Source: Armatimonadota bacterium
GTDB lineage: Bacteria > Armatimonadota > Armatimonadia > Armatimonadales > Capsulimonadaceae
Direction of reading: 5' to 3'
Assembly: GCA_025353925.1 (NCBI GenBank)
Contig: JANXNV010000302.1
Location: 1-39,882, forward strand
Length of the DNA: 39,882 nucleotides
In this document: one piece after another, positions 1 through 39,882 of the stretch
Numbering within the stretch: position 1 is the first letter of the stretch
How the letters are laid out: the number at the start of each line of letters is the position of its first letter
Notes under the pieces: generated by a model
What the model was told of the DNA's origin: nothing
Database searches by the model: none
The model's input: the letters and a program-made list of their open reading frames with translations, nothing else
Position numbers and translations under genes: made by a program

Positions 1-165
1 CTGCTTTGTGTTGCTCAGGCAGGCGGTACGGCGGGCGTTTTCGCGCACGCGCTGAAAGACAGGGAACAAAATGGCGGCGAGAATCGCGATAATGGCGATA
101 ACGACGAGCAGTTCGATTAAAGTAAAGCCCTTCCGGGCGGCGTGGCGGCGCGAAGAAAATTGCAT
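1..165 (-). CDS. Prepilin-like protein, N-terminal part (DUF1559 type), cut by window edge
   Basis: Only the first 55 residues are in the window; the gene continues off the left edge. After a short basic leader (residues 1-12) comes the type IV pilin/type II pseudopilin signature G-F-T-L-I-E (from about residue 13), followed by a roughly 20-residue hydrophobic helix and an '[13 protein letters not shown]' stretch. In this family the prepilin peptidase cuts after the glycine and methylates the new N-terminus. The ATG at 165 is preceded by AAGGA with 7 bases spacing. The N-terminus is nearly identical to the complete prepilin-like protein at 10216-11106, so DUF1559 membership is inferred from that paralogue. 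The role (fibre, secretion or surface protein) is unknown. Confidence 0.85.
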
Positions 166-238
166 GAGAGTATCCTTAACTGTGTGGTTGTTGACTATCC
201 ATGTCCATTGAGACGAAAGTGGGAGACGAATTGTTCAC

Positions 239-1297
239 CTAAAGCTTGCCATGGGTAATATCACCGATTGGCCGCGCTCCGGTTTCCTCTCCGCTGAGGA
301 GGGAAGTACGGACCGCCGCACGGATTGCTGTGCTTCCCGTACGGCTAAGATTGTGCTCCATGATGCTCGAATGCTTCACAGTATATTCCTGAACGGAACT
401 CAGCAGCGAAGCAGTCTGGAAATGTGCTTCGCCGGTATGCGCGGAAGCTTCCATCGGATGCGGAGCCTCCTGCGGCGTGATCACGGTCGGGCCGACGGAA
501 ACTGCCGGGGGCTTAGAGGCTTCGAGTGGAGCCGTGTGCCTTTCGACCGATGGGACGACGCTGTGCTCAGGCGACTTCACGGAAGGGAGCTTGACGACCA
601 GCATACGAGACGGTTTGATTTTGACCTTCACGACGGCCAGAGCGGGAGCGGGCCGGACGATTTCCTTGACCCGCCTGGGCGGTGCAGTGACATCTGTCGC
701 GCGCGGAGATGCCTCGGCTTGATCGGATATGGCGGCGGCCACCCGGTCCGTGGACCGAACAAGCGGTTTTGCCGACGGAAGAGCGCGATGGCCAAACGTT
801 GGCTTGGGAACTGAGGGCAGCGGAGCGACAGTCGGCTGAGAAGACTCGGTTTTCGGCAGAGCGGCGACCTGCTTGGGTGCCGGGGTCGGCAGCGCGATTT
901 TCGGAGCGGTCAGCAGAGAGTGGCCGAGGACCAGTGCTCCCAGCACGGAAACGGAGGCGGCAGCGGCGTAGGCGATCCGCAGCGAGAAGGCACGGGCCGG
1001 ACGGAGGACAGGGGCTTCGTCCGACGCCGCAATGGCTCCCGCAATTCGGCAGCGCAGGTCGGCGGGCGGCAGCATGATAGGGCGTGACGAGAGGGCACGG
1101 CGAGTGGCCTGCATCCAGTCCAGGGACTCACGGCAGCTTTCGCAGGCAGGCAGGTGCGCCTCCACGCGGCGCAGTTCTTCGGGCGAAACCATATGGTCGG
1201 CATAGAGTGACAGCAGCGGATCAATGGTATCGCAGCTGTCGAGTTCTGAAGCGCTGGTACCGGGATGCCGGTGGTGTGTCCTAAACGACCAATTCAT
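239..1297 (-). CDS. Anti-sigma-factor-like membrane protein with N-terminal zinc finger
   Basis: 352 residues. Residues about 25-60 match the putative zinc-finger (zf-HC2) fold of anti-sigma factors, with the H-x3-C-x2-C motif in 'HLPACESC'. One transmembrane helix follows at about residues 105-130. The remaining roughly 220 residues form a Pro/Ala/Lys/Val-rich, low-complexity tail predicted to lie outside the membrane. In this family the cytoplasmic zinc finger holds an ECF sigma factor inactive until a signal releases it. No sigma-factor gene adjoins it inside the window; an upstream partner would be expected but the neighbour at 1421 is divergent. The ATG at 1297 has an AAAGG about 13 bases upstream, a weak site. 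The sigma-factor partner is unknown. Confidence 0.75.
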   Translation of the reverse strand: MNWSFRTHHRHPGTSASELDSCDTIDPLLSLYADHMVSPEELRRVEAHLPACESCRESLDWMQATRRALSSRPIMLPPADLRCRIAGAIAASDEAPVLRPARAFSLRIAYAAAASVSVLGALVLGHSLLTAPKIALPTPAPKQVAALPKTESSQPTVAPLPSVPKPTFGHRALPSAKPLVRSTDRVAAAISDQAEASPRATDVTAPPRRVKEIVRPAPALAVVKVKIKPSRMLVVKLPSVKSPEHSVVPSVERHTAPLEASKPPAVSVGPTVITPQEAPHPMEASAHTGEAHFQTASLLSSVQEYTVKHSSIMEHNLSRTGSTAIRAAVRTSLLSGEETGARPIGDITHGKL

Positions 1298-1420
1298 GAG
1301 AAATTGCGTGCCTTTCCGCGAGTGAAAAACGTCTCTGCCTACTCTGACAGCCGAGAGCCGGAAATGTTTCAGAGATTTCGGCTCAGATTCAAAGCGATTT
1401 CGGGTATTCTAACTAGTATT

Positions 1421-1726
1421 ATGGCGGATAGCAAGCAAACACAAGAGTTTTTGGGCGGCGGGCCAAAATTTAATCAGGTGGGGCGTGACACTCGCGCCGA
1501 AGACGGCTCGGAGGAGCCGCTGGTTCCGAACAATCAAACGGGATACTGGCTGCGTGTCGCACTGGTCGGGCTGGTAGTCGCCGCGCTGGCGGTGACACTC
1601 TTCATTCTCAATGACCGAAGCCTAGGCAGGACCACACTGCCTCCCGCACGCCTCGGTGGACATGCCGTTTCTCCTGAGTCCATCGACAAGTCCAAAGATA
1701 CCACTCCGCCGCCCAGCCTGCGGTAG
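1421..1726 (+). CDS. Small single-pass membrane protein of unknown function
   Basis: About 101 residues from the ATG at 1421. A polar N-terminal segment with Gly/Asn/Gln/Asp (residues 1-40) precedes one clear transmembrane helix (about residues 45-66, rich in Val/Ala/Leu), then a Pro/Ser/Lys-rich tail. The frame is open upstream to 1265, but that extension reads like intergenic DNA and overlaps the divergent anti-sigma gene, so 1421 is preferred. There is no Shine-Dalgarno sequence; a TATTCT at 1405-1410 could be a -10 box giving a very short or absent leader. It is divergent from the anti-sigma-like gene. No family recognised. Confidence 0.5.
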   Translation: MADSKQTQEFLGGGPKFNQVGRDTRAEDGSEEPLVPNNQTGYWLRVALVGLVVAALAVTLFILNDRSLGRTTLPPARLGGHAVSPESIDKSKDTTPPPSLR

Positions 1727-1773
1727 CCATCGTCTTTTCTTCAGCCGCATTCCGCTCTTGACCGCCCCGGAAG

Positions 1774-1802
1774 TTTAACTCGCGCCTAGCGTTGGTTATA
1801 AT
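1774..1802 (+). promoter_or_regulatory. Sigma-70-type promoter for the glycosyltransferase operon
   Basis: TTTAAC at 1774-1779 and a perfect TATAAT at 1797-1802, separated by 17 bases. It lies about 155 bases upstream of the glycosyltransferase start codon. The rest of the 1727-1960 gap shows no convincing gene. The long leader could carry regulation but I see no known riboswitch in it. Confidence 0.6.
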
Positions 1803-1960
1803 ACACTTGTACGGAGTGGTCGGCGACACCCTGATTACCGCCCGCCCTGCCCGCATCCAATTCGCTGCCAACGACGGCTTTACCCTACTGCATCGCCACA
1901 TTTGCAGAACCACACACCGCCGCGGAAACGCTCCCCGCTGCGCAAGGAGACCACGACCCT

Positions 1961-3250
1961 ATGAGCGCATACCCCAATCTCGCACGGCGGCATAAGGTCG
2001 CCTATGTTGGAACCTACCCGCCGAAAGAGTGCGGCATCGCGACCTTTACGCTTGATGTCGTCAACTCCACCGACCTTTCCGGCTGGCGCAGCATCGTGTT
2101 CGCTGTTGATGACGCCGCCCCGACCGAGCCTCATCCCGACAGCAAGGTCGTCTACACGGTCGAGAAAGAGAATCGCGCTGACTATTTGCGGGCGGCACGG
2201 CTGCTCGACAAGCACAAAGTCAGCCTCCTTTCGATCCAGCACGAGTACGGCATTTACGGCGGCGATCATGGCGACTATATCCTGGACCTGGTCCGTGCGG
2301 TGACTATGCCGGTGGTCGTCACCCTGCACACGGTGCTGCCGAACCCTTCCGAGCCGCAGAAGCGGATCCTGAAGGAGATGGAAAAGTATGTCTCGTCGTT
2401 CGTCGTCATGGCGCACAAAGCCGTCGAGCTGCTGCAGACCGCCTACGGGATTGCTCCCAGCAAAATCCGATTCATCCCGCACGGTGCCCCGAATGCTCCG
2501 ATTAACGCGGAGCAAGCCGCCAAAGAGAAGCTGAAGCTGGAAGGTCGGCGAATCCTCTCGACCTTTGGTTTAATCTCGCCAAACAAGGGCATCGAGGATG
2601 CAATCGCCGCGATGCCTGCAATTGTCGAAAAAGAGCCGACCGCAACTTATCTTGTTTTGGGGCAAACGCACCCGGTCATCAAGCGCAAAGAAGGCGAATG
2701 GTACCGGGAAAGCCTGATGAAGCAGGTGGCAGAGCTTGGGCTGACGGAGAACGTCAAGTTCGTCGACAAATATTTGACATTGCAGGAGCTGCTGGACTAC
2801 CTGCTGGCGACCGATGTCTATATCACTCCCTACTATGCTAACCCGCATCAGATCACTTCGGGGACACTGGCTTACGCGATGGTCACCGGCAAAGTCATCG
2901 TTTCAACCCCCTACTTGTATGCTGAGGAGCTGCTTGCTGAGGGCAGAGGCTTTCTCTACCCATTCCGGGACAGTGTGAAGCTTTCTGAGATCATTGGGGA
3001 TCTGCTCACCAACGATGCCCTGTTCGAGCGGACGACCGCTTTGTCCTACCAGTATGGCCGCTCGATGACCTGGCAGAGCGTCGGCATCCAGTACACCAAG
3101 CTGTTCACGGAAATGCTGGATGAGCGCTGGGTCAATCACCGCGCTGCTATGGATGCCCTCTCGATCCCCGGCCTGACGGAATTCGTCCGTGAGGGCGAGA
3201 TCCGCCCCGCCGCCGCCCTTCCGGCACTCTCCGGAGCAGGCGGCTTTTAG
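1961..3250 (+). CDS. GT4-type (GT-B fold) glycosyltransferase
   Basis: 429 residues. The N-terminal domain carries the 'VGTYPPKECGIATFT' opening typical of this group, and 'HEYGIYGGDHGDYIL' at about residues 94-108. The C-terminal Rossmann domain begins near 'ILSTFGLISPNKGIEDAI' and contains the donor-binding region with 'TSGTLAYAMVTGKVIVSTPYLYAEELL', the GT4 equivalent of the E-x7-E motif. Such enzymes move a sugar from a nucleotide sugar to a glycan, usually keeping the anomeric configuration. There is no signal peptide, so it is cytoplasmic. AAGGAG lies 11 bases before the ATG. The next genes, a glycosidase-like protein (30 bases downstream) and a phosphohexomutase, suggest one pathway that makes or remodels a glycan. 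The substrate cannot be read from sequence. Confidence 0.88.
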   Translation: MSAYPNLARRHKVAYVGTYPPKECGIATFTLDVVNSTDLSGWRSIVFAVDDAAPTEPHPDSKVVYTVEKENRADYLRAARLLDKHKVSLLSIQHEYGIYGGDHGDYILDLVRAVTMPVVVTLHTVLPNPSEPQKRILKEMEKYVSSFVVMAHKAVELLQTAYGIAPSKIRFIPHGAPNAPINAEQAAKEKLKLEGRRILSTFGLISPNKGIEDAIAAMPAIVEKEPTATYLVLGQTHPVIKRKEGEWYRESLMKQVAELGLTENVKFVDKYLTLQELLDYLLATDVYITPYYANPHQITSGTLAYAMVTGKVIVSTPYLYAEELLAEGRGFLYPFRDSVKLSEIIGDLLTNDALFERTTALSYQYGRSMTWQSVGIQYTKLFTEMLDERWVNHRAAMDALSIPGLTEFVREGEIRPAAALPALSGAGGF

Positions 3251-3280
3251 CGGCTAGGCGGCTTCTAGCGGAAAGGATTT

Positions 3281-4381
3281 ATGCCCATGCAGACAGTAAC
3301 TCGCAGGCAGACGCTTCCTGAACCAGCACAGCACCCGGCACAACTGCACTTTGGTCATCTAAAGAACCTCTTGACGGACATCGGCCTCTGGCAGCATGCC
3401 GAGGGGAGCGTACCTCATGAGCGGCACGGGTATTCGATTGACGACGAAGCGCGAGGGCTGATTGTCGGCCTTCACTACTGGGAGGTCGGAGTGGAAGCCC
3501 GCCTGAACGAGCGGCTTGCCCAGGCCTGTTTCCGCTTCATTGAGGGGGCGGCGATCGCGACCGGCAAATCCGCTGGTCGCTACCACAATTTTTGCGACAC
3601 GCAGGGCCGCTGGCTGGATTCAGTCGGTACGGACGATTCTTTTGGGCGCACGCTCTGGGGCCTGGGAATCGCGCACAAGATCGATGCCCCTTTTGCCCCG
3701 CGCTCGTCCGCCGAACGTCTCCTGCGCCGCTCGCTGCTCGCGGTCCCGAAAATGGATCCACACTACTTACGGGCGAAAGCATTTGTCATCCTGGGCCTGA
3801 GCGCGGCACGTATTGCCGACGACCAAATCCTCGTTCTGGCCAATGCTCTCGCGGATGCCTATGAGTCCTGCGCCGACGATGGTTGGCGCTGGTTTGAGGA
3901 CCAGATGACTTACTGCAATCCTCGCCTCCCTCAGGCGTTGTTTATCGCGGCTCGGTTGTTCCCCGAGGAGGCCCAGTTTGCACGGATTGCGACGGAGTCG
4001 CTCGGCTTTTTGCTGGAGAAGTCGCGCAACGACAAGGGCAGCTATAACCCCATCGGCAATCTGCGCCTGACCGAAGCGGGCTGGTTTACACGGGCCGATG
4101 AAGAACCTCCCCTTTTCGACCAGCAGCCGGTAGATGCCGGTGCGCTCGTGGAGTGCTGCGTCGAAGCCTGGCATACCACCGGCGAGCCTCGTTTTCGTCT
4201 CGCCGCCCACACCGCTTTTGGCTGGTATTTAGGCAGCAATGTTCACAGCCTGCCTGTTTACAATTCGGAGACTGGCGGCGTCTCGGACGCACTAACTCCC
4301 GGCGGTCTGAATTCCAATCAAGGCGCGGAGTCCGTGCTGTCCGTGCATCTCGCGCATCTCGCATTACAAACCCTGGAGTAG
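3281..4381 (+). CDS. (Alpha/alpha)-barrel glycosidase-like protein of a glycosyltransferase operon
   Basis: 366 residues, no signal peptide. It has repeated helix-pair patterns with aromatic and acidic motifs such as 'HGYSIDDEARGLI', 'GRYHNFCDTQGRWLDSVGTDDSFGRTLWGLG', 'WRWFEDQMTYCNPRLPQAL' and 'DQQPVDAGALVECC', resembling six-hairpin glycosidase/phosphorylase folds. Proteins of this kind are often found beside or annotated with GT4 enzymes. Asp/Glu residues in the D-S-V-G-T-D-D and W-F-E-D motifs are candidate catalytic residues. It starts at 3281 with AAGGA 6-7 bases upstream; a second ATG lies two codons on. It sits between the glycosyltransferase and the phosphohexomutase, 9 bases before the latter. 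Hydrolase, phosphorylase or non-catalytic partner are all possible. Confidence 0.65.
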   Translation: MPMQTVTRRQTLPEPAQHPAQLHFGHLKNLLTDIGLWQHAEGSVPHERHGYSIDDEARGLIVGLHYWEVGVEARLNERLAQACFRFIEGAAIATGKSAGRYHNFCDTQGRWLDSVGTDDSFGRTLWGLGIAHKIDAPFAPRSSAERLLRRSLLAVPKMDPHYLRAKAFVILGLSAARIADDQILVLANALADAYESCADDGWRWFEDQMTYCNPRLPQALFIAARLFPEEAQFARIATESLGFLLEKSRNDKGSYNPIGNLRLTEAGWFTRADEEPPLFDQQPVDAGALVECCVEAWHTTGEPRFRLAAHTAFGWYLGSNVHSLPVYNSETGGVSDALTPGGLNSNQGAESVLSVHLAHLALQTLE

Positions 4382-4390
4382 ATTATACTT

Positions 4391-5827
4391 ATGACCGATG
4401 TCCAAAAGCCGCAAATCTCGTTTGGTACCGATGGGTGGCGCGGCATCATTGCCGACAATTTTACCGGAGCAAATGTCCGCCTCGTTTCTCAGGCCGTTGT
4501 CAACTATTTCTTGCGCCCGGCAGTCCCCGGCGAGCCGGTAGTGTTTATCGGCTACGACAACCGCTCCCAGTCCGAATATTTTGCCGCCGAAGCCGCCAAA
4601 GTCGTGGCGGCCTCCGGGCTGAAGGCAGTTCTTTCCGCCCAGTCCTGCTCCTCCCCGTCGATCAGCTATAATGCCCACAAAGCGAATGCCAAAGGCGGCA
4701 TCATGATCACCGCCTCGCACAATCCACCACAGTTTAATGGCCTGAAGATCAAGATGGGGTTCGGCGGCTCAGCCCTGCCCTCAGATGTCGACGAAATCGT
4801 CAAAGAGCTAAACGCACTCTACGACAAAGGCCAGTATACGGTGGATGTTCCCGCCGAGGTCGCCTCTCTCATTGAGACCCGGGACCTGCGCCCTGCGTAT
4901 TTCGACGGACTACGCGGCATGGTGGACCTGGAAAAAATCGCGTCTGCCAATTTCCGTGTCGTCGCCGATCCTATGCACGGCAGCGGCAGCGGCTACCTCT
5001 CGGACATTCTGCGCGGCGTCGGCGTCGAGATCGAGGAGATCTGCCGGGACCGCAACCCGGTCTTTGGCGGTTTGAACCCCGAGCCGATCACGCAAAATCT
5101 GGGTCCGCTGAAAGACGCCGTGCTGGCCTCAAAGGCCGATGTCGGTGTGGCGATCGATGGTGATGCCGACCGTGTGGGAGCAATGGACTCCGACGGCAAT
5201 TTCGTCGACAGCCACCGTATCTTCGCCCTCGTTCTGCGGCATCTGTACGAAGATAAGGGTTTACGCGGAAGCGTCGTTAAAACCGTTTCGACTACCACGC
5301 TCATCGACAAGCTCTGTGCCAAGTACGGCCTATCCCTGCACGTCGTCCCCATTGGCTTTAAGAACATATGTGACTGGATGCTGAAAGAAGACGTGCTGAT
5401 CGGCGGCGAGGAGTCCGGCGGGATCGGGGTGCAGGGCTTTATTCCCGAGCGCGACGGCCCGCTCATGTCCCTGCTGCTGTTGGAAACGATGGCCACGCGT
5501 AAGAAGCGTCTGGAAGAGCAGATCGCCGAGCTGATGGCCGAGTTCGGCCCGCATGAGTACCAGCGTGTCGATCTGCATCCCGACCCGTCCAAAATGGCCG
5601 CCGTCATCCAGTCACTGAAGGAAGATAACCCGGCGGAAATCGCCGGTTTGCCCGTCAAGAGCATCGACCGAACCGACGGCACCAAGTTCCTGCTGGACAA
5701 CGATGCCTGGCTGCTCCTGCGTGCTTCGGGAACGGAGCCGGTCGTGCGCGTCTATGCCGAATCCACGTCCCAGGCCAAAGTGTCGGAGCTGATCGATGCC
5801 GGTCTCGGCCTAGTGGAGCGGGTTTAG
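4391..5827 (+). CDS. Phosphoglucomutase/phosphomannomutase family protein
   Basis: 478 residues, normal for alpha-D-phosphohexomutases. All four active-site elements are present: the phosphoserine loop T-A-S-H-N-P (S109), the metal loop D-G-D-A-D-R (256-261), the sugar-recognition loop G-G-E-E-S-G-G (338-344) and the phosphate-binding loop R-A-S-G-T-E-P (444-450). It interconverts hexose 1- and 6-phosphates (glucose, mannose or glucosamine; not decidable here), feeding nucleotide-sugar synthesis and thus probably the GT4 enzyme upstream. The ATG follows the previous stop by 9 bases. GGAG lies about 13 bases upstream, and TATACT at 4384-4389 touches the start, so an internal promoter is possible. 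Its last codons overlap the convergent epimerase gene by 4 bases. Confidence 0.92.
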   Translation: MTDVQKPQISFGTDGWRGIIADNFTGANVRLVSQAVVNYFLRPAVPGEPVVFIGYDNRSQSEYFAAEAAKVVAASGLKAVLSAQSCSSPSISYNAHKANAKGGIMITASHNPPQFNGLKIKMGFGGSALPSDVDEIVKELNALYDKGQYTVDVPAEVASLIETRDLRPAYFDGLRGMVDLEKIASANFRVVADPMHGSGSGYLSDILRGVGVEIEEICRDRNPVFGGLNPEPITQNLGPLKDAVLASKADVGVAIDGDADRVGAMDSDGNFVDSHRIFALVLRHLYEDKGLRGSVVKTVSTTTLIDKLCAKYGLSLHVVPIGFKNICDWMLKEDVLIGGEESGGIGVQGFIPERDGPLMSLLLLETMATRKKRLEEQIAELMAEFGPHEYQRVDLHPDPSKMAAVIQSLKEDNPAEIAGLPVKSIDRTDGTKFLLDNDAWLLLRASGTEPVVRVYAESTSQAKVSELIDAGLGLVERV

Positions 5828-6681
5828 GGCTTTGCGATCAATTCCTGTATGTAGGGAACTTCCACTTTGTAGTAACCCAAGAGTGCCTCGACGGGAACAT
5901 GCGGTTCTAACGTCACCCAGCCTGTGTAGCCGTCTTGATGCATCCGCCGAATAATGGCTTCGACGGGGAATGCCGCTTCGGGGAGCGGCAAGTATCCGAT
6001 AAAGTCATGGGTCGACTCACGCATCAAGCTGCCCTGATGCACCTGGTGCTGGGCAGGGTCATACCGACACCCGCCCTTCAGATGCACATACCGGATATGC
6101 TTACGGACCGTCTCGTAGGCAGCCGGGTACGGCTCCACACCGGCATGGTAGTAGTTACAGGGATCGTACTGCGTTCCAAACCCCGGTGAGGCGACTTCCT
6201 CCATCATCTGTTTGATATTCTCCGGCAAGCCCGAGTCATCATGCGCCTCGTTTTCCAGAGTAATGATCACGCCCCGAGCGGCGGCGTAGGCGGCGGCAGG
6301 CCGAATGGCACTCGTAAACAGCGGTGGCGGGATGCCGACGCTGTAAACATTGACGATCTCTGCACCGAGGATACTGGCTGCATCGACCGCCCCGCAGACC
6401 GCTTCCGTGAATGCCGCCGCACCGCCGCGAGCAAAACAGACCTGCGCGGCGAAGAAGCCGAGGGTGACACAGGCGATCTGGAACCCGCGTTCCCGCAGGA
6501 GCACCGCAGCCCCAGCCACATCTTTGCTTTCGTACCGATCCCATTCTTCGGGTGTCGCACCCCCAATCAAGTTGGCGGGCCAGATCTCGATTGCGTTCAC
6601 CCCAAACCCGGCAAGGACTTCCAGCAGCTCAGGCAGTGCATATTTGCCGGAGAGCTGCTGCCCGTTGATCGCTAATTTCAT
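5824..6681 (-). CDS. Sugar phosphate isomerase/epimerase (xylose isomerase-like TIM barrel)
   Basis: 285 residues, TIM-barrel AP-endonuclease-2/xylose-isomerase-like family. Candidate metal ligands occur in the usual order: E143 in 'TLENEAHDD', D173 in 'QYDPCNYYHAG', H200 in 'YVHLKG' and E259 in 'WVTLEPH'. Members interconvert ketoses, aldoses or inositol derivatives with a divalent metal. The ATG overlaps the stop of the upstream oxidoreductase gene (ATGA, 6678-6681), indicating translational coupling. The pairing of a Gfo/Idh/MocA dehydrogenase with such an epimerase is common in catabolism of unusual sugars or inositols. It is the last gene of the LacI-headed group and converges on the phosphohexomutase. 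Exact substrate unknown. Confidence 0.88.
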   Translation of the reverse strand: MKLAINGQQLSGKYALPELLEVLAGFGVNAIEIWPANLIGGATPEEWDRYESKDVAGAAVLLRERGFQIACVTLGFFAAQVCFARGGAAAFTEAVCGAVDAASILGAEIVNVYSVGIPPPLFTSAIRPAAAYAAARGVIITLENEAHDDSGLPENIKQMMEEVASPGFGTQYDPCNYYHAGVEPYPAAYETVRKHIRYVHLKGGCRYDPAQHQVHQGSLMRESTHDFIGYLPLPEAAFPVEAIIRRMHQDGYTGWVTLEPHVPVEALLGYYKVEVPYIQELIAKP

Positions 6682-7775
6682 AGATTTCTTTCATCCAAAT
6701 AGTCCTGGGCAGTTGGGATAGTCACGGCCTGGCCTGCCGCACTGGTCTGCCGCAGGGAGTCCAAAAGCAATGCGTCCGTCAATGTTTCCAGCGGAGTGGG
6801 ATAGCTTGGACTGCCGGTCAGCAGCCGCTCCGAAAAATGCTCGAATTCTCGACGGTAGTTGTCATAATGCGGGAATGGGGCGTCGCTCCCCTGCTCAGAG
6901 ACATGGTGAGCTGTTTCAGAATCGATCTTCAGCCTTCCGGCAGGTGACTGGCTGAAACAGCCTTCCATTTCCAGCCGCCCCTCTGTTCCATAGAAGAGAA
7001 TCCGGCTTTCCGCATGCGCGAACGTGGTGACGAACGTTCCCGGGATCCCCTTGCGGGTCTGGAACCAGGCCACGGTGGTATCGGGATTGGGCAAACCTGG
7101 CGGCGCGATCGTCGTGCAGCTCAGGCTGCTGACCACGGCGATTTCGTCCTGCAATATCTCCCGCAGCGCAAACGCGAGATAGATCCCAATGTCGAGGACC
7201 GCCCCGCCGCCTTTCGCATCCGTCCACCGCCACCCGCCAGGAGCACCGGGCGGATATGGGCCAAGGGCCGGATACGAAAAGTTTGCATAAACATAAGTGA
7301 CCTGGCCGATCGCTCCGCCACCGATCAGCCGCATGGCTTCTGCATAGAGATCGCTGAAACGCGACATATACCCGGTCATCAGCGGAACTCCGGCATCCCG
7401 TGCCGCACGCAGCATCTCCCGGGATTCACCCGCACTCCGGCCCAGCGGCTTTTCGCACAGAATGGCCTTTCCAGCGGCGGTGGCCTCGAGAACCGCTTCG
7501 AGATGCATCCCTGTGGGGAGCGCGACATAAACCGCGTCGACCTCTGGATCCTGAAGCAGTGCTCGGTAGTCTTCGTACTGCCGCAGGGCAGCACCGGGCT
7601 GCGCGGAGCAGACAGTCTCGACCAGATCGCGCCGAACTACGAGCGGATCCGAGATCGCAGCGATCCGCGCGTTCTGCGCCGCCAGCAGGGCTGGAACCGA
7701 TTTGTCCAGTGCGATCTGCCCGCACCCGATAACTCCCCATTGAACTCTGTCAGTTCGCACTTGTGTTATAGCCAT
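6678..7775 (-). CDS. Gfo/Idh/MocA family NAD(P)-dependent oxidoreductase
   Basis: 365 residues. The N-terminal Rossmann fold has 'GVIGCGQIA' (residues 14-22) and the family hallmark 'CEKPLG' around residue 111, carrying the catalytic lysine. The C-terminal domain has 'GGGAVLDIGIYLAF', the family's G-G-G-x-L-x-D-x-G-x-H-like element, here with Tyr instead of His in the last position. Members oxidise or epimerise sugars and cyclitols with NAD(P). It is coupled to the epimerase by a 4-base overlap and follows the beta-helix gene by 9 bases. It probably processes a sugar released by the secreted proteins; that is inference from gene order. Confidence 0.9.
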   Translation of the reverse strand: MAITQVRTDRVQWGVIGCGQIALDKSVPALLAAQNARIAAISDPLVVRRDLVETVCSAQPGAALRQYEDYRALLQDPEVDAVYVALPTGMHLEAVLEATAAGKAILCEKPLGRSAGESREMLRAARDAGVPLMTGYMSRFSDLYAEAMRLIGGGAIGQVTYVYANFSYPALGPYPPGAPGGWRWTDAKGGGAVLDIGIYLAFALREILQDEIAVVSSLSCTTIAPPGLPNPDTTVAWFQTRKGIPGTFVTTFAHAESRILFYGTEGRLEMEGCFSQSPAGRLKIDSETAHHVSEQGSDAPFPHYDNYRREFEHFSERLLTGSPSYPTPLETLTDALLLDSLRQTSAAGQAVTIPTAQDYLDERNL

Positions 7776-7784
7776 AAAGTATTT

Positions 7785-8822
7785 TTATGTTCCCGGCACT
7801 TGACTGCCATTCCAGAAGATATGATTGGCATAGGAAACGTACGGCTGCAGCTGCTGCCCCTGGTCATCAGTATTGTTCGCGAAATATATCCAGAAAGCTG
7901 CAGCCATGGGCACTCCGATTGCAGTTGTTTCCCCGATGACAGGAATTGTGGGATCCTGGAAATCGTGATAACAAACATTATCGTGAATACTGACCGATCC
8001 GGACATGAAGGCATGGATCCCACGCGCCCCGTTGTCGTGGCACGTGTTATTACTGACTTCCGTGTACGCCCCATTGGTATCCAGGCAGGTATCAACAATT
8101 ATACCGTTGCCATCGGAGTGACCACCCGGTGCCGTCGTTTCGATGTTGCCCCAGACTGAGCAGCGAGTAATTTGATTGTGTGTTCCACCTGTGCCGTCAC
8201 TGTTGACCATCTTGTACAGAGAGATGCCGCTGCCATGCAGCGTTTCGCCATTGTAAAACTGGCCTGTGTTGCAATTGTTGTATATGTTGGAATTGGTCAG
8301 CGTGACATAATCACTGCCGATAAACTGATAACCGCACATTCCGTTGCGGTAAGCGTTACACCCTTGAATAAAAAGGTGAAAGGAAGGCACTCCATTCGCG
8401 CTATTCTGGCAGAGCAGCCCGACACCCGAGTTGTCATCGTGTGTAAAGTCAATCCATTTGAGCGCGAGATAGCTGGCACCGTAAACCCCGCAGGCCTGAA
8501 AATCGGTCGCATGAATTGTCGCACGCTCGTTGGTGTAGGAGCGATAGGTTATCCAGGCGGCGGCTGTTCCCCCTTTGGGATAAAACGACTCATGGTATTG
8601 ACCGCCGCGCAGGACGATGTCATCACCGGGATTTGCCAGGCTGGTTGCATACCAGATATGCTGAAATGGAGTGGCTATCAGTCCGCTATTGCTTGCTGAG
8701 CTGTCGGTGCCGGTTGTCGCGACATACCACTCACGGGCCTGTGCCGGTACGATGAGAGCTGCAAAGCAAAGTATCAGCAGCAGATTGTGCCACATTCGGT
8801 TGATTTCTCTGTTCAATGTCAT
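7785..8822 (-). CDS. Secreted right-handed beta-helix protein, second of a tandem pair
   Basis: 345 residues from the ATG at 8822. The frame is open further upstream but that part overlaps the previous gene. The start is supported by GGAAGG about 8 bases upstream and leads directly into a signal peptide (hydrophobic residues 10-26, likely cut after 'PAQA'). The mature part shows parallel beta-helix rungs with N-rich ladders such as 'YVTLTNSNIYNNCNTG', 'TEVSNNTCHDNGARGIHA' and 'SVSIHDNVCYHDF', like pectate lyase-fold or polysaccharide-binding proteins. It begins one base after the stop of the paralogous beta-helix gene. Likely exported; it may cleave or bind an acidic polysaccharide, but no catalytic residues can be assigned. 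Confidence 0.85.
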   Translation of the reverse strand: MTLNREINRMWHNLLLILCFAALIVPAQAREWYVATTGTDSSASNSGLIATPFQHIWYATSLANPGDDIVLRGGQYHESFYPKGGTAAAWITYRSYTNERATIHATDFQACGVYGASYLALKWIDFTHDDNSGVGLLCQNSANGVPSFHLFIQGCNAYRNGMCGYQFIGSDYVTLTNSNIYNNCNTGQFYNGETLHGSGISLYKMVNSDGTGGTHNQITRCSVWGNIETTAPGGHSDGNGIIVDTCLDTNGAYTEVSNNTCHDNGARGIHAFMSGSVSIHDNVCYHDFQDPTIPVIGETTAIGVPMAAAFWIYFANNTDDQGQQLQPYVSYANHIFWNGSQVPGT

Positions 8823-8823
8823 G

Positions 8824-10191
8824 TCAAATACCCTTCCGTGTCGGAATAGCCGCTTTCCTGGCGACTGCGGGAACATACATAAAAGCTCCGATGTCGCCGG
8901 AAGTACGTGCCGGACGCACGACCCCATCAAAGTCGCGGCTCGGACCACGACCAGCGGCGGCGCGGCGGATCGCCGGGCTGCCTCCTTGAAGGTGAAAGTT
9001 CGCAGTCGCCGGGTCCGTACTCGCATTCACGAAGAGCGGGTCGGCGAGAACGTCGTTTCTGCCGCTGAAGTCAGTGGGCAAACTGTCCTGACGCAAGTTG
9101 TTGGAGAGTGTGCAGTTAATGCTGTCCGGCTTGACCGCCAGCCCGTTCTGAGCCGGTCGCGGAACGATGATGTTGTCGTAAACCTGGTTGTTGACGCACG
9201 GCGTGTTTTCTTGGCCCTTTTCCCAGAAAACAGTGACCAGATAAAGTTGTGGGGAGTGCAGATTCGGATCCCATCCGTTTTGGTAGAGCGTATTGCTGCG
9301 AACGATGCAGTTTCGGCCCCCATCCACCAAAATGCCTCCACCGCCGTTATTAAAGACCACATTGTTCTCGACCAGCGTTCCCCGGTCGAACGCGGTCGAG
9401 TCGATGATGATCCCGTTGCCGTCCGAGCGCTTGGGATCGCTTTGATTGTTATAGTTATGGTAAACCAGATTGCCGCGCACCGTGTTGTGGATCCCGGCGG
9501 CGGTGTCCCAGGGCCGCAGCTTCCAGAGCGAGATGCCGCTGGTGTAGATTCCGACCGGGCCTCCCCAAGAGCAATCGTGGACAACATTGTTTTCGAATGT
9601 CAGGTAGTCACACATCCCAATTCCGATTCCAGACTTAGGACAATCGTGAATCGTGCAGTTTCGGACCGTCGCGTGATGCACCCAGTTAAAATCAATGCCC
9701 TGTCCCTGGTCTGAAGTCGAGCTGAGGTCGAAGCCGTCAATAATCACATAGGCGCAGATGGCGAGCGGCTTGCCGGAGATGGGGTCATTCTGCTTCCAGA
9801 CGCTCGGGTCGCCGCTGTCGAGCACGTGGCCGCCCCAGAAATGGAAGCAGGAGTAGGTGGTGCTGCGGATCTTTGCCCCGCCCTTGTGGACGGCCCGGTA
9901 GGTGAGGTACCCGGAGTTCGGCAGGGTTTTGTCATATTTGCCTCCGATCAGCCAGACAAACTCATTGTAGGTGCCGTCCTGAACATTGACGACATCACCG
10001 GGGTGGGCCGCCACCCCACCCGCCTGAATCGTTGTGAACGGCTTCGCCGCCGATCCATCGCTCCCTCCACCCGTGTACGAGGCGTCCACAAAGAGATCAG
10101 CAGCACGCGCCGCCCCGCTCAGGGTGAGGCACACGAGGGCTGTGAGACAAAAGTGCAATATATCTGCAGCGAAACACGTTCGGTTTTTCAT
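8824..10191 (-). CDS. Secreted right-handed parallel beta-helix protein
   Basis: 455 residues. A signal peptide covers about residues 1-30 (hydrophobic core 'LTALVCLTLSGAARA'). The mature start 'ADLFVDASYTGGGSDGSAAKPFTTIQ' is the common opening of exported beta-helix proteins (Pbh1/pectate-lyase-like repeats). Many rungs follow ('ATVRNCTIHDCPKSGIGI', 'LTFENNVVHDC', 'TLVENNVVFNNGGGGI'), and the end ('GSPAIRRAAAG...DFDGVVRP...GDIGAF') matches a frequent C-terminal signature of such proteins. AAGGA lies 7 bases before the ATG. It follows the prepilin-like gene by 24 bases and abuts the second beta-helix gene. Possible lyase or polysaccharide-binding protein; the enzyme class is not certain. Confidence 0.87.
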   Translation of the reverse strand: MKNRTCFAADILHFCLTALVCLTLSGAARAADLFVDASYTGGGSDGSAAKPFTTIQAGGVAAHPGDVVNVQDGTYNEFVWLIGGKYDKTLPNSGYLTYRAVHKGGAKIRSTTYSCFHFWGGHVLDSGDPSVWKQNDPISGKPLAICAYVIIDGFDLSSTSDQGQGIDFNWVHHATVRNCTIHDCPKSGIGIGMCDYLTFENNVVHDCSWGGPVGIYTSGISLWKLRPWDTAAGIHNTVRGNLVYHNYNNQSDPKRSDGNGIIIDSTAFDRGTLVENNVVFNNGGGGILVDGGRNCIVRSNTLYQNGWDPNLHSPQLYLVTVFWEKGQENTPCVNNQVYDNIIVPRPAQNGLAVKPDSINCTLSNNLRQDSLPTDFSGRNDVLADPLFVNASTDPATANFHLQGGSPAIRRAAAGRGPSRDFDGVVRPARTSGDIGAFMYVPAVARKAAIPTRKGI

Positions 10192-10215
10192 GCTTATTCC
10201 TTCTTTCTCACTTCT

Positions 10216-11106
10216 TTACTGAACGCTAAACGTAGCGGCATTTGGCACCGATCCGATGTTGCCGTTCGTGCCGGCGGCATAGTAGGCAGCATTATCCTGT
10301 GCATCTGACTCCTTCGCGGCATTTCGGCCCGGCGAAACACTCGACCCGCGAAGCCATTTGACATGGCCATCGGCGAACGCAAAGTTGGAACCCTCCGTAT
10401 GGCGTCCGCTGAGCTTGGCGTAATGACAATCTGTCGCCTGCCCTCCCAATGCTCCCGTGGCAAACTTTAAGGGAGGATTGGGATTGGTTGTGCACAAGTA
10501 GTCGGTCCCAGCCCCATTCGGGTCGTAGCCATAGCCTGTCTTGTCCCCCAGACCGATGCCGAATGCGGAACCGTCGAAATTGACGATACCCCCGAAGCTC
10601 TCTTCGAACGGCTGACTGATATCAAGACTGCCGCTGTTATTCCCCTCCACCTCGAATAAAATTATCGTTTTGGACGAGCTGTTCAGTTGCGCCAGACTAA
10701 TAGCCGTGTTTTGTAAGTCGGGCGGATTGTTTCTATTATCACCGCTGTGCCCCGTTCCGAAGTTGCCATTGTAGGCGTAGGAGGTTCCTTTACCAGGCGT
10801 GGAATCATCATTGCACTTGAACACCGCGAGACTCTTGATGTAGGGGTAGGCCTGTCCCGCCCAGCCACCGCAGGGCGCAAAGTTATCCGTGCCGCTGGGG
10901 TACATCTCATCGGCATCCTGTGTGTACTGGACCATTGCGAGGCCAATCTGCTTGAGATTGCTCTGGCAGGATGCACGGCGGGCGTTCTCGCGGACTTTTT
11001 GGAAGACAGGGAACAAAATGGCGGCGAGTATTGCAATAATTGCAATAACGACGAGCAGCTCGATCAAGGTGAAGCCCGAGGGCTTCCGCTGTTTCCGATT
11101 TCTCAT
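10216..11106 (-). CDS. DUF1559-type prepilin-like protein with H-X9-DG signature
   Basis: 296 residues, complete. The N-terminus has the prepilin cleavage motif G-F-T-L-I-E-L-L (from residue 12) and a hydrophobic helix. The C-terminal part contains '[17 protein letters not shown]', the H-X9-DG motif of DUF1559 proteins abundant in Planctomycetes, Armatimonadota and relatives. In the type II secretion family the N-terminus is cut and methylated and the protein joins a fibre or stays membrane-bound. It lies 34 bases downstream of lacI and 24 bases before the beta-helix genes, so it is likely co-expressed with them. Its place inside a sugar-utilisation operon is discussed in the findings. TCTCTCC at 11109-11115 reads GGAGAGA on the coding strand, a good ribosome site. 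Confidence 0.93.
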
Positions 11107-11140
11107 AGTTTCTCTCCTTTGTTCGAATCAGATGATTAGT

Positions 11141-12148
11141 TCAGGTGGTCTCGCCGATCAACAGTCTCGGCGCAAGCGTCACGAGGAGCAGCCCCGTATC
11201 GGACGGATTTTTAATCCGCGCCAGCAGCATTTCCGCCGCCGCTTCGGCGAGCTGCACGACCGGTGTCTGCACCGTCGTCAGTGGAATGTCTAGGCACTGC
11301 CCTTCGATAATGCCGTCGAACCCGACCACGGCAATATCGCCTGGAACCCGCAGACCTGCACGGCGCAGACCCTGGCAGAGATACATCGCGCTTTCATCAC
11401 CCAGGCAAAGGACGGCCTCCGGACGCTCCGGCATCTTCATCGCTGCCAGCCGCTGACCGGTGTTGAGTGCCGCAAGGCAGCGCGGAAAGACATTCTCGAC
11501 GATGATGTACTGAGGGGTCAAGTGATTTTCCCGGCAGACATCTTCGTACGCGCGAAATCGACCATCATGGTGAAAATCGCGCAGGTACGATTCATGGGTG
11601 ACATAAGCGATCCGTCGGTAGCCTTTCCGGACCAAATGCTCCGCCGCGAGACGCCCACCCGCATAAAAATCAAACGTCACGGCCTGGTTTTGCGTATCCC
11701 GTTGATTGTCTAGAAAGACGATCGGGACCGTTTGCGCCAGTGTGCCGAGGCAGTCCGACAGATTCGCCGGCTGCCCGTACATCAGAATTCCGTCCACAGG
11801 CCAGCTCGGCTGCCCGGCATGCTCTCGGTAGGTCCAGGCTTCCGCCAAACTCGCATCGAGAATCATCTGGTAGCCACGATCATGCAGCGCGGATTCCAGA
11901 GCCCGGGCGATACTTAAAAACATCGGGTTGTCGAGTTCGGAGATCATCAAGGCGATTGTGTTGGTTCGCCCCTCCCGCAGGCTTCGAGCCAGCCGATTTG
12001 GGCGGTAGCTCATCTCCTGCGCCGCCTGATGGATGCGCCGCCGCGTCTCTTCAGAAACCCGCACCCCGTCACGGTTGTTGAGAACGCGCGAGACAAGTCC
12101 ATTCGAAACTTTCAATCTATTAGCAATGTCGGTAATGGTGGTGGACAA
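11141..12148 (-). CDS. LacI/GalR-family transcriptional regulator
   Basis: 335 residues. The N-terminal helix-turn-helix 'ITDIANRLKVSNGLVSRVLNNRDGVRVSEETR' (residues 5-37), then the hinge 'YRPNRLARSLREGRTNTIAL', then a periplasmic-binding-protein-like effector domain with 'DGILMYGQPANL', 'IVFLDNQ', 'AAEHLVRKGYRRIAYVT' and 'VVGFDGIIEGQCLDIPLTTV'. It senses a small sugar or derivative and usually represses. The start is TTG at 12148 with AGG 8 bases upstream; no ATG is available at the right place. It is the first gene of the closely packed minus-strand group ending at 5824, and a palindromic operator candidate lies at 12184-12201, suggesting control of itself and the group. Confidence 0.95.
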   Translation of the reverse strand: MSTTITDIANRLKVSNGLVSRVLNNRDGVRVSEETRRRIHQAAQEMSYRPNRLARSLREGRTNTIALMISELDNPMFLSIARALESALHDRGYQMILDASLAEAWTYREHAGQPSWPVDGILMYGQPANLSDCLGTLAQTVPIVFLDNQRDTQNQAVTFDFYAGGRLAAEHLVRKGYRRIAYVTHESYLRDFHHDGRFRAYEDVCRENHLTPQYIIVENVFPRCLAALNTGQRLAAMKMPERPEAVLCLGDESAMYLCQGLRRAGLRVPGDIAVVGFDGIIEGQCLDIPLTTVQTPVVQLAEAAAEMLLARIKNPSDTGLLLVTLAPRLLIGETT

Positions 12149-12183
12149 GGAATTCGCCTGTTCTGGTCTTCTCAGCTGCGGCT

Positions 12184-12201
12184 TGGTAAAACGTTATATC
12201 A
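12184..12201. promoter_or_regulatory. Candidate LacI-family operator upstream of lacI
   Basis: An 18-bp imperfect palindrome centred on CG: TGGTAAAACGTTATATCA, with 7 of 9 base pairs symmetric. LacI/GalR operators are typically such palindromes with a central CG. It lies 36-53 bases upstream of the regulator's start codon, in the 102-base gap between lacI and the GGDEF/HD-GYP gene. A nearby ATATCACA direct repeat (12196-12203 and 12208-12215) may add to the site. Inferred role: autoregulation and control of the six-gene group. Confidence 0.5.
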
Positions 12202-12250
12202 CAATCATATCACAGGACGAAAGATCTGTCAAGGGGTCAGTGAAAAGTTT

Positions 12251-14413
12251 TTACGCGGCGAGGAGTTGAGTAATCGCCTGAGAGTCGGCGACGGATTTTT
12301 TTTGAACATAGCCATACTCTTGCAGTAAAGCCAAAACACATTCAGGATCCCATTGGGACCCCGACCCGGCGGCGAGAATAGACAGGGCCGTCCCGCTGTC
12401 CATTCCCTTCCGGTAAGGCCGATCCGTGGTCATGGCGGAGAAGGCATCCGCGACAGCGACCAGTCGTGCCAGAAACGGCGTTTCATCTGCCGTCAGCCTC
12501 CCCGGATACCCCTGCCCATCCCATCGCTCGTGGTGGTGGCGTACCACATCCAGCGTATCCTCGAATCCAGGCACGGCTCCGACGATATTCGCCCCCATAA
12601 CGGGATGATACTGGACAGCCTCGTACTCTTCTTCCGTGAGTCGCCCGGGCTTACGCAGGATCGCATCGGGAATACCGATCTTGCCGACATCATGAAGCAA
12701 AGCCGCGATTTTCAGCCGGTGCTGCGTCGCTTCATCGAGGCGCATTCGGGACGCGATCTGGATGCTGTACTTCAAAACATCCTCAGAGTGGCGGCGTGTA
12801 TAACGGTCCTTATTGTCGACCGCCGTCACTAATGCATTCAGCATAGAAAAACCGCTGACGGAGCGGGTCAAAAAAAGCAGCAGGTCATCCCCCAGCCCAT
12901 CTGAGGCTCCGGTTTTTGAGCGGCGCAGCCGGGTGTCGGCAATCTCCAGAACTTCCAAGCGTGATGTCGCATCACCCGGAAATGCTGCAATGCCAAGCGA
13001 GACCGCCAGTGGGATCGTGCTCTCATGCCCAGGGGGCGAGAAGGCCAACCTGGAAAGACCGATCTGAATCTCGGTTTGCAGGCTCTCGATCGTCTGACCC
13101 AGTCTGCGCTTCGAAAGCGGTAGGAGCAAGGCAAACTCATCCCCTCCGAAGCGAGCGACGGTGTCTTCGCCGCTGCAAAGGCTGCGCAGGGCAGATGCCA
13201 CCTGCTTCAGCACATCATCCCCGGCGATATGCCCATAAGCATCGTTGAAGAACTTGAAATTGTCCAGGTCCAGCACGACGACAGCCAGCACGTATCCTTC
13301 CCGTTCCGCACGCTCCGATTCCTCCGCCAACGTTTTGTGGAAGACGCGGTGGTTAAACAGCCCCGTGAGCGGGTCCGTCGTTGCAAGAAGTGAGAGCCGC
13401 CGGTTCAGCTCCCAGTTCTCAACAATTGCCAGTACCTGACGTACCAGAATCAATGTTACAAGTGCAGCTGCCCCCCAAATGACTCCCTGCTTCAGTGCCA
13501 CACGGCCAGGAGCATGCTGCGTGTACATCAAGAGAGCGGTGAGGCAGGGCAGGAGGGCATAAGGCAGAAAGGATTTCCACAGTGCAGGGACAGCCTGTTC
13601 TTCCTCTACGGTATCTGGAGGAATGGTTTTCCCGAGGGCGGCAGCAATGCCGATCGGCATGAACCCGAGCGTCCAGCTGATGTCGAGCAGAGTCAAAGTG
13701 GGTGGCTTACCGTGCAGGCTGAGGTAGACAAATATCGTGTCGGAAGCGACAACGATGCTGAGACCGGCGGCAAGCAAGTTGATGACCTGACGCAGCCGAC
13801 GTGAACTTCTGCCCAGCATCAGCAAGGAGGCGACCAAAAGAAGGTCCATGAGCGGAAACAGGGTACTGATGATTTTCACTTCCGCACTCTGAGCCTGCCG
13901 GTAAAACGTCGGTCCAAGGATGAAATACCAGCTAAACGTGACCGCCGTCACCATCACCATTAAACCATCGATGGAAATTCGCAGCTGCGACGACAGGGAG
14001 CGCGATGGGCGGGGAAACTGCCAGATACCACAAAGCAGGAGCGGGTAGCAGACCATAGCCAGCAAGTCACCGGACATCCGTGGAACGGGAACACGTCTGT
14101 GCGCAAAATCGGGGAAGATGATGTAAACCTGCTGCAAAGCATAGCAGAGGATGCCGAGACTGAAAAACAGGGCAATGCGGCGCCCTCGGGCCGAGGCGGC
14201 CCGACGTCCGGTAAGGAAGCAGAGTCCGACGGCGACAAAGGCTCCGAGGGTTTCCATCACATCACCGCCAAGCTGGACGACGTGATGCGAGAAAGGCTTC
14301 ATCAGCAGCCAAGCGGCGTAGACCGCATGGAAAGCCAGCGTGATCAGCAAGCCTTTCCACACCAGGCTACGCGTTTGATGAGTTTCAGATTCCAAAAGTC
14401 CGGCTCCACCCAT
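12251..14413 (-). CDS. Membrane GGDEF + HD-GYP bifunctional cyclic-di-GMP protein
   Basis: 720 residues. About eight hydrophobic helices lie in residues 20-330 and form an uncharacterised membrane sensor. A GGDEF domain follows with intact G-G-D-E-F (423-427), then an HD-GYP domain with H574-D575 in 'LLHDVGKIGIPD', 'RHHHERWDGQGYPG' (625-638) and further HD-GYP residues. GGDEF domains make c-di-GMP and HD-GYP domains break it down to pGpG or GMP. The allosteric RxxD I-site is missing: S414 replaces the arginine, so product inhibition is probably lost. The ATG at 14413 has GGGGA 4 bases upstream but lies within an inverted repeat (14394-14467). TTG at codon 7 or GTG at codon 18 are alternative starts. 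Confidence 0.92.
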   Translation of the reverse strand: MGGAGLLESETHQTRSLVWKGLLITLAFHAVYAAWLLMKPFSHHVVQLGGDVMETLGAFVAVGLCFLTGRRAASARGRRIALFFSLGILCYALQQVYIIFPDFAHRRVPVPRMSGDLLAMVCYPLLLCGIWQFPRPSRSLSSQLRISIDGLMVMVTAVTFSWYFILGPTFYRQAQSAEVKIISTLFPLMDLLLVASLLMLGRSSRRLRQVINLLAAGLSIVVASDTIFVYLSLHGKPPTLTLLDISWTLGFMPIGIAAALGKTIPPDTVEEEQAVPALWKSFLPYALLPCLTALLMYTQHAPGRVALKQGVIWGAAALVTLILVRQVLAIVENWELNRRLSLLATTDPLTGLFNHRVFHKTLAEESERAEREGYVLAVVVLDLDNFKFFNDAYGHIAGDDVLKQVASALRSLCSGEDTVARFGGDEFALLLPLSKRRLGQTIESLQTEIQIGLSRLAFSPPGHESTIPLAVSLGIAAFPGDATSRLEVLEIADTRLRRSKTGASDGLGDDLLLFLTRSVSGFSMLNALVTAVDNKDRYTRRHSEDVLKYSIQIASRMRLDEATQHRLKIAALLHDVGKIGIPDAILRKPGRLTEEEYEAVQYHPVMGANIVGAVPGFEDTLDVVRHHHERWDGQGYPGRLTADETPFLARLVAVADAFSAMTTDRPYRKGMDSGTALSILAAGSGSQWDPECVLALLQEYGYVQKKSVADSQAITQLLAA

Positions 14414-14467
14414 CGATCCCCGTGAGTACGAGAATATTCAGATTATCGGTGGATGAGCCGGACTTTT
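14394..14467. repeat. Long inverted repeat enclosing the start of the GGDEF/HD-GYP gene
   Basis: A 13-bp perfect inverted repeat, 14394-14406 against 14455-14467 (AAAAGTCCGGCTC and its complement). Inner CCACC/GGTGG and GAT/ATC segments extend the stem. On the minus-strand transcript the downstream arm spans codons 3-7 of the GGDEF/HD-GYP gene and the start codon lies at the inner end of the stem. The upstream arm lies in the 81-base gap after the hydrolase gene. It may be a translational switch, or a weak terminator for the hydrolase gene (only four T after the stem, large loop). Confidence 0.6.
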
Positions 14468-14494
14468 ATAGTCAGGGAAGGAATTGTCGCGGAC

Positions 14495-15316
14495 TTATCG
14501 CCGCAGGAATGTCAGCAGATCACTGGTCAGACGCTCTTTGTGCGTCGCGAACAGGCCATGCGGAGCACCTTCGTACTCGATCAGCGTCGAACTCGCGATG
14601 CCTCGCGCGGCCGCCCGCCCGGCGGCATCTATCGGAACGGTCTGATCTGCCGTGCCATGAATGATGAGAGTCGGCACCGAGAACGATGCCAGATCGGGCC
14701 GGAAATCGGTTGTACCAAACGCTTCCGCGCAGCCGAGTGTCGCCTTGAGACTGGCCTGCATGGCGACATCGCACGAGTTTTCGATCAGCTCATTGCTGAC
14801 GGGGTGCGAAATCATCCCAACCCCGTAAAACGACTTGAAGAACCCGGCAAAGAAATGCGCCCGGTCCTCTTTCATCCCGGCACCCATTTGAGCAAAAAGC
14901 GCACCATCCGTGCCGTTCGGATTATCGTCAGTCTTCAGCATATAGGGCACAACAGAGGAGATTAACCCGGCCTGGGAAACATTTTTCCCGCCGTGACGAG
15001 ACAAATACCGAGCGACTTCGCCGCCGCCCATCGAAAAGCCGACAATCGCCGCGTCCGTCGCTCCTGTGGCTTCGATCACATCCGCCAGATCGTCGGAGAG
15101 CGTATCGTAATTGTAGCCGCCCCAGGGCTGGTCGGAACGTCCAAAGCCGCGCCGGTCGTAGGCAATGGCCCGCATCCCGGCATCGGCAATCGCCATCGCC
15201 TGGTCGTCCCAGCTATCCGACGAGAGCGGCCAGCCATGCATCAAGATCACCGGCCGCCCGGTGCCCCAGTCTTTCACGTAAAGCTTGGTGTTGTCGCGGG
15301 TTGTAATATATGTCAT
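14495..15316 (-). CDS. Alpha/beta hydrolase, non-haem chloroperoxidase/arylesterase type
   Basis: 273 residues from the ATG at 15316, chosen because GGAG lies 6 bases upstream and the family begins 'YITTRDNTKLYVKDWG'. The frame is open further upstream to 15430. Features of this cofactor-free perhydrolase/esterase group: oxyanion segment 'HGWPLSSDSWD', 'YDRRGFGRSDQP', nucleophile Ser in 'GFSMGGGE', Asp in 'HGTADQTVPID' and His in 'GAPHGLFATH'. It hydrolyses esters and may form peracids for halide oxidation. No signal peptide, so cytoplasmic. Gene order gives no hint of substrate. Confidence 0.92.
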   Translation of the reverse strand: MTYITTRDNTKLYVKDWGTGRPVILMHGWPLSSDSWDDQAMAIADAGMRAIAYDRRGFGRSDQPWGGYNYDTLSDDLADVIEATGATDAAIVGFSMGGGEVARYLSRHGGKNVSQAGLISSVVPYMLKTDDNPNGTDGALFAQMGAGMKEDRAHFFAGFFKSFYGVGMISHPVSNELIENSCDVAMQASLKATLGCAEAFGTTDFRPDLASFSVPTLIIHGTADQTVPIDAAGRAAARGIASSTLIEYEGAPHGLFATHKERLTSDLLTFLRR

Positions 15317-15445
15317 TGTGGTCTCCATTCTAATCTTGACACAATATACCCACAACGAAGGCCAATTGAAATCGGTGGCCCCAGCTTCTCGGAAGTGGCT
15401 GGGGTCACCGATTGAGGGGCGTTTTGTCACACGCAGCGATTACGC

Positions 15446-16219
15446 TCACGCCCTCCTGCGAACGCAGACCGCTCCCCCGAGTCCTAACATCAGCAGCAAG
15501 CCGAGCGAAGCCACCGAGGAGATCTCCGGCACCGGAACGGCGAGGATGTTTGCCGTATTCTGCACCCCGGTCGCCGCTTCCTCATCAAAATTGCCCAGCG
15601 TCAGCGAGTACCCATGGCCATGACTATCTGTAAGGGGAATGGGGACCACAGTGTTCACACCGGAGCCATGAAAGGTCTCCGGGCCGGACCCGTGACCGAC
15701 GCCAAAGTAGCCGGTAAAAGAGGTCGGCGTCAGGTGCGCCGCACTGAAGGTCGGCGAGGCGGAGACAAAATCGCCCACAAACCCGGCTCCATCAGCCACC
15801 GGATTTTGCAGGAAACCTGCCGCAAAATGTCCCGGCGGCCCGAACGGAGTCGTCCCGTCGAAAATCGCGACGGAAACGCCGTGCGTCGGGTCTTGATTAT
15901 AGGTAGCGAAGGTGAACGTGTCTCGGCCGATCGTCAGCGTCGCTGAAGTCGGCGAGTACGCGACAAAACCGGGGAATGGCAGCATGGAGACAAGATTGGG
16001 GCTGCTGTCATCGAAGAATGCGGTCGCGATGAAGGGGGTCGGTCCGGTGAAAGCGTCGGTCGCACCGCCGGTGAGATTCATCGCCTCGGCACTGCTGAAC
16101 GTCCCGGTGTAGACAAGCTCGAACGGAGTGGCAAAAGCGGCAGGGATCGCCATGGCGGTCAAAGCCGTGACGAGGACGCTGCAACGCAAGAAAGCACTGT
16201 AATTTCGGTTACTGGACAT
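15446..16219 (-). CDS. Exported protein with PEP-CTERM-like sorting signal
   Basis: 257 residues from the ATG at 16219, chosen because AGGA lies 9-10 bases upstream and a signal peptide follows ('LRCSVLVTALTAMAIPAAFA'). The frame is open to 16261. The mature region is Gly/Thr/Phe/Pro-rich with beta-strand character. The end has 'VPEISSVASLGLLLMLGLGG' followed by R-R-R-A, the layout of PEP-CTERM signals (Pro-Glu-Pro-like motif, hydrophobic helix, basic tail), though the motif reads P-E-I rather than P-E-P. Such proteins are exported and anchored or processed by an exosortase. No exosortase is in the window. Specific function unknown. Confidence 0.8.
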   Translation of the reverse strand: MSSNRNYSAFLRCSVLVTALTAMAIPAAFATPFELVYTGTFSSAEAMNLTGGATDAFTGPTPFIATAFFDDSSPNLVSMLPFPGFVAYSPTSATLTIGRDTFTFATYNQDPTHGVSVAIFDGTTPFGPPGHFAAGFLQNPVADGAGFVGDFVSASPTFSAAHLTPTSFTGYFGVGHGSGPETFHGSGVNTVVPIPLTDSHGHGYSLTLGNFDEEAATGVQNTANILAVPVPEISSVASLGLLLMLGLGGAVCVRRRA

Positions 16220-16383
16220 CGCTAAGTTTCCTTTCGGGGGATTATGCATTCGCATAATCACGGTTGAATACTTCTGATGCGCCCCATGCTTACAGGCACT
16301 ATGACGGTTTTTAACTCAAATTCTTTGGTCGCGGGTGAGAGTTCCTCCTTTGTTACTGTAGCACAATATAGCAGGGAAAAGAG

Positions 16384-16761
16384 CTAGACACTTATTTTGA
16401 GATAGGAGATTGAATTTGTCCAGTCCATAGCATTCGTGCTCTCCCAAAGCGCATGGAGTGCGCGAACTAGTGCCCCGATGTCATCAGAGGCAATCGAGCG
16501 ATTGTCGACGAAAATTATCCCGCCATGGTCGGTTTCAGCTTGACCCCATCGCATAAGAATAGGTGGTATCGTTCTCTGATCGTACGTTACCAGCGTCATC
16601 GCGACTGCAGCGGCAGCGATTAGAATGATTTCGTCTGCCTGCGCCATGAATTCACCATCCTTCCAATGGTGTACGCTGACTACAGGGATATTGGGGTGCT
16701 TTCTTTGCATTTGCACGGAAACGTCAGGAGAAATATTCTCATCCAAAAGGAGTGACAGCAT
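16384..16761 (-). CDS. DUF5615 PIN-like toxin, partner of the DUF433 antitoxin
   Basis: 125 residues. The N-terminus 'MLSLLLDENISP' carries the first Asp/Glu of the PIN-like fold. 'VTYDQRTIPPIL' in the middle and 'GGIIFVDNRS' further on are typical DUF5615 elements. Members are predicted metal-dependent RNases of type II toxin-antitoxin systems. The start codon shares one base with the stop of the upstream antitoxin gene (TAATG at 16761), so translation is coupled. No other gene of the pair is in between. Activity is inferred from the family. Confidence 0.85.
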   Translation of the reverse strand: MLSLLLDENISPDVSVQMQRKHPNIPVVSVHHWKDGEFMAQADEIILIAAAAVAMTLVTYDQRTIPPILMRWGQAETDHGGIIFVDNRSIASDDIGALVRALHALWESTNAMDWTNSISYLKISV

Positions 16762-17210
16762 TAAAGCTGGGCCTCCCCGCGAGAGCCGAGTTTTGGCGTT
16801 GTAAACAATTTGAGATTGGGCAAGAGATTTTTCAGCTTTTCGTAACCGATGTAATTATCTTCAATCGCAATATCGATTTCCTCCTGATACGCATTGTAGA
16901 AATGAAGAGCAGCTTGAATCACTTCCACCGAATATGGGTAGTTTCGGGATATCCTGTCCAAGTCGAACTCGTGGTCACGTGCGATAAAGATCATTTCCCA
17001 CACAGCAAGACCAGTGCCTTTCAAGTATGGCTGTCTTCCTATAGGGGTATCCCGGTACTCGATATGTGCAAACTCAGCTTCGCGCAATGACTCCTCTAGA
17101 AGCAGGATGCCCGCTTTGGTGCGGGTCATTCCATTTCCTTGGCGGCGAGCAAAGCGTTCCAAGCGGTCTGCCATATGGTCGGGGACGCGTAAACTTATGA
17201 CTTGTGACAT
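16761..17210 (-). CDS. RHH/DUF433-type antitoxin
   Basis: 149 residues with two parts: an N-terminal ribbon-helix-helix-like segment ('VISLRVPDHMADRLERFARRQGNGMTRTKAG', residues 4-34) and a DUF433 domain ('YLKGTGLAVWEMIFIARDHEFDLDRISRNYPYSVEVIQAAL') that recalls a winged-helix fold. DUF433 proteins pair with DUF5615 toxins, as here (VapBC45-like type II module). The antitoxin neutralises the toxin and represses the operon. GAGGG lies 9 bases before the ATG. A promoter and an overlapping palindrome just upstream (17231-17260) fit autoregulation. Confidence 0.85.
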   Translation of the reverse strand: MSQVISLRVPDHMADRLERFARRQGNGMTRTKAGILLLEESLREAEFAHIEYRDTPIGRQPYLKGTGLAVWEMIFIARDHEFDLDRISRNYPYSVEVIQAALHFYNAYQEEIDIAIEDNYIGYEKLKNLLPNLKLFTTPKLGSRGEAQL

Positions 17211-17230
17211 GAGATATACCCTCTAGTCAG

Positions 17231-17260
17231 TATTGTACACAATAGTGGGAGTGTTTACAA
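17231..17260 (-). promoter_or_regulatory. Toxin-antitoxin promoter with overlapping inverted-repeat operator
   Basis: On the minus strand: TTGTAA (17255-17260), 17 bases, then TACAAT (17232-17237). A perfect inverted repeat of 6-bp arms with 2-base spacer (TATTGT AC ACAATA, 17231-17244) covers the -10 box, about 20 bases upstream of the antitoxin start. This fits repression by the RHH antitoxin. Confidence 0.6.
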
Positions 17261-17284
17261 GTCCTGGACGCAAAGAAGTTCGGG

Positions 17285-17290
17285 TATACT
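17285..17290 (+). promoter_or_regulatory. -10-like TATACT six bases before the hemL start
   Basis: TATACT at 17285-17290 is followed by only 6 bases before the hemL ATG at 17297. No Shine-Dalgarno sequence is visible. This is the layout of a leaderless transcript. No good -35 box is seen at 17 bases. Confidence 0.4.
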
Positions 17291-17296
17291 ATCCGC

Positions 17297-18592
17297 ATGC
17301 AGTCTCATGCCAATTCCGCCCGGCTTTTCGCCGAAGCTCTGCGTGTGATCCCCGGCGGCGTCAACTCCCCTGTCCGCGCGTTTAAGAGTGTCGGTGGTGA
17401 CCCGCTCTTTATGCAGCGTGGCGAAGGCCCCTACATCTTCGATGTCGACGGAAACCGCTACATCGACCATGTCATGTCCTGGGGGCCGCTGATCTTCGGG
17501 CACGCGCCGCCGCAGATACTCGCGGCCATTACGGAAGCCGCCGCACGCGGGACCTCGTTTGGAGCCAGCACGGAGGCGGAGGTCCGGCTGGCGCAGAAGA
17601 TCGTGGCGGCGGTTCCATCGGTCGAAAAGGTTCGGCTGGTCAGCTCCGGCACCGAGGCCGTCATGAGCGCGGTCCGGGTGGCACGCGGCTTTACGCGACG
17701 CGACAAGATTATCAAGTTCGAGGGGAACTATCACGGGCACTCCGACGGCTTTCTGGCGAAGGCCGGGTCGGGGCTGACCACGTTTGACCTGCCCGATTCG
17801 GCGGGTGTGCCGAAGAATCTGACGCTGGATACACTGACTCTGCCCTACAATGATGCCGAGGCATTCCGGGACGCCATGCGAGCGCACCCCCGCGAGATCG
17901 CCTGCGTCATGCTGGAGGCGGTCGCGGGAAACATGGGGGTCGTGACGCCCCGGGCGGACTTTTTGCATGCCCTGCGCGAGCTGACCACTGCCGACGGCAC
18001 ACTGCTGCTTTTTGATGAGGTCATCACCGGCTTTCGGCTGGCCTACGGCGGGGCGCAGGAGCTGCTGGGCGTGACGCCCGACCTGACCGCGCTGGGCAAG
18101 ATCATCGGCGGCGGTCTGCCTCTCGCGGCTTACGGGGGGCGGGCGGACATCATGGACACGGTCGCTCCAGTCGGCCCGGTTTACCAGGCCGGGACGCTTT
18201 CAGGCAACCCGCTGGCGGTCGCGGCGGGCCTGGCACAGCTGACCCTGCTGGAACAGCACAAAGACACGCTCTACACCAAGATGCACTGCCAGATGCATGC
18301 GCTCGCTCAGAGTACGAAGGAAGCGGCGGCCCGGGCGGGAGTTCCCATCCGTATCAACCGGGTCGGCTCGATGATGACGGTCTTTTTCACCGAGTCGAAG
18401 GTCACGGACTTCACGACAGCCAAAACCGCCGACGCCGCTCGCTACGGAGCGTACTTCCGAGCCTTGCTGGAGCGCGGTGTTTACATCGCCCCTTCCCAGT
18501 TCGAAGCGCTGTTTCTGAGCATGGCCCACACAGATGATATTCTTGCCGAAACTGCCGCCGCCATCGCCGAGGCCCTGCATGTCGTGGCCTGA
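17297..18592 (+). CDS. hemL: Glutamate-1-semialdehyde 2,1-aminomutase
   Basis: 431 residues, the usual length. A PLP-dependent fold-type I enzyme that converts glutamate 1-semialdehyde to 5-aminolevulinate, the C5 entry to haem and other tetrapyrroles. Motifs: 'PGGVNSPVRAFKSVGG' at residues 19-34, 'SSGTEAVMSAVRVAR' (116-130), 'NYHGHSDGFLAKAGSG' (144-159), 'FDEVITGFR' (239-247), and PLP lysine K268 in 'ALGKIIGGGLP'. It is the first gene of a five-gene operon whose other members are not haem enzymes; the methyltransferase start overlaps its end by 14 bases. Probably leaderless (TATACT 6 bases before ATG). General class III aminotransferase is an alternative, but motif identity favours HemL. Confidence 0.93.
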   Translation: MQSHANSARLFAEALRVIPGGVNSPVRAFKSVGGDPLFMQRGEGPYIFDVDGNRYIDHVMSWGPLIFGHAPPQILAAITEAAARGTSFGASTEAEVRLAQKIVAAVPSVEKVRLVSSGTEAVMSAVRVARGFTRRDKIIKFEGNYHGHSDGFLAKAGSGLTTFDLPDSAGVPKNLTLDTLTLPYNDAEAFRDAMRAHPREIACVMLEAVAGNMGVVTPRADFLHALRELTTADGTLLLFDEVITGFRLAYGGAQELLGVTPDLTALGKIIGGGLPLAAYGGRADIMDTVAPVGPVYQAGTLSGNPLAVAAGLAQLTLLEQHKDTLYTKMHCQMHALAQSTKEAAARAGVPIRINRVGSMMTVFFTESKVTDFTTAKTADAARYGAYFRALLERGVYIAPSQFEALFLSMAHTDDILAETAAAIAEALHVVA

Positions 18593-19325
18593 GATTACCG
18601 GCGTGTTCGAGCTGCCACGCACCGATGAGCCGGAGCAAATCGACGACCCCAGTCAGCCGTTTGCGGAGCTGCAGCGGTCCATGCGGGATGTCGCCCTGAC
18701 GAATCGCCTGTTCGGCGGCACTCAGACCGTACTGTACCACGTCGCCCGGATGCTCCGCGATCTGCCGCGCGGCACGGAGGTTCGGATACTGGATATCGCG
18801 ACCGGCTCCGCCGATATTCCGCTTGCCTTGGAAGCCTGGGGCCAAAGACGCGGCCTGAAGCTGACCATTGTCGCCGTGGACAACCACGAGGCCATGCTGC
18901 GGATGGCCGCTGAGGCCGCGCCGAATGTTTCGCTGGCACTGGCCGATGCCTTAGCTCTCCCCTTCCCACCGCGTTCCTTCGATATCGCCCTCTGCGCTTT
19001 AGCGTTCCATCACTTCGGCTTCGAGGCCTCTGCCCAAGTGCTTCGCGCCATGGACAAGCTCACGACACGCGGCCTCATCGTCACTGACTTAAAGCGAGAC
19101 AAGCTGACTCTCTGGGGTGTCCAAGCCTCGTTTGCCGCATTGAAAGCGCACCCATTCACGAAGCACGACGGCCCGGCGAGTGTGCGGCGTGCTTTTACGC
19201 CTCCCGAATACCGCAAAATGGTTGGCCTGAGCGGGGTGCAGAATATCCGGCTGCACACGCACTGGTATTTTCGGATTGCTTTAGTCCAGGCCAAGCTGGG
19301 TAAGATAACTGATACCGAACTTTAG
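18579..19325 (+). CDS. Class I SAM-dependent methyltransferase
   Basis: 248 residues from the ATG at 18579, which overlaps the hemL stop by 14 bases. The frame is open to 18534 but that portion lies wholly in hemL. Motif I is 'VRILDIATGSADIPLAL' (residues 68-84), the acidic residue after beta-2 is in 'VAVDNHEAML', and 'ADALALPFPPRSFDIALCALAFHHF' is motif II/III, as in UbiE-like enzymes. It has an unusual N-terminal about 60 residues ('ELQRSMRDVALTNRLFGGTQTVLYHV') often seen in methyltransferases beside polyketide genes. It would methylate a small-molecule product of the operon, probably on O or C. The substrate is unknown. Confidence 0.85.
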   Translation: MSWPEITGVFELPRTDEPEQIDDPSQPFAELQRSMRDVALTNRLFGGTQTVLYHVARMLRDLPRGTEVRILDIATGSADIPLALEAWGQRRGLKLTIVAVDNHEAMLRMAAEAAPNVSLALADALALPFPPRSFDIALCALAFHHFGFEASAQVLRAMDKLTTRGLIVTDLKRDKLTLWGVQASFAALKAHPFTKHDGPASVRRAFTPPEYRKMVGLSGVQNIRLHTHWYFRIALVQAKLGKITDTEL

Positions 19326-19337
19326 ACTGGCTGATTT

Positions 19338-20555
19338 TTGTTAGACAAACTCTCGGATGTGCTCGTTCTCGGGGCCGGTCCCGCCGGAGCGGCGACCGCA
19401 CTCTTTCTGGCCCGCGCAGGTTACGATGTCGCTCTGCTCGACCGCGCGACTTTTCCGCGTGATAAGCCCTGCGGCGAGTATTTGACCCCTGGTGCGGTGC
19501 AGCTTTTACGGGACGAAATCGGTGTTCTTCCCGAGCTGCTGGCGTTGGGGGCACGACGCCTCGAAAGAGAAACTGTGGTGCCGCACTCTGCCCGCTCGTT
19601 CAGCGGCCCAACGGAGGCCCTCGCCTGTCCGCGATTGGTAACGGATAACGTACTTCTTGACACGGTGCAGGCTGCTGGTGTGCGTGTGACCGAAGGCTTC
19701 GCCGCACGGAAGATTATTCGCGAAGGCGGCAAGATTTGCGGGGTGACTGGAACCAATGCGCAGGGCGAACAGCAGACTCACCGGGCGAGGGTCGTCGTCG
19801 GGGCGGACGGTACGCACTCGCTTGCGGCACGGGAAATGGGAGTTGTCCGCCCCATCCCGCGCTTGCAGCGCATCGCTTTGGTGACACACTACGCGGCTTT
19901 TGGAACGGACGTGGGCGGCTCTGTGACGATGCACCTGCCACGAGACCGTTCGGATGCTTGCTGCGGAGTTGGTGCTTCCTGCGGACCGGACGGCACGCAG
20001 AATGTCAACATTGTCGTCCCGCTTTCAGAGGCGAAACAGATGGCCGGACGGCGGCAGGAATATTTTGAGCAGCGACTCAAAAGCTCGTTTCCGCAGGTTT
20101 GGGAACAGGTGTCGGGCTTGGCTCCTGTCGGCCCGCTGCACTCGGTGGGCTGCTTCGGGCATTACACGAAGCGGGCGACCGATGACGGCGTTGTGCTTGT
20201 CGGCGATGCGGCGACCTTTATTCATCCCTTCACGGGTGAAGGCGTTTTCTTTGCTCTGCGCGGTGCCCAGCTTGCCGCGCAGGCGATTGACGAGAGTTTC
20301 CAGCGCAGCGACTTTTCCCGTCACAGTCTGCGAAGGTACGATGCGGCCCGCCGCACTGAGCTTTTGTCGCGCTACCGCCTGTGCGATGCCGTGCAGCATG
20401 TGGTCCACTCTCCGGCACTGCTGGCGTGGGCTTCAGAGCGGCTGCGCCGGTCAGCCTCGCTGACGGAGATACTTCTACAGACGATCGGGGACAGGATGCG
20501 GCCTGCCGACCTTTTTTCGCTCTCCAATCTGCGGTTGGCTTTGTCCACACTCTGA
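19338..20555 (+). CDS. FAD-dependent oxidoreductase, geranylgeranyl reductase/halogenase-like
   Basis: 405 residues. FAD-binding Rossmann motif 'VLVLGAGPAGAATALFLARAGYDVALLDR' (residues 8-36), family signature 'FPRDKPCGEYLTPGA', second motif 'VVVGADGTHS', and 'VVLVGDAATFIHPFTGEGVFFALRGA', the GD box of p-hydroxybenzoate-hydroxylase-like flavoproteins. It may reduce a prenyl or polyene double bond, hydroxylate, or oxidise the product. The start is TTG at 19338, 12 bases after the methyltransferase stop, with poor ribosome site; GTG at 19359 would remove the first residues. It lies in the operon between the methyltransferase and the SRPBCC gene. Confidence 0.85.
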   Translation: MLDKLSDVLVLGAGPAGAATALFLARAGYDVALLDRATFPRDKPCGEYLTPGAVQLLRDEIGVLPELLALGARRLERETVVPHSARSFSGPTEALACPRLVTDNVLLDTVQAAGVRVTEGFAARKIIREGGKICGVTGTNAQGEQQTHRARVVVGADGTHSLAAREMGVVRPIPRLQRIALVTHYAAFGTDVGGSVTMHLPRDRSDACCGVGASCGPDGTQNVNIVVPLSEAKQMAGRRQEYFEQRLKSSFPQVWEQVSGLAPVGPLHSVGCFGHYTKRATDDGVVLVGDAATFIHPFTGEGVFFALRGAQLAAQAIDESFQRSDFSRHSLRRYDAARRTELLSRYRLCDAVQHVVHSPALLAWASERLRRSASLTEILLQTIGDRMRPADLFSLSNLRLALSTL

Positions 20556-20558
20556 CTT

Positions 20559-21095
20559 ATGCATACGGAAAACACAATTTACATACGCGGCTCCCAGTCC
20601 CGCATCTTCAAGCTGGCGGCTGAGATCCAGAACTGGCCTTCGATCCTGCCGCACTACCGCGAAGTGCTGGTCTTCGAGCAGACCGATGACGGCCGCCGCA
20701 AAGTGGTCGAGATGGCAGCGGTGCGGAACGATTTCCCGCTCCCCGGCGTCACATTCCCGGTGCGCTGGAAAAGCGTCCAAATTTGCGAGCCGGAGACGGG
20801 GCATATCTACTTCAAGCATTTAGCTGGCGTGGCCACAGGCATGTGGGTCGTCTGGTCGCTGGAAGAAGATGCTTGGGGGCGTGGCATTCGGGTGACGATT
20901 CGGCATGACTTGACCTATCCCCTGCCTCTCCTGAACGGCTGGTTTGCACAGGATATGGTCGGGCGACAGTTTGTCGGAGCAATCGCCGGTCGGACCCTAG
21001 CAGCGATCAAAGAGATCGTAGAAAATGAGAATGTGGCAGAAGATGAGAATGTGGCAGAAAATGAGAATGTGGCAGAAAATGAGAATGCGAAATGA
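20559..21095 (+). CDS. SRPBCC (START-like) cyclase/dehydrase-family protein
   Basis: 178 residues. The beta-strand/helix pattern fits the polyketide cyclase/dehydrase (START-like) fold: 'TIYIRGSQSRIFKLAAEIQNWPSILPHYREVLVFE' at residues 6-40, then 'RKVVEMAAVRN', 'HIYFKHLAGVATGMWVVWSLEE' and a terminal helix 'GRQFVGAIAGRTLAAIKEIVE'. These proteins shape or cyclise hydrophobic substrates such as poly-beta-ketones. It starts 3 bases after the oxidoreductase stop and overlaps the ketoacyl synthase start by ATGA. The last 24 residues are four copies of a six-residue unit of the form ENENVA, see the repeat at 21021-21092. The tail is not part of the known fold. Confidence 0.8.
   Translation: MHTENTIYIRGSQSRIFKLAAEIQNWPSILPHYREVLVFEQTDDGRRKVVEMAAVRNDFPLPGVTFPVRWKSVQICEPETGHIYFKHLAGVATGMWVVWSLEEDAWGRGIRVTIRHDLTYPLPLLNGWFAQDMVGRQFVGAIAGRTLAAIKEIVENENVAEDENVAENENVAENENAK
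21021..21092 (+). repeat. 18-bp tandem repeat, four units, at the 3' end of the SRPBCC gene
   Basis: Units at 21021-21038, 21039-21056, 21057-21074 and 21075-21092. Units 1 and 3 are identical (gaaaatgagaatgtggca), unit 2 differs by one base and unit 4 is diverged at its end. Each unit encodes six residues in the SRPBCC frame. The last unit ends at the A of the next gene's ATG. Confidence 0.95.
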
Positions 21096-22342
21096 CCACT
21101 GAAACAGCACGGCGCGTGGTCGTGACGGGCCTCGGGATTATCACTCCCATCGGCATCGGCGTGGACGGCCTCCGGGCGGGCCTCCGAGTGGGCCGTTCGG
21201 GAGTCGAGACTATTGCGAACTTCGACACGTCACGCCTGGTCTCCCATATGGCCGCGCAGGTTCATGGCTTCGATCCCCTGCCCTACCTTGACGGCAAAAA
21301 GCTGAAGCGGCTGGATAAGTTCTCCCAGTTCGCCGTCGCCGCCTCAAAAATGGCTGTGGCCGATGCGAAGCTGGACCTGCGGATCGAAGACACCGACCGG
21401 GTTGGTGTCTGCCTGGGGACCGCGCTGGGTGGGGTCGCCTTTGCCGAAGAGCAGTACCCGGCCTTTATGGCGGAAGGGCCGCGCGGGGTCAACCCGATGC
21501 TGGCCCTCAGCGTCTTCAATGGAGCAGGCTCCTGCAATGTCGCCATCGAGCTGGGAGTCACCGGCCCCGCTACGGCGAACGGCGACTCCTGCGCCGCTTC
21601 GCCTATCGCCATCGGCCGCGCCGTGGACCTGATCCGGGACGGCAGCGCGGATATCATGCTGGCGGGCGGCTCGGAAGCCCCGCTCTCCCCTCTTTGCTAC
21701 GGGGCATTCGCGATCATCCGGGCCATGAGCCAGCGCAATGACGACCCGCAGACAGCCTCTCGCCCCTTCGATGCGGGCCGCGACGGCTTCGTCATGGCCG
21801 AAGGGGCAGCCATGCTCGTTTTGGAGTCGTACGACCATGCCCAGGCCCGAGGCGCACACATTTACGGCGAAATACTCGCTCACGCCTTCACGAATGATGC
21901 CTTTCACATGACCCAGCCCCGCCCCGACGGTGCCCAGGCCGCCCGCTGCATGAGCCTGGCCCTGCGCAAATCCGGTCTCGCCCCATCAGACATCGATTAT
22001 GTCAATGCCCATGGCTCCAGCACTACCCTCAACGACAGCACCGAGACGATGGCGTTAAAGCAGGTCTTCGGAGAGCGTGTGAACACCTTGCCCATCAGCG
22101 GCACCAAAGGCTTCCACGGCCACGCCCTAGGCGCGACTGGTGCTTGGGAAGCGGCGATCTCCCTTCTCTGCCTCGAAGACGACTGGCTGCCCCCCACCCT
22201 GAACCTCCAAACCCCCGACCCCGCCTGCGACCTAGACTACATCCCGGAAGCGACAGGCCGGAAGGCACGTGTCAACAATGTGCTGTCCAACTCGTTCGGC
22301 TTCGGAGGGATCAATGCGTGTCTGGTGTTCGGGCGGGTGTGA
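21092..22342 (+). CDS. Beta-ketoacyl-[ACP] synthase II-like condensing enzyme
   Basis: 416 residues, the size of FabF. All residues of the KAS II triad are visible: C167 in 'NGDSCAAS', H307 in 'VNAHGSSTTLND' and H344 in 'GFHGHALGATGA', with K339. The end 'SNSFGFGGINACLVF' is the normal glycine-rich loop. It condenses an acyl group on Cys with malonyl-ACP. The operon has no ACP, no malonyl transferase and no chain-length-factor partner, so these must come from elsewhere, or the enzyme serves a dedicated product. The ATG overlaps the SRPBCC stop (21092-21095). A 55-bp near copy of its 3' end occurs again at 23105-23159. Confidence 0.92.
   Translation: MTTETARRVVVTGLGIITPIGIGVDGLRAGLRVGRSGVETIANFDTSRLVSHMAAQVHGFDPLPYLDGKKLKRLDKFSQFAVAASKMAVADAKLDLRIEDTDRVGVCLGTALGGVAFAEEQYPAFMAEGPRGVNPMLALSVFNGAGSCNVAIELGVTGPATANGDSCAASPIAIGRAVDLIRDGSADIMLAGGSEAPLSPLCYGAFAIIRAMSQRNDDPQTASRPFDAGRDGFVMAEGAAMLVLESYDHAQARGAHIYGEILAHAFTNDAFHMTQPRPDGAQAARCMSLALRKSGLAPSDIDYVNAHGSSTTLNDSTETMALKQVFGERVNTLPISGTKGFHGHALGATGAWEAAISLLCLEDDWLPPTLNLQTPDPACDLDYIPEATGRKARVNNVLSNSFGFGGINACLVFGRV
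22288..22342 (+). repeat. 55-bp direct repeat, copy 1: 3' end of the ketoacyl synthase gene
   Basis: Starts CAACTCGTTCGGCTTCGG and ends at the ketoacyl synthase stop codon. 51 of 55 bases match copy 2 at 23105-23159. The two copies bracket the VapBC-like pair. Confidence 0.9.
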
Positions 22343-22375
22343 AAGTCGGGTACAGTTACATCCAGGAGGCTCAAA

Positions 22376-22621
22376 ATGGCTCAACTCTCCACACTCACGA
22401 CCAGCGCGATACCACGCAGCGGTATAGAAAAGAAACATTTGCAAACTGTCGGCAAGGATAACACCGAGAAAGACATGCCATCGGAGCTTGAATATTTGCA
22501 GGAAGGTAGGCACTATGCGGACGCAATCGGGGCGTTCGCGGATGATCCAATGCTTGATGCCATGATGGCAAATATCCGTGAGCGCCGCCGCGAAATGAAT
22601 GCGGATGATAACATCAGCTGA
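22376..22621 (+). CDS. Small antitoxin-like protein of a VapBC-type pair
   Basis: 81 residues. A clear AGGAGG at 22364-22369 lies 6 bases before the ATG. The sequence is charged and helical at the C-terminus ('DDPMLDAMMANIRERRREMNADDN'), a pattern common for antitoxins that bind PIN toxins through their C-terminal part. The N-terminal half shows no recognised DNA-binding motif. The end overlaps the PIN-domain toxin gene by 23 bases (22599-22621). Function is inferred from that partner. Confidence 0.65.
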   Translation: MAQLSTLTTSAIPRSGIEKKHLQTVGKDNTEKDMPSELEYLQEGRHYADAIGAFADDPMLDAMMANIRERRREMNADDNIS

Positions 22622-23051
22622 ACCTGGGTATTTACTGGATGCCGATACCCTTGAGCGAGTGTTCCGTGCGAACTCACGCGTGGCAGGGCGGCTAAACCAA
22701 ACACCGAACGAACAGGTTTGGATCAGTTCCATTACAATTGAGGAAATGCTTAGCGGTGCGTTGAGCGAGATCAACAAAGCACGCGAACGGGGTGCGAGCC
22801 GCGATGTTGAGGCCGCTTCCAGATACTTGACCCGCCTCATCGAAAGGCTCCGTGTCTTCAACATTCTTGCGTATACAAACGTCGCCGAAGAACACTACTT
22901 ATCTTACCCTGCCGCGATCAAACGTATCGGCAAGATGGATTGCCGACTGGCTGCCCACGCGCACACAAGCAGCTTCACTGTGGTTACGTGCAACACTTCA
23001 GATCTCGGCAGGATTCCAGGCACTTTAGTTGAAGATTGGAGCGGAGGCTGA
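22599..23051 (+). CDS. PIN-domain VapC-like toxin
   Basis: 150 residues. PIN-domain acidic residues: D14 and D16 in 'YLLDADTLE', Glu in 'ISSITIEEML' (about residues 43-52), and Asp in 'GKMDCRLAAHA', followed by 'VTCNTSDLGRIPG' and a terminal 'VEDW', the typical VapC C-terminal pattern. Such proteins are Mg-dependent RNases. The first Asp is followed by A-D instead of the more common T-N. Starts at 22599 (ATG); 22605 is an in-frame alternative. It overlaps the antitoxin by 23 bases and ends 53 bases before the second copy of the 55-bp repeat. Confidence 0.8.
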   Translation: MRMITSAEPGYLLDADTLERVFRANSRVAGRLNQTPNEQVWISSITIEEMLSGALSEINKARERGASRDVEAASRYLTRLIERLRVFNILAYTNVAEEHYLSYPAAIKRIGKMDCRLAAHAHTSSFTVVTCNTSDLGRIPGTLVEDWSGG

Positions 23052-23104
23052 CCGTATTGCCTATGCGCCAAAGCTGGCCTTCGTCACCCAATTGCCCACT
23101 CCAT

Positions 23105-23159
23105 CAACTCGTTCGGCTTCGGGAGGATCAATGCGTGTCTGATGTTCGGGCAGGTGTGA
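23105..23159 (+). pseudogene. Decayed copy of the ketoacyl synthase 3' end (55-bp repeat, copy 2)
   Basis: The stretch reads, in frame, as the ketoacyl synthase ending with Arg replacing a glycine of 'SFGFGG', then a stop codon. 51 of 55 bases match 22288-22342. There is no coding sequence upstream of it, so it is a remnant. It may be the former end of the gene or of a lost second copy. Confidence 0.75.
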
Positions 23160-23171
23160 ATCGGATATTTA

Positions 23172-23864
23172 TCAGGTCGGCTTGTTTTCATGAGGCTTAA
23201 ACCATTCCGGCTTGTGGATAAACTCAGGCACTTCCACCTCAAAATCATCTGCGATGATATAGTCGTCCCCATCAATCAAAAACAGCACCGGCAGATCTTT
23301 CGGTTTAGCTTCAAATGGGACAAAATAACGAACATTTTGGGCGTCTAATATCGGGCAAAGCACCTGAAACACAGAGTACGGAAAACTGCCGAGCGAAAAT
23401 GAGGTGGTATGCCCCCAGCGATGAACTTGCTCCACTGCAAATTCCGCGATATTCCCTTCCCAATGATAGCCCGTCAGCTGGCTTTTTACCAGTGCCGAAA
23501 TCTCCATCCACTGGGTTAGAGTCAGCGCAGAATGACACGTAATCGATCCACTATTTTCGTATTTCCAGAGGAGGGGATGTTCCTGAGTGAAGTCCCAGTC
23601 AGTGACGGTGCTCTGCCGCGTCAGCAGGAACTCAGCAACATTCTTCGGGTATACAGTCATTTCACGATCACCGCCTGAGCTATCGGCAAATCCCCAATTT
23701 TCGCCCGCGTCCCGTGCCGCCAGATACAGCGGATGCTCAAACCAGGGATACAGCGAGACCGTAAAAAAGCCGTCGTGGGCTGGCAGTCCCATTTCACAGC
23801 CGACAAAGTTGGCATCGATGTGGGTAAATCGTTCCCTGAGTTCGCGCCAGCCTACTCGTGCCAA
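23172..23864 (-). CDS. Hypothetical protein, 230 residues
   Basis: No family recognised. Globular, Trp/Tyr/His-rich with no signal peptide or membrane helix. Visible elements include 'VGCEMGLPAHDGFFTVSLYPWFEHPLYLA', 'PYSVFQVLCPILDAQNVRYFVPF' and an acidic end 'DGDDYIIADDFEVEVPEF'. The start is TTG at 23864, with AGGAGG 4 bases upstream (23869-23874); the frame has no ATG before the upstream stop. It overlaps the 45-residue gene at 23852-23989 by 13 bases, which suggests translational coupling. It converges toward the repeat region at 23105. Confidence 0.7.
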   Translation of the reverse strand: MARVGWRELRERFTHIDANFVGCEMGLPAHDGFFTVSLYPWFEHPLYLAARDAGENWGFADSSGGDREMTVYPKNVAEFLLTRQSTVTDWDFTQEHPLLWKYENSGSITCHSALTLTQWMEISALVKSQLTGYHWEGNIAEFAVEQVHRWGHTTSFSLGSFPYSVFQVLCPILDAQNVRYFVPFEAKPKDLPVLFLIDGDDYIIADDFEVEVPEFIHKPEWFKPHENKPT

Positions 23865-23989
23865 ATCGCCTCCTGTGCGGTGAGTCTGCCATCAAATGGG
23901 GCCAGATATTTCCCCCGCACTCCATTTTTCAAGACTGTCGCATCATATTCCGGACGCAGCTCATCTTCCAGATCGTCCTCCGGCTCCAC
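23852..23989 (-). CDS. 45-residue protein coupled to the 230-residue hypothetical gene
   Basis: Too short for routine gene calling. GTG at 23989 is the only normal start between the upstream stop and the end, with AGGA about 11 bases before it. It has an acidic N-terminus ('EPEDDLEDELRPEYD') and then 'VLKNGVRGKY', a pattern seen in short antitoxin-like proteins. Its last codons contain the AGGAGG and start codon of the next gene (overlap 23852-23864). The product could be an antitoxin-like partner of the next gene; this is weak inference. Confidence 0.5.
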   Translation of the reverse strand: MEPEDDLEDELRPEYDATVLKNGVRGKYLAPFDGRLTAQEAIWHE

Positions 23990-24048
23990 TATTGGGGACT
24001 TCCTGTTGCGTATCTATATTTTATCCTTCGTCTTCATTCGGTTAAGCG

Positions 24049-24414
24049 TCAGCCAATAGCCTCAAGCAGCTCCACTCGGCTTCCAAACGGATCCTCGACA
24101 TACACCCGCTTAAATCCTTCTAACGGCTCATCGCGGACTGCCGGATGCCCGGCGGCAGAACACTCTGTAGCGGCAGCCTCCACATCGCGCACCAGAAGTG
24201 CCGGATGCGCTTTTTTGGAGGGCCGAAAGTCCGGGTCCACTCCCAGATGCAGTTTTAGACTGCCGCTGACAAACCAGACCCCACCGCGCCCCACGAGGTT
24301 CGCCGGTTTCGGCTGCTCCGCGAGACCCAACACGCCGACGTAAAACGCCCGTGCTTCGTCTTCTTGTCCTGCCGGTATTGCGAGCTGCACGTGGTCGAGA
24401 GCGTAAATTTCCAT
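24049..24414 (-). CDS. VOC-superfamily (glyoxalase-like) protein
   Basis: 121 residues, one vicinal-oxygen-chelate unit set: 'ALDHVQLAIPAGQEDEARAFYVGVLGL' at residues 4-30, 'GGVWFVSGSLKLHLGVD' mid-protein, and the closing 'KRVYVEDPFGSRVELLEAIG'. His in 'DHVQL' and Glu in 'RVELLE' sit at usual metal-ligand places. Such proteins act on small metabolites or give antibiotic resistance; the role here is open. The gene lies between small modules and has no clear ribosome site. Confidence 0.87.
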   Translation of the reverse strand: MEIYALDHVQLAIPAGQEDEARAFYVGVLGLAEQPKPANLVGRGGVWFVSGSLKLHLGVDPDFRPSKKAHPALLVRDVEAAATECSAAGHPAVRDEPLEGFKRVYVEDPFGSRVELLEAIG

Positions 24415-24434
24415 TTAGTAACTTGCGATGAATT

Positions 24435-24806
24435 CTAGGACAGCACTTCAATCGTCATGGTGCCGCCGTCTACGACTTTAATCCGCAACTCATGCCCGTA
24501 GAGCAGAGACATTCCGATCAGGGGTTCGATCTCAGCGGCATCGGCTTCGATCGCTCTCGTTTGACCATCCCAAAAAATTTCTGCCTCGTAGATGTCAAAA
24601 ATCTCCTCGCTCCCGTTGGCGAGTATCGCCCGCCCCCGACTGATCCTTGTCAATCCAAGTGCTGCAATTAGAGAAAGCGGCAATGTCAGGAACCCGGTGA
24701 ACCCAGTGTCGACAACCGCCTCGATCTCCCGTGACTGACCATGAATATCGTGAACATATAAGTGGAGGGTGGCTTCTCGCTACGCATTGACGGCACCAAA
24801 AATCAT
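24435..24806 (-). pseudogene. Retropepsin-like clan AA aspartic protease gene with in-frame TAG at codon 9
   Basis: Reading from the ATG at 24806 gives 'MIFGAVNA', then TAG (24780-24782), then 'REATLHLYVHDIHGQSREIEAVV' and the active-site motif D33-T34-G35 in 'VDTGFTGFLTLP'. The frame then continues to a normal end with 'PLIGMSLLYGHELRIKV', typical of clan AA aspartic proteases. The stop is the only defect: the frame is otherwise open over 123 residues, the usual length. The ATG overlaps the stop of the upstream gene (ATGA, 24803-24806), as expected for an intact pair. The only normal start after the TAG is a TTG beyond D-T-G, so restart would lose the active site. Recent nonsense mutation, sequence error or read-through are possible. 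Confidence 0.82.
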
Positions 24807-25078
24807 GCTTGGCCCCGGAAAGAATGACCGCCCATTTGATGCAATGCGCGATGCCCAATACGTATACACCAGATTTCTGCATCAGGGATTTGATTCATGA
24901 GGAGATGCGAAGCCGACAAAGCATCTTCGGCAATTGCATAAGTGCCACTTTTGACATCAATTGCAACGACTTTGCCACTATTGCCGTCTTCTACAAGGAA
25001 ACGGATTTGTCGTTCGTAAATGTCATCACCGCGATGAGCGGTTTCTTCAGCGGAATAGTGCTGTGTTTGTACGGACAC
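24803..25078 (-). CDS. Conserved small protein paired with retropepsin-like gene
   Basis: 91 residues. Start is GTG at 25078 with AAGGAG (25085-25090) 6 bases upstream. The sequence 'YSAEETAHRGDDIYERQIRFLVEDGNSGKVVAIDVKSGTYAIAEDALSASHLLMNQIPDAEIWCIRIG' fits a small protein family that usually lies directly before clan AA aspartic protease genes. Its function is not known to me. Ends in ATGA overlap with the protease gene. The two genes look like a two-gene module, possibly of the toxin-antitoxin kind; that is conjecture. Confidence 0.75.
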   Translation of the reverse strand: MSVQTQHYSAEETAHRGDDIYERQIRFLVEDGNSGKVVAIDVKSGTYAIAEDALSASHLLMNQIPDAEIWCIRIGHRALHQMGGHSFRGQA

Positions 25079-25195
25079 AATGTTCTCCTTTCAGCTAATG
25101 TACACCGGTCCGCGGTAGTACGCACAGAAGAAAAAGCCCTCCACTGCTCCTCCTAGAAAGATAGAATAAGCGCGAGCTAGGGCGTGAGATCAGAG

Positions 25196-25987
25196 TTAAT
25201 CTTTAGCAAACAGCGCAGAATCACGCTGCAAATACCCGCGCAGACGCAGGACGGCCTGAGTATGGAGCTGATAGACACGGGATTCGGAGACGGTGAGGAC
25301 TTTGCCGATCTCTTTGAAGGTGAGGCCTTCGTAGTAGTAGAGGGAGATCACGAGGCGCTCGCGGTCGGGCAGGCGGTCGATACCCCCGCCGAGGGAGGTC
25401 TTCATGGCGGTGGCTTCGACATCTTTGAGGACGTTGGCATTTTCGTCTTGGAGAACATCGGTCAGGTGCAGGCGCTCACCGTCACTGCTGCCGCCGCCGC
25501 CCATGAGCATATCGTCGAGGGAGAGGACGTTGGCGCGGCTGGTGTTGACCAGCAGCTTTAGCAGCTCGGCTTCGGTCAGGCCCATCTCCGCCGCGACTTC
25601 TTCTTCGGTTGCCGGACGGCCCAGCTTGACTTCGAGCTGGTAATAGGTACGTTCGAGAGCTTTGACGTTGTCGCGGACCGAGCGCGGTACCCAGTCCTCT
25701 TCGCGCAGCATTTCGAGAATTGCTCCGCGGATCAGCGCGATGGCGTAGGTCTCGAACTTGACCTGGCGGGTGACATCGAACTGATCTACGGCTTTGATCA
25801 GACCCATCAGGCCGGCACTGACCAGGTCGTCGCGCTCTAAATTCGGCGGCAGGCTGGTGACGACCCGGCCCGCCGTGATCTTGACCAGGTAGGCATAATG
25901 GTTGATAATCTGGTCCCGCGCCTTCTGATCGTTGCGCTTTTTCAGGCGATTCCAGAGGTCGGGCAGGGGTACGGAGGTGGTCATCAT
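25196..25987 (-). CDS. RNA polymerase sigma factor, FliA/WhiG (sigma-28) class
   Basis: 263 residues. Region 2 is 'INHYAYLVKITAGRV...DLVSAGLMGLIKAVDQFDVTRQVKFETYAIALIRGAILEMLREEDWVPRSVR', region 3 is 'EEEVAAEMGLTEAELLKLL', and region 4 is 'RERLVISLYYYEGLTFKEIGKVLTVSESRVYQLHTQAVLRLR'. These match sigma-28 proteins, which serve flagellar genes or, in non-motile bacteria, sporulation and developmental genes. No flagellar or anti-sigma-28 (FlgM) gene is near. It lies 13 bases downstream of a small membrane protein gene on the same strand. Start is ATG at 25987 or 25984. Confidence 0.95.
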   Translation of the reverse strand: MMTTSVPLPDLWNRLKKRNDQKARDQIINHYAYLVKITAGRVVTSLPPNLERDDLVSAGLMGLIKAVDQFDVTRQVKFETYAIALIRGAILEMLREEDWVPRSVRDNVKALERTYYQLEVKLGRPATEEEVAAEMGLTEAELLKLLVNTSRANVLSLDDMLMGGGGSSDGERLHLTDVLQDENANVLKDVEATAMKTSLGGGIDRLPDRERLVISLYYYEGLTFKEIGKVLTVSESRVYQLHTQAVLRLRGYLQRDSALFAKD

Positions 25988-26000
25988 GCGCTCTCAAGTC

Positions 26001-26297
26001 TCACTTCAATGTATCAGAATTTAGGACTTCGGGTTTTAGGACTTCGGGTTTTGTCTCAGCAGTACTGGAATTGTTCAAGTGCGTCGTCTCGCGGGTCTTC
26101 TGCGGAGCCGAACCGATCTGCATCACCGCACGCAGGGCGAGACCCGCTAGGCCGAACAGCAGAAAAGCGGCTCCGACACGGATCAAGCAGGTCCAGACAT
26201 CAGAACCGTAGGCAAGGCTGATTCCACCGACAATTAGGCCCGCCAGTGCCGCGACCCGCCAGGGCAGATGTTCCGCATCAAGATGGTTCATCGGCAT
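26001..26297 (-). CDS. Small two-helix membrane protein, upstream of sigma factor
   Basis: About 98 residues from the ATG at 26297 (26291 is an alternative; GGGA lies just upstream). Two hydrophobic helices ('VAALAGLIVGGISLAYG' and 'VGAAFLLFGLAGLALRAVM'), then a polar tail with a duplicated five-residue K-P-E-V-L unit from a 15-bp repeat near 26022-26051. No family recognised. It precedes the sigma factor gene by 13 bases and is probably co-transcribed with it. Confidence 0.55.
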   Translation of the reverse strand: MPMNHLDAEHLPWRVAALAGLIVGGISLAYGSDVWTCLIRVGAAFLLFGLAGLALRAVMQIGSAPQKTRETTHLNNSSTAETKPEVLKPEVLNSDTLK

Positions 26298-26382
26298 AAG
26301 ATCCCGGAACTCGCGACAGTCGTTTTCCAGTATACCATAAGCCGGTTCCCTTTGCAAATGCACCTCTCCGCTACAGCTACTA

Positions 26383-26401
26383 CTTTTTCGAGCCGAAAAA
26401 G
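26383..26401. repeat. Perfect 8-bp inverted repeat with 3-base loop
   Basis: CTTTTTCG, loop AGC, CGAAAAAG. It lies in the divergent gap between the small membrane protein and the TPR gene, so it could be a regulator site. The stem is AT-rich and no T-run follows. Confidence 0.55.
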
Positions 26402-26478
26402 CAGGAAAACGAGCAGACAGTCACCAATTAAAGGGAAGCGCAAGTTTACCTGATACGAAATGAAGGTCATTTTACTCT

Positions 26479-27810
26479 ATGCAAACACATTTTTCGCCCG
26501 CCGCCCTGGCATTGGTACTCTGCTTGTCCGGATCTGCCCGTGCCCAGAGCGCACTTCCGCCCGATGCCGCGACGCTTCAGTTTCAAGCGGGGGCAGCAGC
26601 CTATAAGAATGGGCGAATCGACGTTGCCGCCGCGGATTTCCGTGATGCAATCCGCTTGCGGCCCAGCTACGCCGAGGCCCATAATGCCCTCGGGATCGCG
26701 CTGGAGAGGCAAGGGCAGAGGGCCGAGTCGTTGACGGAGTTCCAGCGCACCGTGCAGCTCAGCCCGGACAATGCCGACGCCCGTTACAATTTCAGAGTCG
26801 CACTCAGCCGCCAAAAGCGGGCTGCAGAGGCCGTCGCGCAGCTCCAGGCCGCTGTCAAGCTGCGCCCCGGATTCATTCCGGCACACTATATGCTGGGCCG
26901 GATGCTGGAAGCGGCCGGGAAGCGGTCGGAGGCTATCGCCGAGTACCGGGAAACCCTGCGGCTGCGCCCGGATTACGCCGCTGTGCATTACACACTGGCA
27001 AACGCCCTTGATGACAGCGGCAGCCATGATGAAGCGATTACCCACTACCGGACTTCGATCAATCTCGACCCGACCAATGCCGACCCGCACAATGCCCTCG
27101 GCAACGTCCTCGACACCCAGGGGAAACACGCCGAAGCCGTGGCGGAGTATGCCGCAGCATTGAAGCTAAGGCCAGGGTTTGCCTTAGCGCATTACAACAT
27201 GGCGGTCGCGCTGGACGGCCTGGATCGACGAGATGAAGCCATCGCCGGGTTCCGGGCTGCACTGCGCTTTAGCCCCAGCCTCACAATCGCCAGAACGTAC
27301 TTGAACAAAGACTTGGCGAAGCAGGCAAAAGCGAGGAACGCAGCTGCACGTCAGGCCAGGGTCCTGAAGCCTGTGCGTCCACTGGTGAAACCGACTCCGA
27401 AGCCGATCATCGCCGCAAAGCCGAAGCCGATCATCGCCGCAAAGCAGGCGAACACGGCTGCGGCCGCCGTTCACCTGCAATTAGCACAAAGGCTCGACGA
27501 GCAGGGCTGTCAGGCCGCCGCTTTGGAGGAATACCACAAAGCCGCTGCCGCCGCCCCGGCCAGCCCGGAAGCGCATTACCGGCTGGCAAACGCCTTGGAT
27601 GATCAGAGCAAGCACGCCCCCGCAATCGCGGAGTTCCACGCGGCGATCCGGCTCCGACCGAGCTATGCCGCCGCCTGGTCCGACCTCGGGGTCACGCTGT
27701 ATCTGATGGGAAACAAGGCCGAAGCCCATCAGAACTGGCACCGTGTTCTGAGAATGGGTAATCCGGTCGAGGCGCAGAAAGCCGCCGTGCTGCTGCGGAC
27801 GTATCCGTGA
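26479..27810 (+). CDS. Exported tetratricopeptide-repeat protein
   Basis: 443 residues. Signal peptide in residues 1-22 ('LALVLCLSGSARA'). About seven TPR units run from residue 30 to 265, with the typical 'A..Y...LRL.P.YA.AHY.LA.AL...G....A' pattern. Next comes a basic Pro/Ala-rich linker (about 285-330), then two or three more TPRs to the end. TPRs form a superhelix that binds proteins or peptides. The linker contains an exact 24-bp tandem duplication (27397-27444). The binding partner is unknown. It converges on the gene at 27812 with one base between. Confidence 0.88.
   Translation: MQTHFSPAALALVLCLSGSARAQSALPPDAATLQFQAGAAAYKNGRIDVAAADFRDAIRLRPSYAEAHNALGIALERQGQRAESLTEFQRTVQLSPDNADARYNFRVALSRQKRAAEAVAQLQAAVKLRPGFIPAHYMLGRMLEAAGKRSEAIAEYRETLRLRPDYAAVHYTLANALDDSGSHDEAITHYRTSINLDPTNADPHNALGNVLDTQGKHAEAVAEYAAALKLRPGFALAHYNMAVALDGLDRRDEAIAGFRAALRFSPSLTIARTYLNKDLAKQAKARNAAARQARVLKPVRPLVKPTPKPIIAAKPKPIIAAKQANTAAAAVHLQLAQRLDEQGCQAAALEEYHKAAAAAPASPEAHYRLANALDDQSKHAPAIAEFHAAIRLRPSYAAAWSDLGVTLYLMGNKAEAHQNWHRVLRMGNPVEAQKAAVLLRTYP
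27397..27444 (+). repeat. Exact 24-bp tandem duplication in the TPR protein linker
   Basis: Copies at 27397-27420 and 27421-27444 are identical and encode the eight-residue unit P-K-P-I-I-A-A-K twice. In frame, so length variation would be tolerated. Confidence 0.95.
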
Positions 27811-27811
27811 G

Positions 27812-28039
27812 CTATTTCGTCAGCAGCACATAAAACCCGGCGGCGATAAATAGGGCGTCGATCACCAAGGCCCGCTGCTTGCGGGCGGCGAACTTCTGGC
27901 GGGCTTGGTCCGTGTCCGGCACGGAACCGGCCCGCTGCGCGAAATACGCGAGGCTGATCGCCCGGAAAATGAAGCCGAGCAGGACCAATGCCCCACCGAT
28001 GATTTTGAACGGGTCCACTCCCCTGCCCTTCCCTGACAC
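27812..28039 (-). CDS. Small two-helix membrane protein
   Basis: 75 residues. GTG start at 28039 with AGGA 4 bases upstream. Two hydrophobic helices, 'IIGGALVLLGFIFRAISLAYFA' and 'ALVIDALFIAAGFYVLLTK', joined by a polar loop. No family recognised. It follows yajQ by 21 bases on the same strand and may be part of the operon. Confidence 0.6.
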   Translation of the reverse strand: MSGKGRGVDPFKIIGGALVLLGFIFRAISLAYFAQRAGSVPDTDQARQKFAARKQRALVIDALFIAAGFYVLLTK

Positions 28040-28060
28040 GCCATCCTGCTTCTAGGCTAC

Positions 28061-28558
28061 TCAGCGATAATTGGTAAACTGAAGCGGGGCTTCCAATTCG
28101 GCGGACTTCAGCAGAGTCATTACGGCCTGTAGATCGTCTTTGCTTTTGCTGGTCACCCGCACCTGCTCATCCTGAATCTGGGCATTTGCTTTTAGGCCCT
28201 TGTCTTTGATCAGCTTGACGATCTTCTTAGCGGCCTCCATCGGAAGGCCATCCTTGACTGTCACGACCTGACGGACCGTGCCTTTCGAAGCCTGCTCCAA
28301 TTTGCCGTAGTCCAGAAAGCGTACATCGATGCCGCGCTTGATCAGCTTCGACTGCAGAACATCGATCAGTGCCGTCAGCCGCGTTTCATCGTCGGACGTC
28401 AGCGTCAGCTTATCCTTGCCGTCGTGAGCGATCTCGCTGATACTGCCCCGGAAATCGAAGCGGGTCTCGATCTCGCGCTGCGCCTGTCCAATGGCGTTCT
28501 TGACCTCCTGCGGGTCGGCTTTTGAGACGACATCAAAACTAAATTCCGTGACTGCCAT
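28061..28558 (-). CDS. yajQ: YajQ family (UPF0234) nucleotide-binding protein
   Basis: 165 residues from the ATG at 28558, with AGGAG 10 bases upstream. The frame is open to 28708 but that part lies in the previous gene. Family marks: 'EFSFDVVSKADPQEVKNAIGQAQREIETRFDFRGS' at the N-terminus and 'KKIVKLIKDKGLKANAQIQDEQVRVTSKSKDDLQAVM' at the C-terminus. YajQ proteins bind tRNA or GTP, and some bind c-di-GMP, acting as effectors in pathogens. It overlaps the endonuclease/exonuclease/phosphatase gene by 20 bases. A c-di-GMP role would fit the GGDEF/HD-GYP protein in this window but there is no direct link. Confidence 0.95.
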   Translation of the reverse strand: MAVTEFSFDVVSKADPQEVKNAIGQAQREIETRFDFRGSISEIAHDGKDKLTLTSDDETRLTALIDVLQSKLIKRGIDVRFLDYGKLEQASKGTVRQVVTVKDGLPMEAAKKIVKLIKDKGLKANAQIQDEQVRVTSKSKDDLQAVMTLLKSAELEAPLQFTNYR

Positions 28559-29834
28559 TTTGCGTGTTCTCCTGTGAAAGTACTTTGAGCTGGCCGGGGC
28601 GCGAAACCTGGATCTCCGGAGTTTCCCGGTAGAAGTCGAGTGTTCCCACCGCCTGGACCATCTTTCCTCTAGTGTACCCGCCGATGTCCAAAATCCCCGC
28701 CTGCGCAAATGCCGCGCGGTCCGAAGGCAGGATCGTCACCTGGATCGCCAGAAACGGATCGGTATTGCCCAGCAGCAAGCGCACCACCCCCGTGCCGCGT
28801 GTCACTTCCACCCGCTCCACGATGCCCGTCACCACCACGACCTGTCCCTGAAGCCGTACCAGCGTGTGCGGCATGAAACGGGCGGCATTAATTTTAGCAG
28901 CACCGCGATACCCTAGATACGGCGGGTACTCCCGGTCATAGGCAGCGGTCAGGTTTTCCGGGTAGCTCTTCGCAGCGGGTCTCGAAAGTGCAAAAGCCGC
29001 CCGGGCCGGGGCATGGTCCGACGCACGCCTCGCCCAGCCGCCGTGCAGCAGCAGAGCGGAGTTCGGCACGAAGCGGTCTGTCAGATCCGGGGAGGCCAGC
29101 AGGTAGTCGATCCGCTCCGCCTCTCCCCGGTGTACAAACGAATAATTATTAGGTGCAGGTATGTCGCGGGCCAGCAGGTCTGTGAGCGGCCCGCTGAGAA
29201 GCGGCTGAAGTGTCTGCGACTCTGCCGTGTCGTTCAAATCACCGATCACCGCGACCAGGGGATAATTCGCCCGCAAGTGCTCAGCGATCTCGTGAACCCG
29301 AACCGCCTGCGCCGTCCTCAGCGGCTCCGACTCAATCTCGCCGCCTCGTTTGGATTTGAAGTGGTTGACAAGCACGACCAGCGTTTCCCCCGAGGGCAGC
29401 TTGAGATGACATTCCAGGCAGTCGCGCGAGAAGACGCGCTCGGTCTGCCCATCGGCAGTTTCGTAAGTGTCGGCAGTGTGAGATTGGATCTGAAGGACCG
29501 GAAAGCGCGACAGCAGCGCCACATCGATCCCGCGCTCCGGGTCATTGCCTTCCAGAAGAACAGCTTCGGCATATGCCGCGGCTCCGAGGGCAAGATTGAG
29601 GCGCGTTAAAACGCCCAGTGTCTCCACTTCCATCAGGCCGACCACGTCGGCATCCAGAATTTGCAGCACGCGGCGCAGACGTGTGAGCTTGTTACGCAGA
29701 CGGTTTTCCGCTGGCCGCCCATCCTGCGAGTTCGGGTCATCACTCGTATCAAACAGGTCTTGGACATTATACGAGGCCAGGGTCCACGTTTGCGGCGGCT
29801 TCGACGACTCAGGATATGGCAGGGGATAAATCAT
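28539..29834 (-). CDS. Endonuclease/exonuclease/phosphatase family protein
   Basis: 431 residues. The EEP domain covers about residues 17-285: 'TLASYNVQDLFDT', 'GLMEVE' (catalytic Glu), 'LVNHFKSKRGG', 'AVIGDLNDTAESQTL', and the final 'ASDHAPARAAF'. It cleaves phosphodiester bonds or removes phosphates with Mg. The C-terminal about 120 residues ('LVRLQGQVVVVTGIVERVEVTRGTGVVRLLLGN') look like an OB-fold nucleic-acid-binding domain. Starts at 29834, overlapping the transporter gene by 26 bases and yajQ by 20. No signal peptide. Substrate may be DNA or RNA. Confidence 0.9.
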   Translation of the reverse strand: MIYPLPYPESSKPPQTWTLASYNVQDLFDTSDDPNSQDGRPAENRLRNKLTRLRRVLQILDADVVGLMEVETLGVLTRLNLALGAAAYAEAVLLEGNDPERGIDVALLSRFPVLQIQSHTADTYETADGQTERVFSRDCLECHLKLPSGETLVVLVNHFKSKRGGEIESEPLRTAQAVRVHEIAEHLRANYPLVAVIGDLNDTAESQTLQPLLSGPLTDLLARDIPAPNNYSFVHRGEAERIDYLLASPDLTDRFVPNSALLLHGGWARRASDHAPARAAFALSRPAAKSYPENLTAAYDREYPPYLGYRGAAKINAARFMPHTLVRLQGQVVVVTGIVERVEVTRGTGVVRLLLGNTDPFLAIQVTILPSDRAAFAQAGILDIGGYTRGKMVQAVGTLDFYRETPEIQVSRPGQLKVLSQENTQNGSHGI

Positions 29835-30771
29835 GCGTGTTCTCTTCGGTCACAACAAGCTCCGGGCTGCGCCCGAGTGCCAGCACGGCGGTCAGGAGCA
29901 GCACTAGCCCGGCCCACTGCCCGCCGGTCATGGGGGTGTGCAGCACGGCAACACCGATCAGCAGTGATGTCAGCGGGTAGCACAGCTCGGCCAGTGTCGC
30001 CACGGAGGCCGTCGTTCCGCGCAGGCCCCGGTAATACAAGTTCATACCCAGCAGGCCCGGAACCAGGGCGACGAGTATCAGCAGTCCGCCGATCTCCGGG
30101 GTCCGCGCGGCTATCGGCGGCGGCACGGCAAAGAGTGCCAGCAGGGCCAGCACCGGCAGGGCCAGCGCGAACCGCGCCCCCGAGAGCAGGGAGGGCGGCA
30201 GCAGCACCGAAAGTGGTCGCCCTACCACGGTCGCCGCGCCCCAGAGCGCGGAGGCCCCGATCGCGAGAAGTGCCTGCTCCATTCGGATACGCGACAGCAA
30301 ATGCGGCCCGAAGTCCTTGTCACCCACCACCAGCAGCGCGGCCCCGAGGAGAGCCATAATGCACCAGCCCCAGAACAGGGGCGAGCGGCGCTCCTTCAGC
30401 ACGCTCGCCGCCAGCAGCAAGGCGAAGACCGGCTGCGTCTTTTGCAGCAGCACGACGGTCAAAGCCCGCGAAAAGTCCAGCGTAAAGGCCGTCGTGTACA
30501 GCCAAGTTCCCAGTGCGGAGCCGCCCACCCCGACAAACACCAGCGCGGCCCATTGCCGCTTGGTCAGCACTGCGAGCTGACGATGCCCCAGCCACAAGGG
30601 AACGATAAAGATCGCCGTCAGAATCAAATGTTCCGCCAGCACGATGTGCGACGCCGACCAGCCCGCCGACACCACTCGCGCCCGCAGCAGCAGGTCGCTG
30701 CCCCAGAGCATGGCGGCCAGCGCGATCAGCCACGGAGCGAACCTGCTGGAAGAAGTTTGTTGGAATTTCAC
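29809..30771 (-). CDS. EamA-type DMT superfamily transporter
   Basis: About 320 residues, ten predicted helices in two repeats of the EamA fold. Clear marks are 'LIALAAMLWGSDLLLRARVVS', 'LLQKTQPVFALLLAASVLKERRSPLFWGW' and 'LAELCYPLTSLLIGVAVLHTPMTGGQWAGLVLLL'. These proteins export metabolites or amino acids. The GTG at 30771 is chosen because it makes a natural length. The frame is open to 30906 but the extension has no transporter feature. A -10-like TACCAT lies 6 bases before GTG, suggesting a leaderless mRNA. First gene of a three- or four-gene minus-strand operon. Substrate not known. Confidence 0.8.
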   Translation of the reverse strand: MKFQQTSSSRFAPWLIALAAMLWGSDLLLRARVVSAGWSASHIVLAEHLILTAIFIVPLWLGHRQLAVLTKRQWAALVFVGVGGSALGTWLYTTAFTLDFSRALTVVLLQKTQPVFALLLAASVLKERRSPLFWGWCIMALLGAALLVVGDKDFGPHLLSRIRMEQALLAIGASALWGAATVVGRPLSVLLPPSLLSGARFALALPVLALLALFAVPPPIAARTPEIGGLLILVALVPGLLGMNLYYRGLRGTTASVATLAELCYPLTSLLIGVAVLHTPMTGGQWAGLVLLLTAVLALGRSPELVVTEENTHDLSPAIS

Positions 30772-30812
30772 GCTCCTATGGTACCCGATTTCGGCGTAGC
30801 CTACGTGAAGCC

Positions 30813-30841
30813 TTGACAAAGCCGGAAATGGCAGGTATTCT
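30813..30841 (+). promoter_or_regulatory. Promoter, consensus TTGACA with TATTCT
   Basis: TTGACA at 30813-30818, exactly 17 bases, then TATTCT at 30836-30841. It faces the rtcB gene. It begins the 285-base untranslated stretch that ends at 31126; the section 30842-31126 has no convincing gene. Confidence 0.5.
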
Positions 30842-31000
30842 CTCCTCCGAAGCAATGACACTCCGAAATCACAATTTAACCGCGCAAAGATTTGGCACTG
30901 AGACACCCGTGTTCGTGCCCGGTCAGGTCATGTCCGACCGGCAGGACGGTTATCTTGTGCCGCCGATTGCCCTCGCCTCTCTCCCTCCTGGAAGGTTTAC

Positions 31001-31028
31001 TTGAAACCCCCACCCAGTGTGATAATAG
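31001..31028 (+). promoter_or_regulatory. Second promoter candidate upstream of rtcB
   Basis: TTGAAA at 31001-31006 and TAATAG at 31023-31028, 16 bases apart. An extended -10 reading (TG-T-GATAAT) overlaps it. It starts 13 bases before the terminator-like hairpin. Confidence 0.35.
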
Positions 31029-31040
31029 AAGCAAGCAATC

Positions 31041-31073
31041 GGCCCCCGGCATACCGCCAGGGGCCTTTTCTTT
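31041..31073 (+). terminator. Terminator-like hairpin in the rtcB leader
   Basis: Stem GGCCCC (31041-31046) with GGGGCC (31060-31065), inner CGG/CCG pairing around loop CATA, followed by TTTTCTTT (31066-31073). It lies between the promoters and rtcB, 53 bases before the ATG, so it would terminate or attenuate rtcB transcription. Confidence 0.6.
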
Positions 31074-31126
31074 CGCCGTTTTTTTGGCGTACTTTTTTTG
31101 GTGTTGATTGCTCGAGGAGAAGAACA

Positions 31127-32299
31127 ATGGAATTTATTGACGGAATCCCGGTCTGGGGCGGTGCCGATGAGCGAACTCTGGCCCAGATCAAGACCTGCGC
31201 GAAGACCGCTTCGCATGTCGCCCTGATGGCGGACAACCATGTTGGCTACGCCGTGCCGATCGGTGGAGTCGTCGCCTACGAGGGCAAGATCAGCCCGTCG
31301 GGCGTCGGCTTCGATATCGCCTGCGGCAACAAGGCCGTCCTGACGGACATGCCGGCGGCGGAAGTTCGAAAGAACATCAAAACCATCATGGACGATATCT
31401 GGTCGGGCCTGGAGTTCGGGATCGGTCGGAACAACGAGACACGCGTCGACCATGACCTGTTTGGCGACGACGCCTGGAAGATCCAGCCGCTGAAGTCCAT
31501 CAAGCAGATGGCGCAGAACCAGCTCGGCACGATCGGCAGCGGCAACCATTACGTCGACATCTTCGCCGATGAGCTGGACCGTGTCTGGATCGGGGCGCAC
31601 TTCGGCTCGCGCGGCCTCGGCCATAAGACTGCCACCTACTTCCTGAAGGCGGGCGGGGCAAAAGACGGCATGGATGTCGACCCGCTGGTAATCTCCGCCG
31701 ACTCGCCGCTTGGAAGCGACTACCTGGCCTGCATGAACCTGGCGGGCCGCTACGCCTACGCCGGGCGGGACTGGGTCTGCGGGGAAGTGGCTCGGATCCT
31801 GGGCGCGACCATTGTGGAGGAGATTCACAACCACCACAACTTCGCGTGGCAGGAAAAGCACGAAGGCAAAGATCTGTGGGTCGTGCGCAAAGGCGCGACC
31901 CCAGCCTTCCCCGGTCAGAAGGGCTTTGTCGGCGGCTCCATGGGCGATATTTCGGTGATCTTGGAGGGCGTCGAATCCGCTGAGGGCAAAGACGCGCTCT
32001 ACTCCACCGTTCACGGGGCGGGCCGGGTGATGAGCCGCACGGCGGCACGCGGCAAGATCAACTACCGCACGCATGCTGTGATCAGTCCCGGTGCGGTATC
32101 GCGGGAGATGATGAACACCTGGCTGCGCGAGAAGAACGTCGAGCTGCGCGGCGCGGGCACGGACGAATCGCCGCACTGCTACAAGCGGCTGCCGGACGTT
32201 TTAGCGTCGCATGCCGCCTCTGTGCGCATCCTGCACACGCTGACCCCACTGGGGGTGGCGATGGCGGGTGAGAACGAAGAAGATCCGTACAAGGACTAG
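31127..32299 (+). CDS. rtcB: RNA-splicing ligase RtcB
   Basis: 390 residues from the ATG at 31127 with GGAG 8 bases upstream. The frame is open to 31001 but that part crosses the terminator-like hairpin. It joins RNA 2',3'-cyclic or 3'-phosphate ends to 5'-OH ends using GTP and Mn. Candidate residues: C67 in 'FDIACGNKA', H141 in 'GSGNHYVD', H158 in 'IGAHFGSRGLGH', His in 'EIHNHHNFA' (234-237), and H296 in 'HGAGRVMSR', the likely GMP-accepting histidine. The short RtcB type seen here is common in bacteria. rtcA follows 8 bases on, making an RNA repair operon. Confidence 0.94.
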   Translation: MEFIDGIPVWGGADERTLAQIKTCAKTASHVALMADNHVGYAVPIGGVVAYEGKISPSGVGFDIACGNKAVLTDMPAAEVRKNIKTIMDDIWSGLEFGIGRNNETRVDHDLFGDDAWKIQPLKSIKQMAQNQLGTIGSGNHYVDIFADELDRVWIGAHFGSRGLGHKTATYFLKAGGAKDGMDVDPLVISADSPLGSDYLACMNLAGRYAYAGRDWVCGEVARILGATIVEEIHNHHNFAWQEKHEGKDLWVVRKGATPAFPGQKGFVGGSMGDISVILEGVESAEGKDALYSTVHGAGRVMSRTAARGKINYRTHAVISPGAVSREMMNTWLREKNVELRGAGTDESPHCYKRLPDVLASHAASVRILHTLTPLGVAMAGENEEDPYKD

Positions 32300-32307
32300 G
32301 AACGGTT

Positions 32308-33366
32308 ATGAACCAAATCGACGGCTTTTATGGGGAAGGCGGCGGGCAGATACTGCGGACGAGCCTCTCCCTCTCCGTGCTGACCGGGCAGCCGGTTGAG
32401 ATCACTCGCATTCGGGCCGGGCGCAGCAAGCCCGGTCTGAAGGCGCAGCACCTCGCGGCGGTGCAGGCCGCCGCCGCCCTCAGTGCCGCTCAAATCGAGG
32501 GGGCGGAGCTGGGGTCCCAGAAGCTGCGGTTCACGCCGCTCTGCCCGGCGGCACCGGGGGAGTACCACTTCGCCATCGGCACCGCCGGGGCGGCGGCCCT
32601 GGTAGCGCAGACCGTCCTGCTGCCTCTGGCCTTAGCAGGCAAGCCGTCGCGCGTGACCATCACTGGGGGCACACATGTCCCCTTCGCACCGACAGCTGAG
32701 TACTTGGAACACGTTTATCTGGCTGCTCTGCGCCGCTCAGGATTGCATGTGGCTCTGACGATGCCGACGGCAGGCTTCTTTCCGCGCGGCGGCGGCAAGA
32801 TCATTCTGGAAATCGAGCCGTCGGCACTGCTGCCTGTAACGATGACGAAGCGCGGCACACACCTTGCAATCAAGGCACACATCATCACTTCGGGCCTGCC
32901 GCCGACTGTCGGCGAGCGGGGGGCCGAGGCCGTGCGGGAAGCGCTGAGCAAGTTCAAAGCTCTATTGACGACCGAGGTCCGGAACCTGCCCTCACCGGGC
33001 CAGGGCGCGGCGATCACCTTGGTTGCCGAGTGCGAAAGCGGCCCTGTCGGTTTCTCGGTCATCGGTGAGCGCGGCAAACGGATCGAGACCGTCGCCGCCG
33101 AAGCCTGTGCGGAGTTTGAGGCATGGCACGGAACCAAAGCCGCCTGCGAAGAGCACCTGGCTGATCAGCTGGCTTTGCCGTCCGCCCTGGCTGCCGGGGA
33201 AAGCCGCTGGTCCGTCTCGCGGGTCACTGAACATCTGCGCAGTGTGCTCTGGCTCCTACCACAGTTCTTACCGCTTACCATCGACATTCAACAGGAAAAG
33301 AATGCGGTCGGGACAATCTCTATGGTCTCTGGCGGCCTTCCTGGAAAACCGCAGCATTTCGGGTAG
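32308..33366 (+). CDS. rtcA: RNA 3'-terminal phosphate cyclase
   Basis: 352 residues. Starts 8 bases after rtcB with AGGA 6 bases before ATG. Motifs: 'DGFYGEGGGQILRTSLSLSVLTG' (residues 5-27), 'RIRAGRSKPGLKAQHLAAVQAA', 'RGTHLAIKAHI' and the active histidine segment 'EEHLADQLALPSALA' near residue 290. It converts RNA 3'-phosphates to 2',3'-cyclic phosphates with ATP and can also adenylylate 5' ends. Together with RtcB it forms the bacterial RNA repair pair. No RtcR regulator is visible, in contrast to enterobacteria. Confidence 0.94.
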   Translation: MNQIDGFYGEGGGQILRTSLSLSVLTGQPVEITRIRAGRSKPGLKAQHLAAVQAAAALSAAQIEGAELGSQKLRFTPLCPAAPGEYHFAIGTAGAAALVAQTVLLPLALAGKPSRVTITGGTHVPFAPTAEYLEHVYLAALRRSGLHVALTMPTAGFFPRGGGKIILEIEPSALLPVTMTKRGTHLAIKAHIITSGLPPTVGERGAEAVREALSKFKALLTTEVRNLPSPGQGAAITLVAECESGPVGFSVIGERGKRIETVAAEACAEFEAWHGTKAACEEHLADQLALPSALAAGESRWSVSRVTEHLRSVLWLLPQFLPLTIDIQQEKNAVGTISMVSGGLPGKPQHFG

Positions 33367-33375
33367 AATAGACGC

Positions 33376-33708
33376 ATGGAAAGAGCGGAACGCTGGCAAA
33401 AGCTGTGTGTCGAAAATGGATGGCTCGTCGGCGGCACTTTTGCTGCCCCCGAAGGGCAGCAGCTCGTGTTCAGCTTTCAGGGGATTGGTAAAGATCCGGA
33501 CGGGGGCAGCACCGCTCCGGGTTTCATCGTCGCCAGCGATCCGACGCAATACTCGCTCAAGAACGCGCCCTGCTCCACGCAGGTCACCGAAGAATTTATC
33601 GTCGCCAAGCCTCTGAAAGGCTACAACGTCTCCGTATGGACCTATTTCTTATGGGAAGATCTAGTCAGCATCGAGCTGTCCAAATTGGAGGCCGATCGGG
33701 TCGTCTGA
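33376..33708 (+). CDS. Small hypothetical protein after rtcA
   Basis: 110 residues, no recognised family. It begins 9 bases after rtcA. No ribosome site is seen, but TAGAAT lies 6 bases before the ATG (33364-33369), so it may have its own leaderless transcript. The sequence 'GWLVGGTFAAPEGQQLVFSFQGIGKDPDGG' and 'VTEEFIVAKPLKGYNVSVWTYFLW' is globular, with no signal or membrane helix. Confidence 0.65.
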   Translation: MERAERWQKLCVENGWLVGGTFAAPEGQQLVFSFQGIGKDPDGGSTAPGFIVASDPTQYSLKNAPCSTQVTEEFIVAKPLKGYNVSVWTYFLWEDLVSIELSKLEADRVV

Positions 33709-33725
33709 CACGCAGAAATATTCTG

Positions 33726-33754
33726 TTGCATTTTACCCCGGACACGGGTATAAT
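33726..33754 (+). promoter_or_regulatory. Promoter of tRNA-Thr
   Basis: TTGCAT at 33726-33731, 17 bases, perfect TATAAT at 33749-33754. It lies 25 bases before the tRNA 5' end. Confidence 0.75.
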
Positions 33755-33779
33755 GGCCCCGAGATGATGTTAAGAATAT

Positions 33780-33851
33780 GCCGACATGGCTCAGTGGTAG
33801 AGCAGCTGTTTCGTAAACAGCAGGTCCGCGGTTCGAATCCGCGTGTCGGCC
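33780..33851 (+). tRNA. tRNA-Thr (anticodon CGU)
   Basis: Acceptor stem GCCGACA/TGTCGGC (33780-33786 and 33844-33850), D arm with GCTC...GAGC, anticodon stem GCTGT/ACAGC with loop TTCGTAA (anticodon CGU, reading ACG), T arm CGCGG-TTCGAAT-CCGCG. The discriminator base is C at 33851 and the CCA is not encoded. No second tRNA is next to it. Confidence 0.95.
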
Positions 33852-33891
33852 TCTTCTTCATTTACCACCCTGAGAAACTACCATAATCCCC

Positions 33892-35254
33892 TTATGGCTT
33901 GAATTTTTTCTTTAGATGTTCCGTCATACCTTTTTCGCCATTCATCGCGGCGAGGAGTGCTGCATCGAAGCCTTTCGGAACGCCGTGTTCGTCGGGCGTC
34001 TCGAGATCAGCACCGTACTCGATGAGCAAATCCACAATCGCTCCGTGTCCTTTTTGGGCCGCCTCGGCGAGAGGACTGCTCACGTTGTTGCCGACGTCCA
34101 CCTGCGCCCCGTACTCGAGCAGAAGACGTACCGTTTCCAGATTCCCCCGCTGAGCGGCGACCATTAATGCGGTTATGCCGTATTTGTTCGCAGCCTGAAC
34201 ATCTGCCCCCCCGAGCCAGCAGCGTCCGCACCACCTCGGCGTACCCGCCGACAACAGCACGCATGAGGGCGGTACGCCCATATTCTGCCGTCAAGTTCGG
34301 ATCAGCCCCCGCCCGCAGCAAGGCGAAGACACAGTCGAGATGTCCGTGCTGACAAGCAAGAAGCAAGGCACTTTCGGCCCGCTCGTTCCGCAGATTCACA
34401 TCGGCGTCTTGACCGAGGAGCAGAAGCAGGGCATCCCTGTCGCCACTAGTTGCCGCTGCATGCAGACTCGTACCATCGGCCACTTGGAGTAAGTGCATCA
34501 CTTCGGATTTGCTCTCTGCCGGCGACTTGGCTTTATGGAGGGGCTGCCCTACGGTCTGATTGGTTCCGTACTCCACTAAGACCCGTATCGGCTCAGGGTG
34601 ATTCTTGACAATCGCGAAAGCCAGCGCACTCAGACCCTCAGCCGTAACTGTGTCAACATCCGCCCTTGCTTCCAGCAAAGACCGGACTATCCCGGTGCTG
34701 CCCTGCATCGCCGCGCTCATCAACGGGGTGACACCCTCTTCGTTGGCTTGATCCGTTCGCGCTCCACGTTCCAATAGCAGCCGAACCAGTTCCGGTTTGT
34801 CATGGAAAATCGCCCATTCGAGCGCACCCCGACTGTGTGGAGCGGATGCGTTGACGTTTGCCCCCGCCTCGATGAGAATCCAAGCACACCTCTCGTGCCC
34901 GCGGAGGCAGACGGCGGCGAGTGCAGTAAAACCCTTTGCATTGGCTGCTTCCAAGTTTGGACCATACCCGAGAAGTAGGCGCAAAGTGTCGTCCTGACCC
35001 CGCCACGCTGCCGATAGCGGAGCAGTTCCGCCATTGGGGCCGCGAAGATCGATCTCTGCTCCTGAGTCAAGAAGCAGCTTCGCCAAGTCAGTAGGTCCGC
35101 CCCGGATAGCATAAATGAGTGGAGAACAGTCATTTTGGCTCAAAGAATTGACGTCCATTCCCTGACTAATCAACCGTTGTGCGGCGGCTAGGTCGCCATT
35201 TTTGGCGGCTAGGTCGCCATTTTTGGCGGCTGTATGAAGTGGACTTTCTGCCAT
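33892..35254 (-). pseudogene. Ankyrin-repeat protein gene, frameshifted at a seven-base homopolymer
   Basis: The first frame starts at the ATG at 35254 (AGGAG 6 bases upstream) and carries about ten ankyrin repeats ('G.T.LMSAAMQGSTGIVRSLLEARADVDTV' type). After 'VVRTLLARGG' it leaves the ankyrin frame and ends at 34007. The other frame takes over from 'ADVQAANKYGITALMVAAQRGNLETVRLLLEYGAQVDVGNN' to the stop at 33892. The join is at seven C on the plus strand (34206-34212). With six, the frame reads 'LLARGADVQAANKYG', a perfect ankyrin unit, giving about 450 residues. Either a mutation, a slippery tract or a sequence error. No signal peptide. Confidence 0.85.
35183..35231 (-). repeat. 21-bp tandem repeat in the ankyrin gene N-terminus
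   Basis: Exact copies at 35183-35203 and 35204-35224 plus a partial third (35225-35231). They encode the seven-residue unit A-A-K-N-G-D-L twice near residue 10, an in-frame duplication inside the first ankyrin repeat. Confidence 0.9.
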
Positions 35255-35299
35255 AAATTTCTCCTGCGCTTTAGTATTGCTCCAATTGCCACTGATATG

Positions 35300-35329
35300 A
35301 CATAATTCGAGCCGAAATATGGATTATGT
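35300..35329. promoter_or_regulatory. Inverted repeat ACATAAT / ATTATGT in divergent promoter region
   Basis: Arms at 35300-35306 and 35323-35329, 16 bases apart, in the 91-base gap between the ankyrin gene and the photolyase-related gene. CATAAT at 35332-35337 may be the -10 box of the latter, 8 bases before its ATG. Possible operator. Confidence 0.4.
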
Positions 35330-35345
35330 GCCATAATATAGCACT

Positions 35346-36860
35346 ATGGAAATCCGTCTCCTTTTCCCGAATCAACTCTTTGTCGAAGCGTTTGAGCCGC
35401 ACATTCAAACCTGTCTTCTCATCGAGCACCCGCTGTTTTTCTCCGAACAGAAATTTCATGTTCAGAAGCTTATGCTGCATGCCGTCACGATGCGCCTGTT
35501 CTGTGAGCGGCTGCGAGAAGCGGGCAAGACAGCCGAGGTGATTTCGGCGGATCAGTGTGCGGCGGAAGCCGATCTGATCACGGCCCTGCGCCAATTCAGC
35601 CACCCGGGTGACACGCTGGTGGTTTACGATGTCGTGGATGACCGTTTGGAGAAGTCGTTAAACGCGGTTGCCCAAGCACTGGGGCTGCCGCTGGTCGTGG
35701 AGGAGAGTCCGGGCTTTCTCACGGACCGTTCGGCACTGGCGGAGTACCGGAAGCTGCGTCCGAACGCCGCGCGGATGGCCGATTTTTACACCTGGCAGCG
35801 CAAACGGATGAACGTTCTGGTACTTCCGGACGGAAAGCCGGTCGGGGGGGTATGGAGCCTCGATGCGGAGAACCGAAAACGTCTGCCCAAAGGTCTGGCT
35901 CCGCCGGAGAAAGAAACGCTTCGCTACAATGACCATGAAACGGCTCTTCTCGCCAAAGCTGCCCAGAGGTTTGCCGGCAGCCCCGGAGCGTCGGAAGGTT
36001 TTTCGCATCCGCTCACGCCCGACCACGCGGAGTACGAACTGGAGCGGTTTTTAGAGGAACGGTTTTTGTCGTTTGGTGAGTACGAAGATGCGATCTCGGA
36101 AAACAAAATCACGCTTTACCATAGTCGTCTCAGCGCGGCGATCAACTGCGGCCTGCTCAGCCCCGCTCATGTGATCGAGACAGCCCTGGCGTTCGCGAAG
36201 AAGCATCAGACGCCTCTGAATTCCGTGGAGGGCTTCGTCCGGCAGATCATCGGCTGGCGGGAGTATATGCGGGCCACCTATGTCTGGTTCGGCCCGCGTA
36301 TGCGCAAAGCGAACAGCCTGAATCATCAGAACGACCTGCCGGAGGGCTTTTGGGATGCCGAAACGGGTATTCGCCCCATCGACGGGGCAATCCGCAGCGT
36401 GTTGGCGACAGCCTATACCCATCACATCGAGCGGCTGATGGTACTAGGCTGCTTTCTTCTTTTGAATGAAACTCACCCGACGGCCGTTTACGACTGGTTT
36501 ATGGCCCTCTTTATCGATGCCTACGACTGGGTCATGGTGCCGAACGTTTACGCGATGAGTCAGTACGCCGATGAAGGCATTACGACAAAGCCCTACCTCT
36601 GCGGCAGCAACTACATACTCAAAATGTCGAATTATCCCAAAGAGAGCTGGACAGAGACCTGGGACGGCCTGTACTGGCGTTTTATTGACCGGAACCGGGA
36701 GACTCTGGCGAAGAACCAGCGTCTCGGGTTCTCCGTGCAGACCTATGACCGCCTGCCGGCGGAGCGCAAGGCAAAGCTTGCGGAAGCCGTTACCCTTTAT
36801 CTGCCGGCCCATGCGCTTTCGCGCGGTACTCCGACGGAGAAGTCCCCTGACAGCGTTTGA
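35346..36860 (+). CDS. Photolyase/cryptochrome-related protein (PhrB-like) without iron-sulphur cysteines
   Basis: 504 residues. It matches the deoxyribodipyrimidine photolyase-related (FeS-BCP-like) group: an N-terminal Rossmann-like domain, then an all-helical FAD domain with 'HSRLSAAINCGLLSPAHVI', 'VEGFVRQIIGWREYMRATYVW', 'THHIERLMVLGCFLLLNETHP' and 'VYDWFMALFIDAYDWVMVPNVYAMSQYAD'. The FeS members have four conserved cysteines. Here C369 is present and C419 ('KPYLCGSNY') is nearby, but the 'MSDYC..C' and 'ACPFN' parts read 'MSNYPKESWTETWDGLYW', so the cluster is absent. Possible (6-4) photolyase or light sensor. The last 71 bases overlap the araC-type gene on the other strand. No SD seen. 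Confidence 0.85.
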   Translation: MEIRLLFPNQLFVEAFEPHIQTCLLIEHPLFFSEQKFHVQKLMLHAVTMRLFCERLREAGKTAEVISADQCAAEADLITALRQFSHPGDTLVVYDVVDDRLEKSLNAVAQALGLPLVVEESPGFLTDRSALAEYRKLRPNAARMADFYTWQRKRMNVLVLPDGKPVGGVWSLDAENRKRLPKGLAPPEKETLRYNDHETALLAKAAQRFAGSPGASEGFSHPLTPDHAEYELERFLEERFLSFGEYEDAISENKITLYHSRLSAAINCGLLSPAHVIETALAFAKKHQTPLNSVEGFVRQIIGWREYMRATYVWFGPRMRKANSLNHQNDLPEGFWDAETGIRPIDGAIRSVLATAYTHHIERLMVLGCFLLLNETHPTAVYDWFMALFIDAYDWVMVPNVYAMSQYADEGITTKPYLCGSNYILKMSNYPKESWTETWDGLYWRFIDRNRETLAKNQRLGFSVQTYDRLPAERKAKLAEAVTLYLPAHALSRGTPTEKSPDSV

Positions 36861-37656
36861 ATGCAGTGCTGAAAGCAAAGGGGTTGTCGTAACCGACTTT
36901 TTGCGCGACGACCTCGATGGTACAGAAGTCCGAGGCCAGCAGTGCCATCGCCAGACGCATTCGGAGGCTGACCACATGGCTCATCGGGCTGCGGCCCAGA
37001 TGCCGCTGGCAAAGGCGGCGCAGATGCTCCCCGCTGACTCCGACCCGGGCCGCCAGCACCTCGACAGTCCAGGGATGACCGAGATCCGCCCCGACCTCCT
37101 CCCATAAAAGGCGCAGCCGCGTATCTCCCTGCTCCGGGCGGACCATCTGCCGAGCGTAGGCCGCGACCAAAAACGCCCAAGGCGGCAGCAGAGCCGAGTC
37201 GGCGGCTTCGGTCACCTCCCGGCGCAGACCGGCCAGGGCGGAGGCGAGCGGTCCCGTGTCTACGGTGAGCAGCCGGGGCGTATCGAAAGGACTCAGCCAG
37301 GCCTCGGCGGACTGCACCCAGCACAAATCCCAGCGCGTGTCGGCGGCAGCCTGATAGGCATGGAGGACGTTTGGGGGTGTTAGGTAGGCCATGCCCGCTT
37401 CGCACCGCATCCACTGATCGCCGAGCAGGACCCAGCCACACCCTGTCCGGCAGACGAGAAGCTGACTTTGCCGAGGGGCTGGCCGAACGAATCGAAATCC
37501 CGGTGCGGCATCGGTGATGCCCACAAGCTGGATGCCATGCGCCTCCAGTGCTGGACAGAGGGCGGAGCTGATCAGCCACTCCCGTGACTGGAGACTGACG
37601 ATGTGGGTTTCGCAAAGGTCCGTGTTGAAATCTACGATTGACATAGTGTTCGGCAT
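36790..37656 (-). CDS. AraC-family transcriptional regulator
   Basis: 288 residues. An N-terminal cupin-like effector domain (about 20-140; 'RTGCGWVLLGDQWMRCEAGMAYLTPPNVLHAYQA') and a C-terminal double helix-turn-helix ('WTVEVLAARVGVSGEHLRRLCQRHLGRSPMSHVVSLRMRLAMALLASDFCTIEVVAQKVGYDNPFAFSTAFKRCQGTSPSEYR'). It probably senses a sugar and activates genes. It is divergent from the secreted glutaminase-like gene, 70 bases apart, a likely target. TATAAT lies on the minus strand 5 bases before the ATG at 37656, suggesting a leaderless transcript. The end overlaps the photolyase-related gene by 71 bases. Confidence 0.93.
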   Translation of the reverse strand: MPNTMSIVDFNTDLCETHIVSLQSREWLISSALCPALEAHGIQLVGITDAAPGFRFVRPAPRQSQLLVCRTGCGWVLLGDQWMRCEAGMAYLTPPNVLHAYQAAADTRWDLCWVQSAEAWLSPFDTPRLLTVDTGPLASALAGLRREVTEAADSALLPPWAFLVAAYARQMVRPEQGDTRLRLLWEEVGADLGHPWTVEVLAARVGVSGEHLRRLCQRHLGRSPMSHVVSLRMRLAMALLASDFCTIEVVAQKVGYDNPFAFSTAFKRCQGTSPSEYRAKAHGPADKG

Positions 37657-37661
37657 AGAGT

Positions 37662-37667
37662 ATTATA
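37662..37667 (-). promoter_or_regulatory. Perfect -10 box of the AraC regulator
   Basis: TATAAT on the minus strand at 37662-37667, only 5 bases from the ATG. No -35 box is clear. It lies in the 70-base gap shared with the divergent gene at 37727. Confidence 0.5.
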
Positions 37668-37726
37668 GCGAGTAATCAAGCAAAAGTGTCGATTGGCATC
37701 TTTTCTTCCGAAAGGCTTCAATTCCT

Positions 37727-39882
37727 ATGCGCTGTCAATTTTTCACGGTCGCAGCAGCGTTGCTGACCGTCGCCCCACTCGCCCATGCAGCCCCAGACCC
37801 GTTCCGTCCTCCAGCCGTGCCGCTGCTCACTTCAGACCCATTTTTCAGCGTTTGGTCCATGTCCGACACGCTGAACGGCGCTCCCACCCGCCACTGGACC
37901 CAGCGCGAAATGCCGCTGACCAGCCTGCTCCGGATCGATGGAAAAACCTATCGCCTGATGGGCAGCGCACCACATACCTTGCCCGGCTTCCCGCAGACCG
38001 GGGTACAGGTCACCCCGACCCGCAGCATCTACGACTTTGAGGACTCAGCAGTCCATGTCACGCTGACATTTATGACCCCTGCCCTGCCCCACGACCTCGA
38101 TGTTCTGGCCCGGCCCGTCACTTACCTGACCTGGGACGTGCGCACAGTCGACGGCAAGACCCACGACATTTCGCTTTATGACAGCATGAGCGGCCTGCTG
38201 GCGGTCAACGAAGCGAGGCAGCCCGTGACCTGGTCCCGGGAGACCATGGGTCCACTGACGGCACAAAAGATCGGCACCGTCAAGCAGAAATACCTGGGCG
38301 TCTCCGGCGATGATGCTCGCCGCGACTGGGGTTACGCCTGCCTGGTCGCCCCGACCGCCCAGACCCTGTCCTACGCCGCCGCGAGCAGTATTCTGACCCG
38401 TACGTTCGCTTCCAGTGGCACCCTGGCCTTGAGTGTTGACGACATCATGCCCCGGCCCGCCAATCAAGGGGAGCCGACTCTGGCCGTAGCATTCTCGCTG
38501 GGCAAAGTTGGGGCCGCTCCCGTGTCGCGGCACGTCCTGCTCGGTTACGATGAGCAGTACAACATCAGATACTTTGGTCAGAACCTGCGTCCCTACTGGC
38601 GGCGTAACGGAATGACCCTCTCGGCTCTGTTCCAGACCGCCGAGCGCGATTACCCTGCTCTCACCGCGCGGTGTATCGCATTTGACAATGAGCTGATGGC
38701 CGATGCTACGAAAGTTGGCGGCCCGAAGTATGCTCAGATGACCGCTCTGGCCTATCGACAGTGCCTCGCCGCAAACGGCCTCGCCGCCGACGCTTACGGC
38801 AAACCGCTGCTGTTTACCAAAGAAAACAATTCCAACGGCGATATTGCCACCGTGGATGTCATCTTCCCGCAGGACCCCATGCTCGTGCTGCTGTCCCCGA
38901 CCCTGGCGAAAGCATCCATCGTTCCGGTGCTCGACTATGGCGCATCGGCCCGCTGGAAATTCCCCAATGCCCCGCATGACCTGGGAACCTATCCCATCGC
39001 ACGCGGAACCGATGACGGCGGCGAGCAGATGCCGGTCGAAGAGTCGGGCAATATCCTGATCCTCTGCGATGCAATCGCGCAGTCCGAAGGCAACGGCAGC
39101 TGGGTGACCCCGTGGTGGCCGCACCTCAGCCAGTGGGCGCAGTATTTGGAGCAGTACGGGCAGGACCCGGAAGACCAGCTCTGCACCGACGACTTCATGG
39201 GACATTTGGCGCATAACTCCAACCTATCCATCAAGGCCATCGTCGCTCTCGCGGCCTATGCCGACCTCTGCAAAATGCGCGGCGAGACAGCCAATGCGAC
39301 GAAGTACCGTGCCCTGGCCGAAGGCTTTGCGAAGCACTGGGTACAGGTTGCGGGCAGCGGTGAGGCTTCCCTGCTGGCTTTCGACAAACCCGGCACTTGG
39401 GGCATGAAGTACAATCTGGTCTGGGATAAGCTTCTGGGTCTGAACGTCTTCCCCGCCGGCGTCGCCCGCAAAGAAGTCGCTTTTTACAAAACTCAGATGC
39501 AGCCGTACGGCCTCCCACTGGATTCGCGCACGCGCACCACAAAATCGGACTGGGCGATCTGGAGTGCGACCATGGCCGAGAACCAGGCCGACTTCGAGAC
39601 ACTTACCAACCCGATATACGACTATCTTGATCAGACATCCGCCCGCCGCCCCTTTTCAGATTGGTATGCGACGGACGATGTCAACAGTGTCAACTTCAAT
39701 GCCCGACCCGTCGTCGGCGGCGTCTTCATCAAGATGCTTGCCGATCCTGGTCTGCGCAAAAAGTGGGCAGGGCGAGATAAAACATTGGTCGCCGGATGGG
39801 CACCGCTTCCCGTCGCGCCCAAAGTCGCTGTGGTCGTGCCGACCTCTCAGGCTGCCGGGCTGATCTGGCACTACACGACGCA
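37727..39882 (+). CDS. Secreted glutaminase-like protein (GtaA/DUF4965 type), 3' end beyond window
   Basis: At least 718 residues; the frame stays open to the window edge. A signal peptide is visible in residues 1-23 ('VAAALLTVAPLAHA', then 'APDPFRPPAVPLLTSDPFFSVWS', the usual start of the family). Marks of the DUF4964/5127/4965/1793 layout of fungal glutaminase A are 'VTYLTWDVRTVDGKTHDISLYDS', 'YRQCLAANGLAADAYGKPLLFTKENNSNGDIATVDVIFP', 'HDLGTYPIARGTDDGGEQMPVEESGNILIL', 'CTDDFMGHLAHNSNLSIKAIVAL' and 'GTWGMKYNLVWDKLLGLNVFP'. Fungal members release ammonia from glutamine; bacterial relatives are often encoded with glycan-using genes, so substrate is open. Start at 37727 with AAGG 11 bases upstream. 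Probably controlled by the divergent AraC protein. Confidence 0.88.
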   Translation, partial: MRCQFFTVAAALLTVAPLAHAAPDPFRPPAVPLLTSDPFFSVWSMSDTLNGAPTRHWTQREMPLTSLLRIDGKTYRLMGSAPHTLPGFPQTGVQVTPTRSIYDFEDSAVHVTLTFMTPALPHDLDVLARPVTYLTWDVRTVDGKTHDISLYDSMSGLLAVNEARQPVTWSRETMGPLTAQKIGTVKQKYLGVSGDDARRDWGYACLVAPTAQTLSYAAASSILTRTFASSGTLALSVDDIMPRPANQGEPTLAVAFSLGKVGAAPVSRHVLLGYDEQYNIRYFGQNLRPYWRRNGMTLSALFQTAERDYPALTARCIAFDNELMADATKVGGPKYAQMTALAYRQCLAANGLAADAYGKPLLFTKENNSNGDIATVDVIFPQDPMLVLLSPTLAKASIVPVLDYGASARWKFPNAPHDLGTYPIARGTDDGGEQMPVEESGNILILCDAIAQSEGNGSWVTPWWPHLSQWAQYLEQYGQDPEDQLCTDDFMGHLAHNSNLSIKAIVALAAYADLCKMRGETANATKYRALAEGFAKHWVQVAGSGEASLLAFDKPGTWGMKYNLVWDKLLGLNVFPAGVARKEVAFYKTQMQPYGLPLDSRTRTTKSDWAIWSATMAENQADFETLTNPIYDYLDQTSARRPFSDWYATDDVNSVNFNARPVVGGVFIKMLADPGLRKKWAGRDKTLVAGWAPLPVAPKVAVVVPTSQAAGLIWHYTT

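Follow-up and report, generated by a model that had tools for sequence, protein, structure and literature searches.

A retropepsin-like protease gene in an Armatimonadota bacterium, coupled to a small conserved partner and probably inactivated by a recent nonsense mutation

We examined two small overlapping genes in a 39,882-nucleotide stretch of Armatimonadota DNA (hereafter, the window). The downstream gene, on the minus strand at 24435–24806, has 123 codons plus a stop, starts with an ATG whose first base is 24806, and carries a single interruption, an in-frame TAG at codon 9 (24780–24782) downstream of that ATG; it encodes a retropepsin-like clan AA (DTGF) protease and is a probable young pseudogene. 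Translation of the minus strand from 24806 to 24435 gives MIFGAVNA, a stop, REATLHLYVHDIHGQSREIEAVVDTGFTGF...MTIEVLS, and a second stop (in a longer rendering of the same frame, MIFGAVNA, stop, REATLHLYVHDIHGQSREIEAVVDTGFTGFLTLPLSLIAALG...TMTIEVLS, stop). Past the codon-9 TAG (24782–24780), 114 codons are open up to the natural TAG at 24437–24435, and the D33-T34-G35-F36 active site is present, with the catalytic D-T-G (codons 33–35, 24702–24710) intact. The upstream gene (24803–25078, minus strand), hereafter the partner, encodes 91 amino acids and is intact, with AAAGGAG a few bases ahead of its GTG start and a TGA stop that overlaps the protease ATG at 24806 (ATGA). These features agree with a sequence-only reading of the same DNA, which had described a frame complete except for one TAG at codon 9, a conserved D-T-G and C-terminus, and a start overlapping the upstream stop by ATGA. 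The same reading had held that gene calling hides the defect, and the mechanical ORF caller indeed begins the protease at TTG 24683 (codon 42, 24681–24683, minus strand), which is the first standard start past the TAG and lies beyond D33-T34-G35. Automatic calling from this TTG thereby disguises what is probably a dead enzyme gene as an 82-aa "hypothetical".

The frame after the stop matched the NCBIfam model for clan AA (DTGF) aspartic proteases, TIGR03698, at E = 1.5e-14 across 92 residues, covering model positions 12–105 of 107; the score, taken without the protease N-terminus, was 54.2 bits, about 3 bits short of the curated cut-off of 57.35. Pfam Asp_protease_2 matched the same frame weakly. 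When read through, the protease aligned from codon 1 to its end with 19 intact relatives, and M1, G4, D33, T34, G35, L62, W79, and G98 were invariant in this 20-sequence alignment. An AlphaFold model of the read-through frame built on that alignment was retropepsin-like (mean pLDDT 94.9). Its best match among solved structures was the retropepsin-like protease 5c9b of Rickettsia conorii (18% identity), with retroviral proteases next, and the top fold matches had E values of about 1e-4 and TM scores of 0.5–0.65. A sequence search of solved structures matched designed repeat proteins alone, which we dismissed as artefacts, and no phage relative of the protease was found. The family match and the modeled fold bear out the retropepsin-like identity first proposed from the letters of the sequence. 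Homology, a predicted retropepsin fold, and conservation of the paired gene order together indicate that the window frame was once a real retropepsin-like protease gene.

The pair lies beside a downstream glyoxalase-family gene (24049–24414, minus strand), which falls mostly inside a segment where the sister species has a different sequence. This segment, comprising the glyoxalase gene and the pair (24086–25192), was compared with the corresponding site in one other species of the genus, where two unrelated genes replace them; the flanks there, a sigma-factor region and a 230-aa gene, align at 84–91% DNA identity. The G+C content of the pair is 51%, versus 59% for the window. Because the pair is absent at the sister-species site and deviates in G+C content, it is, as far as these comparisons indicate, an accessory insertion or replacement and not a core gene. 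The genome contains five protease copies, of which the other four are stop-free, and at least six partner copies; an intact pair lies, for instance, on contig C101. Directly after one orphan partner copy (G000:C298:1596-1847) comes an unrelated gene, and no trace of a protease is left there. In addition, an 81-aa ORF overlaps a PIN-domain gene near the protease (22376–23051, plus strand), forming a VapBC-like pair; PIN matches in the genome number 24, with an in-frame stop in two among the matches listed.

We found that the partner was directly upstream of the protease in nearly all loci examined, and that the start–stop overlap was exactly −4 in 46 of the 51 distinct protease copies with an identified start. 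The pair was present in MAGs named Chloroflexota, Dehalococcoidia, Planctomycetales, Gammaproteobacteria, and Acidimicrobiia, and on Nostoc and Trichormus plasmids. A pseudogene is unremarkable in itself; the interest lies in this conserved pair, in which almost every protease copy examined, in several phyla, is accompanied by the same specific small partner, mostly with the exact four-base overlap. On plasmid pNSMS101 of Nostoc sp. MS1 (NZ_AP023442.1), the pair separates pglZ from pglX in a BREX-1 system (L162 2205-2842), and on plasmid A of Trichormus variabilis (NC_007410.1), a conjugative plasmid, it adjoins a ParD/RelE-ParE-type toxin–antitoxin pair (L163 2154-3225). No credible Pfam or NCBIfam match was obtained for the partner in 28 members. 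Its model consists of one long helix followed by a small alpha/beta unit (pLDDT 85.7), and no solved structure in the PDB matched it. PADLOC returned no convincing match to the pair, and no publication on it was found in the literature searched; so far as these searches show, the pair is uncharacterised.

As for the consequence of the stop, the protease gene is presumably translationally coupled to the upstream gene of ~90 residues, the pair constituting an accessory module. A ribosome passed on at ATGA after translating the partner would terminate once it had made MIFGAVNA, such that a nonsense change at codon 9 would truncate the product to these residues, while the upstream partner would be unaffected by the protease stop. 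Codon 9 is a variable position in the family: across the 51 distinct copies whose start was identified, it encodes A, R, D, L, N, G, Y, E, Q, S, H, or K, and the window copy alone has a stop there. The sequence-only reading had proposed this comparison of relatives, and its outcome rejects a programmed, conserved codon-9 stop, as no relative has one.

The TAG could instead be suppressed by a dedicated tRNA or read through in a leaky context, with some full-length protease being made. The perfectly kept frame beyond the TAG would fit such decoding, but the decoding apparatus argues against it. No tRNA with a CUA anticodon was detected among 48 tRNA hits in the 94%-complete assembly, and the RF1 gene prfA was intact (486.6 bits), which also rules out loss or reassignment of TAG. 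The suppressor tRNA suggested from the sequence alone is therefore unsupported. Of two odd tRNA hits, folded and read by hand, one was degenerate and its anticodon unclear and the other was truncated; CUA occurred in neither. A tRNA-Leu with anticodon UAG on contig C185 was rejected as a suppressor because it decodes the CUA codon, not UAG; this tRNA (G000:C185:633-706) lacks the long variable arm that a leucine tRNA should have. A TAA flagged as in-frame in a second release-factor hit proved, on reading, to belong to a normal RF2 frame. Furthermore, TAG is often used as a stop in the window, where it terminates 11 of the 37 non-overlapping ORFs with 120 codons or more, and the protease gene itself ends in TAG, so a strong suppressor would overrun the natural stop too. 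Given also that no relative has a codon-9 stop and that breaks in relatives are without TAG bias, we regard readthrough as the least probable of the explanations considered here.

Another alternative is that translation restarts past codon 9 at a non-standard start, yielding a shortened active protease. Termination would occur near the near-cognate codons ATT (codon 21) and ATC (codon 28), the only possible starts before the DTG, and termination-coupled restart at the ATGA overlap is suggested by the conserved geometry. Conversely, no ATG, GTG, or TTG occurs in the protease frame between the codon-9 TAG and the DTG, all standard in-frame starts past the TAG being downstream of the active site, and no ribosome-binding sequence is apparent there. 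A product restarted at these codons would also, according to the model, drop the strands of residues 2–6 and 12–19. In retropepsins, the N-terminal strand helps form the dimer. A restart is thus very unlikely, and since the stretch from the stop to the DTG holds no standard start, no active protease is expected. From the sequence, we consider that the protease would be non-functional and the partner unaffected.

We then considered the lesion against the family background. A search of the phylum, with strong matches defined as those of 70 bits or more and counted by hand, gave 88 protease matches; protease matches were found in 38 of 291 genomes. Of the 88, 10 carried an in-frame stop (4 TAG, 5 TGA, and 1 TAA) at positions spread over the gene, and several further relatives were frameshifted. 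In 73 of the 88 matches the alignment begins no later than model position 4, and among these 73 the window copy alone has a stop in its first 20 codons. In a homologue of the same order (G014:C65; L104 about 3190-3220), a one-base shift breaks the frame near codons 9–10, almost at the place of the window stop; we take this as a coincidence and not as a programmed site, as the other breaks lie throughout the gene. In a PIN-family control covering 15 of the same genomes, stops occurred in about 10 of 150 among the matches listed (Fisher P = 0.23 versus the protease). Loci fetched with the protease had suggested asymmetric decay, with the protease dead and the partner kept, as a toxin–antitoxin signature. 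We rejected this because an unbiased partner search gave in-frame stops in 5 of 95 partners versus 10 of 88 proteases, a difference that was not significant (P = 0.18). As the PIN and partner rates are similar, single-lesion inactivation is an ordinary background event for accessory families of this kind in these genomes.

The rest of the window gene was well preserved. Against a leave-one-out profile of the other 19 sequences, the window copy scored 162.6 bits (rank 6 of 20) and departed from conserved columns at two only, in line with the earlier remark that everything but one codon looks functional. No further lesion was found in the window protease and its profile score was normal, giving no sign of the decay of an old pseudogene. 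At about 56% identity, even the nearest homologues are too distant to gauge codon-level selection since the mutation. The sequence-only reading had taken multiple further defects as the mark of plain decay: these are absent from the window gene, whereas its relatives bear single breaks of their own, each different, which suggests that inactivation has recurred in the ordinary way within this redundant family. Since the remainder scores like intact relatives and carries no second lesion, either the lesion is young or the base is an error, and we infer the former.

The draft assembly comprises 312 contigs, with 94.3% completeness and 4.36% contamination (4.4% when rounded), so a wrong or mixed-strain base is possible, and the gene would then be intact in most cells. 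That every other feature of the gene is intact and scores like functional relatives agrees with a sequencing, consensus, or strain-mixing error, and a second lesion, which would prove relaxed constraint, is absent, which tempers the case for inactivation, although none of the observations speaks directly against it. On the other hand, breaks in this family are frequent across many independent assemblies and are of all kinds. We therefore consider an error unlikely, albeit clearly more plausible than either readthrough or restart, and favor a genuine base over a variant due to assembly or strain. Overall, a recent nonsense mutation probably inactivated a redundant, patchily distributed accessory retropepsin-like gene, a case of ordinary gene loss.

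The pair shares several traits with type II toxin–antitoxin systems, namely two small overlapping genes, many copies, patchy occurrence, and plasmid location. Its likeness to toxin–antitoxin or defence elements is drawn from the copy number, patchiness, plasmids, BREX site, and frequently inactivated members. We tentatively suggest that a 90-aa protein coupled to a retropepsin-like protease might form an undescribed, widespread module that behaves like such an accessory element, with the partner possibly serving the protease as its dedicated inhibitor, guide, or substrate.

Among known systems, no characterised retropepsin-like member was found beside a 90-aa partner in the literature searched. 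APRc (RC1339) of Rickettsia (PMC4140852), RimB (PMC11957791), and RloA (PMC12239564) have the retropepsin fold in common with the window protease, but their genes sit in other gene contexts. The RloA gene shares its operon with genes for a transglutaminase-like and an ATP-grasp protein, and RloA proteases are reported to be redundant in action (PMC12239564). The closest likeness in sequence family, DTGF motif, length (~120 aa), and retropepsin-like model is to the TIGR03698 clan AA proteases, a name annotated on proteases of Nostoc, Tolypothrix, and Trichormus plasmids, from which the window copy differs by its codon-9 stop. As for the lesion, the window copy, in the one assembly analyzed here, resembles young bacterial pseudogenes, in which a single inactivating lesion interrupts an otherwise intact frame (Kuo and Ochman 2010, PMC2916853).
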